From positions 1-56,265 of the forward strand of contig JAUNHC010000036.1 in assembly GCA_030524175.1 (NCBI GenBank): 56,265 nucleotides of DNA. The letters are read 5' to 3'. The stretch is from Eubacteriales bacterium (GTDB taxonomy: Bacteria; Bacillota; Clostridia; Lachnospirales; Lachnospiraceae). Each line of letters opens with the position of its first letter. Positions within the stretch are counted from its first letter, which is position 1. Below the pieces are notes generated by a model. That model was not told the DNA's origin. It was given only the letters and a program-made list of their open reading frames with translations, and made no database searches. This document shows positions 1 through 56,265 of this stretch, piece by piece. Made by a program: the position numbers and the translations under genes.

Positions 1-2
1 TG

Positions 3-104
3 GAGGAAAAGAAAACAGAGGAGCAGATAGTTGAGAAATTAATGAAGCGTTTTACTCTCAGTCAGGAAGATGCAGAAGAATTTTTACGTAAATACGCTGA
101 ATAA
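3..104 (+). CDS. C-terminal end of an unknown protein (start lies outside the window)
   Basis: An open frame enters from the left edge and ends at TAA 102-104, giving 33 residues rich in Glu and Lys and ending FLRKYAE. The visible part would be a helical tail (LSQEDAEEFLRKY). It vaguely recalls C-terminal tails of Rpn-type PD-(D/E)XK nuclease family proteins of Clostridia, but this is too short to identify. No function is assigned. Confidence 0.45.
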   Translation, partial: EEKKTEEQIVEKLMKRFTLSQEDAEEFLRKYAE

Positions 105-208
105 CAAACTGGTCTGTGAAATTCCCGTCACCCCTCTCACCCCCCTGTATTCTTCCCACAAAATATATTACAACGTAGACTAAACACGAGCCTTAGAGAG
201 TGTGGTTA

Positions 209-243
209 GTTACTGCTGATTGACCTTTAGGTCAAGCAGTTAC
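209..243 (+). other. Imperfect hairpin in the spacer after the first gene
   Basis: TGACC at 221-225 pairs with GGTCA at 230-234, and GTTACTGCT at 209-217 pairs with AGCAGTTAC at 235-243 except for one mismatch and a three-base bulge. No T-tract follows, so it is not a clear terminator. The rest of 105-320 shows no gene. Confidence 0.35.
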
Positions 244-322
244 CAAAAGAGACACTGAAATATGTTTCAGATTGGGCGTTTACAGGTAATTAAGCAGGTG
301 TTAAGAGAACATCAGTGGATGA

Positions 323-502
323 GAGTATATTATTAATGAGTGAAAAAGACGGGGAAGCGGGATTATTTTAGTTTCCAATGATTATCATGAGATCGCCGGG
401 ATCAGCGATGTGGTCATTGTTGTCCAGAATGGCAGGATTGTGAGAAAGTATCACAATTATTCCTTAGATGAAAAGGTGATTTTCGGGTTTGACGATAAAT
501 AA
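323..502 (+). pseudogene. Remnant of the C-terminal end of a CUT2-type sugar ABC ATPase
   Basis: Read in the frame ending at TAA 500-502, the sequence gives EYIINE, an in-frame TGA at 341-343, then KRRGSGIILVSNDYHEIAGI and SDVVIVVQNGRIVRKY. This matches the end of RbsA/MglA-like ATPases, where the D-loop region and H-loop equivalent precede a stretch resembling SDRIxVMxxGRI. A second in-frame TGA lies at 320-322 and no Walker or signature motif is left upstream, so this is a relic and not a gene. The SN dipeptide and overall wording also resemble the end of the degenerate ATPase-like protein at 45304-46704, so it may derive from that subfamily. Family assignment is by eye. Confidence 0.5.
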
Positions 503-520
503 AGAGCGTGGTTGGCAAAA

Positions 521-552
521 GGGAAGCAAAACTTAAACTGCTTCCTTTTTTT
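521..552 (+). terminator. Intrinsic terminator
   Basis: GGAAGCA (522-528) pairs perfectly with TGCTTCC (539-545) around a 10-base loop and is followed by eight T residues (545-552 region). It lies 20 bp after the ATPase remnant and presumably ended that former transcription unit. Confidence 0.75.
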
Positions 553-610
553 GTGTACATTGGTTAAATATGTATGCTTGTTTAAATTATATTTTTGTGA
601 AAATACACAG

Positions 611-640
611 TTGCATATAACTAACTTATCGTGTTATAAT
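611..640 (+). promoter_or_regulatory. Sigma-A promoter of the iron uptake operon
   Basis: TTGCAT (611-616) and a perfect TATAAT (635-640) are separated by 18 bp. The spacer begins with ATAACTAACT (617-626), the same ten bases that form the right half of the downstream palindrome at 698-713, so a repressor site overlaps the -35 side of the promoter. Confidence 0.7.
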
Positions 641-697
641 CACTTCACAGCACGCAATGCAGCCAGCTTCACTTGCGTGTTAATTTTTTGAAAAATG

Positions 698-713
698 GTT
701 AGTTATAACTAAC
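698..713 (+). promoter_or_regulatory. Perfect 16-bp palindromic operator before the iron ABC operon
   Basis: GTTAGTTATAACTAAC is its own reverse complement and sits in the presumed 5-prime leader, 7 bp before the ribosome binding site. A degenerate copy (TTGCATATAACTAA, 611-624) overlaps the -35 box. Paired AT-rich palindromes before siderophore transport genes are typical of iron-responsive repressors of the DtxR/IdeR or Fur families. The regulator gene is not in this window, so its identity is inference. Confidence 0.6.
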
Positions 714-748
714 TATAAAAAGGAGGGATAAGAATTAAGAGGGTTAAT

Positions 749-1768
749 TTGACAGTGGTACTTGCACTGGTATTGTTGGTTTTATCTGTTTGCTCATTGT
801 TTGTTGGGGTTATTGATATGGACATCAGGTCTCTTTTATCAGGAGATCTGGAGCAGTTGGAGATATTTCTTATTTCCCGGGTTCCCCGGCTTCTTGCTAT
901 TTTGTGTACAGGCGTGGGAATGAGCGTGGCAGGGCTTATTATGCAGCAGCTATGTATGAATAAGTTTGTTTCTCCTACCACAGGAGCCACAATTTCCTCA
1001 GCCCAGTTTGGAATCCTGCTGGCGTTGTTGTTCTGGCCGGGGTCTACTTTGTGGGGGCGTGCTGTATTTGCCTTTGGTGCTGCTGTGATGGGAACCTGGA
1101 TTTTTGTGTGGTTTATCCAGCGTATCCAGTTCAAAGATGTAGTGATGGTACCGCTTGTGGGGATCATGTTCGGAAATGTAATTGGAGGTATTACCAATTA
1201 TCTGGCTTACAAATATGAGATGACACAGGCATTGTCTTCCTGGCTGGTGGGACATTTTTCTATGGTGCTGAGAGGGCGTTATGAGCTTGTATATCTGGTG
1301 GTACCTCTTGTGATTCTGGCCTTTGTATTTGCCAATCACTTTAATATTGTAGGCATGGGGAAGGATTTTTCCAAAAATCTTGGAGTCCATTATAATCTTG
1401 TGTTGTTTATGGGGCTGACGATCGCTGCTGTTATTACAGCAAGTGTGGTTGTTGTGGTTGGCTCAATATCGTATATCGGACTCATTGTCCCTAATGTTAT
1501 AGCCATGTTTAAGGGGGACAAAATCAGGGGGACATTAGTGGATACGGCATTGTTCGGAGCTGTTTTTGTATTGGTGTGCGATATGATCGGCCGGACTGTG
1601 ATTGCACCGTATGAGCTGCCTATTGAACTGATTGTGGGAATTTTGGGCAGTATTTTATTTATCGCACTGTTGTTTTACCGTCTGAGCAACGGGAGGAAGG
1701 CAGTCCGTCTTAAAGCAGGAAGCACAGGATGCGGGGCGGTGCCTGATCTGGAAGGAGGAAAGGGATAA
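749..1768 (+). CDS. Iron-siderophore ABC transporter permease, first subunit
   Basis: A hydrophobic protein of about 340 residues with some nine or ten membrane segments, of the FecCD/BtuC permease family. Family signatures include SRVPRLLAIL near residue 42, the GLIMQQL segment, and the ATPase-contacting GLIVPNVIAMF region near residue 245. It would form half of the membrane channel for ferric-siderophore import. The TTG start at 749 has a moderate site (GAGGG, 739-743). A much stronger AGGAGGG at 721-727 points to an in-frame ATT at 734, which would give an N-terminus reading KRVNLTVV. The stop overlaps the next ATG by one base (TAATG), suggesting translational coupling with the second permease. 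Confidence 0.85.
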   Translation: MTVVLALVLLVLSVCSLFVGVIDMDIRSLLSGDLEQLEIFLISRVPRLLAILCTGVGMSVAGLIMQQLCMNKFVSPTTGATISSAQFGILLALLFWPGSTLWGRAVFAFGAAVMGTWIFVWFIQRIQFKDVVMVPLVGIMFGNVIGGITNYLAYKYEMTQALSSWLVGHFSMVLRGRYELVYLVVPLVILAFVFANHFNIVGMGKDFSKNLGVHYNLVLFMGLTIAAVITASVVVVVGSISYIGLIVPNVIAMFKGDKIRGTLVDTALFGAVFVLVCDMIGRTVIAPYELPIELIVGILGSILFIALLFYRLSNGRKAVRLKAGSTGCGAVPDLEGGKG

Positions 1769-2745
1769 TGAGAACAGCCCCATACCATAGAAATGTAAGG
1801 AAACTGGTTATTTTGGCAGTTTTGGTTGTGCTGGCTGCTGCAGCGTATATGCTGGTGGAAGTGAGATTTGGAAATCCTAAATTGTTCCGGTATGCCATGA
1901 AGATACGAACGCCTAAGCTGTTTGTGATGCTTATAGCGGCTTTTTCCATCGGAGGAGCCTCCATTGTATTTCAGTCTGTGATCAATAATAAGATTGTTAC
2001 TCCCTGCCTGCTGGGTATGAATTCCCTCTATGCCCTGATCCATACAGCAGTTGTATTCTGTGCAGGCTCGGGCAGTATTCTGGCATCCAATGCAAACCTG
2101 TCTTTTGCAGTGGATCTGTTATTGATGGGGATTGTGGCAACTGTGATATACAGCTATCTTTTTAAGAAAACACGCAGCAATATTTTATATGTGCTTCTCA
2201 TCGGTACGGTGCTGACCTCTTTTTTCTCCAGTATACAGACTACAATGACGCGTATCATGGACCCTAACGAGTATGACAGCCTTCTGACCACACTGGTGGC
2301 AAGCTTCAGCAACATTAACAGCGAAATCATTATTTTCTCAGTGATTCTTCTGGCAGTTCTCATCTTTTCTCTGCGAAAAGAGCTTGCACTTTTGGATGTG
2401 CTCACACTGGGAAAAGACCAGGCTGTGAACCTTGGGGTGGATTATGACACATGCATCCGAAAGCTTCTGCTTGGTGTTACCTTATGCATTGCCATAGCCA
2501 CAGCCATGGTGGGGCCAATCTCATTTCTGGGATTGATCATTGCCAATCTGTCACGGCAGCTGTTGAAAACTTACCGCCATACACAGCTGATCCTGGGTTC
2601 TGCTCTGTTTGGAATGCTGGTTCTGGTGGCGGGACAGGGGCTGGTGGAACATGTATTTACATATTCAATTCCCATCAGTGTATTTATTACTGTGTGGGGA
2701 GGTCTGTATTTCCTTTATCTGCTGATGAAAAACAGGAGGGTTTAG
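1768..2745 (+). CDS. Iron-siderophore ABC transporter permease, second subunit
   Basis: A 325-residue polytopic FecCD-family permease (similar in kind to YclO/FatC) that pairs with the preceding gene to make a heterodimeric channel. Visible family marks are MKIRTPKLFVMLIAA near residue 48, GGASIVFQSVINN after it, and the coupling-loop region GPISFLGLIIANLSRQL near residue 245. It starts one base inside the stop of the previous gene and ends three bases before the ATPase gene, so the three genes are one operon. Confidence 0.85.
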   Translation: MRTAPYHRNVRKLVILAVLVVLAAAAYMLVEVRFGNPKLFRYAMKIRTPKLFVMLIAAFSIGGASIVFQSVINNKIVTPCLLGMNSLYALIHTAVVFCAGSGSILASNANLSFAVDLLLMGIVATVIYSYLFKKTRSNILYVLLIGTVLTSFFSSIQTTMTRIMDPNEYDSLLTTLVASFSNINSEIIIFSVILLAVLIFSLRKELALLDVLTLGKDQAVNLGVDYDTCIRKLLLGVTLCIAIATAMVGPISFLGLIIANLSRQLLKTYRHTQLILGSALFGMLVLVAGQGLVEHVFTYSIPISVFITVWGGLYFLYLLMKNRRV

Positions 2746-2748
2746 ACA

Positions 2749-3501
2749 ATGTTCATAAAGAATTTAACGAAACAGTATGACGGAAAAACTGTAGTGGATT
2801 CTGTCAGCTTCAAAATCCCCAAGGGTGCCGTGATCTCCATGATAGGACCCAACGGCGCCGGGAAATCTACGGTTCTTAATATCCTGTCCCGTCTGATCAC
2901 AAGAGATGACGGTTATGTGGATTTTGACGGAAAGGATATAAACAAGTGGAAAAGTAAGGAGCTTGCCAAGCGCCTGGCGATCCTTACCCAGGCTAACAAC
3001 ATACAGATGAAGCTGACGGTTCGGGAATTGGTGACTTTTGGACGTTTTCCTTATTCCGGGAATCATATTACAGCTGAGGATCAGAAGATGATCGATCAGG
3101 CAATTACCTACATGGAATTGGCGGATTTCCAGGACCGGTTTATTGATGAGCTGTCAGGTGGACAGCGGCAGAGGGCATATATAGCAATGGTCATTGCACA
3201 GGATACAGAGTATATCTTTCTGGATGAGCCTACCAATAATCTTGATATTTATCATGCTACAAATATGATGAAAATTGTGCGGAGACTTTGCGACGAACTT
3301 GGAAAAACAGTGATTTTAGTTCTCCATGAAATCAACTATGCGGCTTTCTATTCTGATTATATCTGTGCTTTTGTGGATGGGAAAATAGCCAAATTCGGCA
3401 CAGTGAAGGAAGTGATCAATAAGGAAACACTTTCGGAAATCTATGGTGTGGATTTTGAAATTCTGGAAATAGAGGGGAAGCCTTTATCTATTTATTATTA
3501 A
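2749..3501 (+). CDS. Iron-siderophore ABC transporter ATPase
   Basis: A 250-residue ABC ATPase of the FepC/FecE/YclP class. Walker A is GPNGAGKS (residues 33-40), the signature is LSGGQRQR (135-142), Walker B is YIFLDE (155-160), and the H-loop is LVLHEINYAA near 197. Full length and intact. It drives the two permeases encoded directly upstream. The ATG follows the permease stop by three bases, with GGAGG inside the end of the upstream gene. Confidence 0.9.
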   Translation: MFIKNLTKQYDGKTVVDSVSFKIPKGAVISMIGPNGAGKSTVLNILSRLITRDDGYVDFDGKDINKWKSKELAKRLAILTQANNIQMKLTVRELVTFGRFPYSGNHITAEDQKMIDQAITYMELADFQDRFIDELSGGQRQRAYIAMVIAQDTEYIFLDEPTNNLDIYHATNMMKIVRRLCDELGKTVILVLHEINYAAFYSDYICAFVDGKIAKFGTVKEVINKETLSEIYGVDFEILEIEGKPLSIYY

Positions 3502-3635
3502 GTACCTGTCCGATGCAGATGATGGATTTCCGGAAGAGATACAGAATCTGCAGTGAAATAGCATAACGGCAGGAACAGCTATGAATTTTTCAACTAATAA
3601 CTTGTTTACAGTATTTAGAAAAGGAGAAACAAAAC

Positions 3636-4652
3636 ATGAAAAAAATGTATGTACTTTTATTTGCGGCTTTACTGACAGTAAGCCCTGTTACTATTCTGGC
3701 AGCAGAGAGTGCTGACACAGAAAATACAGGTGCCGGGAATGAAGAAGGAAATCCCGGCGGGACTGTTGTGATCACATCACTTGATGCCAATAAGGAAGAG
3801 ACACAGCTGGAAGTTCCGTATGACCCTCAGAGGATAGCAGTTCTTGATATGGCAGCTCTTGACATACTGGATAATTTAGGGCTTGGCAGCCGGGTAGTGG
3901 GGAGTGCTTCCACATCCCTGGACTATCTTCAGTCCTATATGGAAGATGAAAAGATAGAAAATCTTGGAACCATAAAAGAGGCGGATTTGGAGGCAGTAAT
4001 GGCCAGCGAGCCGGATGTGATTTTTATCGGGGGACGTTTAAGTGCTTCCTATGATGCTCTCAGTGAAATCGCACCGGTGGTTTACCTGGCTGTGGATACA
4101 GAGCAGGGCCTGGTAAAAAGTGTGCAGGAAAATGCGGAAATAATTGCCTCTATATTTGGAGCAGAGGATCAGGTTGCTGATATCATGGCGGGATTTGATA
4201 CCCGTATAGAGGCACTTGCAGACTTTGCCGAAGGAAAAAATGCTGTTGTAGGGATGTGCACCAGCGGCAGCTTCAATGTACTGGGGGATGACGGACGCTG
4301 CTCTATTATCGGAAAGGAAATCAGCTTTGAGAATCTGGGAAACAGTGAGGCGGCATCTCAGGATCAGCGGGACAGCGGCGGCACTTCCACACATGGAAAT
4401 GAGGCCTCCTTTGAGCTGTTGACAGAGCTGGCGCCGGACTATGTGTTTGTGATGGACCGTGACGCAGCCATAGGAACTGACGGTGCACAGCTTGCAAAGG
4501 ATATTATGGAGAATGAACTGGTCATGGGGACAGATGCATATAAAAACGGAAATATTGTATACCTTGAGCACCCGGCTGTGTGGTATACGGCAGAGGGAGG
4601 AATAACAGCCCTGGATGTGATGCTGGCTGATCTTGAGGACGCTCTTTTATAA
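3636..4652 (+). CDS. Ferric-siderophore substrate-binding protein, without a lipobox
   Basis: A 338-residue periplasmic-binding-fold protein of the helical-backbone iron type (YclQ/FatB/CeuE-like): DPQRIAVLDMAALDILDNLG near residue 62, then GTIKEADLEAVMASEPDVI. It should capture the ferric chelate outside the cell and hand it to the upstream permeases. The N-terminus is a signal peptide (MKKMYVLLFAALLTVSP, cleavage probably after ILAA), followed by an acidic Asn/Gly/Glu linker. No cysteine occurs near the cleavage site, which is odd because binding proteins of Gram-positive bacteria are normally lipid-anchored. A 134-bp gap precedes it; the RBS is AAAGGAG. Confidence 0.85.
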   Translation: MKKMYVLLFAALLTVSPVTILAAESADTENTGAGNEEGNPGGTVVITSLDANKEETQLEVPYDPQRIAVLDMAALDILDNLGLGSRVVGSASTSLDYLQSYMEDEKIENLGTIKEADLEAVMASEPDVIFIGGRLSASYDALSEIAPVVYLAVDTEQGLVKSVQENAEIIASIFGAEDQVADIMAGFDTRIEALADFAEGKNAVVGMCTSGSFNVLGDDGRCSIIGKEISFENLGNSEAASQDQRDSGGTSTHGNEASFELLTELAPDYVFVMDRDAAIGTDGAQLAKDIMENELVMGTDAYKNGNIVYLEHPAVWYTAEGGITALDVMLADLEDALL

Positions 4653-4726
4653 TTAATATGTCCGTAAATCGGAATGATCAGATGAATAGGCAAATTTTAT
4701 AGTCTGGAATACTTTTTATGAAAAGG

Positions 4727-4767
4727 CCTTTTGGGTAATGTGATGATGTTACCTAAAAGGTTTTTTT
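4727..4767 (+). terminator. Intrinsic terminator of the iron operon
   Basis: CCTTTTGGGTAA (4727-4738) pairs with TTACCTAAAAGG (4749-4760) through 12 positions with one G-T wobble, followed by TTTTTTT. It closes the iron uptake operon just before the promoter of the ROK regulator. Confidence 0.85.
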
Positions 4768-4772
4768 CGGTA

Positions 4773-4838
4773 TTGACAGGGAACAGATATAGCTGTATAC
4801 TTTTATTATAAACTTATAAAAGTTTCTGATAAAAGTAT
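4773..4838 (+). promoter_or_regulatory. Promoter and inverted-repeat operator of the ROK regulator operon
   Basis: A near-consensus promoter, TTGACA (4773-4778), 17 bp, TATACT (4796-4801), is followed by ATACTTTTAT (4797-4806) and its exact inverse ATAAAAGTAT (4829-4838), with a third partial copy ATAAAAGT at 4816-4823. One arm overlaps the -10 box. The layout fits autorepression by the ROK protein encoded immediately downstream; the binding itself is inference. Confidence 0.65.
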
Positions 4839-4851
4839 TGGGGGTAAAATC

Positions 4852-5898
4852 ATGGATAGTTTGGCAGGAAGACCGAAGCTTTTGAAGCAGGGGAATCTTA
4901 CTTTGATCCGCAAGGTCATTATGGGGAAGAAGACAGCCACGAGGGCTGAGATTGCAGAAGAAACAAAGATCAGTTCCACCACAGTGCGCTCTTTGCTGGC
5001 TGAGATGCTGGAAAACGGAGAGATTGAGAGTATTGGATATGACAAGTCCAGCGGGGGAAGGAAGGCTGAGAGGTACAGGTTCAGGCCGGAGAGGTATTAC
5101 GGGGCTGCCTTTTGTATATCGGATGAACAAATGTATGGTCTTCTTGTGAACGTGTGCGGGGAGATTGTTGAAAAGAGAAAATTAGAGGTGATCAACAATA
5201 GTTATGAAGAGACTATAGTTTCTTTTTTAGACGAAGAGATGGAGGATAAAGAGATTAAATCTATAGGCATCGGTGTGCCCGGTGTGGTGGAGGGCGGATG
5301 TTACTGGAAGAAGCGGCTTGACGATGACAGGCTGTATAAGGTGGTCATCGGGGAAAATCTGGCACAGAGATATAAGCTTCCTGTCATTCTGGAGAATGAT
5401 TTGAAAGCCATTGCTATTGGTTTTGGGCGGTGTTATCTCAATGAATTTCCAGGTGAGGTGCCGGATAATATTAATATGGCATATCTTCATTTTGCAAAAG
5501 GCTGTATAAGTGCAGGTTTTATCACCGGAGGAAAGATAGTGCGGGGATACAGCAATTTTGCCGGAGAGCTTGGACTGATCCCTATGAACAAGGGGAAACT
5601 GCTGGATGAATGTATGGCAGAAGATATGGAAGACGGGGAGTACGTAGATTATTTCATCAGGATCATCAGCTGGATCTGTGCGATTCTCAATCCCCAGTAT
5701 GTTGCCCTGGGAGGTTCGGATTTCCGGGAGAATTGCATTGGACCTATCAGCGATGGATTGTCGTCTCTTCTTCCTGAGAGGATGACGGCAGAAATTCTCT
5801 ATTCACCGGACGTGTGGCATGATTATTATGACGGGATGGCGTATCTCACTGCGGGCAAGATGTTTGATGAGGTGCAGTTTGTAAAGGAGCAGATATGA
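4852..5898 (+). CDS. ROK-family transcriptional regulator
   Basis: A 348-residue protein with an N-terminal winged HTH (about 17-65: TRAEIAEETKISSTTVRSLL), then a ROK fold with IGIGVPGVVEGG near 138 and FAGELGLIPM near 243. NagC/XylR-type repressors share this plan and respond to sugars. The cysteine cluster CxCGxxGC that binds zinc in typical ROK proteins is absent here; the position after GELGLIPM has no Cys pair. A kinase role is therefore unlikely. It is coupled to the MFS gene by an ATGA overlap, and its promoter carries an inverted repeat, so it probably controls itself and the transporter. Confidence 0.8.
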   Translation: MDSLAGRPKLLKQGNLTLIRKVIMGKKTATRAEIAEETKISSTTVRSLLAEMLENGEIESIGYDKSSGGRKAERYRFRPERYYGAAFCISDEQMYGLLVNVCGEIVEKRKLEVINNSYEETIVSFLDEEMEDKEIKSIGIGVPGVVEGGCYWKKRLDDDRLYKVVIGENLAQRYKLPVILENDLKAIAIGFGRCYLNEFPGEVPDNINMAYLHFAKGCISAGFITGGKIVRGYSNFAGELGLIPMNKGKLLDECMAEDMEDGEYVDYFIRIISWICAILNPQYVALGGSDFRENCIGPISDGLSSLLPERMTAEILYSPDVWHDYYDGMAYLTAGKMFDEVQFVKEQI

Positions 5899-7208
5899 AT
5901 ATAGGAAATAGTAAGGATAAATTACTTGACTCAAAACCCAGAGTATGTTTTTTTATACAGACTGCCTTTGGAACTGCATTTACCTATCTTACAAGCGGAG
6001 TATTTTTAAGTGGCCTGGCCATTCTCATGGGGGCCGGGGATGTGCTGGTCAGCTATCTCAGTGTGATCGTCAATATCTGCGGAGTGCTGATCCTCATTTT
6101 TGCATCTTTTTTAGAACGTTTTCAAAGCCGTAAGCGGCTCACCATTGTTCTGACAGTTCTCTCCAGGGCGGCTACCCTTTTTATTGTTGCAATACCTGCG
6201 TTTGTTCCGGGCAGATTCAGGCTTATGGTATTCATTCCTGCTGTTATTGCGGCCTTTACTCTTCAGGCACAGACTACGGTAGCACTGAATCAGTGGATGA
6301 TGGGATTCATGGATGAAAGCAAGAGCGGCAGGTATATTTCTCTGCGCCAGACGCTGACTCTCATTGTGACAGTGGCTCTGTCTGTGGCAGGGGGAAGATG
6401 GATGGACGTTATGCAGGGAAAATATAAGGGGTTTGTCATCTTATTTACAGCTGCGGGACTGATGAGCGTTTGTGAGATTATCCTGCTGGCACGTACACCT
6501 GACAGCCAACCCTATTGCAGCACCCACAGGAGCAGAAGCCTTCGGGATATTGGGGTGATACCGCTCAGAAACCGGAAATTCACAGGTTTTGTTCTTTATA
6601 TCATGACTTTTTACCTGCTGCTGAATATTTCGGACAGTTTTACCATGGTGTATATGATGAAATATCTGGCACTGCCTTATCAGACAGTTACCACTATGAG
6701 TATGATCCTCTCTCTTCCGCAGATCCTGCTCCTTGGAATCTGGGGGAAAATCAGTGATAGGCGGGGACATGAATTTGTTCTGAAAACTTCTGTGTGGCTG
6801 TTTGCAGGAGAAACATTGTTTTTGGTTTTTGCAGCGCCCAACAGTTGGTTCGTGTTTATTCCTGTTGCATTCCTCATATCATCTGTTGCCAATGCCGGGT
6901 TTGTCATAGCTGTATTTAACAGAAGATATGAGCTGATGCCCGAAGAAAACCGTATCGTTTACGATAACTTTTATACTGCTGTCCTGGGGATTGGATTTAT
7001 TCTTGGCCCAATGCTTGGCGGCTTTATAAAAAACATGCTCCAAACCAGCACTTTTCTCGAAGAAATTATGCCCTTTGCAAGTATACGTCTTCTCTATTCC
7101 ATATCCACAGCGGGAATTCTGCTGCTGCAGCTTGTATATTGTCATGCACATAAGACGAAGGAAGAATGCGTTCTATGTGAAGCTTTTTCAACTACTCAGC
7201 GGGGATAA
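5895..7208 (+). CDS. MFS transporter
   Basis: A 437-residue, roughly 12-helix major facilitator. The central loop GKISDRRGHEFVLKTS near residue 283 is the MFS motif A variant (GxxxDRxGR). The first half also shows LERFQSRKRLT at the loop between helices 2 and 3. The substrate is not visible in the sequence. Overlap of ATGA with the ROK gene suggests that its substrate, or a product of it, is the ROK effector. The tannase-like enzyme downstream raises the possibility of a sugar or phenolic compound, which is inference. Confidence 0.75.
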   Translation: MNIGNSKDKLLDSKPRVCFFIQTAFGTAFTYLTSGVFLSGLAILMGAGDVLVSYLSVIVNICGVLILIFASFLERFQSRKRLTIVLTVLSRAATLFIVAIPAFVPGRFRLMVFIPAVIAAFTLQAQTTVALNQWMMGFMDESKSGRYISLRQTLTLIVTVALSVAGGRWMDVMQGKYKGFVILFTAAGLMSVCEIILLARTPDSQPYCSTHRSRSLRDIGVIPLRNRKFTGFVLYIMTFYLLLNISDSFTMVYMMKYLALPYQTVTTMSMILSLPQILLLGIWGKISDRRGHEFVLKTSVWLFAGETLFLVFAAPNSWFVFIPVAFLISSVANAGFVIAVFNRRYELMPEENRIVYDNFYTAVLGIGFILGPMLGGFIKNMLQTSTFLEEIMPFASIRLLYSISTAGILLLQLVYCHAHKTKEECVLCEAFSTTQRG

Positions 7209-7318
7209 GCAGGGGTAGGTCCAGTCTCAGGGATTCGCACTTTTTTCACCGGATGGGCACAAAACAGTCACAAATTATATGATATCATTGGGAAAAATGA
7301 GAGAGAGGTTTGTGAGAA

Positions 7319-9208
7319 ATGGTAAATTTGAAAAAAGCGGCATCTGTGCTCATGTGCGGAGCTTTGGCGGTGGTTCCGGGAGGAACAATGAACACAGTGT
7401 ATGTAATGGCAGCCCAGGAAGACGGTGCGGTATCAGCGGAGGAAAGCAGTATTTCCGGAGGTTACGTACAGGATGATGAGAGCCTGAAGCTTGCTATGGC
7501 TAAGTGGAACTATGACGAAGAGAATGACGTATACTGGCAGATCGGAGTGAATTACTGTTCCACTCCGGAGACAGAAGATTACGAGACTATGGGGATTTAT
7601 GTTCCTGGAAAGTACATGAATGGAGAGGCGAACGGAGATGGTACTTATACATGTACTATCGATGAAGAGGAAGAGATCAACGGGTACACGGCAAGTACCG
7701 CCCCCATTGTTTTTCCTGTAAATACAGCCGGATATTCAGCCCAGGCAGCGCCTGGATCCTACAGCTACCAAGGCCTCTCCGGCTATCTGGATGCCGGGTT
7801 CATCTATGTTTATGCAGGGATGCGGGGCCGGGATAATGGTTATGATGAGGATGGTAATTTTGAATACAGCGGCGGTGCGCCTTGGGGCGTGACAGATTTG
7901 AAAGCGGCTGTAAGATATTACCGTTATAATGCTGACAGCCTGCCGGGAAATACGGACAGTATTTTTACCTTTGGACACAGCGGCGGCGGTGCCCAGAGTG
8001 CTGTGATGGGGGCTTCCGGTGACAGCACACTTTATGATGAGTATCTTGAGACTATTGGTGCAGCCATGTATGACAAGGAAGGCAATGAGCTGAGCGATGC
8101 TATATGTGGGGCTATGTGCTGGTGCCCTATAACGAGCCTTGATTATGCAGATGAGGCATACGAATGGAATTTGGGACAGTATTCAGATTCAGGAACCAGA
8201 TCAGAGGATACCTGGACTTCAGCTCTGTCAGAGGATTTGGCAGAGGCATATGCAGAGTATATTAATGAGCTTGGTCTTAAAGACGAAGAGGGAAATATTC
8301 TTATTTTGGAACCTTCGGAGGAGGGAGTGTACGCAGAAGGCAGCTATTATGACTATATCATGTCTGTGATAGAAGAATCCTTGAATAATTTCCTGAGCGA
8401 TACGGAATTTCCGTATACCAGTTCATCGGGAATGATGAGAGACGGAGGATTTGCAGGTGCAGGTGAAATGAGAGGGGAAGGACCAGGAGGAAAAGATGGC
8501 GGGAAGCCTGACAGAGGAGAAGTGCCGGATGGAGGTGAAATGCCGGGTAAAGATGGTTCAGGTGAGAACACAACTTACGAGACGGTTCAGGATTATATAG
8601 ATTCCCTCAATGAGGATGATACCTGGGTTGTTTATGATGAGGTCACCAATACAGCATCTGTTACGAATATGGAAGCTTTTGTCCGGCATTGCAAGAACGC
8701 ATCTAAATCAGTAGGGGCTTTTGACGATACAGAGAGAAGCCAGGCAGAAAACAAGGTATTTGGGAATGATGGAAACAATGCGCTTCATTTTGACAGTATC
8801 CTTGCACAGCTTTTAGAGGAAAACCAGGAAGAATATGCATCTTACAGTGACTGGGATGCGTCTTTATCGGATGAATATCTTGAGGATTTGGAAGAGACAG
8901 ATAAAATGGGTACAGATTCCGCCACACGACAGAATATGTATAATCCCATGTACTATCTCAGTGATCATTATGAAGGATACGGGACATCTGCCCCTGCATC
9001 TTACTGGCGTATCAATACGGGAATTGAACAGGGAGATACGGCTCTTACGGTAGAGACTAATCTGGCTTTGACTCTTGAACAGAACGACGAGGTGAAGGAT
9101 GTGGAGTTTGCCACTGTATGGGGACAGGGTCATACAACTGCCGAACGCACTGGTGACAGTACTGGGAATTTTATACAATGGGTGAACCAGTGCGTCAGCG
9201 GGGAATAA
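7319..9208 (+). CDS. Secreted tannase-like alpha/beta-hydrolase
   Basis: A 629-residue protein with a signal peptide (cleavage probably near VYVMAA-QE, residue 32). The nucleophile elbow is GHSGGG with Ser221. The C-terminal block NPMYYLSD, YWRINTGIEQGDTALT and VWGQGH offers Asp573 and His605 as the rest of the triad. Their 32-residue spacing equals the D419/H451 spacing I recall for Lactobacillus plantarum tannase. Length and secretion fit the larger extracellular tannases (TanA-like), which split gallate esters. Residues about 369-418 form a Gly/Asp/Glu/Met-rich low-complexity insert. The ATG follows GAGAGAGG. It could also be a feruloyl or other carbohydrate esterase. Confidence 0.6.
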   Translation: MVNLKKAASVLMCGALAVVPGGTMNTVYVMAAQEDGAVSAEESSISGGYVQDDESLKLAMAKWNYDEENDVYWQIGVNYCSTPETEDYETMGIYVPGKYMNGEANGDGTYTCTIDEEEEINGYTASTAPIVFPVNTAGYSAQAAPGSYSYQGLSGYLDAGFIYVYAGMRGRDNGYDEDGNFEYSGGAPWGVTDLKAAVRYYRYNADSLPGNTDSIFTFGHSGGGAQSAVMGASGDSTLYDEYLETIGAAMYDKEGNELSDAICGAMCWCPITSLDYADEAYEWNLGQYSDSGTRSEDTWTSALSEDLAEAYAEYINELGLKDEEGNILILEPSEEGVYAEGSYYDYIMSVIEESLNNFLSDTEFPYTSSSGMMRDGGFAGAGEMRGEGPGGKDGGKPDRGEVPDGGEMPGKDGSGENTTYETVQDYIDSLNEDDTWVVYDEVTNTASVTNMEAFVRHCKNASKSVGAFDDTERSQAENKVFGNDGNNALHFDSILAQLLEENQEEYASYSDWDASLSDEYLEDLEETDKMGTDSATRQNMYNPMYYLSDHYEGYGTSAPASYWRINTGIEQGDTALTVETNLALTLEQNDEVKDVEFATVWGQGHTTAERTGDSTGNFIQWVNQCVSGE

Positions 9209-9224
9209 CAAAGTTTTGACGAAA

Positions 9225-9599
9225 CTATTTCTGGAAGGCCCGGTGTTCCTCCAGAAGTTCCTGGTGAAGTTTAAGGGAATCCCAATACTGGTTCACAGGA
9301 GTCAGAACAGCTTTCAGCGAAATGGGTTCCAGGTCATTAGTTCGGAAAAACTGAAAGAAATCATTCATCTGTTTATCGGTGAAGTCTTTCATCACCAGCA
9401 TTTCTTCCGTGAAGTTTCCTCCAAGATTAAACCGGGTATTTCTTGAAAATCCCGGTATCTCAAATAAGAATCCAAGGGGATGAAGAAAATCAGGTGCCTG
9501 TACCTGCCGGATATTTATTCCGATGCGGTTCAGGTACCTTTTTATTTTTTTAGAACGTTCATTGTCTTTTAAATTGTAAATCAATGCTTCTGCCTTCAT
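9225..9599 (-). CDS. DUF3783 domain protein
   Basis: A 124-residue protein whose second half (EEMLVMKDFTDKQMNDFFQF, then ISLKAVLTPVNQYWDSLKL and HQELLEEH) carries the conserved words of the DUF3783 family of Firmicutes. No molecular function is established for the family. The start was placed at the internal ATG 9599 because GGAGG (complement of 9605-9609) lies five bases upstream; a longer reading of 137 residues lacks a ribosome site. It follows the AraC gene by 23 bp and is probably co-transcribed with it. It converges on the esterase gene with a 16-bp gap and no obvious terminator. Confidence 0.7.
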   Translation of the reverse strand: MKAEALIYNLKDNERSKKIKRYLNRIGINIRQVQAPDFLHPLGFLFEIPGFSRNTRFNLGGNFTEEMLVMKDFTDKQMNDFFQFFRTNDLEPISLKAVLTPVNQYWDSLKLHQELLEEHRAFQK

Positions 9600-9622
9600 A
9601 AATTCCTCCGTTTTAATATGTT

Positions 9623-10510
9623 TTATATATTTTCCCATTCCTTGCGGAATTTAAGTGGGGTGTTTTTTTCTCTGTCCTTGAAAATATGGATAAAGTGACT
9701 TACATTGTTGAACCCGCAGGAATAGGCTATTTCTTCCACTGTCATGCGGGAGTATTTTAGAAGTTCCTTTGCATGGTTCAGTCTTATGAGAATGAGATAT
9801 TCATTTGGGGAAGTACCCATGAATCGCTTGAATTCTCTGGAAAAATGATATTTGCTTATGCTGAATTCTTTTGACAGGAGGTCAAGGGTCAGAGGCTCCT
9901 GAAAGCGTTTTTCCATTTCTTTTAAAATGCCCTTAAGGTACTCCGGCATGGATTCAGGACTACGATTGGTGCTGCTGTTTTGGATCAGAAGTTCCGTAAG
10001 GAGCTCTGCGATCAGGCCGGAAACCATGATTTCAGCATGGAGATCCTTGTTTCGGGTAATGGACAAAATCCTTTGCATCGTGCTTTCCATGAAAAAGCTG
10101 TCAGTGTGATTTATAATATGGAAACCGTTTTTTGCAAATTCTTTATAGTAACCAAGAGCTGAAGGTCCGTTAAAATGAAACCATAGGAACTCCCATTCCT
10201 GCCCTGGGACACATGTGTATTCATGATGTTCCAGGCAATGGATATAGAAGGCTGATTCAGGGAGAAGATCGTAAGTTTCTCCCTGATAACTGAGGGAGCC
10301 TTTCCCTGATAAGGTATACACCACCAGGAAGCTGTTAAGGTTGGCACGTTCTGTGAAATACGGCGGGGATGTGCGGAAATATCCTGCCTCCTGGACATAA
10401 AAAAAGGTTTGCCTGGCAGTTTGGGTGGGAGTGTTTACAAAGCGTACAGAATCTTCACTCCAGGTATAGTCTGCCCGTTCAAGATAATCATAATCATGTA
10501 TGTTCCTCAT
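9623..10510 (-). CDS. AraC-family regulator with cupin sensor domain
   Basis: A 295-residue one-component regulator. The N-terminal cupin (about 50-140: LVVYTLSGKGSLSYQGETYD, CLEHHEYTCVPG) should bind a sugar or related ligand. The C-terminal double HTH (about 190-295: LTLDLLSKEFSISKYHFSRE, MTVEEIAYSCGFNNVSHFIH) binds DNA. It is transcribed away from the isomerase gene at 10756, so that gene is its likely target. ATTCTTGTAT and its inverse ATACAAGAAT lie between the two genes. Confidence 0.8.
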   Translation of the reverse strand: MRNIHDYDYLERADYTWSEDSVRFVNTPTQTARQTFFYVQEAGYFRTSPPYFTERANLNSFLVVYTLSGKGSLSYQGETYDLLPESAFYIHCLEHHEYTCVPGQEWEFLWFHFNGPSALGYYKEFAKNGFHIINHTDSFFMESTMQRILSITRNKDLHAEIMVSGLIAELLTELLIQNSSTNRSPESMPEYLKGILKEMEKRFQEPLTLDLLSKEFSISKYHFSREFKRFMGTSPNEYLILIRLNHAKELLKYSRMTVEEIAYSCGFNNVSHFIHIFKDREKNTPLKFRKEWENI

Positions 10511-10533
10511 TGTACCTCCTGCATCATAGCAAG

Positions 10534-10586
10534 ATTCTTGTATTTTTACACAATATTCTTGGATGTATTTTTAATTATACAAGAAT
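10534..10586. promoter_or_regulatory. Inverted repeat in the divergent AraC/isomerase intergenic region
   Basis: ATTCTTGTAT (10534-10543) and its exact inverse ATACAAGAAT (10577-10586) flank another ATTCTTG-like copy (about 10555-10561). The spacing of arms is 43 bp centre to centre. This is a candidate operator for the divergent AraC regulator. The remainder of 10511-10755 is AT-rich leader without a recognisable gene; GGAGG lies just before the ATG at 10756. Confidence 0.45.
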
Positions 10587-10755
10587 ATAATCAGGTTGTA
10601 AACAAAAACAGCTGTTGTGCAAGATGGGAAGATTTGTTGGTGTTACTGGTCACGGAATCAACAGTAATTTGCCGGTAACTGATTACGGAGTGAAGAGTGC
10701 TATTTACTGAATTACTGGTGACAGATTGTAGGATGATTCTTTAGGAGGAACAAAT

Positions 10756-12255
10756 ATGAACGGATTAACAAAGATCAAGGAACCGAAAAAAGCGAGAATT
10801 GGAATTTACAGTGCGGGGCTTCATGCATATTGGGAACAGTTTGAGGGATTGCTTGACTGTCTGAAGGGCTACAATGAATTTATAGCCGGACGTCTTCAGG
10901 AAATGGGAGAGGTTTTTAACTTTGGTATCGTAGATACAGAAGAAAAAGGAAGAGAAGCGGGGGAGTTTTTTAATAAAAATAATGTGGATATCGTATTTTC
11001 CCATGCAGCTACTTATTATACAAGTGCATGTGTGCTTCCTGTGCATCAGGTAAATAAGGCCCCGGTGATCATTCTGAACCTGCAGCCTGCTCCCGAGATG
11101 GCTTATGAGAAAACAGGGACGGACCGGTGGCTGGCACAATGTGTGGGCTGCTCTATTCCTGAGATTTCCAATGCCTTTAACCGTTCGGGGATAAAGTTCA
11201 GAGCTGTGAACGGCTTGCTGGGGCTTCAGGAGACACCGGATTTTGCCAAGGCAGACGAGAACACCTGTGAAAGGCCGGAGGCTGTACGTGCCTGGAAGGA
11301 GATTGAAGAATGGTGTAAGGCAGCGGGAGTAAAGCGCACACTGCAGCATGCACGGTTTGGCTTTTTAGGAGGATATTACAGCGGAATGCTGGATATGTAC
11401 AGCGATCTTACAATGCTTCAGGCTCAGATAGGCATGGATGTTCAGGTTTTGGAGATGAGTGATCTTGACGCGTATCTGAATACTGTCACAGAGGAAGAAA
11501 CACAAGAAAAAAGGCGGCAGATTGAGAGCTTTTTTGAAATATCCGGGGATTCTCCCTCAGACCCTATTGCAAAGAAACCCACAGAGGAGCAGATGCAGTG
11601 GTCAGCTAAGGTTGCAGCAGCTCAAGAAAAGCTGGTCCGTGACAGAAATCTGGACAGTATCTCTTATTATTATCACGGGCGGGAGGATCATTTTGAGGAG
11701 GTACAAAGCGGTTTTATTGTTGGATTTTCCCTGTTAAACGCTCAGGGGATCGCCTGTTCAGGAGAAGGGGATATCAAGACAGCACTGGCTATGAAAATTG
11801 CAGATATCTGCGGCACAGGAGGAAGTTTCTGTGAGATTGTGGCGGCTGATTTTAACAGGGACACAATGATTTTGGGACATGACGGGCCTTTCCACTTTGC
11901 AATTTCTAAGGGAAGACCCATATTAAGAGGAATGGGAGTATATCATGGAAAGCGCGGCAGCGGAGTTTCTGTGGAGGCAAAGGTCCGCCCGGGGGCTGTT
12001 ACAACATTGGGAGTGACCCAGACCGGGGATGGCCGTCTGAAGTTTAATATCAGTGAAGGAGAAGCCATTGACGCCCCAATTTTATTGAATGGAAATACAT
12101 CTACCCATATACGTTTTTCGGAAAAGCCGGCAGACTATATGGATAAGTGGTTCCAGGAAGCGCCCACCCATCATCTTGCACTGTCCGTGGGACATAATGC
12201 GGGGCTGTTTAAGAAAATCGCGGAGCTGATGGAGATACCGTATGCAATATTTTAA
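10756..12255 (+). CDS. L-arabinose/L-fucose isomerase family sugar isomerase
   Basis: A 499-residue protein of the AraA/FucI ketol-isomerase superfamily, which interconverts an aldose and a ketose using a divalent metal. Candidate metal ligands are Glu337 (SGEGD), Asp365 (AADFN), His375 (LGHDG) and His472 or 473 (PTHHL). The Glu/Asp pair about 28 apart resembles FucI more than the Glu/Glu pair of AraA, and length is nearer AraA. The substrate cannot be read from sequence. It stands alone behind AGGAGG and is divergent from a cupin-AraC regulator. A more distant paralogue is at 34065-35477. Confidence 0.75.
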   Translation: MNGLTKIKEPKKARIGIYSAGLHAYWEQFEGLLDCLKGYNEFIAGRLQEMGEVFNFGIVDTEEKGREAGEFFNKNNVDIVFSHAATYYTSACVLPVHQVNKAPVIILNLQPAPEMAYEKTGTDRWLAQCVGCSIPEISNAFNRSGIKFRAVNGLLGLQETPDFAKADENTCERPEAVRAWKEIEEWCKAAGVKRTLQHARFGFLGGYYSGMLDMYSDLTMLQAQIGMDVQVLEMSDLDAYLNTVTEEETQEKRRQIESFFEISGDSPSDPIAKKPTEEQMQWSAKVAAAQEKLVRDRNLDSISYYYHGREDHFEEVQSGFIVGFSLLNAQGIACSGEGDIKTALAMKIADICGTGGSFCEIVAADFNRDTMILGHDGPFHFAISKGRPILRGMGVYHGKRGSGVSVEAKVRPGAVTTLGVTQTGDGRLKFNISEGEAIDAPILLNGNTSTHIRFSEKPADYMDKWFQEAPTHHLALSVGHNAGLFKKIAELMEIPYAIF

Positions 12256-12299
12256 CTGAGGCGGCGGTGATGCTCACAGAGCTGGGCAGGGAAAAGAAA

Positions 12300-12354
12300 G
12301 GGAACAAACATTATAGCTCAGCAGAAATGAGCCAAATGCTTGTTCCCTTTTTTA
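12300..12354 (+). terminator. Intrinsic terminator of the isomerase gene
   Basis: GGGAACAAACATT (12300-12312) pairs with AATGCTTGTTCCC (12335-12347) with one mismatch, an inner GCTCA/TGAGC pair extends the stem, and TTTTTT follows. It ends the isomerase transcript. Confidence 0.85.
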
Positions 12355-12543
12355 TATACTAGAAAAGTACTCCATTTTGTTCTCACCAGAAGGTTATGAC
12401 TTTCCTAGTATATAAAAACCCTCCGGGGGATGCACACAATGTGCAGAGGAAGGCTGCTTCGCAGCTGCACATTGGCGCACAAAGTGTACAAGTCCCTCAT
12501 GAGTGAGGGATTCAGGGAGTTGAAGTGGACTTGTCCACTTTGT
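12351..12543. repeat. Cluster of nested inverted repeats of unknown nature
   Basis: Four stem-capable pairs follow one another. TTTATATACTAGAAAAGT (12351-12368) matches the inverse of 12399-12416 at 17 of 18 positions. CAATGTGCAG (12437-12446) is inverted exactly at 12465-12474. ACAAAGTGTACAAGTCC (12479-12495) is inverted at 12527-12543 with one mismatch. CCCTCA/TGAGGG (12494-12509) and AAGTGGAC/GTCCACTT (12523-12540) lie inside. No ORF uses this segment. It may be a mobile repeat (MITE-like) or a structured RNA; only a genome search can tell. Confidence 0.6.
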
Positions 12544-12623
12544 TCTACAGCAACTATGAGAGTAGATTTACCAGGCAAAGTAAAATGCAGATGATTCCAC
12601 GATAAATGAATGCTCTCCCCAGA

Positions 12624-15440
12624 TCATAAAAATTGTTTTCTGTAATCCGTGGGTGAAATATGGAATTTTTTGTGGAATATATCAAAAAATTCTTCTACAT
12701 CTGTAAACCCACAGTTCTCCACAATCTGATAAATATTCATATTGGGGTCTGCGAGAAGTTCGATGGCATGTTCAAGCCGCACCTCTGCTGCAAAGCTTTT
12801 ATAATCCTGGCCTGTGCGTTCTTTTAAGTGGCTGTCAAGCTGTTCCGGACTATACTGGAAATGGGCGGCAATTTCTTCTCGTTTCCTGTTCAGGCAGTTT
12901 GCCTTAAGATATTCGATCATTTCATGAGTCCGGCAGTCTGTACCGTAATAACTAAATTCCTCAGAAGCAGACAGGTAGCTGAACAAAAGCAGGTAGAAGG
13001 CCTCCAGTGCAAAAGACTGGTGGAAGCCATTGTCAGCATACTCCTGAATGATAGAAGTCAGGAGTGTCTGTGCCTGAATATTATGACCCAGGGAGAAGAA
13101 AATATAATTCCTTCCAATGGGGCTTTCCCCGCGGATAAAATCAGAGATCAGGTTATCGTCTTCATAAAAAGATTTCAGCGTCCGGCGGAATGCTCCCGGC
13201 ATCAGGCAGAAATTAATAAGCACTGTCCCGGGCTGCTGGTAACGCAGGGAGTGGACTGCTGTCTGATTCAGGATCACCAGATCGCCTGCGCTCATATACA
13301 GCTCATTTCCGTCAATAACATTTATAAGGGAACCGCTGCACACGTAGTTGATCTCGAAATAATCATGAGTGTGATTGGGAAAATCACAGGTTACCTCATG
13401 AGAGAGAATATAGAGATTCTCATCAGGAGGGAGTTTTTCTGAAATATGGTGCAGTGTATGAACGTTGTAAAGGTTCTGGGTCAGTTTCTGACTGTAATCC
13501 AGAAGTTTCTGGGGAGTCACTGCATTCACATCCGGTGTGTTCTTATGGTTGGAAACAGTCACAAGGGAAAGGGCGCTGCGCTCTGCAGGGGGCTGGCTGC
13601 TTTGCAGGTAAGGATTCTGGTATTCTTTCTGGGCCGGAATCCGTATCTGTACCTCTGTACCTTTTTCCGGTTCGCTTGTATATTGAAGTCCGTATTTTGA
13701 TCCGTATAGAATCTGCAGCCTTCGGTGGGTGTTATAGATAGCTATGTTTGTCCCCCCTGAACTGCTCTGGCCTGTGCCGGAAAGGATCGTAGGCATCTTT
13801 TCAGGAGAAATCCCCACGCCGTCATCGGAGATGAGAAGTACGATATCTTCATCTTCCATCCAGCCTGTAAGTACGATGGTACCAGCCTTGCTGTCCTTTT
13901 CCAGAATGCCGTGAAGGATGGCATTCTCAATTACCGGCTGAAGGGTAAGCTTGGGGATTTGATAATCCATCAACTCGTCAGGGATATCTGAAATCAGTTC
14001 AATACTGTCATGATACCTCATGTTCTGGAGACGCACATAAATGCTGACGTGCTCCTCCTCCTGGGAAATGGTGCTGATGCTCTGCTTACGGCTTAAAGTA
14101 AGCTTGTAAAAACGGGACAGGTTCTGTACCGCATTGCTGATCTCCGAGGTACGGCCCTGTTGGGCAAGCCAGTTGATCATGTCCATAGTGTTATACAGAA
14201 AGTGGGGATTGATCTGTGCCTGAAGGGAATTAAATTCTGCAATCCGCAGATCCTCCGCAGCCTTTGCCTGGTTTTCTATGAGCTGGTTCATTTTTCTGGC
14301 CATAAAGTTATAGGTGTCGATCAAATCACCAACCTCATCATGGGCCTGAGGGCTTTCCATGGCAACGGGAGGTCCTTGGCGTACCGTGTTCATCTGACTG
14401 ATGACAGAGGAAATACGGTTGGTGATGGAATGGGACAGCAGGTTGGCCAGGAGAAAAGCCAGTACCAGAAATCCCAGATAGAACATAATAAACTGTATCA
14501 TGATCATATTACTCTGGTGTATGAGAGGCCCTGAGGGAAGAACTGTCACCATGAACCAGTCGGGATGTGTGATACTGTAAAATCCGGCATAAATTGTGTT
14601 GCCAAGAATATTCCTCTCAATAAAGTTATTTGAGGACATGAATGAATCCTCAATGGTATTGTAATCCAGCCAATAAATACCGGAGAGGGAAGTATTAGAG
14701 GAGGCCACAAGGTTATTTCTGTCATTTATGATATAGGAAACACTTCCGTCCAGAGAAAGATTTTCATCCAGGATGGAGTTGATCTTATCGCTGGAATAAT
14801 AGACAGCTACGAAAACCTTATAGGGGGTGGAACGGTAGTATATGCTGGAGGTGCGGATATAAGCCATATCCCCGTATTTGGCCTGCTCTTGTGTCCCAAG
14901 ATAAAAAGAGGGACAGAAAAGCTCCGACAGTCCGGTAGTACCTTCAAATATTCCGTTCCAGTAGGTACCTTTAGCCTGGATCATAGGAGCAAAAATGTCC
15001 TTTGTATTGGGGGAAGTGAAAAGTTCCGAGGATTCATTGGGCAGATCCACATAAAAGCGGATACCGGTAATAAGACTGCCGTCGATCATGCTTTCCACCT
15101 GGGAACGGAACCGGGCAGCCTGTTCTGTGTTTACGATCATGGACATGGGAGTGGATATGGGATTGTGGAACAAGGTTTTATAGAATTCCAGTTCGCTGAG
15201 ACGGGAGGTAGTGTCCACAACCTCCTGTACAGTGTCTTCTATCAAGGGTGCTGTCTTGGCTGAGGTGTCCTGCTCCTGGCTGATGGTGTAGGACACTACC
15301 ATATCGTACAAACGCCCATAGAAAAACAGTCCAAGCATCAGTACAGGCACAGTGACAGTGAGCATAAGTGCCAGAGTGAACTTGGACTGGAGCTTCATGT
15401 CACTGTAGCCTTGTTTTATTTTTTTTAATAAGTTTACCAT
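12624..15440 (-). CDS. Sensor histidine kinase fused to a cupin-AraC transcription factor
   Basis: A 938-residue membrane protein. Order: helix 1 (about 20-42), extracellular Cache-like sensor (43-310), helix 2 (312-335), HAMP (336-388), LytS/YesM-type kinase with phospho-acceptor His413 in NPHFLYN, and an ATP-binding domain with ENAILHG (505-511), DDGVGI (539-544) and GGTNIAI (562-568). A 70-residue linker then leads to an AraC cupin (about 676-745, NHTHDYFE) and an AraC HTH (about 840-938). Normal YesM kinases end near residue 605. The added part resembles the free-standing AraC protein at 24540-25523. It follows its response regulator with TAATG overlap. It probably senses a sugar or a loaded binding protein and controls the divergent rhamnose-type transporter. 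Confidence 0.85.
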   Translation of the reverse strand: MVNLLKKIKQGYSDMKLQSKFTLALMLTVTVPVLMLGLFFYGRLYDMVVSYTISQEQDTSAKTAPLIEDTVQEVVDTTSRLSELEFYKTLFHNPISTPMSMIVNTEQAARFRSQVESMIDGSLITGIRFYVDLPNESSELFTSPNTKDIFAPMIQAKGTYWNGIFEGTTGLSELFCPSFYLGTQEQAKYGDMAYIRTSSIYYRSTPYKVFVAVYYSSDKINSILDENLSLDGSVSYIINDRNNLVASSNTSLSGIYWLDYNTIEDSFMSSNNFIERNILGNTIYAGFYSITHPDWFMVTVLPSGPLIHQSNMIMIQFIMFYLGFLVLAFLLANLLSHSITNRISSVISQMNTVRQGPPVAMESPQAHDEVGDLIDTYNFMARKMNQLIENQAKAAEDLRIAEFNSLQAQINPHFLYNTMDMINWLAQQGRTSEISNAVQNLSRFYKLTLSRKQSISTISQEEEHVSIYVRLQNMRYHDSIELISDIPDELMDYQIPKLTLQPVIENAILHGILEKDSKAGTIVLTGWMEDEDIVLLISDDGVGISPEKMPTILSGTGQSSSGGTNIAIYNTHRRLQILYGSKYGLQYTSEPEKGTEVQIRIPAQKEYQNPYLQSSQPPAERSALSLVTVSNHKNTPDVNAVTPQKLLDYSQKLTQNLYNVHTLHHISEKLPPDENLYILSHEVTCDFPNHTHDYFEINYVCSGSLINVIDGNELYMSAGDLVILNQTAVHSLRYQQPGTVLINFCLMPGAFRRTLKSFYEDDNLISDFIRGESPIGRNYIFFSLGHNIQAQTLLTSIIQEYADNGFHQSFALEAFYLLLFSYLSASEEFSYYGTDCRTHEMIEYLKANCLNRKREEIAAHFQYSPEQLDSHLKERTGQDYKSFAAEVRLEHAIELLADPNMNIYQIVENCGFTDVEEFFDIFHKKFHISPTDYRKQFL

Positions 15441-16996
15441 TATGTCATTTTCTCCCTGTACTCTGACGGAGAAAGCCCTGCGTATTTCTTAAAGCTCTTC
15501 CCGAAGTAATTGCCGTCACTGTAACCTACTTTGGATGAGATATCGGCAATCTTATAGCGGGGGTCGCTTAAAAGCTGTTTTGCTTTTTCCATCCGGAATT
15601 CTGTCAGATATTGATTAAGCGTTCTGCCTGTCTCATTTTTAAAAAAGGTGCACACATAGGAAGTGGAAAGATATACGTGGGAGCTTATATCCTTCACGGA
15701 CAAGGTTTCATTCATATAATTCTTGCTGATATAATCCTTGATCAGAAAAATAGTGGGATTTTCCGGCACAGTATTTTCTGCATCGGAAAAGAACCGTTCT
15801 GTCTTTTCTGTCAGATATTGGTGCAGTTCCCGGTAGGTAAAACACTTTTCAAGGGCATCCACAATACTGCCTTGTCCGGGAGCACCGGAAAGCTGCTGCT
15901 GCTTCCTCGCCTCCTCCAGCACGATAAAAAGCTTATAATATAAGTCTTTTGCCTGGTTGGGCAGAACTGTATGATTTCTGTCATAATAATGAAATAAAGT
16001 ATCAAGGAACAGAGCGCATTGTTTCTCATCTTTGGCGGAAAGAGCTTCAGCAAAAGTGTTCTCCAGGGATGACGGCAGTGAGGTCTGGGCATTCCCTGGT
16101 GTATAGTCATCCAGTATGGATACTGTGAGGAACGTTCCGGCCGGATAAAAGAAGCTGCTTTGAAGAAGGATAACTGCGGATGTATAAGAATTGTAAGCCT
16201 TTGCGATCCCTGCAAAAGTTTCCCCGGCGGCAGCAAAATATTTGCCATAGGCTGTGTACTGCTCGCAGAGGAAGTTCCCCATGGATTTAAACATAGCGGC
16301 GGTGGGTTTGCTGGCGCCAAAGATATAGTACACAAGATACTGGACACGTTTTTCTACATAAATACAATCCATACGGTAATATTTCAAAAATTCCTTAAAA
16401 GACTGATAGATCTCGTCCAGGGACGGCTCTGCCAGCTCAGGGGCAGCATCCAGTTTAACGATGATCGCTGTATAGTAAGTGCCGGGCATAGGCCGCAGGG
16501 AAAGCTCGCCTACCAGATGTGAGATGATTTCGGCGTTGGGTCCGTAAGGGGTAGTAAGCTGCAGAGCAAGCCGGGAGGCTGTTTCCATAGAGTGCAGAGT
16601 CTCCCCGCGGTGGGAACGGAGCTTTTGGTTATACAGCTCCCTGGCCTCCAGGACAGCTTCGCGGATTTCCTGAGGATCCAGAGGCTTCTCTATGTAATTT
16701 ACAGCCTTAAGTTTAATGGCAGCTTTGAGATATTCTTTATCAGAATATCCGCTCATAAATATAGGAATGGTATCCGGCAGTATATTCTCAAGCTTTTCCA
16801 GCATAGTGATTCCGTCCATCCGGGGCATGCGCACATCGCAAAGAATGACTTCAGGCTTATGTATACGGGCCATTTCCAGACCGTTTATTCCGTCGTCTGC
16901 CTGAAGTACCTCATCAATCCCCAGTGATTGCCAGTCAATAGAGGAAATGACACCGGTACGCGTAAGCTCTTCATCGTCTACAATCAGTAATTTCAT
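15440..16996 (-). CDS. YesN-type response regulator with AraC output domain
   Basis: A 518-residue protein: receiver domain (1-120; acidic pocket VDDEE, phospho-acceptor Asp in LCDVRMPRMDG, Lys in YIEKP), a long variable middle, and a C-terminal AraC HTH (about 415-518: LSVKDISSHVYLSTSYVCTF, YKIADISSKVGYSDGNYFGK). The start at 16996 is chosen because GGAGAG lies four bases upstream and the receiver begins MKLLIVDDE; a start four codons earlier has no ribosome site. It forms an operon with the kinase-AraC fusion and is divergent from the CUT2 transporter, its likely target. Confidence 0.9.
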   Translation of the reverse strand: MKLLIVDDEELTRTGVISSIDWQSLGIDEVLQADDGINGLEMARIHKPEVILCDVRMPRMDGITMLEKLENILPDTIPIFMSGYSDKEYLKAAIKLKAVNYIEKPLDPQEIREAVLEARELYNQKLRSHRGETLHSMETASRLALQLTTPYGPNAEIISHLVGELSLRPMPGTYYTAIIVKLDAAPELAEPSLDEIYQSFKEFLKYYRMDCIYVEKRVQYLVYYIFGASKPTAAMFKSMGNFLCEQYTAYGKYFAAAGETFAGIAKAYNSYTSAVILLQSSFFYPAGTFLTVSILDDYTPGNAQTSLPSSLENTFAEALSAKDEKQCALFLDTLFHYYDRNHTVLPNQAKDLYYKLFIVLEEARKQQQLSGAPGQGSIVDALEKCFTYRELHQYLTEKTERFFSDAENTVPENPTIFLIKDYISKNYMNETLSVKDISSHVYLSTSYVCTFFKNETGRTLNQYLTEFRMEKAKQLLSDPRYKIADISSKVGYSDGNYFGKSFKKYAGLSPSEYREKMT

Positions 16997-17022
16997 TTTT
17001 CTCTCCATTGTGATTTATTTTG

Positions 17023-17036
17023 TGATAAACGTTTCA
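17023..17036. promoter_or_regulatory. Weak cre-like (LacI/CcpA type) palindrome
   Basis: TGATAAACGTTTCA has an AAACGTTT core and near-symmetric flanks, similar to catabolite control (cre) sites but shifted by one base from the best CcpA consensus. It lies 27 bp upstream of the response-regulator start and in the divergent region with the sugar transporter, where catabolite control would make sense. Confidence 0.3.
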
Positions 17037-17108
17037 TTACCTGTATATTACCATAAATATGACAGGAATACGAGAGTAAAACACAGTGGATTTGTGTCAA
17101 TTAACTGG

Positions 17109-17138
17109 AAAATATTTTACCCCGATTCAAAATATTTT
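17109..17138 (+). promoter_or_regulatory. Direct repeats before the rhamnose-type transporter
   Basis: AAAATATTTT occurs at 17109-17118 and again at 17129-17138, each followed by a C-rich stretch. The 20-bp period places both copies on the same face of DNA, as expected for AraC-type response regulators. The remaining leader to the GTG at 17216 contains GGAGGAG as ribosome site and no other gene. Confidence 0.45.
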
Positions 17139-17215
17139 CCCATTTCCCATTTGGGAGGGGGATGGTCAAATGAATTTGACTTAGAGATAGAGAGAAAAAG
17201 GGAGGAGAAAGAGCC

Positions 17216-18724
17216 GTGTCTGAATATGTTCTTGAGTTAAAAGGCATTACGAAGATTTTTCCGGGCGTTAAGGCATTGAATAATGTACATTTCCAGCTGA
17301 AACCCGGCGAAGTTCATGCGCTGATGGGCGAAAACGGTGCAGGTAAGTCTACTTTTATCAAAGTAATTACCGGTGTACATAAGGCCGAAGAAGGCGAGAT
17401 GTTCTTAGATGGTGAGAAAGTGGATTTCAAAGGCCCCAAGGATGCACAGGCAGCAGGTATTGCAGCCGTATACCAGCATCCAACATCCTATCCGCATTTA
17501 ACTGTAGCGGAAAATATTTTCATGGGACATGAGATTATTAAACATAAAATGATTCAGTGGAAAGCCATGAATCAGGAGGCTAACAAACTTCTGGAGCAGC
17601 TGGACGCAGATTTTGATTCCACAGCTGAGATGGGAACCTTGAGTGTGGCACAGCAGCAGATGGTAGAAATTGCAAAAGCCTTATCCACAAATGCAAAAAT
17701 CGTCATTTTGGATGAGCCGACAGCAGCTCTTACCAGGACTGAATCCGAGAAATTATACCGTATCGTTGACAAATTAAAAGAAGAGGGAGTTTCCATTATT
17801 TTTATCTCCCACCGCTTTGAGGATATGTATCGTCTGGCATCCAGAGTTACGGTATTCCGTGATTCACAGTACATTGGTACCTATGATGTAAACGGAATCA
17901 CAAATGCAGACCTGATCAAGGCTATGGTCGGACGTGAGATCAGTGACTTGTTCCCGAAACCTAAGGTAGAAATCGGAGAGGAAATGCTCCGCATTGAAAA
18001 TTTCTCACGCCTGGGTTATTTCAAGAATGTCTCCCTGAACGTACATGCAGGAGAAATACTGGGTCTTACCGGTCTGGTAGGCGCAGGGCGTACGGAAGTG
18101 GTAGAAAGTGTCTGTGGAATTACAAACCCGGATAGTGGTAAAGTATATCTGGAAGGACAGGAGGTTCACATCAAGCAGCCATCCGACGCTATGGCAAAAG
18201 GCATCATTCTTCTCCCTGAAGACAGACAGAAGGAAGGTCTGATCATGAGCTGGGGCCTTGGAAGAAACGTAACCCTTCCTACTATGAGCCAATATGCAAA
18301 GCATGGGATCAACGATGAAAAGACAGAGAGAGATCTGGCTAAAAAGCTTCTGGAAGATGTGGATACAAAGGCTGTTGATATTTTCCAGCCTGCAAGCTCA
18401 CTTTCCGGCGGAAACCAGCAGAAAGTGGTTGTGGCAAAGGCACTGAGCCAGGAGATGAAGGTTGTCATCATGGATGAGCCTACCAAAGGTGTGGATGTAG
18501 GTGCCAAGGCTGAAATTTATGCGATCATGGGCGAACTGGCAAAGAAGGGATATGCAATTATCCTGATTTCTTCGGAAATGCCGGAGATCCTCGGTATGTC
18601 AGACCGTGTGGTGGTTATGTGCAATGGACGTAAGACAGGAGAGCTGTCCAGAGAAGAAGCATCACAGGAGAGAATCCTTGAGCTTGCAATGGAAAAAGGT
18701 GTCAGAGAGGGGGCAGCAAACTAA
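17216..18724 (+). CDS. CUT2 sugar ABC transporter ATPase (rhamnose type)
   Basis: A 502-residue double ATPase like RbsA/MglA/RhaT. First half: Walker A GENGAGKST (near 38), signature LSVAQQQMVEIAKAL, Walker B VILDEPTA. Second half: GLVGAGRTE in place of Walker A, signature LSGGNQQKVVVAKAL, Walker B VIMDEPTKG. Both halves are intact. It starts at GTG behind GGAGGAG and overlaps the next ATG by TAATG. The neighbouring binding protein and L-rhamnose mutarotase make rhamnose, or a similar deoxyhexose, the most likely substrate. The divergent two-component genes probably regulate it. Confidence 0.9.
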   Translation: MSEYVLELKGITKIFPGVKALNNVHFQLKPGEVHALMGENGAGKSTFIKVITGVHKAEEGEMFLDGEKVDFKGPKDAQAAGIAAVYQHPTSYPHLTVAENIFMGHEIIKHKMIQWKAMNQEANKLLEQLDADFDSTAEMGTLSVAQQQMVEIAKALSTNAKIVILDEPTAALTRTESEKLYRIVDKLKEEGVSIIFISHRFEDMYRLASRVTVFRDSQYIGTYDVNGITNADLIKAMVGREISDLFPKPKVEIGEEMLRIENFSRLGYFKNVSLNVHAGEILGLTGLVGAGRTEVVESVCGITNPDSGKVYLEGQEVHIKQPSDAMAKGIILLPEDRQKEGLIMSWGLGRNVTLPTMSQYAKHGINDEKTERDLAKKLLEDVDTKAVDIFQPASSLSGGNQQKVVVAKALSQEMKVVIMDEPTKGVDVGAKAEIYAIMGELAKKGYAIILISSEMPEILGMSDRVVVMCNGRKTGELSREEASQERILELAMEKGVREGAAN

Positions 18725-19716
18725 TGGAAAAGAAATCTTTAGTGAAAAAAATCACAGGCTCCCGTGAAGCCTTGCTTGCAGTAATCTTGATTCTGCTGTT
18801 TGCAGTCATCACTGTGATCAGCCCGTCCTTCCTTTCCGTAAGATCAATTACAGATATGCTGAAGAACAATGCGGTTACAATGATCCTTGCACTGGGTATG
18901 CTCTGTGTCATGCTGGTAGGCGGTATTGATATTTCCATCATGTCTACATTGGCACTGTCAGGTATGGCTGTGGGTATGCTTCTGAAATATGGACATATCT
19001 CCAATACATTTCTGGCGTTTGTTATCGCAATTGCAATAGGTGCTGCGTGCGGATTCCTGGTTGGTATGGTCATATCCAGAGCAGACGTTCCGCCTATTAT
19101 CGCTACTATGGGCTTTATGTATGTGTTCCGTGCTATGGGTTATATTGTGTCAAACGGCGGTGAGTGGGCCGGCGCTTCTGCACTGGGAACCTTCAAAAAC
19201 TTTGCTACAACGAAGATATTGGGACTTAGCTGTGTGATCTGGGTTATTATCTTCTGCTATATCGTGTTCTTCTTCTTTATGAAGTGGACCAGGACCGGAC
19301 GTAAGATTTATGCAGTGGGAAGTAATGCAAGTGCTGCAGAGGTTTCCGGTATCAATGTGAAAAATATTAAGTTAATGGTTTATATGATCATGGGTGTGCT
19401 GGCCGGTCTCGGCGGCGCGATCCAGGTATCTGTTTATGCATCTGCCATGCCGGATATGCAGCAGGGCGGAGAAATGGATGTCATCGCAGCCTGTGTTATC
19501 GGCGGTGTCAGCATGAGCGGCGGACGCGGTACTGTTGTAGGTGCACTCCTCGGTTCTCTGATCCTGGCTACCATCGCAAAGGCATTGCCCCTGGTTGGTA
19601 TTGATGCTCTTGCTCAGAATACCATCAAAGGTGTGCTGATTCTGGCAGTTGTAGTTGTCAATGTAATTTTACAGCGTATTGCCGACAGAAATGCATTGAA
19701 AGGAAGGGAGATGTAA
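18724..19716 (+). CDS. CUT2 sugar ABC transporter permease 1 (rhamnose type)
   Basis: A 330-residue RbsC-family permease with about eight to ten helices. Family marks are MLVGGIDISIMSTLALSGM near residue 63, and AVGSNASAAEVSGINVKNIK near 196 with GGVSMSGGRGTVVGALLG near 259. The stop of the ATPase gene overlaps its ATG, and it lies two bases from the second permease. The two permeases form the sugar channel. Confidence 0.88.
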   Translation: MEKKSLVKKITGSREALLAVILILLFAVITVISPSFLSVRSITDMLKNNAVTMILALGMLCVMLVGGIDISIMSTLALSGMAVGMLLKYGHISNTFLAFVIAIAIGAACGFLVGMVISRADVPPIIATMGFMYVFRAMGYIVSNGGEWAGASALGTFKNFATTKILGLSCVIWVIIFCYIVFFFFMKWTRTGRKIYAVGSNASAAEVSGINVKNIKLMVYMIMGVLAGLGGAIQVSVYASAMPDMQQGGEMDVIAACVIGGVSMSGGRGTVVGALLGSLILATIAKALPLVGIDALAQNTIKGVLILAVVVVNVILQRIADRNALKGREM

Positions 19717-19718
19717 TC

Positions 19719-20717
19719 ATGGCTGGTAAATCTGGTAGAAGTATTAATAACGTACCGGAAAGTACGTTGAAACGGACTGTGCTCAGCTGGGAGGGCATCC
19801 TGGTTATCCTGGTTATCCTGGTAAATGTATTCTGCGGATTCTTTTCTGAGTATTACAATTTAAACAGTTTGCTGCGTCAGATGCCTGTATATCTGGCAGA
19901 GGTATTCCTTATGATACCTATGGCGTATATCCTTATATTAGGTGAGATCGACATTTCAGTAGGAGCTATTGTCTGCCTTTCAGCTACAATGAGCTGTATT
20001 GTAGGCAATACCGGAGCACCCTTTATCGTAGTGGTGATCACAGCCCTTGCTGTAGGTACTGCATGTGGTTTTGTAAATGGATTTATCCTTACAAGATTCC
20101 AGGAGCTTCCTCCAATGATCGTGACACTTGCAACCCAGATCATCTTCCGCGGAATCGCTGAGATCGTCCTGGGAAGCGGCGGAAGTATTTCTGCTACCAA
20201 TACAGACGGTTTCCGTATGATTGCCGGAAAAGTAGGAAATGTTCCGTATATTTTATTCCTTGTCATCATTATGGTTGTTATTTTTGCCATAATCTTAGGT
20301 AAAAGCACTTTCGGCCGCCGGGTATATGCAATCGGTACGAACCGTTTGACAGCATACTATTCAGGTGTCCATGTACAGAAAATACGGTTGATCATCTACA
20401 CAATGATGGGTCTGTTCTCAGGAATCTGCGCACTGTTCCTGGTATCTACCTCATACGGGGCAAATACGACAACAGGTAACGGTTATGAGATGGATGCAAT
20501 TGCCATGGCAGTTTTCGGCGGTATCTTATCTACCGGCGGTAAAGGAAACCTGGCAGGCGGAGCAATCTCGGCATTTATCATTGTATGCTTACGTGTAGGA
20601 CTTGGACAGAGGAACATTCACGCACAGGTTATCCTGCTGATCCTGGGATTATTGCTCATCGGAGCAGTTGCCCTGCCCAATATTGTGGGACAGATCAAAA
20701 GAGCTGTTAAGAAATAA
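19719..20717 (+). CDS. CUT2 sugar ABC transporter permease 2 (rhamnose type)
   Basis: A 332-residue partner permease of the RbsC family: ILGEIDISVGAIVCLSATM near residue 69, YAIGTNRLTAYYSGVHVQK near 200, and FGGILSTGGKGNLAGGAIS near 263. A heterodimeric permease pair is typical of the Rha and Lsr branches of CUT2 systems, whereas ribose systems use one permease gene. It follows the first permease without a gap of note. Confidence 0.88.
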   Translation: MAGKSGRSINNVPESTLKRTVLSWEGILVILVILVNVFCGFFSEYYNLNSLLRQMPVYLAEVFLMIPMAYILILGEIDISVGAIVCLSATMSCIVGNTGAPFIVVVITALAVGTACGFVNGFILTRFQELPPMIVTLATQIIFRGIAEIVLGSGGSISATNTDGFRMIAGKVGNVPYILFLVIIMVVIFAIILGKSTFGRRVYAIGTNRLTAYYSGVHVQKIRLIIYTMMGLFSGICALFLVSTSYGANTTTGNGYEMDAIAMAVFGGILSTGGKGNLAGGAISAFIIVCLRVGLGQRNIHAQVILLILGLLLIGAVALPNIVGQIKRAVKK

Positions 20718-20798
20718 TTTTACTTTGTTGTTAGCTGCTTAAAATAAATGGGGCAGTTACAAATAAAAACTATATTAATTTCCAAGGGAGGAAAAAAA

Positions 20799-21818
20799 AT
20801 GAACAAAAAGTTAGTAAGCGCAATTCTTTGTGGAACAATGATCCTTGGCGCAGTAAGCCCGGTAATGGCAAGCGCAGACGGCAAAAAGATTGCTCTGGTG
20901 GGCAAATCTGCAGGTAATGCATTCTTCGAAATCGCAGCAGCTTCTTTTAAAGAGACAGTTGAAGCTGAAGGCGGCACAGTAGACGTTGTTTATCCTGAGA
21001 CAGCTACAGCAGATGCTCAGATTAAAGTTCTTGACAACCTGATCTCCCAGCAGCCGGATGCAATCTGCATCGCAGCAAACGATGTCAACGCTCTTCAGGC
21101 TAAACTGGAAGAAGCTATGGACGCAGGGATCAAAGTATCTTCCTTTGACTCCGCACCGAATAAAGACAGCCGTCAGGTATTCGTAAACCAGGCTGGTACT
21201 GTTGCTGTTGGACAGGCACTTATGGATGCAGTTCTTGATATCACAGGCGGAGAAGGCCAGTGGGCAGTTCTTTCCGCTACATCTCAGGCAGCAAACCAGA
21301 ACGCATGGATCGACGCTATGAAAACAATCATGGAAGGCGATGAGAAATACAGCAAACTGGAACTGGTAGAAGTTGCTTACGGTGATGACGAACCTCAGAA
21401 ATCCACAGACCAGACAGCAGCTCTTCTTGAGAAATACCCAGACCTGAAAGTTATCTGTGCACCGACAACAGTTGGTATCGCTGCAGCAGCTAAATATCTT
21501 CAGGACAACGGTTCTGCATGCAAGCTGACCGGACTTGGACTTCCTTCTGAAATGCTTGAGTACACAGGTGCAGACGATGAGCATTCCTGCCCATACTTCT
21601 ATCTGTGGGATATGCAGGGCCTTGGAAAACTGAGTGCATATGCAACAATTTCTCTTGTTAACGATGAAATCACAGGCGCTATGGACGAAACCTTCACAGC
21701 TGGCGACCTTGGCGAGTTCACAATCACAGAAGCAGATGACGGCGGTACAGAAATCGTTCTTGGCCTGCCTCTGCAGTTCAACTCAGACAACATCGAAGAA
21801 ATGGCTAAACTGTACTAA
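20799..21818 (+). CDS. rhaS: Rhamnose-type sugar-binding protein, without a lipobox
   Basis: A 339-residue periplasmic-binding-protein-like domain (PBP1/RhaS-LsrB branch): IALVGKSAGNAFFEIAAASF near the mature start, then SFDSAPNKDSRQVFVNQAG near residue 113, and GLGLPSEMLEYTG in the C-lobe, a segment typical of RhaS. The start at 20799 has GGGAGG eight bases upstream; a longer reading has none. The signal peptide ends SPVMASA-DG. Its only Cys (AILCGTM) sits in the hydrophobic core preceded by Leu, so it is not a lipobox and the protein appears to be secreted, not lipid-anchored. Codon use is strongly biased, suggesting high expression. The symbol reflects the likely role. Confidence 0.75.
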   Translation: MNKKLVSAILCGTMILGAVSPVMASADGKKIALVGKSAGNAFFEIAAASFKETVEAEGGTVDVVYPETATADAQIKVLDNLISQQPDAICIAANDVNALQAKLEEAMDAGIKVSSFDSAPNKDSRQVFVNQAGTVAVGQALMDAVLDITGGEGQWAVLSATSQAANQNAWIDAMKTIMEGDEKYSKLELVEVAYGDDEPQKSTDQTAALLEKYPDLKVICAPTTVGIAAAAKYLQDNGSACKLTGLGLPSEMLEYTGADDEHSCPYFYLWDMQGLGKLSAYATISLVNDEITGAMDETFTAGDLGEFTITEADDGGTEIVLGLPLQFNSDNIEEMAKLY

Positions 21819-21868
21819 TCATTACTAATGTTTATACGCTTTTTCATATGATAAATCCTTTTAGAAGG

Positions 21869-21899
21869 GGGGCGGAGTTGGGAACTCCGCTCCTCTTTT
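21869..21899 (+). terminator. Hairpin terminator after the binding-protein gene
   Basis: GGGGCGGAGTT (21869-21879) pairs with AACTCCGCTCC (21883-21893) around GGG, with one wobble, then TCTTTTA. It may reduce, not abolish, transcription toward the mutarotase gene. Confidence 0.65.
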
Positions 21900-21917
21900 A
21901 TCCCCTTCGGGGATGGG

Positions 21918-21980
21918 ACCAAAGGGGCCGCAGCCCCGGCCCCTCTGGACTCCCCTCGGGCTTTTTTGAAACCGCCTAAG
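21918..21980 (+). repeat. GC-rich interspersed repeat, copy 1
   Basis: The segment begins ACCAAAGGGG, contains a GC-rich hairpin (GGGGCCG/CCGGCCCC), then CCTCTGGACTCCCC and GGGCTT, and ends GCCTAAG. A second copy at 22702-22765 has the same order of words. Both copies flank the mutarotase gene. Such repeats are probably spread through the genome; that is not tested here. Confidence 0.6.
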
Positions 21981-22037
21981 TGGAATAAGTATGAAATGTA
22001 TTAACAGGTGGTATTTGCCTTAGGTTGTGACGGGTGG

Positions 22038-22254
22038 AAGTTATACAAGGCCCTGCATACTTATAAGCAAGAATAACGTGGTAATTATATAAGGCCCTAC
22101 ATACCTATAAGCAAGAAATAACCTGGTAATGATACAAGGCACTGCGTACCTATAAGTAAGAAATAGCCTAGTAACGATACAAGGCACTGTATACCAATAT
22201 GCAGCGACCGACCAGAAAACAATACAGGCCCCGCGTACCAATACGCAAGGCCAG
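22038..22254. repeat. 45-bp tandem repeat, about five copies
   Basis: Three full 45-bp units begin at 22038, 22083 and 22128, each with the core TATAAGCAAGAA or a close variant after GGCCCTGCATAC-like words. Two decayed units follow (43 bp from 22173, 39 bp from 22216). There are no spacers, so this is not CRISPR. The period is a multiple of three and a 66-codon frame runs across it on the minus strand, but no ribosome site supports translation. Confidence 0.75.
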
Positions 22255-22320
22255 ACAACACAAAGTCGAACCCTACCGCCCTGATAAGCGCAGCACTTTT
22301 AAAAAAAGCGCGAAGGGTGT

Positions 22321-22356
22321 GCAGAGGGTCCGGCGCAACGGACCCTCTGCGGTTTT
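22321..22356 (+). terminator. Strong hairpin just before the mutarotase gene
   Basis: GCAGAGGGTCCG (22321-22332) and its exact inverse (22339-22350) close a six-base loop, followed by GGTTTTAC. The T-run is short. It lies 29 bp before the ATG at 22385, so it could end upstream transcription or act as an attenuator or RNA-stabilising stem for the mutarotase message. Confidence 0.55.
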
Positions 22357-22384
22357 ACACTACTTTTACAAAAGGAGACCCAAA

Positions 22385-22696
22385 ATGATTAAAGGTTTTA
22401 AGATGAAATTATTTAAAGGCCAGGAGGAAGAGTATGAGAGACGTCACAACCTTCTTTGGCCGGAGATGAAGGAAATGATCCATGAGCACGGCGGAAAGAA
22501 TTACACTATTTTCCTGGATAAGGAAACTTTGACTCTTTTTGGATATATTGAGATCGAAGATGAAGAGCTGTGGGCTAAGGGAGCTGATACGGCAATCAAC
22601 AGGAAATGGTGGGATTATATGGCTGATATTATGGAGACTAATCCGGATAACAGCCCGGTTACCATTGATCTGAGAACGGTATTTCATTTAGATTAA
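22385..22696 (+). CDS. rhaM: L-rhamnose mutarotase
   Basis: A 103-residue protein matching RhaM/YiiL in length and pattern: MKLFKGQEEEYERRHNLLWP with the catalytic-type His, FLDKETLTLFGYIEIED, and NRKWWDYMADIM with the paired Trp. It interconverts alpha and beta L-rhamnose, giving the form needed by the isomerase. The ATG at 22385 follows AAAGGAG; the longer frame starting at 22199 runs through the tandem repeat and is not credible. It is the best indicator that the upstream transporter takes up rhamnose. No rhaA, rhaB or rhaD of standard type is in the window. Confidence 0.88.
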   Translation: MIKGFKMKLFKGQEEEYERRHNLLWPEMKEMIHEHGGKNYTIFLDKETLTLFGYIEIEDEELWAKGADTAINRKWWDYMADIMETNPDNSPVTIDLRTVFHLD

Positions 22697-22701
22697 GGGA
22701 T

Positions 22702-22765
22702 ACCAAAGGGGGACGGGCCCCGTCCCCCTCTGGACACCCCCTTGGGCTTGATATGGGCGCCTAGG
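22702..22765 (+). repeat. GC-rich interspersed repeat, copy 2
   Basis: Second copy of the element at 21918: ACCAAAGGGG, then GGGGGACGG (22709-22717) pairing with CCGTCCCCC (about 22720-22728), CCTCTGGACACCCC, GGGCTT and GCGCCTAGG. The remainder of 22766-22970 is a G-rich spacer in which I see no gene. Confidence 0.6.
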
Positions 22766-22972
22766 GTGTTCTGGGAGTGAGAGGCTGGCAGGGGGCACGA
22801 TGGCCTTATGTTGTGGTGGGAGGAAGGGGAGGTGAATATTGGGAGTTTTGGGGGAAGCCGGGGAGGGCTTTATTTTTTTGGGGTAAATTATTGTATTTGG
22901 TGGATGGCGGCTATTTTAAGTAATTTGACTTTGTCGAATTCTTGAAAGAGGAGTATATATGATGATGAGATA

Positions 22973-23029
22973 TTGACAAAAAGCAATCATGGGGTATAAT
23001 GGTGATAGGGAAAATGAAAAAAGCAATCA
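22973..23029 (+). promoter_or_regulatory. Toxin-antitoxin promoter with paired direct repeats
   Basis: TTGACA (22973-22978), 16 bp, TATAAT (22995-23000) is a strong promoter. AAAAAGCAATCA occurs at 22978-22989, inside the promoter spacer, and again at 23018-23029, just downstream of the start of transcription. Two identical sites framing the promoter fit autoregulation by the HTH-bearing antitoxin encoded downstream. Confidence 0.65.
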
Positions 23030-23047
23030 CTCATTAACGGGGAGGAG

Positions 23048-23442
23048 ATGCATATATTGGATATAACGCAGAATGATATTGATGTGTACCTGACTGAGAT
23101 AAAAGAAGCAATTCAGAATAATAGGTACAGAATAGAACGAAATCCTAGTAGACAGGATAACATCAATCTATTTTTGAACTATGTTATTGATGAAACAATG
23201 GCAAAAGACATATTACTTGGTTTGACTGCAACCGACTTTTCTGAAGTGCTGAAAAATAAGCATAGAGGTTATGAACATGAGATGTTATATGTTTTGGCAA
23301 GGATGTTGAACTTTTGGAAAGAATAGGAAATGAAAGTAAATTAGTATCCTTATACATAAAATTTAACAAGATGGATAACTGTTATGTAATTGTCGTTTCG
23401 CTGCATGAACAGAAATATCCGATTAAATACTATTTTAAATAG
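23048..23442 (+). pseudogene. MqsR-like toxin gene broken by a one-base frameshift
   Basis: The first frame gives 92 residues (to 23326) and contains DILLGLTATDFSEVLKN, matching the GLSESDF region of MqsR. After HEMLY the second frame continues VFGKDVELLERIGNE, SLYIKFNKMD and YVIVVSLHEQKYPIKYYFK to TAG 23440-23442, the usual beta-strand end of this toxin family. Adding one T to the TTTT run at 23292-23295 joins both parts into about 131 residues. MqsR-type toxins are mRNA interferases. The frameshift could be real decay, a switchable homopolymer, or a sequencing error. The start may be the ATG at 23048 behind GGGGAGGAG. Confidence 0.7.
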
Positions 23443-23462
23443 CAATCTGATAAGGAGGAATC

Positions 23463-24467
23463 ATGATGGCAGAGATAGGAAGGATTGATTTTTGCGCAGT
23501 ATGCAGGAGAAATACAGAGTATACTTTGCAGAAACGAAATATCATAAAAGTTATAAAAGACACAGAGTACACATTCAGCATCACGACAGCTGTATGCAAT
23601 GAATGTGGAGAAGAAATGAGCGTTCCTGGTTTAATTGATAAAAATATTCAGGAGGTAGATGAGCAATACAGAGCTTATGAAGGTATTATTTCTGTTAATG
23701 ATATTGAGAAGCTCATGAAGATTTATAAAATAGGGAAAGGACCTTTATCACTTGCACTTGGATTTGGTGAGGTGACGATTACGAGATATCTTTCCGGACA
23801 GATTCCCTCTAAAGAATACTCGGACATTATGCGGGCTGCGTTATCTTCTCCAACTTTTATGAAAGAGAAACTTCATTCAAATAAAGATAAAATGGCTCCG
23901 GCAGCGTACAATAAAGCAATGGAAGCAGCAACACAGCTTCAAAACCTTTTTTGTGTGTCGGATAAAATGCTTAGAGTGATTTCATATGTATTTGAAAAGT
24001 TGGAAGAAGTTACACCCCTTATGCTTCAAAAGCTGCTCTACTTTATTCAGGGTGTTTCTTATGCATTGAATAAAAAACCTATGTTTTATGAAAAGTGTCA
24101 GGCGTGGGTTCATGGACCAGTATTTCCGGAAGTATATGATATGTTCAGGGATTTTAAATACAATCCTATTGAAGATGCACGATTTGCAATTTTTGAAGGG
24201 ACAGAAGATGAACTTACTGTGGATGAGCGCAGAGTGATAGATTTGGTAGTGAACACTTTCGGTGAGTATGGAGGAAAAGTACTGGAAAGAATCACACATA
24301 GTGAAAGGCCTTGGAAACAAGCCAGAAAAGGATATGGAGTTAATATCCCGTGTAGTGAGCCGATTTCCATGGAGAGTATAGAAGCATATTATAATGAAAA
24401 GAATGGAGAGTATGATTTTTCTTCTGAGGATGGTTTAAGAAAATATATCAGGGAATTTCTTCAATAG
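23463..24467 (+). CDS. Panacea (SocA/DUF4065) antitoxin with MqsA-like zinc finger and HTH
   Basis: A 334-residue protein in three parts. Residues 11-48 hold CxxC...CxxC (FCAVC, CNECG) as in MqsA zinc domains. About 75-130 is an HTH (LSLALGFGEVTITRYLSG). About 170-300 is the Panacea/SocA domain (MLQKLLYFIQGVSYALNKKP, CQAWVHGPVFPEVYDMF). Panacea is an established antitoxin domain that pairs with many toxin types. The gene begins 20 bp after the broken toxin frame, behind AAGGAGG; ATG 23466 is an equally good start. It should neutralise the toxin and repress the shared promoter. Confidence 0.85.
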   Translation: MMAEIGRIDFCAVCRRNTEYTLQKRNIIKVIKDTEYTFSITTAVCNECGEEMSVPGLIDKNIQEVDEQYRAYEGIISVNDIEKLMKIYKIGKGPLSLALGFGEVTITRYLSGQIPSKEYSDIMRAALSSPTFMKEKLHSNKDKMAPAAYNKAMEAATQLQNLFCVSDKMLRVISYVFEKLEEVTPLMLQKLLYFIQGVSYALNKKPMFYEKCQAWVHGPVFPEVYDMFRDFKYNPIEDARFAIFEGTEDELTVDERRVIDLVVNTFGEYGGKVLERITHSERPWKQARKGYGVNIPCSEPISMESIEAYYNEKNGEYDFSSEDGLRKYIREFLQ

Positions 24468-24539
24468 GTGTGCTTTTTAATCCATAACAGGAATATGCCT
24501 GGATGTGTAAACTTATATAAACCAAAGGGAGGTGCGGCC

Positions 24540-25523
24540 GTGCAGAGGGAATTACTGGAGCGTTTAAGGGAAATTACGGAAGAGGAACGGAGAATCCTTG
24601 ACGGGGTAGGTGAGGTGGACAAGGATCTTTATACTTCAGGGAAGGATTTTACGGTGGACAGTAAGAAGATGCTTGAAGAGGGGAAGCTCCTGGCGGTGCG
24701 TACGCATACGCGGTTTGTTCATTTTCCGGCTCATCGTCATAATTTTATTGAGGTGCTTTATGTTTGTGAGGGGACCCTTACCAATATTATTGACGGTAAG
24801 AGCATTGTGGTTCATAAGGGAGAACTTCTGTTCCTGAATCAGTTTACCCGGCATGAGATCCTTCCGGCGGGAGAGAATGATATTGCCATTAATTTTATGG
24901 TGCTTCCGGAGTTTTTTGATGTGGCTTATACTATGGCGGGGAGTAATAATGTTCTGGCGGATTTTCTTGTGAATGTACTCAGGCAGGATGAGGAGAGAGG
25001 GGAATTTCTCCATTTTAAGGTGGCGGAGGTTCTGCAGATCCAGAATCTTCTGGAGAATATCATTTATTCAATGGTTACGGGGAAGGGGAACCAGAGCCGT
25101 ATTAACCAGACTACTATGGGGCTGATCTTCCTTTACCTTGTGGACTCTGTTCAATATGTGGAGATGCGCCTTCCTAATCAATATGAGAATATGGTGTCTA
25201 TGACAACATTGGATTATATTGAACAGCAGTACAAAAATGCCACGCTTACAGAACTGTGTGAGAAGCTGCATCTTCCCATGCATTCTTTGAGCAAGATGAT
25301 CAAAAAGAATACAGGCTTTAATTTTAAGGAGCTTCTTCAGCGGAAACGTCTGAATAAGGCAGCGGAGTTGATGTGCGATACGGATTTGCCTGTCAGTGAT
25401 ATTATCGCAGCGGTGGGGTATGAGAATAACAGTTATTTTCATCGTGTATTCAAGGAACGGTACCATATGACTCCCCGGGCGTTCCGCATGAAAAACAGGC
25501 GGGAGATGCAGGTGCGGTTATAA
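24540..25523 (+). CDS. AraC-family regulator with cupin sensor domain
   Basis: A 327-residue regulator: cupin about 50-130 (FPAHRHNFIEVLYVCEGTL, GELLFLNQFTRHEI), linker helices, and AraC HTH about 225-325 (TLTELCEKLHLPMHSLSKMI, LPVSDIIAAVGYENNSYFHR). A GTG start at 24540 is chosen because GGGAGGT lies seven bases upstream; a longer frame from 24468 has no such site. Its whole length is similar to the C-terminal third of the kinase fusion at 12624-15440. It may control rhamnose genes; its target is not evident. It is followed by a bidirectional terminator. Confidence 0.8.
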   Translation: MQRELLERLREITEEERRILDGVGEVDKDLYTSGKDFTVDSKKMLEEGKLLAVRTHTRFVHFPAHRHNFIEVLYVCEGTLTNIIDGKSIVVHKGELLFLNQFTRHEILPAGENDIAINFMVLPEFFDVAYTMAGSNNVLADFLVNVLRQDEERGEFLHFKVAEVLQIQNLLENIIYSMVTGKGNQSRINQTTMGLIFLYLVDSVQYVEMRLPNQYENMVSMTTLDYIEQQYKNATLTELCEKLHLPMHSLSKMIKKNTGFNFKELLQRKRLNKAAELMCDTDLPVSDIIAAVGYENNSYFHRVFKERYHMTPRAFRMKNRREMQVRL

Positions 25524-25573
25524 GAGAGGTACGGTTATAGGATAGGTGCTAATGCAGCAAAATATGAAGACGG

Positions 25574-25612
25574 AAAAGGGCAGCAGGTGTAAGAACCGGC
25601 TGCCCTTTTCCC
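25574..25612. terminator. Bidirectional intrinsic terminator
   Basis: AAAAGGGCAGC (25574-25584) and GCTGCCCTTTT (25599-25609) form a perfect 11-bp stem with A and T tracts on either side. It serves the two converging AraC genes. Confidence 0.85.
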
Positions 25613-25631
25613 AGATTTAAGATTTGAGTTG

Positions 25632-26501
25632 TTATTTGACTGGAAGTAACTCAATGTATCCTCTTGTTCCGATTGGTTCCAGCTGGATGCGGGGATTTTG
25701 AGTATCCCAGGAATAGCCGATGGCGGAGGGCTCATATTTGGCGATGGCAGCTTGTACGGCTTCAATGGCCTGGCAGTAATCTTCCTCCTGGAAAGGTTCG
25801 CCCTGAAACATCAGGTATTTTGTCTTCGGAAGTTCAATAATGTCAAAGCCCTCCGGAACAATACCGTCATAGTCTGAGGATACTTCCACGCCCTGGACGT
25901 ATTCTGAAGTACCTGGTTTCTTGTATGGGGAGGGGAGCCATAAACAGACAGGCTCTCCGCTTATAGATTTGATGCTTTGAAGTAGGCCCCATACGTCACA
26001 GCCTACTTCCTGACAGTAGGTCCAGTAGTCCACAGCCTGGATCCCTCGTTTAATGATAACACGGCGGGCCGGTTTCTCGATTACCTGTACAAAGATGTTT
26101 TTAAGATTTTCCATGAATGTTCTCCTTTCGAGATATCTGAATTTAACTCCATAAGGGGTAAAAAGGTACAGCGGAACAGGATTTGACGCAAACTCCCGTG
26201 GGTTGCATCCAAATTCCCGGGAAAATGCCCTCTGATATCCGTCTACACTTCCGAAGCCCATTTCGAAAGCAATATCGGCTATTTTGCAGGGGTCGTCCCG
26301 CAGTTTGAGGGCAGATTTGGATAATCGGAGTTTGCGGATGTAATCTGCCGGTGTGATTCCCAGATGCTTTACGAACAGCCTGTAGGAATACCACGGAGAA
26401 AACAGGGATGCCCTGGAGAGATCGGCAAGGGTAATATTTTCGGACAAATGGTCAAGAATATAGTCCTGCATGTTCTGGACTGCTGTTATCTGTTCCTGCA
26501 T
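25632..26501 (-). CDS. AraC-family regulator with GyrI-like effector domain
   Basis: A 289-residue protein with the reverse order of the other regulators: AraC HTH first (about 10-108: ITLADLSRASLFSPWYSYRL, CKIADIAFEMGFGSVDGYQR), then a GyrI-like/SOUL effector-binding domain (about 130-289: KPARRVIIKRGIQAVDYW, EGFDIIELPKTKYLMFQGEP). This is the Rob/BmrR-like arrangement used to sense small, often amphipathic or toxic, molecules. A GGAGGC-like ribosome site precedes the ATG. No obvious target gene is beside it. Confidence 0.8.
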   Translation of the reverse strand: MQEQITAVQNMQDYILDHLSENITLADLSRASLFSPWYSYRLFVKHLGITPADYIRKLRLSKSALKLRDDPCKIADIAFEMGFGSVDGYQRAFSREFGCNPREFASNPVPLYLFTPYGVKFRYLERRTFMENLKNIFVQVIEKPARRVIIKRGIQAVDYWTYCQEVGCDVWGLLQSIKSISGEPVCLWLPSPYKKPGTSEYVQGVEVSSDYDGIVPEGFDIIELPKTKYLMFQGEPFQEEDYCQAIEAVQAAIAKYEPSAIGYSWDTQNPRIQLEPIGTRGYIELLPVK

Positions 26502-26587
26502 ACGGCATCGCCTCCTTATAAAAAGAATTATAAAATAACGAAAAGAAAAGCTCTCGACTTTTTTTGCTCATTGCTCAAGCAGCATGT

Positions 26588-26671
26588 GATGCGGAAGGGA
26601 CAGTACTGCCTCCTCAGATGCATTTGCGGAAGGGACAGTGCTGTCCGATTCAGATGAATTTGCAGAAAGGG
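26588..26671. repeat. 35-36-bp tandem repeat, about 2.3 copies
   Basis: TGCGGAAGGGACAGT begins at 26590 and again at 26625, and a partial third unit (TGCAGAAAGGGG) begins at 26661. The second unit contains a small palindrome GGACAG-TG-CTGTCC (26633-26646). It lies in the leader region of the AraC gene at 26501. Apart from this and the palindrome at 26725, I see nothing definite in 26502-27000; no cobalamin riboswitch is apparent before the methyltransferase. Confidence 0.55.
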
Positions 26672-26724
26672 GATTGAAATTCATTCCATTATACCTTATT
26701 GAGAATTGAGTGAGTATGATCATT

Positions 26725-26736
26725 ATACAATTGTAT
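26725..26736. promoter_or_regulatory. 12-bp palindrome between the AraC and methyltransferase genes
   Basis: ATACAATTGTAT is a perfect palindrome about 220 bp upstream of the AraC start on the minus strand and 270 bp upstream of the methyltransferase. A TATAAT box readable on the minus strand (complement of 26688-26693) lies nearby. It could be an operator for the AraC gene; no supporting copy is seen. Confidence 0.3.
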
Positions 26737-27009
26737 GGGAAAGATTTAAATAAGAAATGATATCCTCGGAAAATGTAACATTTGGAAAGTTTACCCTTCA
26801 CTCCATGGCCTGCAATGCATTTCCCAATGTACAGTAACGTGGAAAAATCATAAAATAATACATGCGAAAGAAAAGATAGCAGAAGTCAAGTCCTTACAAA
26901 ACGTTATAAAATATAGCTATGAGTGAAGCAGGCTGGGTATAAGATCTTTGCGGAAAGGCAGCCCTGGTATGCTTAAAATAGAATAGAGAACGCCCAAGGA
27001 GGGAACGCC

Positions 27010-29829
27010 ATGATAATCATTGGTGAGAAGCTGAACGGGTCCATCCCGTCAGTAGCCAAAGCAATTGCTGATAAGGATGCGGAACTTATCAGAGAAAGAG
27101 CAAGAAAGCAGTCGGAAGCAGGTGCTACATTTCTGGATGTATGTGCATCTGTGGAGGAAGAGGTTGAGGTAGAAACTTTAAAATGGATGATCGATCTGGT
27201 ACAGGAGGTTACTGACACACCTATCTGTGTGGACAGCCCAAGTGCAAAGGTCTGTGTTGCTGCAATTCCATTTTGTAAACGCCCGGGTCTGGTAAATTCA
27301 GTATCCCTGGAGGGTGATAAAATTGATACGATTTTCCCGGTGATCGCAGATACAGACTGGGAATGTGTGGCTCTTCTGTGTGACAACGACGGAATCCCGG
27401 ATTCTGTTGAGCGCCGTATGCAGGTATTCCACGGAATTATGGAGAAGGCAAAAGAGTATAACATTGCGCCCTCCAGATTGCATATTGACCCGTTAGTGGT
27501 AACTCTGTCAACAGACCAGACAGCATTGACTGTGTTTGCACAGTGCTGCCGTATGATCAAAGAGGAATATCCGGATATCCATATCACCAGCGGACTTTCC
27601 AATATTTCTTTTGGGCTTCCGGCAAGAAAAAATATCAACCAGGCGTTTATGGTGCTGGCTATGAATGCGGGAATGGACAGCGCTATTGTGGACCCCACCA
27701 ATAAAAACATGATCGGAATGATCCACGCCACAAATGCATTGCTGGAGAGAGATGAATACTGTCTGAATTACATAGAAGCGTTTAAAGAGAAAACTGCTGC
27801 AGAGGAAGCACCGGCAGCGGCTCCGGCCACACCGGCAGACGAAAAAATGCAGGCTGTTTTCAAAGCTACCCAGGACGGGAAAAATAAAGAAATCGGCAAA
27901 TGTGTCCAGGAAGCTCTGGATGCCGGGTGTGATCCTACAGAAATTTTAAATGACGGTATGATTGGTGCTATGGCCGTAGTGGGCGAGAACTTCAAAAAAG
28001 AAATTATTTTTGTTCCTCAGATGCTTGCGGCTGCCAGAGCCATGAAAACAGGTGTGGATGTGCTGAAACCTTATCTTGCAACAGGGGAAGCGGGAAGTGC
28101 CGGAAAGATCATACTGGGAACAGTTGCCGGGGACTTACATGATATTGGAAAGAACCTGGTGGGCATGATGTTTGAAAGTGCTGGTTTTGAAGTGCTGGAT
28201 CTGGGTGTTGACGTGCCTATTGAAACATTTATCAAGACTGTTGAGGAACACAAGGATGCCACGATCGTAGCTCTTTCCGCTCTTTTGACAACCACAATGC
28301 CGTCCTTGCGGGATACGGTTCAGGCGCTTTTGAAACAGCCCTTCCGCAGCAGGATTAAGATCATGGTTGGCGGAGCGCCCATCTCCCAGGCATTTGCAGA
28401 TGAAATCGGGGCAGATTCCTATACGGAGGATGCAGCGTCTGCAGCGGAGCAGGCTAAGAAATATGCGGATTCCGGCTTTTGTGCAAGAGCCGCAGCAGGG
28501 GAGTTTGACGGGCAGGCTGTTGAAGAAGAGACAGAAGCAGCAGTCACTTCAGAGGTAAAAACAGAAGCAAAAGAAGAGAAGAAATCCTATGATGTGGAAG
28601 AGCTTGTAAAGGCAATCCATCTTCCAGGTCCGGGAGAAAGCTATAAGCCTGACTGGGATAAGACAAAAGAGAAATTTACTAACTATTGGAACCACAAAAA
28701 CACCGGGCGGCCTTTAATGTGTGTGGTAGCCAGAAGGCCTGAGGTTGAGAAATATTCAAATGGAGAACCGGTAGAGGGTGGATACCTGGATCAGATTTGT
28801 CAGGGAAAATACTACAATATGCCTCAGGAACTCAGATGGAAGGACATGGAGGACAAATATCAGAATGCAGAGAGAATTGTTGAGCGGTATCGTTATTTCT
28901 GTGATACCCATGCATTTCTGGGAGAGAGCTTCCCGAACCTGAATATCGACTTTGGCCCCGGTTCCTTGGCTGCATACCTTGGCTCTGATATTGGATTCAA
29001 AGAGGATACGGTATGGTTTAACAAGTGTCTGGACGGCTGGGACGGAGTTCCTAAGCTTACCTTTGACCCTGAGAACCAGTGGTTCAAAAAACATATCCAG
29101 CTTGCAAAGGACTGCCGTGAACTGGCAGGCAGCGATTTCTATGTGGATATGCCCGATTTAATGGAAAATATTGACGTGCTGGCATCCCTTCGGGGCGCAC
29201 AGGATATTCTCTTTGATCTGCTGGATGAGCCGGAAATGATCGGGGAACGTATTCAGGAAGTTACAGATCTTTACTTCGAATATTATGACCGTTTCTATGA
29301 CATCATCAAGGATGAAGAGGGCGGAAATGCCTATACGGTGTTCCAGATTTGGGGACCCGGCAAGACAGTGAAGCTGCAATGTGACTTCTCGGCAATGATG
29401 TCACCGGAGGATTTCCGAAGCTATATTCAGCCGTCCCTCAGGACACAGGCGGAAAAAGCGGATCATGTTCTTTATCATCTTGACGGACCGGCTGCGATCA
29501 AGCATATGGATGCCCTTATGGAAATTGACGGTATTGATGCACTGCAGTGGACCAGCGGCGATGCAGGCCCGGACGGAACACTGCCGGATTGGGATGTGAT
29601 CTACGACAAGGCAATTGCTGCAGGAAAATCCATCTGGGTGAAGGTGTACTCAGGAGAGTTTGAAGACTGGATCAAAAATGTGGAGCGTCTTGTTAAGAAA
29701 TACGGCTCTCACAGCCTTTTCCTTCTCTTCCCGGAAATGTCCATGGAGCAGGCTGCATATCTTCTTGACTATGCAGACAAGAACTGGAGTGATGTAAAGG
29801 GAACATTTTGCGAATCACTGGGCAGATAA
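27010..29829 (+). CDS. Three-part corrinoid methyltransferase fusion (pterin methyltransferase, B12 protein, URO-D methyltransferase)
   Basis: A 939-residue protein. Residues 1-255 form a pterin-binding TIM barrel like AcsE/MetH (LIIGEK-type start, VDSPSAK, HIDPLV, TSGLSNISFG). An Ala/Pro linker leads to a corrinoid module: helical cap about 280-362 and B12 Rossmann domain 365-490 with the cobalt-binding DLHDIG (Asp375, His377, Gly380). An acidic linker (500-527) precedes a uroporphyrinogen-decarboxylase-like methyltransferase (530-939; YHLDGPAAIKHM near 823, FLLFPEMSMEQ near 904). Together these could move a methyl group from a donor to the corrinoid and on to tetrahydrofolate. Normally these are separate proteins. 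HxCx(n)C zinc ligands of MtaA are absent. The donor is unknown; no reactivating protein is nearby. AAGGAGG precedes the ATG. Confidence 0.85.
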   Translation: MIIIGEKLNGSIPSVAKAIADKDAELIRERARKQSEAGATFLDVCASVEEEVEVETLKWMIDLVQEVTDTPICVDSPSAKVCVAAIPFCKRPGLVNSVSLEGDKIDTIFPVIADTDWECVALLCDNDGIPDSVERRMQVFHGIMEKAKEYNIAPSRLHIDPLVVTLSTDQTALTVFAQCCRMIKEEYPDIHITSGLSNISFGLPARKNINQAFMVLAMNAGMDSAIVDPTNKNMIGMIHATNALLERDEYCLNYIEAFKEKTAAEEAPAAAPATPADEKMQAVFKATQDGKNKEIGKCVQEALDAGCDPTEILNDGMIGAMAVVGENFKKEIIFVPQMLAAARAMKTGVDVLKPYLATGEAGSAGKIILGTVAGDLHDIGKNLVGMMFESAGFEVLDLGVDVPIETFIKTVEEHKDATIVALSALLTTTMPSLRDTVQALLKQPFRSRIKIMVGGAPISQAFADEIGADSYTEDAASAAEQAKKYADSGFCARAAAGEFDGQAVEEETEAAVTSEVKTEAKEEKKSYDVEELVKAIHLPGPGESYKPDWDKTKEKFTNYWNHKNTGRPLMCVVARRPEVEKYSNGEPVEGGYLDQICQGKYYNMPQELRWKDMEDKYQNAERIVERYRYFCDTHAFLGESFPNLNIDFGPGSLAAYLGSDIGFKEDTVWFNKCLDGWDGVPKLTFDPENQWFKKHIQLAKDCRELAGSDFYVDMPDLMENIDVLASLRGAQDILFDLLDEPEMIGERIQEVTDLYFEYYDRFYDIIKDEEGGNAYTVFQIWGPGKTVKLQCDFSAMMSPEDFRSYIQPSLRTQAEKADHVLYHLDGPAAIKHMDALMEIDGIDALQWTSGDAGPDGTLPDWDVIYDKAIAAGKSIWVKVYSGEFEDWIKNVERLVKKYGSHSLFLLFPEMSMEQAAYLLDYADKNWSDVKGTFCESLGR

Positions 29830-29867
29830 AAATATAAGTGAATATATGTGATATCACATTTACCTGG

Positions 29868-29903
29868 AAAAGGTGCCGGCAGAACCATTTGCCGGCACCT
29901 TTT
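29868..29903. terminator. Bidirectional intrinsic terminator
   Basis: AAAAGGTGCCGGCA (29868-29881) and TGCCGGCACCTTTT (29890-29903) form a perfect 14-bp stem with an eight-base loop, flanked by A and T tracts. It separates the converging methyltransferase and alarmone synthetase genes. Confidence 0.9.
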
Positions 29904-29915
29904 AAACAGGTTTTC

Positions 29916-30593
29916 TCAGATATCGTGGAATTGTCCGATCATGTTTTTGATCCGCTGCATTTCCGTGTCCGTTTCCAGAACAGTTCTGGCACAGGTGAGC
30001 AGTTCCCGGCTGATATTTTCATAGCCCTCCATATCCTCGATGCCTTGCTTATACCGAAGCTGGTGTTCCAGGGTGGCCCAGAAGTCCATACCGATGGTAC
30101 GGATCTGGATTTCCGCCCGCATGAGCGTTTTTCCTTTGGAAAAGAATACAGGGATGTCCACTATCATATGGTAGCTTCGGTAGCCGTTGGGTTTGGGAGT
30201 TTTAATATAGTCGCGTATTTCTACTACTGTAATGTCATCCTGTCCTGCCAGCAGTCCTGCAATGGTGTAGATATCATCAATAAAAGCGCAGACAACTCTT
30301 ACACCTGCAACATCGTGCAGCTGCTGGTGGATATTTTCTGGTGTGAATTCGTATCCCAGTTTTTTTAGTTTGCGGTATATGCTTTCCGGCTTTTTGATCC
30401 TGCTTTTAATGAAAGAGATAGGGTTTCGTTTATATTCCACGGAGAATTCATCGTCCAGAACCTCTAGTTTTGTGCGGATTTCCCGGATAGCACAGCGGTA
30501 CATCATCATCAGATCATTGAACTTGGCTGTATTCCTGATAAACTGCTGGGGATCTGGTGTGTCCAGCCATTGTTCCTGATTTTTTTCATCCAT
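29916..30593 (-). CDS. relQ: Small alarmone synthetase (GTP pyrophosphokinase, RelQ type)
   Basis: A 225-residue single-domain (p)ppGpp synthetase. The core has KSRIKKPESIYRKLKK (substrate-binding basic region near residue 64), HDVAGVRVVCAFIDDIYTI near 93, KPNGYRSYHMIVDIP near 134 and EIQIRTIGMDFWATLEHQL near 161. It lacks the hydrolase and regulatory domains of long RSH proteins. It makes stringent-response alarmones under stress. The gene stands alone; AAAGGATTT precedes the ATG. The symbol is used for the small synthetase class; RelP is the alternative. Confidence 0.85.
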   Translation of the reverse strand: MDEKNQEQWLDTPDPQQFIRNTAKFNDLMMMYRCAIREIRTKLEVLDDEFSVEYKRNPISFIKSRIKKPESIYRKLKKLGYEFTPENIHQQLHDVAGVRVVCAFIDDIYTIAGLLAGQDDITVVEIRDYIKTPKPNGYRSYHMIVDIPVFFSKGKTLMRAEIQIRTIGMDFWATLEHQLRYKQGIEDMEGYENISRELLTCARTVLETDTEMQRIKNMIGQFHDI

Positions 30594-30668
30594 AAGTATA
30601 AATCCTTTCTGTATTTTCAGAGATATTTAAATTAATTATAACAAAAAAATAAAATATATCAAATAAAA

Positions 30669-30696
30669 TGAAAGGAATGGCCTTTCCAAATCGTAT
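30669..30696 (+). promoter_or_regulatory. Candidate ECF sigma promoter
   Basis: TGAAAGG (30669-30675), a 16-bp spacer and CGTAT (30692-30696) resemble ECF sigma promoters, which often read TGAAAC or GGAAT with CGTA or CGTC. It lies 33 bp before the first gene of the sigma operon, so the sigma factor may drive its own operon. Confidence 0.45.
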
Positions 30697-30728
30697 TCTT
30701 CATATAGAATAGAAAAGGAGAACATGAA

Positions 30729-31085
30729 ATGAAAAGTAGAAAAATTGCAGTGATCTTATCAGCCGTACTGGTTTTTGGGGTGGTCAGCCCGTCAGTTGCA
30801 TATGGAAGCAAAGGAGAAGTGAAAACGGATTCTGCCTGGGAATGCAGGAATCCGGAGAATTGTACAGAGTGCAAAGGGGAGACTTGTCCTGCCTGTACAG
30901 GACAGGACTGCAGTGTATGCGGCGGTGTGGTGAAGAACGGAGTCTGCGGAGAATGCGGTGAGGAACAAGGTCATCTCTGCAGGGGAACGGACACGGACAG
31001 CAGCCGTCATCACGGCCGCAGCGGACAGAATAAGTCATCTCATCATGGACACGGTCACAGAGGCGGAAATAGCAGGCATTGTTGA
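30729..31085 (+). CDS. Secreted Cys- and His-rich small protein
   Basis: A 118-residue protein with a signal peptide (cleavage near SVAYG, residue 26). The mature part has 11 cysteines, mostly in CxxC pairs (CTECKGETCPAC, CSVC, CGEC), and a tail with eight histidines (SSRHHG, SSHHGHGHRGG). This composition suggests metal binding outside the cell. It is the first gene of an operon with an ECF sigma factor (12 bp gap) and an anti-sigma protein whose own tail is His/Gly-rich. I do not recognise a named family. AAAAGGAG lies upstream of the ATG. Confidence 0.7.
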   Translation: MKSRKIAVILSAVLVFGVVSPSVAYGSKGEVKTDSAWECRNPENCTECKGETCPACTGQDCSVCGGVVKNGVCGECGEEQGHLCRGTDTDSSRHHGRSGQNKSSHHGHGHRGGNSRHC

Positions 31086-31097
31086 AAGAGGATTGAA

Positions 31098-31577
31098 ATG
31101 GCTTCAGAACAGGAAATCAACCGTGTGGTGGAGGAATATGCAGATACTGTACGACGTATCTGCTATTCCTATATGAAAAACTATCATGATACGGAAGACA
31201 TTTTTCAGACAGTTTTTTTGAAATATATAAAGGCACAGCCGGATTTTGTAAACCAGGAAAATGAAAAAGCCTGGTTTATTCGTGTAACCATCAATTGCTG
31301 CAAAGACTATCTGAAAAATTTTTTCCGCAGAAATACTTGTTCCTTTCAGGAGATTGATGAACCCTTCCGGGAGGATGAGGAATTGTCCGGGGTTCGGGAG
31401 GCTGTTCTTTCTCTGCCTGAGAAGTACAGGCTTCCCGTGTATCTTCATTATTATGAAGGCTATACAGCATCAGAAATAGGCAGGATATTAGGGAAAAAGG
31501 AAAATACCATCTACACCAGGCTGAGCCGGGGAAAGGATTTGCTGCGAAAGGAACTGGGAGGTGAATGGCTTGAATAG
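31098..31577 (+). CDS. ECF-type RNA polymerase sigma factor
   Basis: A 159-residue sigma-70 family protein: region 2 (about 12-75: SYMKNYHDTEDIFQTVFLKY) recognises the -10 element, and region 4 (about 105-155: LSLPEKYRLPVYLHYYEGYT, ASEIGRILGKKENTIYTRLS) the -35. It overlaps the anti-sigma gene by eight bases when that is read from its TTG. The partner genes imply release of the factor on an outside signal, perhaps a metal. Confidence 0.9.
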   Translation: MASEQEINRVVEEYADTVRRICYSYMKNYHDTEDIFQTVFLKYIKAQPDFVNQENEKAWFIRVTINCCKDYLKNFFRRNTCSFQEIDEPFREDEELSGVREAVLSLPEKYRLPVYLHYYEGYTASEIGRILGKKENTIYTRLSRGKDLLRKELGGEWLE

Positions 31578-32232
31578 ACAGATAAAAGGTGCTTTTGACC
31601 AGGTACAGGCGGAAGAGACTTTAAAGGCGCAGACAAAAGAAGTAATGCTGGCTGAATTTTCGGGAAAGCAGAGGGAAGTGTCAGGAGTCCGCCGCAGAAG
31701 AATGGGGATGTGGGCTGTCCGGTACGGTTTTGCCATTGCTTGTCTGGTATTGTTGGTGACGGCAGGTATTCTAAAAAATTCAGTAAATGCACAGGCTGCT
31801 TATATCCGTCTGGAGGGGAATGTGGCGGTAGGGCTGGCCCTGGATGAGAACGATGTTGTCATAGAAGTCCAAGGGCTTAATAAAGAAGGACAGCAGGTTC
31901 TGGATGAGATTGATGTTATGGGGATGTCATACCGGGAAGCTGTAGATTGTATTATGAGCAGGAGTACAGGGTTTGAGTCAGGAGCCGTGAGAACAAAAAC
32001 CCAGGTGAGTGTGGAAGGTCAGGACACAGAAAAATGCCGGCGTATGGAGGAAGAGGTCAGTGAGCAGTGTGCAAACCATGAAAAACGTCACAGACAGCAA
32101 AACAGAGAAGAAGATGGGACAAAAACCAATGGAGAGAACGAGAATGAGACAGGAGCGGACCAGCATGGCCATGGAAATAACGGCAGGCATAATGGCCGGG
32201 GCCGCCATTCCGGAAACGGCGGACATGATTGA
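31570..32232 (+). CDS. RsgI-like anti-sigma factor with His/Gly-rich extracellular tail
   Basis: A 220-residue single-pass membrane protein. Residues 1-46 are the cytoplasmic sigma-binding part, 47-69 the membrane helix, and about 74-135 an extracellular RsgI-type domain (AYIRLEGNVAVGLALDEND, EAVDCIMSRSTG). The tail is charged and ends in a His/Gly/Asn-rich stretch (DQHGHGNNGRHNGRGRHSG). Clostridial RsgI proteins often carry carbohydrate-binding modules at this position; here it looks like a metal-binding tail. TTG 31570 was chosen, five bases after GGGAGGTGA; GTG 31561 is possible but sits inside that ribosome site. Confidence 0.75.
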   Translation: MNRQIKGAFDQVQAEETLKAQTKEVMLAEFSGKQREVSGVRRRRMGMWAVRYGFAIACLVLLVTAGILKNSVNAQAAYIRLEGNVAVGLALDENDVVIEVQGLNKEGQQVLDEIDVMGMSYREAVDCIMSRSTGFESGAVRTKTQVSVEGQDTEKCRRMEEEVSEQCANHEKRHRQQNREEDGTKTNGENENETGADQHGHGNNGRHNGRGRHSGNGGHD

Positions 32233-32358
32233 AATTTTTTCAATGCTACGCAATGCCAGGGCATTTGAAAAAAATGGAAAAACCTATTGTAAAACTCTTT
32301 CGGTCAGGGTATGATAATTCATAAGGGGGACTCTTATTGCGAAAGGGGAGAAAGTCAC

Positions 32359-33183
32359 ATGAGGATTGTAACTTTAATGGAAAACACGGCTGTGTCACCG
32401 GAGCTTTCAAACAGTCACGGACTCAGCTTTTACATTGAGACAAAGAACCATAAAATACTTTTCGATATGGGACCCGACGGGACATTTCTGGAGAATGCCC
32501 AAAAGCTTGGTGTGGATGTGAGCAAAGTGGATCTGGCAATTCTTTCCCATGGACATTATGATCATGGAGGAGGATTAAAGGCCTTTTTGGACGCAAATTC
32601 CACCGCACTTGTACATATGCAGAAGAAGGCCTTCGGAGAGTTTTATGCCCATGATTTGGATGGGGTGAACCGTTATATCGGACTGCCGCAGGAATGGAAG
32701 GATGAGACAAGGCTTGTGTTCCATGCAGGTGATTATAAGCTGGACGCCGGACTGCAGGTTTTTGCAGGTGTCACGGGCAGAGAGTGCTATTCACCGGCCA
32801 ATGATCTACTGTATGTATCTATGAACGGTCGTCATATACCGGACCTGTTTATGCATGAGCAGAACCTTCTGATCAAGGAAGGTGACAAGATGGTGCTGGT
32901 AGCAGGCTGTGCCCACAACGGGATCGTAAACATTCTGAAAAAGGCAGATGCTTATGCACCGCGGGGCATTGATTATGTCATAAGCGGCATGCACCTTATG
33001 GATGCTTATCCGGAAAAGGAGAAGAGGCAGATGCTTTGCAGAAATGTGGCAGAGCGGCTGCGCCAGAGGAGCAGCCGGTATTATACCTGCCATTGTACCA
33101 GTCTGGAAGGCTATGAGATGCTGCGCGGGGAGATGGGAGAGCAGATACGTTATCTGTCTGCGGGAAGCGTACTTGAAATTTGA
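32359..33183 (+). CDS. Metallo-beta-lactamase-fold hydrolase
   Basis: A 274-residue MBL-fold protein with the metal motif SHGHYDHGGG (near residue 73), the later ligands GCAHNGIVN near 178 and SGMHL near 207, and CHCTSLEGYEML near the end. It resembles the family annotated as dihydropterin-ribofuranosyl-aminobenzene phosphate synthase-like, whose real roles vary. The start at 32359 follows GGGGAG; an upstream in-frame ATG at 32311 lacks a site. A 126-bp gap separates it from the anti-sigma gene, so operon membership is uncertain. Confidence 0.75.
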   Translation: MRIVTLMENTAVSPELSNSHGLSFYIETKNHKILFDMGPDGTFLENAQKLGVDVSKVDLAILSHGHYDHGGGLKAFLDANSTALVHMQKKAFGEFYAHDLDGVNRYIGLPQEWKDETRLVFHAGDYKLDAGLQVFAGVTGRECYSPANDLLYVSMNGRHIPDLFMHEQNLLIKEGDKMVLVAGCAHNGIVNILKKADAYAPRGIDYVISGMHLMDAYPEKEKRQMLCRNVAERLRQRSSRYYTCHCTSLEGYEMLRGEMGEQIRYLSAGSVLEI

Positions 33184-33201
33184 TGTTATTTCCGCTGTTC
33201 C

Positions 33202-33786
33202 TTAAACTCTTTGTTTCATCAATCCATGGCGGTTGCAGTAAAAGTATAGGAATCCATGGCCTCTCATAAGGAAACGGGCCTGGGCGCTGCCTTCTGGGTA
33301 CTGTTTTACCATCTCAAATTTATCTGAGGTAACATAAGCAATAAAAGAAATATAATGTTGTTTTGTCATATGGTGGGAAATGGTGACGTAAGTCTCATTT
33401 TCCACTTTTTCTATGTGGAGGGCATGTTCCTCATCAGGGTCTTCAGCCTCAAGCAGGGGAAGTGTGATTCCGCAGCAGCTGATGGCACTTTCTCCGGTGG
33501 TGTGGATAATATTTCCGCATACCGGGCAGACATAAAATTTCGTGCGCAGCATATTGGCAGAAGGGTTGGTATTTACCACACAGTCTCCTGTCAAAAGCTC
33601 GGTAAGGGACACATTCAATACCCTTGAAAGCGGCTCCAGAAGACTGATATCCGGTAGTCCGCGCCCTGTTTCCCATTTGGAGACTGCTTTGTCGCTTACT
33701 CCGATTCTTTGGGCCAGTTCCTTCTGGGTGATCGCCTGTTTTTCACGCAATGACCGTATGGCGGCGCCTGTAACATAATGATCCAT
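33202..33786 (-). CDS. XRE-type HTH regulator fused to a superoxide-reductase-like iron domain
   Basis: A 194-residue protein. Residues about 10-65 are an XRE HTH (ITQKELAQRIGVSDKAVSKW). The rest follows desulfoferrodoxin: a CPVCGN...CCG knuckle, then the superoxide reductase iron-site words ALHIEK, HHMTKQHYISFI and YCNRHGLMK. All four expected His (in ALH, HHM, KQH, NRHG) and the Cys ligand (YCN) are present. Superoxide reductases use this centre to reduce superoxide; here it is joined to DNA binding, so a redox or iron sensor is likely. MDHY at 33786 is chosen over a start five codons earlier because GAGG lies nine bases upstream. Confidence 0.8.
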   Translation of the reverse strand: MDHYVTGAAIRSLREKQAITQKELAQRIGVSDKAVSKWETGRGLPDISLLEPLSRVLNVSLTELLTGDCVVNTNPSANMLRTKFYVCPVCGNIIHTTGESAISCCGITLPLLEAEDPDEEHALHIEKVENETYVTISHHMTKQHYISFIAYVTSDKFEMVKQYPEGSAQARFLMRGHGFLYFYCNRHGLMKQRV

Positions 33787-33822
33787 ATTTGATAACCTCA
33801 TTTCTAATGTTTTGTTTTCCCT

Positions 33823-33851
33823 ATTGTATAAGAAAAATAAGCTGACTACAA
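33823..33851 (-). promoter_or_regulatory. Promoter of the HTH-superoxide-reductase regulator
   Basis: On the minus strand TTGTAG (complement of 33846-33851), 17 bp, TACAAT (complement of 33823-33828) forms a fair sigma-A promoter ending 37 bp before the start codon. Confidence 0.5.
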
Positions 33852-33884
33852 CCTACGGAACGTAGAGCGGGTATTTAAGCATAG

Positions 33885-33924
33885 GCCGGTGCAGATAGAA
33901 AAACTCTATCAGTTCCGGCTTTTT
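33885..33924 (+). terminator. Terminator-like hairpin with no gene directly upstream
   Basis: GCCGG (33885-33889) pairs with CCGGC (33915-33919), an inner GATAGA/TCTATC (33894-33899, 33905-33910) stem lies inside, and TTTTT follows. A smaller CTACG-GAA-CGTAG hairpin sits at 33853-33865. No plus-strand gene ends just before it, since the nearest gene is on the minus strand. Confidence 0.55.
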
Positions 33925-33950
33925 ACTTTTAAAAACAGGGCTGGATACAA

Positions 33951-34015
33951 TCTAAAGATATTCCACTTTTGTCTAAAGTATCTGCGTTGTTGCAGATATG
34001 GTTCCATGCTAGAAT
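33951..34015 (+). promoter_or_regulatory. Promoter and operator repeats of the second sugar operon
   Basis: TTGTTG (33987-33992), 17 bp, TAGAAT (34010-34015) is the likely promoter. TCTAAAG occurs at 33951-33957 and 33972-33978, exactly 21 bp apart, just upstream of the -35 box. TATCTGC (33979-33985) and its inverse GCAGATA (33992-33998) overlap the -35. The direct repeats fit activation by an AraC-type response regulator such as the one at 42683. Confidence 0.55.
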
Positions 34016-34064
34016 TTCAATAACATCAAACAAAGTAAGGAAAACAGATAGAGGAGGAGAAAAG

Positions 34065-35477
34065 ATGAAGCACAGACCAGTGATTGGTACAATGGCAGTG
34101 GGCCTGATCGGATATTGGCCCCAGTTTCCGGGAATGAAGGAATACCTGACCGGAAAGCACAGGGAGCTGCTGGATAAAATAGACGGGGAAGCAGAAATTA
34201 TTGATGCAGGTATGATAGATACCGTAGAAAAGTCAAGAGAAGCAGGCAGGAAATTTCAGTCCGCTGATGTGGATATTATTTTCTGTCAGGCAATGACCTA
34301 TGCCACCTCGGATAATCTCATACCCGCTGTACGGGATCTGGAGGTACCGGTGATCCTTTTCAATGTGCAGGAAGACAAATCCCTTGATTTCTCCAAGGTG
34401 AAGAATCTGGATGACTGGCTGGGGCATGGCTGTACCTGTGCGGGACTTCCAGAACTTTCCGCTATGCTAAGAAGATATGGGAAATGTTATGATATAGTCA
34501 CGGGCTATTTAAAGGGTGACGCTGCTGTGGATGAGGCTGTGGTGAGGTGGGTAAAAGCCGCAGGCATAAGGCGGAAGCTGAAAACCACAAACGCAGGTAT
34601 TCTTGGAAGACAGTATCTGGGTATGATGGATCTGTACCTGGACGAGAACGCAGTGATGAAGCAGTTTGGCATGATGACACGGTTCCTCATGTGGGAGGAC
34701 GTGATCGCCCTGTCGGAGCAGGTCACAGAAGAGGAAAAGCGGCAGTATACAGAAAAGATGAAAGAAATCTTTGACATACCGGCAGCTGTTTCCCATGAAG
34801 AGCTTGAAAATATTGCGGTGATGTATGGCGGATATTTGAAGCTTGCAGAGCAGAATCATTTATCCATACTGGCAAACCATTTTGAAAAGCAGATGACAGG
34901 TAAAGAAGTGGATTTGATGGCAGCGCTCAATCCGGCCCATACCATGCTGATCCACGATGGTTTAGCCTGTACGGTAGAGGGGGATATCAAAGGCGCGGTT
35001 GCCATGACCATCCTGAAAGCCATGGGAGGAGATGCCAATTTAACAGAGCTGTATTCTATGGATTTTAATGATGATACTTGTATCATCGGACACAGCGGCG
35101 CATCTGACCCCATGATTTCTGATAAGAGGCCGGTACTGAAGAAGACCAGTGTGTTCCATGGGAAATCAGGCAAAGGTTTTACCACTCAGGCTGTGCCGAG
35201 AAAAGGCCCCATAACCATGCTGGCGCTTACCATGGAGGAGGACGGTACTTTTAAGATGGTTGCGGCAGAAGGAGAAGTGGTGGATGGAGAAATCCTGAAT
35301 CTGGGTGATACAAACTGCCGGGTGAAGTTTCCGGTTCCAATGCGTGAATTTATTAACCGCTGGAGTATGGAGGGACCTTCTCATCACGGAGTGATGGGAA
35401 GCGGAGCACATGTGCGTGACCTGGAAGCCGCGGCAAAGGTTCTGGGAGTAAGGATAGAAGTTATTACCAGGCTGTAA
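34065..35477 (+). CDS. L-arabinose/L-fucose isomerase family protein
   Basis: A 470-residue relative of the protein at 10756-12255 and the first gene of the second sugar operon. Corresponding ligand words are TVEGDIKGAVAM (Glu), SMDFNDDTCIIGHSG (Asp and His) and PSHHGVMGSGAH (His). It probably isomerises the sugar imported by the following transporter; its exact substrate is not visible. The start at 34065 follows GAGGAGGAG; a frame reaching back to 33969 would run through the promoter and is rejected. A 66-bp gap leads to the ATPase gene. Confidence 0.75.
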   Translation: MKHRPVIGTMAVGLIGYWPQFPGMKEYLTGKHRELLDKIDGEAEIIDAGMIDTVEKSREAGRKFQSADVDIIFCQAMTYATSDNLIPAVRDLEVPVILFNVQEDKSLDFSKVKNLDDWLGHGCTCAGLPELSAMLRRYGKCYDIVTGYLKGDAAVDEAVVRWVKAAGIRRKLKTTNAGILGRQYLGMMDLYLDENAVMKQFGMMTRFLMWEDVIALSEQVTEEEKRQYTEKMKEIFDIPAAVSHEELENIAVMYGGYLKLAEQNHLSILANHFEKQMTGKEVDLMAALNPAHTMLIHDGLACTVEGDIKGAVAMTILKAMGGDANLTELYSMDFNDDTCIIGHSGASDPMISDKRPVLKKTSVFHGKSGKGFTTQAVPRKGPITMLALTMEEDGTFKMVAAEGEVVDGEILNLGDTNCRVKFPVPMREFINRWSMEGPSHHGVMGSGAHVRDLEAAAKVLGVRIEVITRL

Positions 35478-35543
35478 AGGGAAGGGTAATCTCAAAGGCT
35501 GAACAACAGGCCAAAAGTATTGGGACTTAAGGAGGAAAGATAC

Positions 35544-37070
35544 ATGTCGGAAGAAAATATCATTCAGGTTCAGAAGGTATCAAAAACCTATCCTGGAGTT
35601 AAAGCTTTAAATGACATGATGCTGACAGTGAAAAAAGGAGAAGTCCATGCCCTTGTGGGAGAAAACGGTGCGGGAAAATCCACCCTTATTAAGGTTCTGG
35701 CAGGAGTCATAAACCCGGACGAGGGTGCACAAATCCGAATTGCCGGAGAAACAGTAAAGCAGCTCACACCTATTGAATCTGTGAAAAGAGGAATTTCCGT
35801 TATCTTTCAGGATTTCAGTTTATTCCAAAACCTGTCCGTGGCGGAGAATATCCTTTTTGGTGACCAGATTCTGAATAACGTCAAGGTACTTGACTATAAG
35901 AAAATGAGGGCGAAGGCAAAAGAGGTTCTTGATGAAATGGAACTGGATCTGGACTTAAATGCTGTTGTTGGTGAACTGCCTGTGGCAAAGCACCAGATGA
36001 TCGCCATCGCAAGAGCGATTATACAGAATTCCCGTCTTATCATAATGGATGAACCTACTTCTACTTTGTCCGGGGCTGAGGTGGAACATTTGTTCCGGAT
36101 TATCCGCAGACTGACTGGAAAGGGGATATCTGTACTGTTTGTCAGCCATAAGCTGAAAGAATTGTTTACCATTGCAGAGCGGTTCACTATTATGAGAGAC
36201 GGAAATTACATAGGGACCTTTCGGAAAGAAGAACTGGATGAAGAAAAACTCATATCTCATATGGTGGGCCGTAAGGTGGTTCTGGTGAAGCATGAGGAGC
36301 ATGAGAAGGGAAGGGCTATCCTTCAGGTAAAGCATTTGTCCAGAAAAGGAAATTACCAGGATATCTCATTCACTCTCCATGAAGGTGAAATCCTGGGGAT
36401 CACCGGTCTTGTGGGTTCCGGGAGAACAGAGGTACTGTCTACAATTTTTGGACTGAATCCGCCCGAAGAGGGAGAAATTTATTTTGAAAATAAAAAAGTG
36501 ACTATCCATTCCCCGTACGCGGCAAAAAAGCTGGGTATTGCCTATGTACCGGAGGACCGGCATGAGCTTGGCTTTGTGGGAAACAAGAATATGATACAGA
36601 ACATCAGTCTGCCGAATTTGAAGGAATTTTCTAATTCATTGGGCATGATCAATACTTCAATGGAAAGAGAAGTGTGTGAAAACCAGATGGAACGCCTGCA
36701 GGTGCGGCCAAAACTTCCGGAGATGCTGGCAGGAAATCTTTCCGGCGGGAACCAGCAGAAAATTGTAATTGCTAAATGGCTGGCGGCCAATCCGAAGGTA
36801 TTGATGATCGATGAGCCTACGAATGGTATTGACGTGGGGGCCAAAAATGAGATTCATACGATTATGCAGGAGCTTGCCAGGCAGGGAGTAGCCGTACTCA
36901 TGGTTTCCTCAGACTTGCAGGAGGTATTGGCCATCAGTGACCGTATATTGGTGATGCGCAGAGGAAGGCTTACAGGAGAATTTAAGGCAAACTCTGATTC
37001 AGAAGAAATTATGTCCCGGGCGTTCCTTGGAAACCCTGAGGATTACGAAGACAGACATGCAGTGTGTTAA
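35544..37070 (+). CDS. CUT2 sugar ABC transporter ATPase
   Basis: A 508-residue double ATPase. First half: GENGAGKST Walker A, LPVAKHQMIAIARAI in the signature position, and LIIMDEPTST Walker B. The signature LPVAK departs from the usual LSxGQ/LSVAQ, which is tolerated in the first half of this family. Second half: GLVGSGRTE, LSGGNQQKIVIAKWL and LMIDEPTNG, all typical. It energises the two permeases downstream. ATG 35544 follows AAGGAGG. Confidence 0.88.
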   Translation: MSEENIIQVQKVSKTYPGVKALNDMMLTVKKGEVHALVGENGAGKSTLIKVLAGVINPDEGAQIRIAGETVKQLTPIESVKRGISVIFQDFSLFQNLSVAENILFGDQILNNVKVLDYKKMRAKAKEVLDEMELDLDLNAVVGELPVAKHQMIAIARAIIQNSRLIIMDEPTSTLSGAEVEHLFRIIRRLTGKGISVLFVSHKLKELFTIAERFTIMRDGNYIGTFRKEELDEEKLISHMVGRKVVLVKHEEHEKGRAILQVKHLSRKGNYQDISFTLHEGEILGITGLVGSGRTEVLSTIFGLNPPEEGEIYFENKKVTIHSPYAAKKLGIAYVPEDRHELGFVGNKNMIQNISLPNLKEFSNSLGMINTSMEREVCENQMERLQVRPKLPEMLAGNLSGGNQQKIVIAKWLAANPKVLMIDEPTNGIDVGAKNEIHTIMQELARQGVAVLMVSSDLQEVLAISDRILVMRRGRLTGEFKANSDSEEIMSRAFLGNPEDYEDRHAVC

Positions 37071-37082
37071 GGGGGGACAAAG

Positions 37083-38069
37083 GTGAAGAAATTTTTTAAA
37101 AGAAGAGAGGCGAGTATTCTGGTTCTTTTGCTGGTGCTGATGGTTGTTTTTTCCTTCAGCAGCGACCAGTTTCTGACTCTGACCAACTTTAAGGACTGCC
37201 TGAAAAGCAGTTCTCTGAAAATCATACTGGCGGCGGGGATGTCTATAGTCCTTATAACAGGCGGGATTGATATGTCGTTGGTTGCCACTGCCGGAATGAC
37301 ACAGATGATTTTTGGCAGGCTCATGGCATATGCCGGATGGGGTCCGGTGCCAACGATCCTGGTGACGGTTCTTTTGGGCATTCTTTTCGGCTCTGTCAAT
37401 GGGCTTTTGATTTCCAAGGGCAGGATTGCACCTATTGTAGCTACTCTTGGTGTTGCCAGTGTGGTAAAAGGGATGATGTATGTCTATATGGATTTAAGCG
37501 GTTCCTCCAGTCTTTGGATCAATTCCAACGAACTGCCCGGATGGTTTTTATCCTTTGGGACAATAAAGGTGATGGGAATACCGATCCAGATCATTATTGC
37601 GGCACTCATTGTTCTGCTCACTTACTGGATGATGCACTTTACCATAATAGGAAGATGTGTCTATGCGATCGGGGGCAATAAAAATGCGGCGGAGAGAATC
37701 GGAATCAATGTAGACCTGATAACCATTTTTGTGTATGCCTATTTCGGGTTCATTCTGTCCATCGGCGTATTTGCAGATACCGCAGGAATTGCACTGTGCG
37801 ATCCCAATTCCTACAATGGTATTGATTTCGAGGTGGTTGCGGCAGTAGTTGTGGGCGGAGTTACGATGGTAGGCGGCTTTGGAAGCATTATCGGCGGAGT
37901 TCTAGGGGCATTGTTCATGGTATTTCTGAGCAACGGGCTGGGGCTGATACGTGTAAGCACCTACTGGCAGAAAGTGATCGTTGGTATAGTTATCATTATT
38001 GCCGTCAGCGTGGAGGCTGCCAAGAGACTGTACAATGAGCGGCATGCGCAGACCATTGATGTGATGTGA
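37083..38069 (+). CDS. CUT2 sugar ABC transporter permease 1
   Basis: A 328-residue RbsC-family permease: AAGMSIVLITGGIDMSLVAT near residue 57, AIGGNKNAAERIGINVDL near 200 and VVVGGVTMVGGFGSIIGGVL near 258. GTG start 12 bp after the ATPase stop, behind GGGGGG. It pairs with the following permease, as in Rha and Lsr systems. Confidence 0.87.
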   Translation: MKKFFKRREASILVLLLVLMVVFSFSSDQFLTLTNFKDCLKSSSLKIILAAGMSIVLITGGIDMSLVATAGMTQMIFGRLMAYAGWGPVPTILVTVLLGILFGSVNGLLISKGRIAPIVATLGVASVVKGMMYVYMDLSGSSSLWINSNELPGWFLSFGTIKVMGIPIQIIIAALIVLLTYWMMHFTIIGRCVYAIGGNKNAAERIGINVDLITIFVYAYFGFILSIGVFADTAGIALCDPNSYNGIDFEVVAAVVVGGVTMVGGFGSIIGGVLGALFMVFLSNGLGLIRVSTYWQKVIVGIVIIIAVSVEAAKRLYNERHAQTIDVM

Positions 38070-38080
38070 GGAGGGAAGAA

Positions 38081-39049
38081 ATGAAAAATTTAAAAAAATG
38101 GAATTACAGCTATTCTCTCCTTGCTGTTTTGGCAGTGCTGATACTGGTGATCGAGTTTGCATCCGGCGGAAAGCTTCTGACGGTGAATTCACTTACCAAT
38201 ATGGCATCCCAAATGCCGGAGCTGGGGATTTTGTCTATCGGTATGTTCGTGGTGATCCTTACTGCCGGAATTGATTTGTCCATCACCTATCTGGCATCGC
38301 TGGCAGGTGTGTGCAGTGCGTTTGTGCTGCGATGGGGAAACCAGAAGGAGATGAACCTGGTGTTTTTGTTTCTGCTGGCATTTTTAGCAGCGTTTCTGGT
38401 GGCCATGGCTGGCGGGATATTGAATGGGATCGTAGTGGCAAAGATCGGTGTACATCCAGTTCTGGCAACTATTGGCTCCTATACCCTGTTTTACGGGATA
38501 GCGAATGTGCTTACCTCAGGCTCGGCGGTTTCCGGTTTTCCTAAGGAATACCGGCTGATCGGAAAGGGGAAATTGTTTGGGTTCCTTCCGGTTCCTCTGG
38601 TGATATTTGCAGCAGTGGTTGCAGTGGCTTATATTATGCTGGATAAGACTGTATGGGGGAGAAGCGTGTATATGCTGGGCTCCAATGCAAAGGCAGCCAG
38701 ATATTCAGGCATTGATACGTTGAAAGTGAACTTTAAGGTATATCTGTTCAGTGCATTTTTCGCATTTGTGGCTGCTGTTGTCATGACAGGGAGATACTCT
38801 TCTGCAAAATCAGATTTGGGTTCTTCATATTTGCTAAAAAGTGTGGCTGTGGCGGTTCTGGGCGGAACGAACATGGCCGGTGGGGAAGGTTCCCTGAAAG
38901 GAGTGGTCATTGCGGCATGTATTATCCAGGTTATTGGAACTGGTGTTTCCATGCTTGGCCTGAGCAGTTATTTTACAGATATTCTTGTTGGGGTAATCCT
39001 GCTGGGCGTTCTGCTGATCAAGCATTCCGGCAAAACGAAGCAGCGGTAA
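38081..39049 (+). CDS. CUT2 sugar ABC transporter permease 2
   Basis: A 322-residue RbsC-family permease: IGMFVVILTAGIDLSITYLA near residue 58, MLGSNAKAARYSGIDTLK near 197 and AVLGGTNMAGGEGSLKGVV near 255. The ATG at 38081 has GAGGAGG eight bases upstream; the longer frame from 38066 begins inside the ribosome site. It completes the membrane part of the second sugar importer. Confidence 0.87.
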   Translation: MKNLKKWNYSYSLLAVLAVLILVIEFASGGKLLTVNSLTNMASQMPELGILSIGMFVVILTAGIDLSITYLASLAGVCSAFVLRWGNQKEMNLVFLFLLAFLAAFLVAMAGGILNGIVVAKIGVHPVLATIGSYTLFYGIANVLTSGSAVSGFPKEYRLIGKGKLFGFLPVPLVIFAAVVAVAYIMLDKTVWGRSVYMLGSNAKAARYSGIDTLKVNFKVYLFSAFFAFVAAVVMTGRYSSAKSDLGSSYLLKSVAVAVLGGTNMAGGEGSLKGVVIAACIIQVIGTGVSMLGLSSYFTDILVGVILLGVLLIKHSGKTKQR

Positions 39050-39089
39050 ATATATTTTACATTATAAAACAAAAAGAGGAGGTAACAAA

Positions 39090-40217
39090 ATGAAGAAACG
39101 GGTTTTGGCAGTAATTATGGGGATGGCAATGGCTGTGAGTGCATTTGCGCCGGTGTATGCCGCAGAGACAGAGGCAGCAGAGAACACAGGAGAGGAAGAA
39201 ATGAAGGAGGAATCCGGCGGCGGTGTCACAGATTTTACATCTTCGGGATTCGGGAGCAAAAAGGATGAAACGCTGAAAATTCTGGTTATGCCCAAGGTAC
39301 TTGGTCTTCCGTTTTACGAGCACTCAGAAGAAGGCGGAGTGGAGGCTCAGGATGATTTTAATGTGGAGGTTATCTTTGACGGGCCCACAGAGGCTGATGC
39401 CACTGCACAGGTAACTATGCTGGAGGACTATATTGCTCAGGGGGACATTGATTGTATCTGTATCGCACCAAATGACCCGGATACACTGGCACCTGTGCTT
39501 CAGGATGCAAAGGATCAGGGGATTATGGTACAGTATTTTGACAGTATGGCAAATGATGAGGATATTGACTGTGGTGTTTCTCCGTGTACCACAGAGACTG
39601 TAGCACAGTCTTTCTGGGATTCCATGGTGGAGCAGATGGGGGATACCGGAGATTATGTAGTGTTTACCGGCGGTGCTACGGCAGCAAACCTGAACACCTG
39701 GATCGCTGCAGGGGAAGAATATGCAAAGGAAAAATATCCTGATCTCAATGAGGTCACATCAGCTATCGCCACAGAAGAATCTTCACAGATGGCATATGAA
39801 AAAGCTACAGAGGCTCTGAAAGCATATCCGGACTTAAAGGGAATTATCTGTATGTCTTCCGCCACAGGCCCAGGGGTATGCCAGGCGGTTGCAGAAGCAG
39901 GAAAAACAGAGGATATTGCTGTTATCACAATGACCACACCCAATGCCATTGCGGATTATCTGAAGGATGGTTCTTCTGATTTAAATATCATCTGGGACCC
40001 GGCCTACATGGTTTATGCAAACTGCTATATGGCCAGAATGTATTTTGACGGCGAAAATATAAACGACGGAGCTGATATTGCAGGCGCTGCAAAGGACGGC
40101 ACAGGGAAATATGCTACAACGATCAATAACCTGGAAGTGGATGAGAGCGGACTGCATATGACATTAGGCGAGCCGTTGTTTATGAACAAGGATAATGTTG
40201 CAGACTGGGATTTCTGA
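39090..40217 (+). CDS. LsrB/RhaS-type sugar-binding protein, without a lipobox
   Basis: A 375-residue binding protein. After the signal peptide (SAFAPVYAAE) there is an acidic linker to about residue 60, then the fold: LVMPKVLGLPFYEHSEEGG, VIFDGPTEADATAQVTMLED, QYFDSMANDEDIDCGVSP, and a C-terminus LFMNKDNVADWDF that closely parallels LsrB. LsrB binds autoinducer-2 and RhaS binds rhamnose; which ligand applies here is open, since the downstream genes look catabolic for a sugar. No Cys follows the signal peptide, so there is no lipid anchor. AGAGGAGG precedes the ATG. Confidence 0.82.
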   Translation: MKKRVLAVIMGMAMAVSAFAPVYAAETEAAENTGEEEMKEESGGGVTDFTSSGFGSKKDETLKILVMPKVLGLPFYEHSEEGGVEAQDDFNVEVIFDGPTEADATAQVTMLEDYIAQGDIDCICIAPNDPDTLAPVLQDAKDQGIMVQYFDSMANDEDIDCGVSPCTTETVAQSFWDSMVEQMGDTGDYVVFTGGATAANLNTWIAAGEEYAKEKYPDLNEVTSAIATEESSQMAYEKATEALKAYPDLKGIICMSSATGPGVCQAVAEAGKTEDIAVITMTTPNAIADYLKDGSSDLNIIWDPAYMVYANCYMARMYFDGENINDGADIAGAAKDGTGKYATTINNLEVDESGLHMTLGEPLFMNKDNVADWDF

Positions 40218-40233
40218 CAGACAGGAGGAAGAT

Positions 40234-41301
40234 ATGAAGGCAGCGAGAACCTATGGCGTGAAGGACGTCAGGATTGAGGATGTTCCGATCCCTGAGATTG
40301 GAGATAAAGAAGTTTTGATCAAAGTGAAATATACCGGAATCTGCGGAAGCGATCTGGGTGCTTATATGGGGGGCTGGGCACTGCCCACTCTTCCCCACCC
40401 GATCACAAAAAAGGTGCTTCCTGTGACTACAGGACACGAACCTTCCGGTGAGGTAGTTAAGGTGGGAGCAGATGTGAAAAAATGGAAGGCAGGGGACAGA
40501 GTCACAGTGGAGCCGCTTATCTACTGCGGTACATGTGAGGCTTGTAAGAAGGGTTTCCACAACCTCTGCGAGAATTCTGTGGGTGAGGACGGTTCCGGGA
40601 ATATTATCGGATTTGCGGTTGACGGAGCTTTTGCCGAATACATGGCAGCGGATGAGGAATCTGTGTACCGTCTGCCTGATAATCTGGATTATCAGGTAGG
40701 CGCCCTGACAGAGCCGGCAGCTGTGGCATTGCAGGCAGTGCAGAAATCGGGTATTCTGGCAGGACAGACAGCCGCCATATTCGGTGCGGGGCCCATTGGT
40801 CTGCTTGTGGCTATTATGGCAATGCATGCAGGTGTGGAGGATCTGATCATCTCTGATGTGGCGGAGGAACGTCTTGAAATTGCAAGACAAATCGGAGTGA
40901 AGTATGTTTTTAATTCTGCTGAAATAGATATGGTGAAGAAGATCCATGAGATACACGAAAACGGTGTGGATGTGGCCTTTGATTGTGCCGGTGTCCAGGC
41001 CACTCTGGACGCATCTCTGGACAGTGTAAAGCATAAGGGAAGAATCATGGATGTGGCAGTCTACGGAAAGGATCCTGTGGTACGTATGTCTGATATGCTC
41101 ATGAAGGGCGTCGATATCTATACGACTCTGTGCTATTCCAATGTGTACACAGAGGCTATCCGCATTATGTCAAATGACCCGGAGACCTTCCGGAAAGTGA
41201 TCACCAGAATCATTCCTCTTGATAAAATCGTGGAGGAGGGATTTGAATTCCTTCCTACAGATAAGTCACAGGCAAAGATTCTTGTATCACCGGAGATATA
41301 G
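40234..41301 (+). CDS. Zinc-dependent medium-chain sugar/polyol dehydrogenase
   Basis: A 355-residue MDR-family enzyme. Catalytic zinc ligands: Cys in GICGSD and His/Glu in TTGHEPSG. Structural zinc: CGTCEACKKGFHNLC with the four spaced cysteines. Nucleotide fold: GAGPIGLL near residue 189, with Asp in IISDVAEER favouring NAD(H). It resembles sorbitol, butanediol and threonine dehydrogenases, and in this operon probably oxidises a sugar or polyol intermediate. AGGAGG precedes the ATG; it begins 16 bp after the binding-protein gene. Confidence 0.85.
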   Translation: MKAARTYGVKDVRIEDVPIPEIGDKEVLIKVKYTGICGSDLGAYMGGWALPTLPHPITKKVLPVTTGHEPSGEVVKVGADVKKWKAGDRVTVEPLIYCGTCEACKKGFHNLCENSVGEDGSGNIIGFAVDGAFAEYMAADEESVYRLPDNLDYQVGALTEPAAVALQAVQKSGILAGQTAAIFGAGPIGLLVAIMAMHAGVEDLIISDVAEERLEIARQIGVKYVFNSAEIDMVKKIHEIHENGVDVAFDCAGVQATLDASLDSVKHKGRIMDVAVYGKDPVVRMSDMLMKGVDIYTTLCYSNVYTEAIRIMSNDPETFRKVITRIIPLDKIVEEGFEFLPTDKSQAKILVSPEI

Positions 41302-41388
41302 AAAATATTCAGGTATGCAGCAGTCAGTACGCTTGTCACAGTTTATAGGAAGCGGCATGGCTGCTGCACTGTCAAAAGGAGACGGATA

Positions 41389-42432
41389 ATGTACGAGAAA
41401 TATATGACAGGCAAAAGCTACTGGAAGGAGGCACTTCCCTCCATGTCAGCCTTTGCAGATGCAAAGGAGTACGAGCTGCTGGACGGGGCAGGCAGTACTG
41501 TAAGAGCTGTTCATATGTATACAGGCAGCGGTCTGGATTTCTGGGTATATCCGGGACGGGGCCTTGATATTGGGGAGGCCAGTTACAATGGAGCGCCTGT
41601 TTCTTATGTCACGAAGAACGGAGTGAAAAATCCGGCACAGCTTTGGGCAGGTGATTTCGAAAGGAATTTTTTTGCCGGACTTTTGACCACCTGCGGTCTT
41701 GATAATGCAGGCGGGGCCTGTGAGGTGGACGGGGATTTTTTCCCCACCCATGGAAGACTGAATCTTACGCCTGCACAGAGCTATACCATTAAAAAATACT
41801 GGGAAGAGGAAAAATACTTTGTAGAGTGCTCCGGGCAGGTGAGACTGTCAGCACTGTTTGGGGAAAATCTGGTTCTCCGGAGGAGGATCCGTATACAGGC
41901 CGGTGTGTCAAAGATATTTTTAAAAGATGAGATCGTCAATGAAGGTTATGTGAAGGCAGGCTATATGCTCTTGTATCACTGCAATTTCGGATATCCTGTT
42001 GTCAGCGATGATTCTGTGGTTGTGACCAATCACAGACGGATCGAATATTTGGACGAGCAGTCCGAAAAACTAGGAAGAGACGGAAAAGAATTATCAGCGC
42101 CCGTACCGGGACAGCCCCAGAGTGCTTTTACCCGCTGGGAACCTAAAGAGGGAAGAGTAAAGGCTGCAGTGATCAACACAAAACTAAGGCTGGGAGCAGC
42201 TGTGGAGTGTGACGGGAGAGAACTGGACCGGTTCTGTGAATGGATGAGTCTTGCCTCCAATGATTACGCGGTAGGACTTGAGCCGGGAAAGAATGGGCCT
42301 GACGGACGGAAAAAGGCGTTGGAGGATGGAACAGTGATATGGCTTGGGGCACAGCAGACCCATACAGCGGAACTGGAATTCAAGATTCTGGCTGATGACC
42401 AGGCAGAGGAATATCTGGCAGCGTTGTCCTGA
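41389..42432 (+). CDS. DUF4432 family (aldose-epimerase-like) protein
   Basis: A 347-residue protein matching DUF4432, a group with the galactose-mutarotase fold: DFWVYPGRGLDIGEASYNG near 50, FFAGLLTTCGLDNAG near 94, PTHGRLNLTPA near 119 and GYPVVSDDSVVVTNH near 203. Members occur in carbohydrate operons and probably change sugar anomers, though the reaction is unproven. It is the last gene of the second sugar operon, 87 bp after the dehydrogenase, with AAGGAGA as ribosome site. Confidence 0.8.
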   Translation: MYEKYMTGKSYWKEALPSMSAFADAKEYELLDGAGSTVRAVHMYTGSGLDFWVYPGRGLDIGEASYNGAPVSYVTKNGVKNPAQLWAGDFERNFFAGLLTTCGLDNAGGACEVDGDFFPTHGRLNLTPAQSYTIKKYWEEEKYFVECSGQVRLSALFGENLVLRRRIRIQAGVSKIFLKDEIVNEGYVKAGYMLLYHCNFGYPVVSDDSVVVTNHRRIEYLDEQSEKLGRDGKELSAPVPGQPQSAFTRWEPKEGRVKAAVINTKLRLGAAVECDGRELDRFCEWMSLASNDYAVGLEPGKNGPDGRKKALEDGTVIWLGAQQTHTAELEFKILADDQAEEYLAALS

Positions 42433-42682
42433 TACGAAGACTTTTTAATCCCCTGAAAAGTGACAATGAATAGTATTATAAATTATACTAATATTTCTGA
42501 GTAAAATTGTGTAAGAGTAGAAGATTTTACAATTTCATGTTATAATTAGTGAAATTTGCGGATTATATTATAAAATATGAATAGATGAAAAGAAGATTAA
42601 GCTGCCCCATAACAGACAGAGATATTTGAGATAAAGCTGTGGAAAATCTGACATATGAGATGAACGAAACGAGATGATAAGC
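42433..42682. other. AT-rich intergenic region before the second YesN/YesM locus
   Basis: No gene is visible. The segment is AT-rich, with several possible -10 boxes (for example TATAAT near 42540) and an imperfect inverted repeat of AAATTGTGTAA and TTTTACAATTT around 42505-42535. No terminator of normal strength closes the upstream operon, so some read-through into the regulator genes is possible. Confidence 0.4.
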
Positions 42683-44278
42683 ATGAAAATTTTGATCGTG
42701 GATGACGAAATCCGTCTGGGAAGACTGATACAGAAGCTGATTCCCTGGGAAGAACTGGGGTTTACGGATATGGGCTGCTGCACGGACAGTGTGGTAGCCT
42801 TTCACAGAATACAGGAAGAGAAACCCAATATTGTGATCACGGATATCCGTATGCCAAAGATGACCGGACTGGAACTGATTGAGAAGGTGAGGGAATTCGA
42901 CAGTGAAGTATTTTTTATTATTATCAGCGGATACAGTGATTTTTCTTATGCACAGAGTGCAGTACGTTTTGGAGTGGAGGACTATATATTAAAGCCGATA
43001 CAACAGACAGAGCTGGTGGAAACATTAAAAAAAGTGGATGCCAAATATAAGAAAAAGCTTGACGAGGACACTGAAAGAGAGACACTGAAAATGGAAGTGG
43101 TGTCCGGCCGTATGAATGAGAGATGTAGATTTTTTGAGAGATTGCTTCTGGAACCGGAAAGCATAGAGATGGGAGAAAGTCTGGAAGAACTTAATGATAA
43201 ATACAGTCTGAATTTTCAGGAGAAAGCGTTTCGTGTTCTTGTTGTTAACTTCTTATATTATGAGGGAAATGATAAAGAAAAAATGATGGGATTTCTTTTT
43301 GAAAAGCTGGAACTGCTGTTGGAAGACATTATGCTTTCCGTCCGTGATGCCATCATATACAGGGGGAATCATCAGTTTGCCATTCTCATTAACGGGGATG
43401 AGGAGGCTATGTCTGTGCTTCCCCGTGCAGCCCGCAAAATCAGAAGTGAACTGATGGTTTACCAGGAATTTCTGGAGGATGCAAGGGTATATCTGTACCT
43501 GACAGATATTATGGAGGATTGCAGTGAGCTTTTAAACCTCCGGGAAACTCTGGAGAGGATTGGGATCCAGCGTTTTAATAAAAGCAATTTCAGTATACTT
43601 CAGGGCACGGGAAGTATATCTGTGAAGGACGAACTTCCGGAGAAATTCTATGAGGATTTCGTCTATTTTCTCGAGACAATGAATCAGACACAGTTGCTGG
43701 CACAGAAAGAGGAGCTTCTTCAATTTCTTGGAGAAAACAATGACAGATCAGGAAAACTGACAGCAAAAATTTACCTCAATATTCGGAACCAGTTTATCGG
43801 GCTGCTGAAGTCTATGGGGTATGAACATACAGAAAAAACAGAAAAAAACATGGACAGTATATACGATAACAGCAATGAAGCAGAGGTTCTGTTCCGGCAT
43901 ATTTTTAATACGATTTCTACGGTATATGAGCGCGTTATAAACCAGAGAAAGATGCAGGTCCAAAAGCCGGTAAACCAGGCTAAAGAATATATTGACCATC
44001 ATTACGGAGAAACATTAAGTCTTGATATTGTAGGAAGTGTCATTGGATTAAATCCGGCGTATCTTTCCAGTCTGTTTAAAAAAGAAACAGGAATGAGCTT
44101 TGCTGATTATATTGTGACAGTAAGGATCAAAGAGGCACAAAAGCTTTTGCTGCAGACGGAAGATTCTTTAAGCGATATTGCGGAGAAAGTGGGCTACAAT
44201 GACCCAAAATATTTCTCAAAGACATTTAAAAAAGAGGTAGGGATGAAGCCCAGCGATTACCGGAAATTGCTGTCCTGA
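42683..44278 (+). CDS. YesN-type response regulator with AraC output domain
   Basis: A 531-residue regulator: receiver 1-120 (VDDE pocket, ITDIRMPKMTG phospho-acceptor Asp, ILKPIQQ Lys), variable middle, and AraC HTH about 430-531 (LSLDIVGSVIGLNPAYLSSL, DSLSDIAEKVGYNDPKYFSK). The start MKILIVDDE at 42683 is typical for receivers; an in-frame ATG nine bases earlier is equally weakly supported. It heads a three-gene unit with the kinase (9 bp gap) and the ATPase-like protein. The sugar operon upstream is its probable target. Confidence 0.88.
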   Translation: MKILIVDDEIRLGRLIQKLIPWEELGFTDMGCCTDSVVAFHRIQEEKPNIVITDIRMPKMTGLELIEKVREFDSEVFFIIISGYSDFSYAQSAVRFGVEDYILKPIQQTELVETLKKVDAKYKKKLDEDTERETLKMEVVSGRMNERCRFFERLLLEPESIEMGESLEELNDKYSLNFQEKAFRVLVVNFLYYEGNDKEKMMGFLFEKLELLLEDIMLSVRDAIIYRGNHQFAILINGDEEAMSVLPRAARKIRSELMVYQEFLEDARVYLYLTDIMEDCSELLNLRETLERIGIQRFNKSNFSILQGTGSISVKDELPEKFYEDFVYFLETMNQTQLLAQKEELLQFLGENNDRSGKLTAKIYLNIRNQFIGLLKSMGYEHTEKTEKNMDSIYDNSNEAEVLFRHIFNTISTVYERVINQRKMQVQKPVNQAKEYIDHHYGETLSLDIVGSVIGLNPAYLSSLFKKETGMSFADYIVTVRIKEAQKLLLQTEDSLSDIAEKVGYNDPKYFSKTFKKEVGMKPSDYRKLLS

Positions 44279-44287
44279 CGTAGGATT

Positions 44288-45307
44288 ATGAGAGAGAAAA
44301 AATATATTTTTGACAGGATTTTTAAATTCCAGATGATATTTTTTATATGTGTGGGGCTGCTGACTGCAGGCATAACAGTCCATTCTTTAAGACAGCAGGG
44401 ATGTGTGCCTTATCCGCTGATCATACTTTTATGGTGCGGCTATCTAACCGGAGTTGGTGTTTATGTGTTGGGGATATACCTTCCATATAAAAGGTTGAAA
44501 AAGCCGTACCTGCAGTTTTCAGAAGGAATGATCTATGAAGAATTATTTGATGAGGACGTTGCAGTCTCCAGAGAGACAGATATGGCCCTTGAAAAGCTTA
44601 GGGTAATGCTGGAGAATATGAATATTCTCAATGCGTCTAAACAGCAGGCTCAGTATCTTGCACTTCAGAATCAGATTAATCCTCATTTTTTATATAATAC
44701 TCTGGAGTCCATCCGCAGCGATGCTCTGTATAATGATATGGCAGATATTGCAAAAATAACAGGAGCCCTTTCTTTGTTTTTCCGTTACACGATCTCTAAC
44801 ATGGACAAGATTTCATCACTTAGCGATGAGCTGGAGAATGTGGAAAACTATTTCATTATCCAGAAATACAGGTTTGGGGAAAGGATTGACTTGAAGATTC
44901 TTCTACCGGATACAGAGGACTGCCTGAATATGGCGGTTCCCAAGCTTACCCTGCAGCCTATAGTGGAAAATGCCATTATCCATGGAATTGAATGTCTGGG
45001 TACGAAGGGAATCATACTTATCCGTGTGGAGGTGGGACAGGCTGGATATTACATTAACGTGGAGGACAACGGCAGAGGAATACCCCTTGAGGAGCTTGAA
45101 AAACTCAACAAGAGACTTGGCTTGCCGGGGGTGGACCCGGAACCGGCAGTCAGCAGGAAAAAGGGAGGAATTGCATTAAGAAATGTTTCTCAGCGGATTA
45201 AACTTTTGTACGGAGATGAATATGGACTGAAAGTTTTTTCAACAATAGATATGGGTACGAAAGTACAGATCTGGCTTCCGGTTTCTTACGCAAATGAATC
45301 AAAATGA
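44288..45307 (+). CDS. YesM/LytS-type histidine kinase lacking an extracellular sensor
   Basis: A 339-residue kinase with two closely spaced membrane helices (about 14-32 and 42-64) joined by only about ten residues, so there is no outside domain. The phospho-acceptor is His in NQINPHFLYNTLES (near residue 137). The ATP site has ENAIIHG, DNGRGI and GGIALRNV. Its stop overlaps the ATG of the next gene (ATGA), so the ATPase-like protein is made together with it. The signal must arrive through the membrane or from a partner protein. Confidence 0.87.
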   Translation: MREKKYIFDRIFKFQMIFFICVGLLTAGITVHSLRQQGCVPYPLIILLWCGYLTGVGVYVLGIYLPYKRLKKPYLQFSEGMIYEELFDEDVAVSRETDMALEKLRVMLENMNILNASKQQAQYLALQNQINPHFLYNTLESIRSDALYNDMADIAKITGALSLFFRYTISNMDKISSLSDELENVENYFIIQKYRFGERIDLKILLPDTEDCLNMAVPKLTLQPIVENAIIHGIECLGTKGIILIRVEVGQAGYYINVEDNGRGIPLEELEKLNKRLGLPGVDPEPAVSRKKGGIALRNVSQRIKLLYGDEYGLKVFSTIDMGTKVQIWLPVSYANESK

Positions 45308-46704
45308 AAAAAACAGAATTACTTTTATTTAATAATGTATCTGTTGGTATTGAACAGTCAATGGCCTTGCATAATCTGTCTATGGTTATTTTTCAGGAAG
45401 AGATTACGGGCATTTTATATGAAAACAGCGTCTCGGGAGAGGCGCTGTTAAAGTTGCTTTCAGGGAACGGAGAGGTGAAAAACGGGACAGTTTCTTATTG
45501 CCGGAAAAAACTTACCGACCTGAAATATCTAAAAAAACAGCATAGTATTATCGGCCCGGTGCCAAATGTGATCCACACACTATCTATTATTGATAATGTG
45601 TTTTTTTCTCAGTATTCCTTGTGCATCATGAGAAAACGAGTGTATCAGACAAAGCTGCAGAAGCTCTATTACCTCTTTGACATTCATATTCCCTTTCAGA
45701 AGACGGTAGAAGAATTGTCTGTGGTGGAGCGTGTCCAGATTGAACTTCTTGCTGCTTATATATCTAAGAAAAAGTATGTGATCCTCAGCCAGTTTTCCTC
45801 CATGTTTTCTGCAGATGAGATGGAACTGCTCGTTCCGGTGATCATGAAACTGCATATGCTGGGGACGGCTGTTATAGTGGTGGACAGTTACGAGCGTTTT
45901 ATTTACCGGATCACAGATAAAGCATATATTATGAAAAACGGAACAGCAGTGGACTTTCTGTCAGGTGAAAGTCTGAATGAATATGCTGTGACGAAAGCCT
46001 TTTGCCCTTATGTCAGTCCCGGAAGTGATAGATTGGGGCAGGATAAATTGTATGAAGAAATGCAGGTGTCAGGAAAAGCAGTGCTGAGTGCGGACCAGGT
46101 GGAGACAAAGCTGTTAAAAAAGCTTAATTTTGTTCTGCGGGAAGGCCAGATTCTTAAGGTTTGCTATACGGACAGAAAACTGGCGGAAGACTTTGCCGGT
46201 CTTTTTACCGGGCAGACGGCCCTGAAGTCCGGGAATATGGTATGGAAAGGACCGGAAAGCTCACAAGGAAAGCCAAGAGTTGGGGTGGTCTATGCTGATT
46301 CGGTGCACAAAGTGCTTTATCCTGACCATACGGTGGAGTTTAATCTTCTGTATCCTGTTATGACAAAGACAAGCAGGCTGTTCTGGTCTGAAAAGTATCT
46401 GAAACATATGAAGCAGCTGCTGGCGGAAGAGCTTCCCGAAGAAATTTACGGAAAGAAGGTAAGGGACATTGATGATACATCAAAGCTTAGTCTTGTATGC
46501 GCCAAGTGGTATCTGTACCGTCCGGATATTCTGCTTTATGTAAAACCCTTTCCAAGTTTTTACTATGAGGGAGATAAGCTCACTGAAAAATGGATGAAAA
46601 AAATTGCAGCCCGGGGCACAGGAGTGATTGCGCTGGAGTCAAACTGGCCCTCATATATCGAAATTTCAGGAATTGCGAAAAATCTTGACCATTATGCAAA
46701 ATAA
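45304..46704 (+). CDS. Pseudo-ATPase shaped like a CUT2 sugar ABC ATPase
   Basis: A 466-residue protein that aligns by eye along the whole RbsA-type double ATPase but has lost its ATP motifs. First half: ENSVSGEAL (40-48) replaces ENGAGKST, LSVVERVQIELLAAYI replaces LSxGQxQxxEIARAL, and YVILSQFSS replaces IILDEPTS. Second half: DDTSKLSLVCAKWYLYRPDI (390-409) replaces LSGGNQQKVVLAKWL, and LLYVKPFPS replaces LILDEPTRG. Lys, both Walker B acids and signature glycines are gone in both halves while length and order remain, so loss is specific. It is coupled to the sensorless kinase and may link transporter state to it. Role is inference. Confidence 0.8.
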   Translation: MKKTELLLFNNVSVGIEQSMALHNLSMVIFQEEITGILYENSVSGEALLKLLSGNGEVKNGTVSYCRKKLTDLKYLKKQHSIIGPVPNVIHTLSIIDNVFFSQYSLCIMRKRVYQTKLQKLYYLFDIHIPFQKTVEELSVVERVQIELLAAYISKKKYVILSQFSSMFSADEMELLVPVIMKLHMLGTAVIVVDSYERFIYRITDKAYIMKNGTAVDFLSGESLNEYAVTKAFCPYVSPGSDRLGQDKLYEEMQVSGKAVLSADQVETKLLKKLNFVLREGQILKVCYTDRKLAEDFAGLFTGQTALKSGNMVWKGPESSQGKPRVGVVYADSVHKVLYPDHTVEFNLLYPVMTKTSRLFWSEKYLKHMKQLLAEELPEEIYGKKVRDIDDTSKLSLVCAKWYLYRPDILLYVKPFPSFYYEGDKLTEKWMKKIAARGTGVIALESNWPSYIEISGIAKNLDHYAK

Positions 46705-46898
46705 GGAAAATAAATAAAGTTTTGACCTTCCCTGCATTAGTTGGATGGTTTCTCTAAATATTTCCCGTCTGAGACAGAATTTATTCCCTGTTCCGGCGCA
46801 TCTATGATATACTAAAAATATAGTAGATCAAGTGTGCTCAAACATGTATGTATAGTCTTTCACAGGGCACACTGGCTTAAACATGAAGGAAAATGAAA

Positions 46899-47246
46899 AT
46901 GGGAAATAAAAACAGGATTCCGGAGAGTATGATCGTCCGTATGCCTCAGCTTGAGGAGCGATTTGGGATTGAGGATATGAATATATATGCTTACTTAGAC
47001 GGAACGTCGTTAAAGGTTGTGGGAGAAATCATTGCGGAGGACATCAGGGCCGGGTTTAAGTTGATGTGCAGTGTGTATGATCAGGACAATGATATGATAG
47101 AAGCGGAGGAAAATCAGGCTTACGGCAGCGGATTTGTCACCAGTGTCATAGCAAGAAATTCTTTTTATAATGGATTTCCCTTTGCCTTTAGTATTTATTT
47201 GAAAGAGAACTGTAAAATAAGCAGGATTCAGATCATCCCGGTATAA
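46899..47246 (+). CDS. Unknown protein, single beta-rich domain shared with the next gene
   Basis: A 115-residue protein without signal or membrane segment. Its sequence (LEERFGIEDMNIYAYLDGT, LKVVGEIIAEDIRAGFKL, SRIQIIPV at the end) is similar across its length to the C-terminal half of the following protein (VEKKFGITDIKC, LKVMGEVFAEELAYDDII, SEIRIRPV). Predicted strands alternate, suggesting a beta-sandwich. ATG 46899 fits the GAAGGA site better than ATG 46893. It opens the kinase/vWA/phosphatase cluster. No family is recognised. Confidence 0.7.
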   Translation: MGNKNRIPESMIVRMPQLEERFGIEDMNIYAYLDGTSLKVVGEIIAEDIRAGFKLMCSVYDQDNDMIEAEENQAYGSGFVTSVIARNSFYNGFPFAFSIYLKENCKISRIQIIPV

Positions 47247-47257
47247 CAGGGGGAAGT

Positions 47258-48049
47258 ATGTTTGAACGAAAATTAAGGGAAATATTAATAAACTATCCTG
47301 ACTCCCTGGCAGAGAGGCCGCGTTTTCTGGGAATCTTAAGAGACTTTTTTCCTGAGGACCGGCTTCATGCCAATCTTTTAATGATGGCCTATGATGCGGG
47401 CATACACAGTGATATTGCAGCAAAAGCAAAGCTGACGGATTCTATGTTTCACTGCTATAAAAAGATTCTTACAAAAGAATACGGGATCAGTGATGAATAT
47501 GCTGCCTGGTGTGTGGCCACATGGTTCTCCGTTTACGGGAAAGATGTGCTGGGAAAAGAGATCAGCAGTGATCTCGGGGCCGGACACAGCCGTTTATCAA
47601 GGGCATCGGAGCATTGTGCAGAATTCCGGAAGAAAATAAGTATTAGCGGAAAGCAGACGGAAAAGGACAGAGTGGATTTATCAAAATATGATGACGGGCA
47701 GAAACTTCCGAAGAATGTTATTTATCGTGATCTTGCAGTTGAAAAGAAATTTGGGATCACAGATATAAAATGTACCTTCAGCAAAAATGACTGGTTCGGA
47801 GACTGCGGCTGCCTGAAAGTCATGGGAGAGGTATTTGCAGAAGAGCTGGCTTATGATGATATCATTATTTTTTTTACAGTCCGCAATGACCGGGGTGAGA
47901 TCATAGGAGTAAATTTCGGTGAAAAAATATCCAAGGATGAGTTTAACGGATATTATACATTTTCGAGAAATATAGACATTCCCAAAGATGAATATATTTC
48001 AGAAATAAGGATCAGGCCTGTACAGGATCCGTATTTTGCTGACAGGTAA
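47258..48049 (+). CDS. Unknown protein, helical domain plus beta-rich domain
   Basis: A 263-residue cytoplasmic protein. Residues 1-125 look helical (RFLGILRDFFPEDRLHANLL, EYAAWCVATWFSVYGKDVLG). Residues about 155-263 repeat the domain of the preceding gene. It follows that gene by 11 bp and precedes the kinase by 56 bp, where a 13-bp direct repeat (CACAGTAACGATT/A) lies. Its partners suggest that it is a substrate or adaptor of the kinase and phosphatase. No family is recognised with confidence. Confidence 0.7.
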   Translation: MFERKLREILINYPDSLAERPRFLGILRDFFPEDRLHANLLMMAYDAGIHSDIAAKAKLTDSMFHCYKKILTKEYGISDEYAAWCVATWFSVYGKDVLGKEISSDLGAGHSRLSRASEHCAEFRKKISISGKQTEKDRVDLSKYDDGQKLPKNVIYRDLAVEKKFGITDIKCTFSKNDWFGDCGCLKVMGEVFAEELAYDDIIIFFTVRNDRGEIIGVNFGEKISKDEFNGYYTFSRNIDIPKDEYISEIRIRPVQDPYFADR

Positions 48050-48105
48050 AGTAAATCACAGTAACGATTCACAGTAACGATACACAGGAGGAGGCGGGGA
48101 TTTTG

Positions 48106-49407
48106 ATGGCGGGGTTATTAAAAGCAGGCACAGTTCTCTCGTCAGAGAGCGGCAATAAATATACAGTAATACAGCTCCTTGGTGCAGGAGGGCAGGGCGA
48201 GGTTTATGAGGTTGAGGACGGTAAAGGCCGGTATGCCCTGAAGTGGTATTATAAGCATATGGCAACGTCTGCCCAGAAACAAATACTTGATAATCTGGCT
48301 GCGAAGGGGAGTCCGGACAGTTCCTTTCTTTGGCCGGAGGATTTGATCTATGAGGGAACAGGAAAGCCTTTTGGATATATTATGAAACTGCGTCCCAAGA
48401 ACTACAAGAGTATTGTGGATCTGATGAAAAGAAGGGCAGAGCCGTCGTTCTATGCACTGTGCAGGGCTGCATTTAACCTTACAAAGGGTTACCAGAAGCT
48501 ACATGCCATGGGGTACAGCTACAGGGATATTTCATTTGGAAATCTGTTTTTTGATCCGGATTCCGGGGAGGTTCTTATCTGTGATAATGATAATGTGTCG
48601 GTGAACGGCAAGGACGACAGTTCTGTATATGGAACGCCGCGTTTTATGGCCCCGGAAATTGTGCTGGGCAAAGTAAAACCGTCCAGAAATACAGATTTGT
48701 TTTCTTTGGCAGTGCTGCTGTTTTACATGTTTATGCTGAATCATCCGCTGGAGGGCAGGCTGGAGGCAGAGATCAAGTGCATGGATATCCATGCGATGAA
48801 CCGGTTGTATGGGACAAATCCGGTGTTTATTTTTGATCCTGACAATAAAACCAACCGTCCGGTACGGGGATATCAGGACAATGCCTTGATTTACTGGGAT
48901 TTATACCCGGAGAGTCTGAAGGAGCTGTTTATTCAGGCGTTTACTGTAGGGATCCAGTCCCCCAACCGGAGGGTGACGGAAAATAAATGGCTGGAAACCT
49001 TTGCAAATTTAATGAGCGGTATCATTATTTGTCCTTCCTGCAGTGCAGAAGTCTTTTATGATGAGGAGAAAGAGCATAAAGGTGCAGCACATATTTGCTG
49101 GGCATGTCAGAAGACAGTACCGGTTCCGGCAAAACTTGTGGCAGAAAGGAACTGTGTGTTACTTACAGCAGATACAAAATTGTATTCCCACCATCTTTAC
49201 AGCGATTACGACATGGAAACCATTGTAGGCTCGGTTGTCCGGAATCCGAAAAATCCCAATTTATGGGGGATACGTAATGAGGATAAGGTAAACTGGACAT
49301 ACGAAAAAGCAGACGGAACGCAGATTCCTGTGGCGCCTGGACGGAGTGCGGCGATCACAGAAGGAGCGAAAATCCATTTTGGCCGCAGTGCGGGAGAATT
49401 CAGATAA
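48106..49407 (+). CDS. Serine/threonine protein kinase with zinc ribbon and FHA-like tail
   Basis: A 433-residue kinase. Glycine loop LGAGGQGEVY (near 26), Lys in YALKWYY, catalytic loop YRDISFGNLFF in place of HRDxxxxN, and CDNDNV in place of DFG; the key Asp residues and Asn remain, followed by GTPRFMAPE. After the kinase comes a Cys4 zinc ribbon (CPSC...CWAC, near 305-340), then a segment like an FHA domain (NPKNPNLWGIRN, IPVAPGRSAAITEGAKIHFG). ATG 48106 follows AGGAGGAGG. It forms a trio with the vWA and PP2C genes. Confidence 0.85.
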   Translation: MAGLLKAGTVLSSESGNKYTVIQLLGAGGQGEVYEVEDGKGRYALKWYYKHMATSAQKQILDNLAAKGSPDSSFLWPEDLIYEGTGKPFGYIMKLRPKNYKSIVDLMKRRAEPSFYALCRAAFNLTKGYQKLHAMGYSYRDISFGNLFFDPDSGEVLICDNDNVSVNGKDDSSVYGTPRFMAPEIVLGKVKPSRNTDLFSLAVLLFYMFMLNHPLEGRLEAEIKCMDIHAMNRLYGTNPVFIFDPDNKTNRPVRGYQDNALIYWDLYPESLKELFIQAFTVGIQSPNRRVTENKWLETFANLMSGIIICPSCSAEVFYDEEKEHKGAAHICWACQKTVPVPAKLVAERNCVLLTADTKLYSHHLYSDYDMETIVGSVVRNPKNPNLWGIRNEDKVNWTYEKADGTQIPVAPGRSAAITEGAKIHFGRSAGEFR

Positions 49408-49423
49408 CGGAGGGAGAAGTATT

Positions 49424-50194
49424 ATGGCAGAAAAAATGAAAAGACCAGGCGGAGAACTGGCAAGCAGACCGCTGCATTTTATTTGGATCGTGGACTGCTC
49501 CGGCTCTATGTTCGGGGAAAAGATCGGTACTGTGAATCACGCAATTCAGTCAGTGATTCCGGAAATGGCAGATGCGGCAGCCAATAATCCCAATGCGCAG
49601 CTTCTGGTGCGTACATTACAGTTTTCTTCAGGAGCCTCCTGGGTGACTGCAAACCCTGTACCGGTAGAAGATTTTGCATGGGATGATCTGGAGGCCTGCG
49701 GTGTGACGGATTTGGGACAAGCATTTGAATTACTGGCTGCCCAGCTTACCATTCCGCCTATGTCGGAGCGGGCGCTGCCGCCGGTATTGGTGCTGTTGTC
49801 AGACGGACAGCCTACAGACGAATATAAAAAATCCCTGGATAAACTGCTGCATCTTCCCTGGGGCAAAAAAGCAGTGAGGATCGCCATTTCTATCGGACAG
49901 GATGCAGATGACAATGTGCTGGCTGAGTTTACCGGGAATCGTGAGCTGGTGCTCCAGGCGAACAATGCAGCCATGCTGACCCGTATGATCAAGTGGGCTT
50001 CTACGGCAGCCTCTGCCGTGTCTGCCCCTGCCAGCCGTGTCATGGGGGATAAAATGCCGGCGGAGGAGGTCTTCCTTCTGCCTGGTATTGTGGATGAGCA
50101 GCCTCCTTCTGCCGGCGGAGGCAATGGCCCTCTGGTTTTGGATATGAACAATATTCCTGACACTGACGATGTGAGCGAAGATGATGTGTGGTAG
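49424..50194 (+). CDS. TerY-like vWA domain protein
   Basis: A 256-residue vWA protein. The metal-ion adhesion site is complete: DCSGSM (near 25), Thr in GVTDLG (near 99) and Asp in LLSDGQPTD (near 128). The C-terminal 50 residues are low complexity (Ser/Ala/Pro then acidic). ATG 49424 follows GGAGGGAG, 16 bp after the kinase gene. TerY proteins with this plan pair with a kinase and a PP2C phosphatase in predicted stress or phage-response modules. Confidence 0.85.
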   Translation: MAEKMKRPGGELASRPLHFIWIVDCSGSMFGEKIGTVNHAIQSVIPEMADAAANNPNAQLLVRTLQFSSGASWVTANPVPVEDFAWDDLEACGVTDLGQAFELLAAQLTIPPMSERALPPVLVLLSDGQPTDEYKKSLDKLLHLPWGKKAVRIAISIGQDADDNVLAEFTGNRELVLQANNAAMLTRMIKWASTAASAVSAPASRVMGDKMPAEEVFLLPGIVDEQPPSAGGGNGPLVLDMNNIPDTDDVSEDDVW

Positions 50195-50208
50195 AGGAGG
50201 TGCCGTCT

Positions 50209-51024
50209 GTGAATCGTGAGATTTATGGGGAAAGTGTGCGGGGTGCCTCTCATATCCGCAATGATGTTGTCTGCCAGGACAGCAGGAAGGTGGAAATTGT
50301 GGGAGACATCGCCCTCATTGCGGTGGCAGACGGTCATGGCAGTGCCTCCTGTCCCTACAGCAAGACGGGATCTGTGATCGCCGCAAATGTATTTTGCCGG
50401 GTGATGCATGAGTTTGCAGAAAATTTTGCTGACCATATGGAGGTTCTGCTGACTTATTTAAACCGTGAGGGTGAATTAAAGGTGGCACAGGCAATTGATG
50501 CTGAATGGAAACGCAGAGTATGGAAAGTCCACACGGAGAACAAGAGGGAAAAACCGTTGAACGAAGACGGGGAGGTGGATAAGCAGCAGGTTTATAAGCA
50601 GTATGGGACAACTTTGTTAGGGCTTATGATCACGCCTGCGTTTATTTTTGCCTTTCAGCTGGGGGACGGGGATATCATATATGTGGACAGTGCCGGAGTA
50701 CAGCCGGTGATCGAGGGGGATAAGATTCTCGGGACTGAAACACATTCCCTGTGTAAAGGGGATGCGTGGAGAAACGCCTTAACTATGATACGGATGAGGG
50801 AGATTACCGGGAGTTTGCCCCATCTTTATTTCATCTCAACGGACGGTTTTGCCAACAGTTATCCTTCCCAGGAGGAGTTTCTAAAGACCTGCCGTGACTA
50901 TTTTGCGCTGATCCGGGAGCATGGTTTTGAGGTGATACCTGAGAACCTGAAGAACTGGCTCACGGAAACAAGTGCCCTTGGATGCGGTGATGATATTACA
51001 GCAGTGCTGGCATATTTTTATTGA
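50209..51024 (+). CDS. PP2C-type serine/threonine phosphatase
   Basis: A 271-residue PP2C enzyme with the family motifs in order: VADGHGSASCP (near 42), GTTLLGLMITP near 138, LGDGDIIYVDSAG near 157, ISTDGFANSY near 207 and GDDITAVLAYFY at the end. These acids bind the two metals. GTG 50209 is chosen because AGAGGAGG lies eight bases upstream; it follows the vWA stop by 14 bp. It should reverse phosphorylation made by the neighbouring kinase. Confidence 0.87.
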   Translation: MNREIYGESVRGASHIRNDVVCQDSRKVEIVGDIALIAVADGHGSASCPYSKTGSVIAANVFCRVMHEFAENFADHMEVLLTYLNREGELKVAQAIDAEWKRRVWKVHTENKREKPLNEDGEVDKQQVYKQYGTTLLGLMITPAFIFAFQLGDGDIIYVDSAGVQPVIEGDKILGTETHSLCKGDAWRNALTMIRMREITGSLPHLYFISTDGFANSYPSQEEFLKTCRDYFALIREHGFEVIPENLKNWLTETSALGCGDDITAVLAYFY

Positions 51025-51083
51025 AAACAGGGAGTTGAAATGAATTTCCCCCCTTTGATCGGGAAGGTACGGAGAAGCACATC

Positions 51084-51755
51084 ATGAATCGGATATTGAT
51101 CGTAGAAGATGATAAGAACTTAAACAATGGGATAAAGCTGGCGTTAGGAAAAGAATATTACTGTATGCAGGCATTTACGCTGCATTCAGCGAGAGATATA
51201 CTAAAGGAACAGAACTTTGATCTGCTCTTGCTTGATGTGAATTTTCCCGATGGCGACGGCGTGGAATTTCTGACAGAATTCCGGAAAACCAACAATACGC
51301 CTGTTATTTTACTTACTGCTAATAAAATGGAGATGGATATTGTCACAGGACTGGAATCAGGGGCAAATGATTATATCACAAAGCCTTTCAGCTTAATGGT
51401 CCTCAGGGCAAGAGTAGGAGTCCAGCTGCGGGGAGAGAGGCTGTCAGATGAGAAAGTCAGGTGCGGTGATTTTTACTTTGATTTTGAAAAAATGGAGTTT
51501 ATGAATGGAAGCCATATTATTGAGTTAAGCAAAACAGAGCAAAAATTACTGCGCTGTCTTCTTAGGAATAAAGGGAAGAATGTGTGCCGAAGCCAGCTCA
51601 TAGACGAAGTATGGCAGGGAGATACGGAATTTGTGGATGAACATGCCCTTACTGTTGCTGTGAACCGTCTGAGAACTAAGCTGGGTGACAATCAGTCTGA
51701 TCCCCAATATATAAAAACAATATATGGAATTGGGTACTCTTGGGTAAAACTTTAG
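51084..51755 (+). CDS. OmpR-family response regulator
   Basis: A 223-residue regulator: receiver (VEDD pocket, LLLLDVNFPDGDG with phospho-Asp, ITKPFS Lys) and winged-helix DNA-binding domain (LSKTEQKLLRCLLRNKGKNV, VDEHALTVAVNRLRTKLGD, IKTIYGIGYSW). It is followed 16 bp later by its kinase and then by an ABC exporter, the common arrangement for antimicrobial-peptide response systems. A 59-bp gap from the phosphatase gene leaves operon membership open. Confidence 0.9.
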   Translation: MNRILIVEDDKNLNNGIKLALGKEYYCMQAFTLHSARDILKEQNFDLLLLDVNFPDGDGVEFLTEFRKTNNTPVILLTANKMEMDIVTGLESGANDYITKPFSLMVLRARVGVQLRGERLSDEKVRCGDFYFDFEKMEFMNGSHIIELSKTEQKLLRCLLRNKGKNVCRSQLIDEVWQGDTEFVDEHALTVAVNRLRTKLGDNQSDPQYIKTIYGIGYSWVKL

Positions 51756-51771
51756 AAATTGGTGACAGGAT

Positions 51772-52719
51772 ATGAATCAGAACCTTCCGGTTATGGCATT
51801 GACAGCTGCCGTAATAATTCTTACCGTAATAAGTGTCTGTACGATTGTATATTTTGTGAAGAGAGAACAGGGAGTCTACGACAGGATACAAAAAATGCTG
51901 GACGATGCTGTTGACGGGAAATTTCATGAGGAACATATGGATGAATCAAAGATATCAGCCGTAGAAAATAATATGTGGCGTTATCTCAGCGACAATGAAA
52001 TGTACCGTAAGAAACTGTTTGCTGAAAGGGACAGGATTCAGGCATTGATATCGGATATTTCTCATCAGGCAGTCACTCCCATCTCAAATATTACATTATA
52101 TTCACAGCTGCTTGAAGAATGGCTGGTTTCCCAGGGGAGCAGTTATACCCAGGATGTGTGTGATGAAATCACTGCGATCAGGGAGCAGGTGGATAAGCTG
52201 GATTTTCTCATAGAGTCTCTTGTAAAATTATCAAGGATGGAAACCGGAATTATCAATGTGAAGGTAAAAAAGCAGAAGATCCAGCCCATACTGTCAGCAG
52301 TACAGAACCAGTTTTCCCCAAAAGCCGCCCAAAAGGGAATCGTACTGAAGGTGGTGTGCACAGAGGAATCAGCAGTGTTTGACTTGAAATGGACAATAGA
52401 GGCTTTGGCTAATATTGTTGACAATGGAATTAAATACAGTCCTGACGGAGGAGAAGTTTTTGTAAAAGTAGAACCTTATATTTTTTTTGTCAGGATAGAT
52501 GTGGAGGATCATGGGCTTGGGATTCCTGAGGAGGAGCAGGCCAATATATTTACCAGATTTTACCGCTCTTCTGGTGTGAGTGACAAACCGGGGCTGGGAA
52601 TTGGATTATACATTGCCAGAGAAGTGATAAAAGCCCAAAATGGTTATATCAAGGTAACTTCCAAAAACGGAGAAGGCAGTACCTTTTCTCTTTTTCTGCC
52701 AAAAGAGGAGATTTCGTAA
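51772..52719 (+). CDS. Histidine kinase with one membrane helix
   Basis: A 315-residue kinase. One clear helix (about 5-29), a HAMP-like linker, H-box ISDISHQAVTPISNI (near 98), and the catalytic domain with NIVDNGIKYSPDGG, DHGLGIPEEEQANIFTRFYR and GLGIGLYIAREV. There is no extracellular domain, so, as in BceS-type kinases, the partner ABC transporter may pass the signal. Its last codons and stop lie inside a long palindrome (52711-52750). Confidence 0.87.
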   Translation: MNQNLPVMALTAAVIILTVISVCTIVYFVKREQGVYDRIQKMLDDAVDGKFHEEHMDESKISAVENNMWRYLSDNEMYRKKLFAERDRIQALISDISHQAVTPISNITLYSQLLEEWLVSQGSSYTQDVCDEITAIREQVDKLDFLIESLVKLSRMETGIINVKVKKQKIQPILSAVQNQFSPKAAQKGIVLKVVCTEESAVFDLKWTIEALANIVDNGIKYSPDGGEVFVKVEPYIFFVRIDVEDHGLGIPEEEQANIFTRFYRSSGVSDKPGLGIGLYIAREVIKAQNGYIKVTSKNGEGSTFSLFLPKEEIS

Positions 52720-52750
52720 CAGTTCAGGCTTGCCTGAACTGTTACGAAAT
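52711..52750. repeat. 40-bp perfect palindrome across the kinase stop codon
   Basis: Arms ATTTCGTAACAGTTCAGGC (52711-52729) and its exact inverse (52732-52750) are separated only by TT. The first arm contains the last codons and TAA of the kinase gene. No T-run follows, so it is not a usual terminator. It may be a repeat element whose insertion now ends the reading frame, or an RNA stem that separates expression of kinase and exporter. Confidence 0.85.
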
Positions 52751-52880
52751 GTCTCAGAAGTGAGAGATTGTGGAGACTGGTTTGAGATATTGATATGTTA
52801 TAGTCTGTATATAGTCATACAGGCTATTTTTAATGTTTTTATTGCTGGGAAAGCTGCTTTGTTTACAGGAGGAAAGGCTT

Positions 52881-53552
52881 ATGTTTATTTTGGAGACAAG
52901 GGGATTGAAAAAAGTGTATGGAGAAGGGGAGGCGCAGGTACATGCCCTTGACGGAATTGATCTTGCAGTGGAAAAAGGAGAATTTACTGCCATTGTAGGT
53001 ACATCGGGGAGTGGGAAATCTACATTACTGAATATGATTGGCGGACTGGATGTTCCAACCAGCGGAGAAATTATTGTGGACAATAAAGATATTCAGAAAT
53101 TGACGGAGGATGAGCTGACTATTTTCCGCCGGAGAAAGATCGGATTTATTTTCCAGCAGTATAATCTCATTCCAATGCTGAGTGTGTGGGAAAACATCAT
53201 ACTTCCTCTGAAATTGGATGGGAAGAGGGTAGACAAGGCATACATCAAAGAAATCACAGAAATTCTGGGACTGGATAAAAAAATAGATACCATTCCGGAT
53301 AAACTGTCCGGGGGACAGCAGCAGCGGGTGGCAATTGCCAGGGCATTGGCCGCAAAACCGGCTGTTATTCTGGCTGATGAGCCAACAGGGAATCTGGACA
53401 GCAGGACCAGCCAGGATGTCATGGGATTGTTAAAGATAACAAGTGCCAGGTACCGCCAGACCGTAATGATGATAACTCACAATGAGGAAATTGCCCAGCT
53501 TGCGGACCGGATTTTGCGCATAGAAGATGGAAAAATCGTAAAAGGCAGGTGA
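52881..53552 (+). CDS. ABC exporter ATPase (LolD/MacB/Bce type)
   Basis: A 223-residue ATPase: Walker [10 protein letters not shown] (near 38), Q-loop [12 protein letters not shown], signature [15 protein letters not shown], Walker [13 protein letters not shown] and H-loop [10 protein letters not shown]. The EPTGNLD wording is typical for partners of FtsX-type permeases. ATG 52881 follows AGGAGG; a longer frame from 52833 has no site. It precedes the permease by 7 bp. Confidence 0.92.
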
Positions 53553-53559
53553 CGGAATC

Positions 53560-56130
53560 ATGAAAGACAGGTATGACAAAGAAATATGTTTACACAGACG
53601 ATTTATCAGAAGCTATAAGAAGAATACAATAGCTATTTTCCTTAGCTTTCTATTGACCTTCATACTTTTGACAGCTATGCTGGTGCTGCTTCATACAAAC
53701 CACAGAATTGCCAATATCCAGGACAAAAGGTTTCTCACTCCCTCTGACTGCAGTATAGAAGAACTGTCAAGGGAACAGGCAGATCATCTGAAAAAGGATA
53801 CTGCAATTGAATATACAGGTGTGGAACAGGAAGGGCGGTATATTTATGAGAGGAATAATCAGACTCTGTTTCTTTCCAAAGGCGACGATACAGCCATTAC
53901 AATGATGTCGAAAGTAATGGAGGGAAGACTGCCAAAACAGGAAGGTGAGGTGGCAGCAGAGAGATGGGTTCTTCTCAACCTTGGGATAGAGCCTGTGATC
54001 GGTCAGAAATTTGTAACAAGAGATTTTGATACAAAAGAGGAGAAAGAATTTAAGCTGGTTGGAATTTTGTCTGATATGTTCGGCAATAAGAAATACGGGA
54101 CGATCAATCTTTACTCTGCTCTGGACAAGGAGACGGAGGATAAATATATTGCCTATATCCGTCTTAAAGATAATGTTGATTACCATGAAAAAATGGAAAG
54201 CCTCATTTCAGAATTAGGAATCAATGCCAGCCAGATAAAGATTTGTCCTGCCAGGGAAGATTTCAGTGATTTATACAGAACAGATGTGAAAGTGATCTGT
54301 GTTCTGCTGCTTATCTGTATGGTTGTATTTTATGGGATATACCGAATAGCATCAATGACAAGGGAAAAGCAATACGGTATTCTCAGAGCAGTGGGCATGA
54401 CGAAGAAGCAGCTTCAGAAGACTATTTTGCTGGAGTTATACGAAATTTACATTGTCAGTGCGCCGGTTGGAGTTGGAGTGGGATTATTGCTGTCTCATTT
54501 TATAATGCATGTCTCCGGCGACAAAGATACGGAAATCTATCTGTACGGTGAAAAGGTGAAGTTCGTGCCTGTGATACCCGGATGGCAGATCCTTGGGTGC
54601 GCTGCAATTGTAGCTGTTCTCATTGGAATTGTGGGTTACCTGGCTGGAAGAAAGGTGCTGCGTGCATCTGTTACTGAGACAATATCCGGTACTTTTTCCG
54701 GCAGGAGGGAACAAAACAGCAGATTTGGAATCGGACAATGCAGGAGCAAAACCGGCACTCTGTTTCATATGGGCTGTAAATATATTTTCAGGGATATAAA
54801 AACAAGCTGTTTTGTTATCCTTACTGTATGTTTGGGAGTGACTTTGTTTACCGGTCTTGTATACAGGGCACAGCTTCTGAAAGTGTACCGCGAAGATACG
54901 AAGGAAATGTGGTATCTCAATGGGCAGTATGCCATGAATATGCAGAATTTCAGAGCTGTTGATGAGGGGATTTCCAGACAGAGTGCGGAAGAGGTTCAAA
55001 AGGTAGATACGGTTGCCACTGTTAAGACCGCAGCGGGTCTGCCTGTCCGTGTCATAGATGAGGATGGAATTAAAAGAAATGATGCTTATTATGATGATTT
55101 AAATGACAAATTGAAAGAATTTTATGGATATACCAATGTGGGCAACGATGGTACAAACCAGATTTATAAATCCGTCCTGTATGGATATAATAAAATTGCT
55201 TTGGAAGAACTGAAGAAGTATTTGATCTCAGGGGACTATGATCCTGGCAATATCCGGGATGATGAAATTATTCTGTCGGTTCTGCGCATGGACGATACAA
55301 AGGAAAATGAATTACCAGGTTCTTTTAAGGAAGGCACACCCCTGATGGAATATAAGGCAGGAGACAAGATCCAAATAAAGTACAGGGCAGATTTCAAAAC
55401 AGATTCTATGGATTACGATGAGCTGACAGACACAGATAGTGAGTATATATATAAAACCTACAAAATTGCTGCCATTGTTTCCTTTCCGTATATGTTTGAC
55501 TGTAACAGGACAGTATACCCACTGATGATCACCAGTGACAGGCAGATTCAGGAGATGGTACCTGACAGTCATATACAATGTATGTATGTGGACGGAATGG
55601 AGAACATGTCCTTATCACAGCAGATGGATCTGGAACATAAGCTTATTAAAATATGCAACCAGAATAATAATGTATCTACACGCAGTCTCATTGAAGAGAT
55701 CAATGAAAATGAAATGTTTTACCGTAAACAGATGGTTTATATACAAGGGATCGCCATTGTTGCTTTTATCTTGGTTATGATCAATATGGTCAATAATCTC
55801 AGATACCGGATGCAGACAAGAACAAGAGAAATAAGTATGCTTCGGGCGATCGGAATGAGTGTGGCAATGACAAAAAGAATGCTTTTATTTGAAAATACAG
55901 TTCTGGGTGCCGCCGCAGTCTTCACTGCATTTCTCATATCCCAGCCTGTTCTAAGGTATTTGTACCAGATATCTGATATGAAGGCCTTCGGACATACCTT
56001 TCAGTATACCTATGGATTATTCGGGGCTGTATCTGCTGCGGCATTGGGGATATGTATTCTGCTGTCCTTTGGCATACTGAAATCCTGGAAGACAAAAAGG
56101 ATCATTGAGGGGATGGGGAATTTGGAATAG
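53560..56130 (+). CDS. FtsX-family ABC permease
   Basis: An 856-residue permease with a first helix (about 23-45), an extracellular domain (about 46-245), three helices with the FtsX core (about 250-375: SMTREKQYGILRAVGMTKKQ), a second helix and larger extracellular domain (about 430-715), and a second FtsX core (about 720-850: QTRTREISMLRAIGMSVAMT). With the ATPase it would form an exporter or mechanotransmission complex, probably for peptides or lipids at the envelope, controlled by the upstream two-component system. The length is intact. Confidence 0.87.
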   Translation: MKDRYDKEICLHRRFIRSYKKNTIAIFLSFLLTFILLTAMLVLLHTNHRIANIQDKRFLTPSDCSIEELSREQADHLKKDTAIEYTGVEQEGRYIYERNNQTLFLSKGDDTAITMMSKVMEGRLPKQEGEVAAERWVLLNLGIEPVIGQKFVTRDFDTKEEKEFKLVGILSDMFGNKKYGTINLYSALDKETEDKYIAYIRLKDNVDYHEKMESLISELGINASQIKICPAREDFSDLYRTDVKVICVLLLICMVVFYGIYRIASMTREKQYGILRAVGMTKKQLQKTILLELYEIYIVSAPVGVGVGLLLSHFIMHVSGDKDTEIYLYGEKVKFVPVIPGWQILGCAAIVAVLIGIVGYLAGRKVLRASVTETISGTFSGRREQNSRFGIGQCRSKTGTLFHMGCKYIFRDIKTSCFVILTVCLGVTLFTGLVYRAQLLKVYREDTKEMWYLNGQYAMNMQNFRAVDEGISRQSAEEVQKVDTVATVKTAAGLPVRVIDEDGIKRNDAYYDDLNDKLKEFYGYTNVGNDGTNQIYKSVLYGYNKIALEELKKYLISGDYDPGNIRDDEIILSVLRMDDTKENELPGSFKEGTPLMEYKAGDKIQIKYRADFKTDSMDYDELTDTDSEYIYKTYKIAAIVSFPYMFDCNRTVYPLMITSDRQIQEMVPDSHIQCMYVDGMENMSLSQQMDLEHKLIKICNQNNNVSTRSLIEEINENEMFYRKQMVYIQGIAIVAFILVMINMVNNLRYRMQTRTREISMLRAIGMSVAMTKRMLLFENTVLGAAAVFTAFLISQPVLRYLYQISDMKAFGHTFQYTYGLFGAVSAAALGICILLSFGILKSWKTKRIIEGMGNLE

Positions 56131-56175
56131 TGTAAGTACAATTCATACAGGTGAATGGCGACCTTAAATTTACAC

Positions 56176-56204
56176 TTGACAAATTGCAGGAGAAGGTGTA
56201 GCTT
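56176..56204 (+). promoter_or_regulatory. Possible promoter for a gene beyond the window
   Basis: TTGACA (56176-56181) is perfect; with 17 bp the -10 reads TAGCTT, and TTATAA three bases on is an alternative. MerR-type promoters have similar long spacers. The rest of 56131-56265 shows no start of a gene. Confidence 0.35.
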
Positions 56205-56265
56205 ATAAACCCTGTCTTTAAGAGTTGAATAGAAAAAATGGTGCTAAGCCTCAGTTTAAAACCTG

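Follow-up and report, generated by a model that had tools for sequence, protein, structure and literature searches.

A degenerate CUT2-type double ABC ATPase as the proposed partner of short LytS/YesM-type histidine kinases in Clostridia

Introduction

In the CuaDSR system of Clostridia an outside binding protein meets the extracytosolic domain of the kinase CuaS (627 aa), and in the XylFII-LytS three-component system an outside binding protein is likewise the third part (excerpts of PMC10384115, the latter system as cited there). The kinase BceS is proposed to sense the conformational cycling of BceAB, an active ABC transporter (excerpts of PMC10314905, PMC7828314 and PMC3023708). In the S-component/5TMR kinases a transporter-like membrane fold within the kinase serves as receptor (excerpts of PMC11109136).

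Here we present a locus in the window, which is the whole stretch of 56,265 nucleotides that was analysed, in which a response regulator, a short histidine kinase and a double ABC ATPase without its catalytic motifs follow each other; we refer to the arrangement as a triad and to its last member as the dead ATPase. As far as the excerpts describe them, CuaDSR and XylFII-LytS share with the triad a kinase, a YesN/AraC-type regulator, an importer-derived part and the control of sugar uptake, which in the triad is a presumed function. Their third part is the outside binding protein, whereas that of the triad is an ATPase inside the cell, and the window kinase offers a loop of 10 residues in place of an extracytosolic domain on which a binding protein could act. 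Bce flux-sensing modules, in the same excerpts, resemble the triad in having a two-helix kinase without outside domain that depends on an ABC transporter, a dependence that the triad kinase would share; however, BceAB is active, whereas the ATPase of the triad is dead and of another type, and the neighbouring permeases belong to PF02653 and not to the BceB type with its large extracellular loop. The S-component/5TMR kinases are alike in that a transporter fold has become a receptor for kinases, but there, according to the excerpts, the fold lies in the membrane and inside the kinase, whereas in the triad it would be a separate cytosolic motor protein. CuaDSR/XylFII-LytS and the Bce modules are thus nearest in working principle, and the S-component/5TMR kinases are nearest in the idea of a fold turned receptor. 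In the portions of the open-access literature covered, which excludes subscription journals and preprints, no description of a dead ABC ATPase as kinase partner was found, in agreement with the earlier note on this DNA, which knew of no described system of this form.

Organization of the locus

The triad is preceded on the same strand by a sugar cluster. The features are:

33969..35477, + strand, arabinose/fucose-isomerase-like protein of the sugar cluster; true start probably 34065
35544..37070, + strand, intact CUT2 importer ATPase of the neighbouring operon (Pfam, NCBIfam, motif alignment)
37083..38069, + strand, CUT2 permease 1, PF02653 (Pfam)
38066..39049, + strand, CUT2 permease 2, PF02653 (Pfam)
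39090..40217, + strand, sugar-binding protein, PF13407 (Pfam)
40195..41301, + strand, zinc-type alcohol/polyol dehydrogenase; true start probably 40234
41389..42432, + strand, DUF4432 protein of the sugar cluster (Pfam), presumably aldose-epimerase-like
42674..44278, + strand, response regulator with receiver domain and AraC-type DNA-binding domain (Pfam)
44288..45307, + strand, short PF06580 (LytS/YesM-type) histidine kinase, catalytic residues kept (Pfam, residues, helix prediction)
45304..46704, + strand, dead CUT2-type double ABC ATPase (pseudo-ATPase), proposed sensor partner of the kinase (ORF, Pfam, alignment)

Further downstream, genes for a protein kinase, a VWA-domain protein and a PP2C phosphatase stand in a row (48103-51024), preceded by two small genes without Pfam match (46893 and 47258).

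The PF06580 kinase with its catalytic residues and the receiver-AraC regulator correspond to a LytS/YesM-YesN pair, whereas the large outside sensor region, which the other 64 kinases of this family in the genome possess as judged by frame length, is missing. Two hydrophobic helices (16-34 and 45-63) are separated by the loop of 10 residues, which bears out the earlier description of a kinase with only two short helices and no outside domain; in other loci where two helices are predicted the loop measures 2-16 residues.

The frame of the dead ATPase encodes 466 aa and is intact, without stop or frameshift. Its ATG lies inside the ATGA at 45304-45307, which also holds the TGA of the kinase gene, so that the previously reported overlap is real. 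Both ABC domains align along their full length with intact CUT2 ATPases of the same genome, and by the alignment of both halves and by Pfam the protein carries two ABC domains in one chain. The Pfam ABC_tran score of 26.5 barely passes the cut-off of 25 bits, and in NCBIfam the protein comes closest to sugar and B6 importer ATPases, though far under their cut-offs. Compared with the intact CUT2 ATPases of the genome, of which P0004 is given as example, the motifs read:

Walker A1: YENSVSGEA (P0004 GENGAGKST)
Signature 1: LSVVERVQ (P0004 LPVAKHQM)
Walker B1: YVILSQFSS (P0004 LIIMDEPTS)
H-loop 1: VDSYE (P0004 VSHKL)
Walker A2: YTDRKLAED (P0004 GLVGSGRTE)
Signature 2: IDDTSKLS (P0004 LSGGNQQK)
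Walker B2: ILLYVKPFPS (P0004 VLMIDEPTNG)
H-loop 2: LESNW (P0004 VSSDL)

The alignment confirms by computation the double sugar-ATPase scaffold in which, as first noticed from the letters, both Walker A, both Walker B and both signature motifs are replaced. The weight given to these replacements needs one correction: signature 1 and Walker A2 deviate from the standard even in the aligned working CUT2 ATPases, so that the informative losses are those of Walker A1, Walker B1, H-loop 1, signature 2 and Walker B2. The words AKW and RGTGVIALESN, said to remain, were located at 400-402 and 437-447. CUT2 ATPases have one working ATP site, which should be formed by Walker A1, Walker B1 and H-loop 1 together with the LSGG of the second domain; the window protein lacks this site, and its motifs argue against its driving a permease. 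The double ABC scaffold is thus common to the dead ATPase and the CUT2 importer ATPases (RbsA/AraG/XylG-type), but unlike these the dead ATPase has lost the catalytic motifs, has conserved residues of its own and is placed behind a kinase gene.

Motif loss and selection in the family

Motifs were scored in 115 dead and 77 intact ATPases (L018 omitted from A2; the 128-aa fragment L103 omitted; the wrongly trimmed L113, 918 aa, counted here and dropped from the trees). Among the 115 dead proteins the Walker A1 lysine occurs in 40, and in 13 it is accompanied by Ser/Thr; the first Gly of signature 2 and the Walker B2 Asp occur in none, the Walker B2 Glu in three and the H1 His in four. The scored residues are present in all 77 intact ATPases; since these were chosen by P-loop and DEP words in 69 loci, their retention of Walker A1 and Walker B is partly by construction, that of H1 and signature 2 is not. 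The dead family conserves residues of its own (weighted): Glu5 in 100%, Arg8 in 94%, a Tyr at position 64 in 85% and Phe416 in 89%; in 84 of 115 proteins Gln replaces the Walker B2 Glu.

The dead ATPase is under purifying selection in close pairs of relatives: dN/dS ranges from 0.03 to 0.47 in 38 pairs more than 60% identical, with three values exceeding 0.25. These values resemble those of kinase and regulator and in most cases exceed those of the importer genes. The window copy is in none of these pairs, and the pairs used for dN/dS and for the distances given below are not independent. The decay that the earlier note would have read from stops, frameshifts or other signs of relaxed selection in close relatives was not seen in these relatives.

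The window copy itself is a fast-evolving outlier with a terminal branch of 1.88. It keeps 60% of 40 family-conserved columns, which mostly reflect the larger clade, and is second lowest of 114 (median 97.5%, own clade 60-88%). No close orthologue was confirmed in a search of genome contigs, and seven other genomes, of the 63 in the genus, hold distant relatives only (21-24% identity). Its GC content by codon position (0.50/0.31/0.46) matches that of the kinase (0.49/0.31/0.45) and the regulator (0.50/0.27/0.46), which fits a living gene.

Pairing with short kinases

The source genome contains five triads of regulator, short kinase and dead ATPase, each near a CUT2 importer. The four further dead ATPases lie on contigs C96, C21, C77 and C102, each behind the short kinase of a regulator-kinase pair; that of C102 is very diverged and was detected solely via its kinase, and the C96 locus, read by eye, likely holds sugar genes. 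Among 69 PF06580 kinases of this genome (E up to 1e-15), frames below 400 aa occur in the five triad kinases alone, and the remaining 64 have frames of at least 482 aa. Another 46 CUT2-type double-ATPase matches (E up to 1e-40) occur in its 6 Mb, which is an unusually large set.

The pairing was also approached from the kinase side, in the source genome, seven further genomes (four chosen for their dead ATPases, three without known ones) and a draw of 50; every listed kinase with a frame below 400 aa was taken and the next gene inspected. A full-size degenerate ABC gene lies directly downstream of 33 of 36 short kinases among the matches listed, and of 15 of 18 among those listed whose neighbour was not known beforehand. 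The exceptions are G015:C24, with a half-size ABC gene that has lost Walker A and lies upstream of the regulator, and G085:C1:2626562 and G598:C2:3340984, where no dead ATPase was found and the regulators have 248 aa. Beside long kinases no dead ATPase was found in 38 loci, searched 1.5 kb to each side of the match (25 of the 64 from the source genome and 13 from other genomes); two of them (L206, L212) show part of an intact CUT2 ATPase. Fisher's test of 33/36 against 0/38 gives 6e-18, a rough figure given the choice of genomes. The tallies 33/36, 15/18 and 77/82 (below) were compiled by hand; a gene counts in them as "degenerate" if it fails a check for P-loop, SGG and DEP words, the motifs having been read for part of the genes.

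A profile built from 46 triad kinases tells these apart from long kinases in most cases; it gave left-out scores of at least 302 bits in 45 cases and of 258 in one, while the best of the 38 long kinases scored 260. It detects 82 kinases in 46 of 299 genomes of the taxonomic family, which we take to be Lachnospiraceae. The survey for regulator-kinase-ATPase triplets suggested in the earlier note thereby yields a recurrent arrangement: 77 of the 82 kinases are followed directly by a degenerate full-length ABC gene (L291 being truncated where its contig ends). In the remaining five it lies upstream in the same operon (L289), is half-size (L232, L290), is an intact ATPase (L284) or is absent (L292); the half-size genes (L232:10776-11531 and L290:1608-2372) have lost Walker A and stand in regulator-kinase loci of the same type. 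An automatic scan flagged six of 143 kinases as lacking a dead ATPase (L107, L113, L061, L065, L284, L292), of which L107 and L113 do carry one and L061 and L065 carry it upstream, separated by a chemoreceptor gene; the same scan counted two pieces of a split working ATPase in L064 as dead. A fusion of kinase and dead ATPase, suggested by frames of 922 and 923 aa in L107 and L113, was ruled out, these being open frames over a separate kinase gene.

Distribution and locus make-up

A search of named genomes with the dead-ATPase profile returned 112 relatives, and the best 80 of the 112 loci were analysed. Carriers are many Clostridia, including Anaerocolumna, Robinsoniella, Ruminiclostridium, Caproiciproducens, Caloramator and Clostridium symbiosum, and the pairing of dead ATPase and short kinase recurs in many gut and soil members of the class. 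Among the best 80 of 112 loci, 78 contain a PF06580 kinase, 74 a regulator, 69 an intact CUT2 ATPase, 71 a permease and 70 a binding protein. In 75 of these 80 the dead ATPase is immediately preceded by the kinase, a count that includes L071, whose kinase gene is in pieces in the assembly, and L080, with a gap of 154 nt. The kinase genes of L071 and L024 each appear as three pieces in a metagenome-derived assembly, which may be real or a sequencing error. L059 is cut by a contig end, L060 holds an orphan dead ATPase without kinase, and in L061, L064 and L065 a chemoreceptor gene stands between the dead ATPase and the regulator-kinase pair; a domain test in L061 found MCP and HAMP domains in this protein (L061:11853-13889). 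Several loci (e.g. L079:5457) encode binding proteins that are about 600 aa long and carry two Peripla_BP_4 domains. Within the fetched 20 kb, L163 shows a binding protein but neither a CUT2 ATPase nor a permease, and L166 has its nearest CUT2 ATPase about 7 kb away.

The dead-ATPase profile A6 matches 29 of 299 genomes of the family and, above 400 bits, 13 of 391 of the class and seven of 398 of the phylum, the source genome included. These counts are too low, since diverged members reach only 138-306 bits and thereby score no better than intact CUT2 ATPases.

Origin of the dead ATPase

When 114 dead and 77 intact ATPases are placed in a tree, all dead ones fall into a single clade (support 1.0). 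A tree of 95 sequences, comprising the most diverged members and a random sample of the others, recovers the clade with support 0.478, and its sister there is an intact ATPase of the L283 locus (support 0.999). Within the clade L284, which is intact, splits off before all others, followed by L283, then L293 with L282, then the rest. The dead ATPase of L283 retains Walker A1, and its kinase has about 218 residues between the two helices. L284:6072-7523 encodes a double ATPase with intact motifs in the first domain, LSGGNQQK and a Gln in Walker B2, directly behind a triad-type kinase of 392 aa. The earlier note had reasoned that homologues with intact ATP motifs in the same context would make the window protein a decaying transporter gene. 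To the letter L284 is such a homologue, at one of the 82 kinases; as it stands at the base of the family (support 0.478), it is read here as the starting state and is possibly ancestor-like. The series is read as a stepwise loss from a working motor, the deepest order of which is not firm.

Evolutionary partners and links to permeases

By their distances in 55 loci, the dead ATPase falls into one module with kinase and regulator (r 0.87-0.89), and a second module is made up of importer ATPase and permease (0.88). The partial correlation of the dead ATPase is 0.55 with the kinase, 0.42 with the regulator, 0.18 with the importer ATPase and -0.01 with the permease. This joint evolution, like the kinase pairing and the CUT2 neighbourhood a result of computation, marks the dead ATPase as a component of signalling and argues against a single, constant partner among the importers.

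In a few loci a permease is closely attached. A PF02653 permease gene shares 4 nt with the dead-ATPase gene in L162 and L233 and 22 nt in L247, and in L301 the dead-ATPase gene stops 18 nt from one. L289 and L290, from one genome, consist of dead ABC gene (half-size in L290), binding protein, permease, regulator and kinase, and L161 has the order regulator, kinase, dead ATPase, binding protein, permease. The fetched DNA of L289 (13.5 kb upstream and as far as the contig end), L290 (the whole 14.6-kb contig), L161 (about 40 kb) and L233 (about 47 kb) yielded no intact CUT2-type double ATPase, although L161 and L233 have ABC genes of other kinds; in all four cases one may lie elsewhere in the genome. 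No hydrophobic helix is predicted in the kinases of L233, L236, L245, L289 (start uncertain), L290 and L302, so something else must bring them to the membrane if an outside sugar is sensed. The kinase start of L246 looks like an assembly chimera at a contig end, and the zero helices of L081 are probably a threshold effect.

The segment after the Q-loop is the part of the ATPase that meets the permease. Here L-S/T-V-x-E/D-N-I-F is retained, and the mean profile overlap is 0.46 in half 1 and 0.34 in half 2 compared with 0.38 for all columns, a weak average that serves only as a hint of docking. No solved CUT2 ATPase structure for mapping the docking surfaces was among the matches listed (60 of 174 and 293).

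Proposed mechanism and alternatives

That the dead ATPase is a dedicated partner of the short kinase is held with high confidence. As the kinase lacks a part for sensing outside the cell and is found in this pairing again and again in Clostridia, the broken motor is probably its sensor. On balance we favour reading 42674-46704 as a three-component signalling system in which the dead motor would relay the state of an importer to the kinase. We infer contact of the motor with kinase and permease, the signal, the direction of control and the regulon as follows. A CUT2 importer ATPase may have been duplicated, been recruited by a short LytS/YesM-type kinase as its partner and ceased to hydrolyse ATP, so as to substitute for the missing sensor domain. 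The dead motor would sit beneath a CUT2 permease dimer, shared or in some loci its own, and touch the kinase; a sugar-loaded binding protein or a movement of the permease would be relayed through it, and the kinase would phosphorylate the AraC-type regulator, which would switch on the neighbouring sugar importer genes. Docking on the permease appears fairly probable from the neighbourhood, the dedicated permeases in a few loci and the partly kept segment after the Q-loop. Weighing against the favoured reading are the partial correlation of about zero with the permease, the moderate retention of that segment, the absent or distant importer genes in L163 and L166, the orphan L060, the intact ATPase of L284, the kinase of L292 and two other short kinases that have no dead ATPase, and the fast evolution of the window copy. 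We put forward only tentatively, at somewhat less than even chances, that a complete ABC importer has evolved into a membrane receptor, in which binding protein, permease and dead motor would sense and the kinase, in some cases without helix, would hang on the motor.

The main rival is a cytosolic ligand sensor, in which the degenerate ATP pockets would bind sugar, sugar phosphate or nucleotide and control the kinase without permease. It would account for a partial correlation with the permease of about zero, for the kinases without helix, for L163 with no permease in the fetched 20 kb and for the 13 of 115 members that keep the Walker A1 Lys with Ser/Thr. We nevertheless regard it as unlikely, because the scaffold is retained in both halves, CUT2 importer genes lie near 69 of the best 80 of 112 loci, and dedicated permease genes adjoin the dead ATPase in L162, L233, L247, L301, L289 and L290.

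That neighbourhood, together with the resemblance to an importer ATPase, would also suit a decoy that occupies the permease and throttles uptake, the kinase being merely an operon neighbour; this is improbable, as the dead ATPase evolves with kinase and regulator and not with the importer, and follows short kinases even where the importer is on the other strand or far off. Decay of a transporter gene kept by chance could be suspected from the window copy alone, given its terminal branch of 1.88, its 60% of conserved columns and its lack of a close orthologue. However, this copy has no stop or frameshift and its codon-position GC equals that of kinase and regulator, and the low dN/dS of the relatives (far below 1), the residues conserved by the family and the five copies in the source genome contradict the decay reading for the family, which makes it very improbable.

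Implications

Many such genes look like sugar ATPases to Pfam and NCBIfam and could be miscounted as transport parts, which calls for caution in annotation. The series from an intact to a fully dead motor makes a change from transporter to sensor traceable. A recognisable sensor is offered for kinases that apparently have none (82 kinases in 46 of 299 family genomes), and the proposed relay through the dead motor predicts that the fold of an ABC importer can signal without ATP turnover. If the reading as a membrane receptor is true, bacteria would possess a nutrient receptor of a new class, one that reads the conformations of an importer while nothing is transported.
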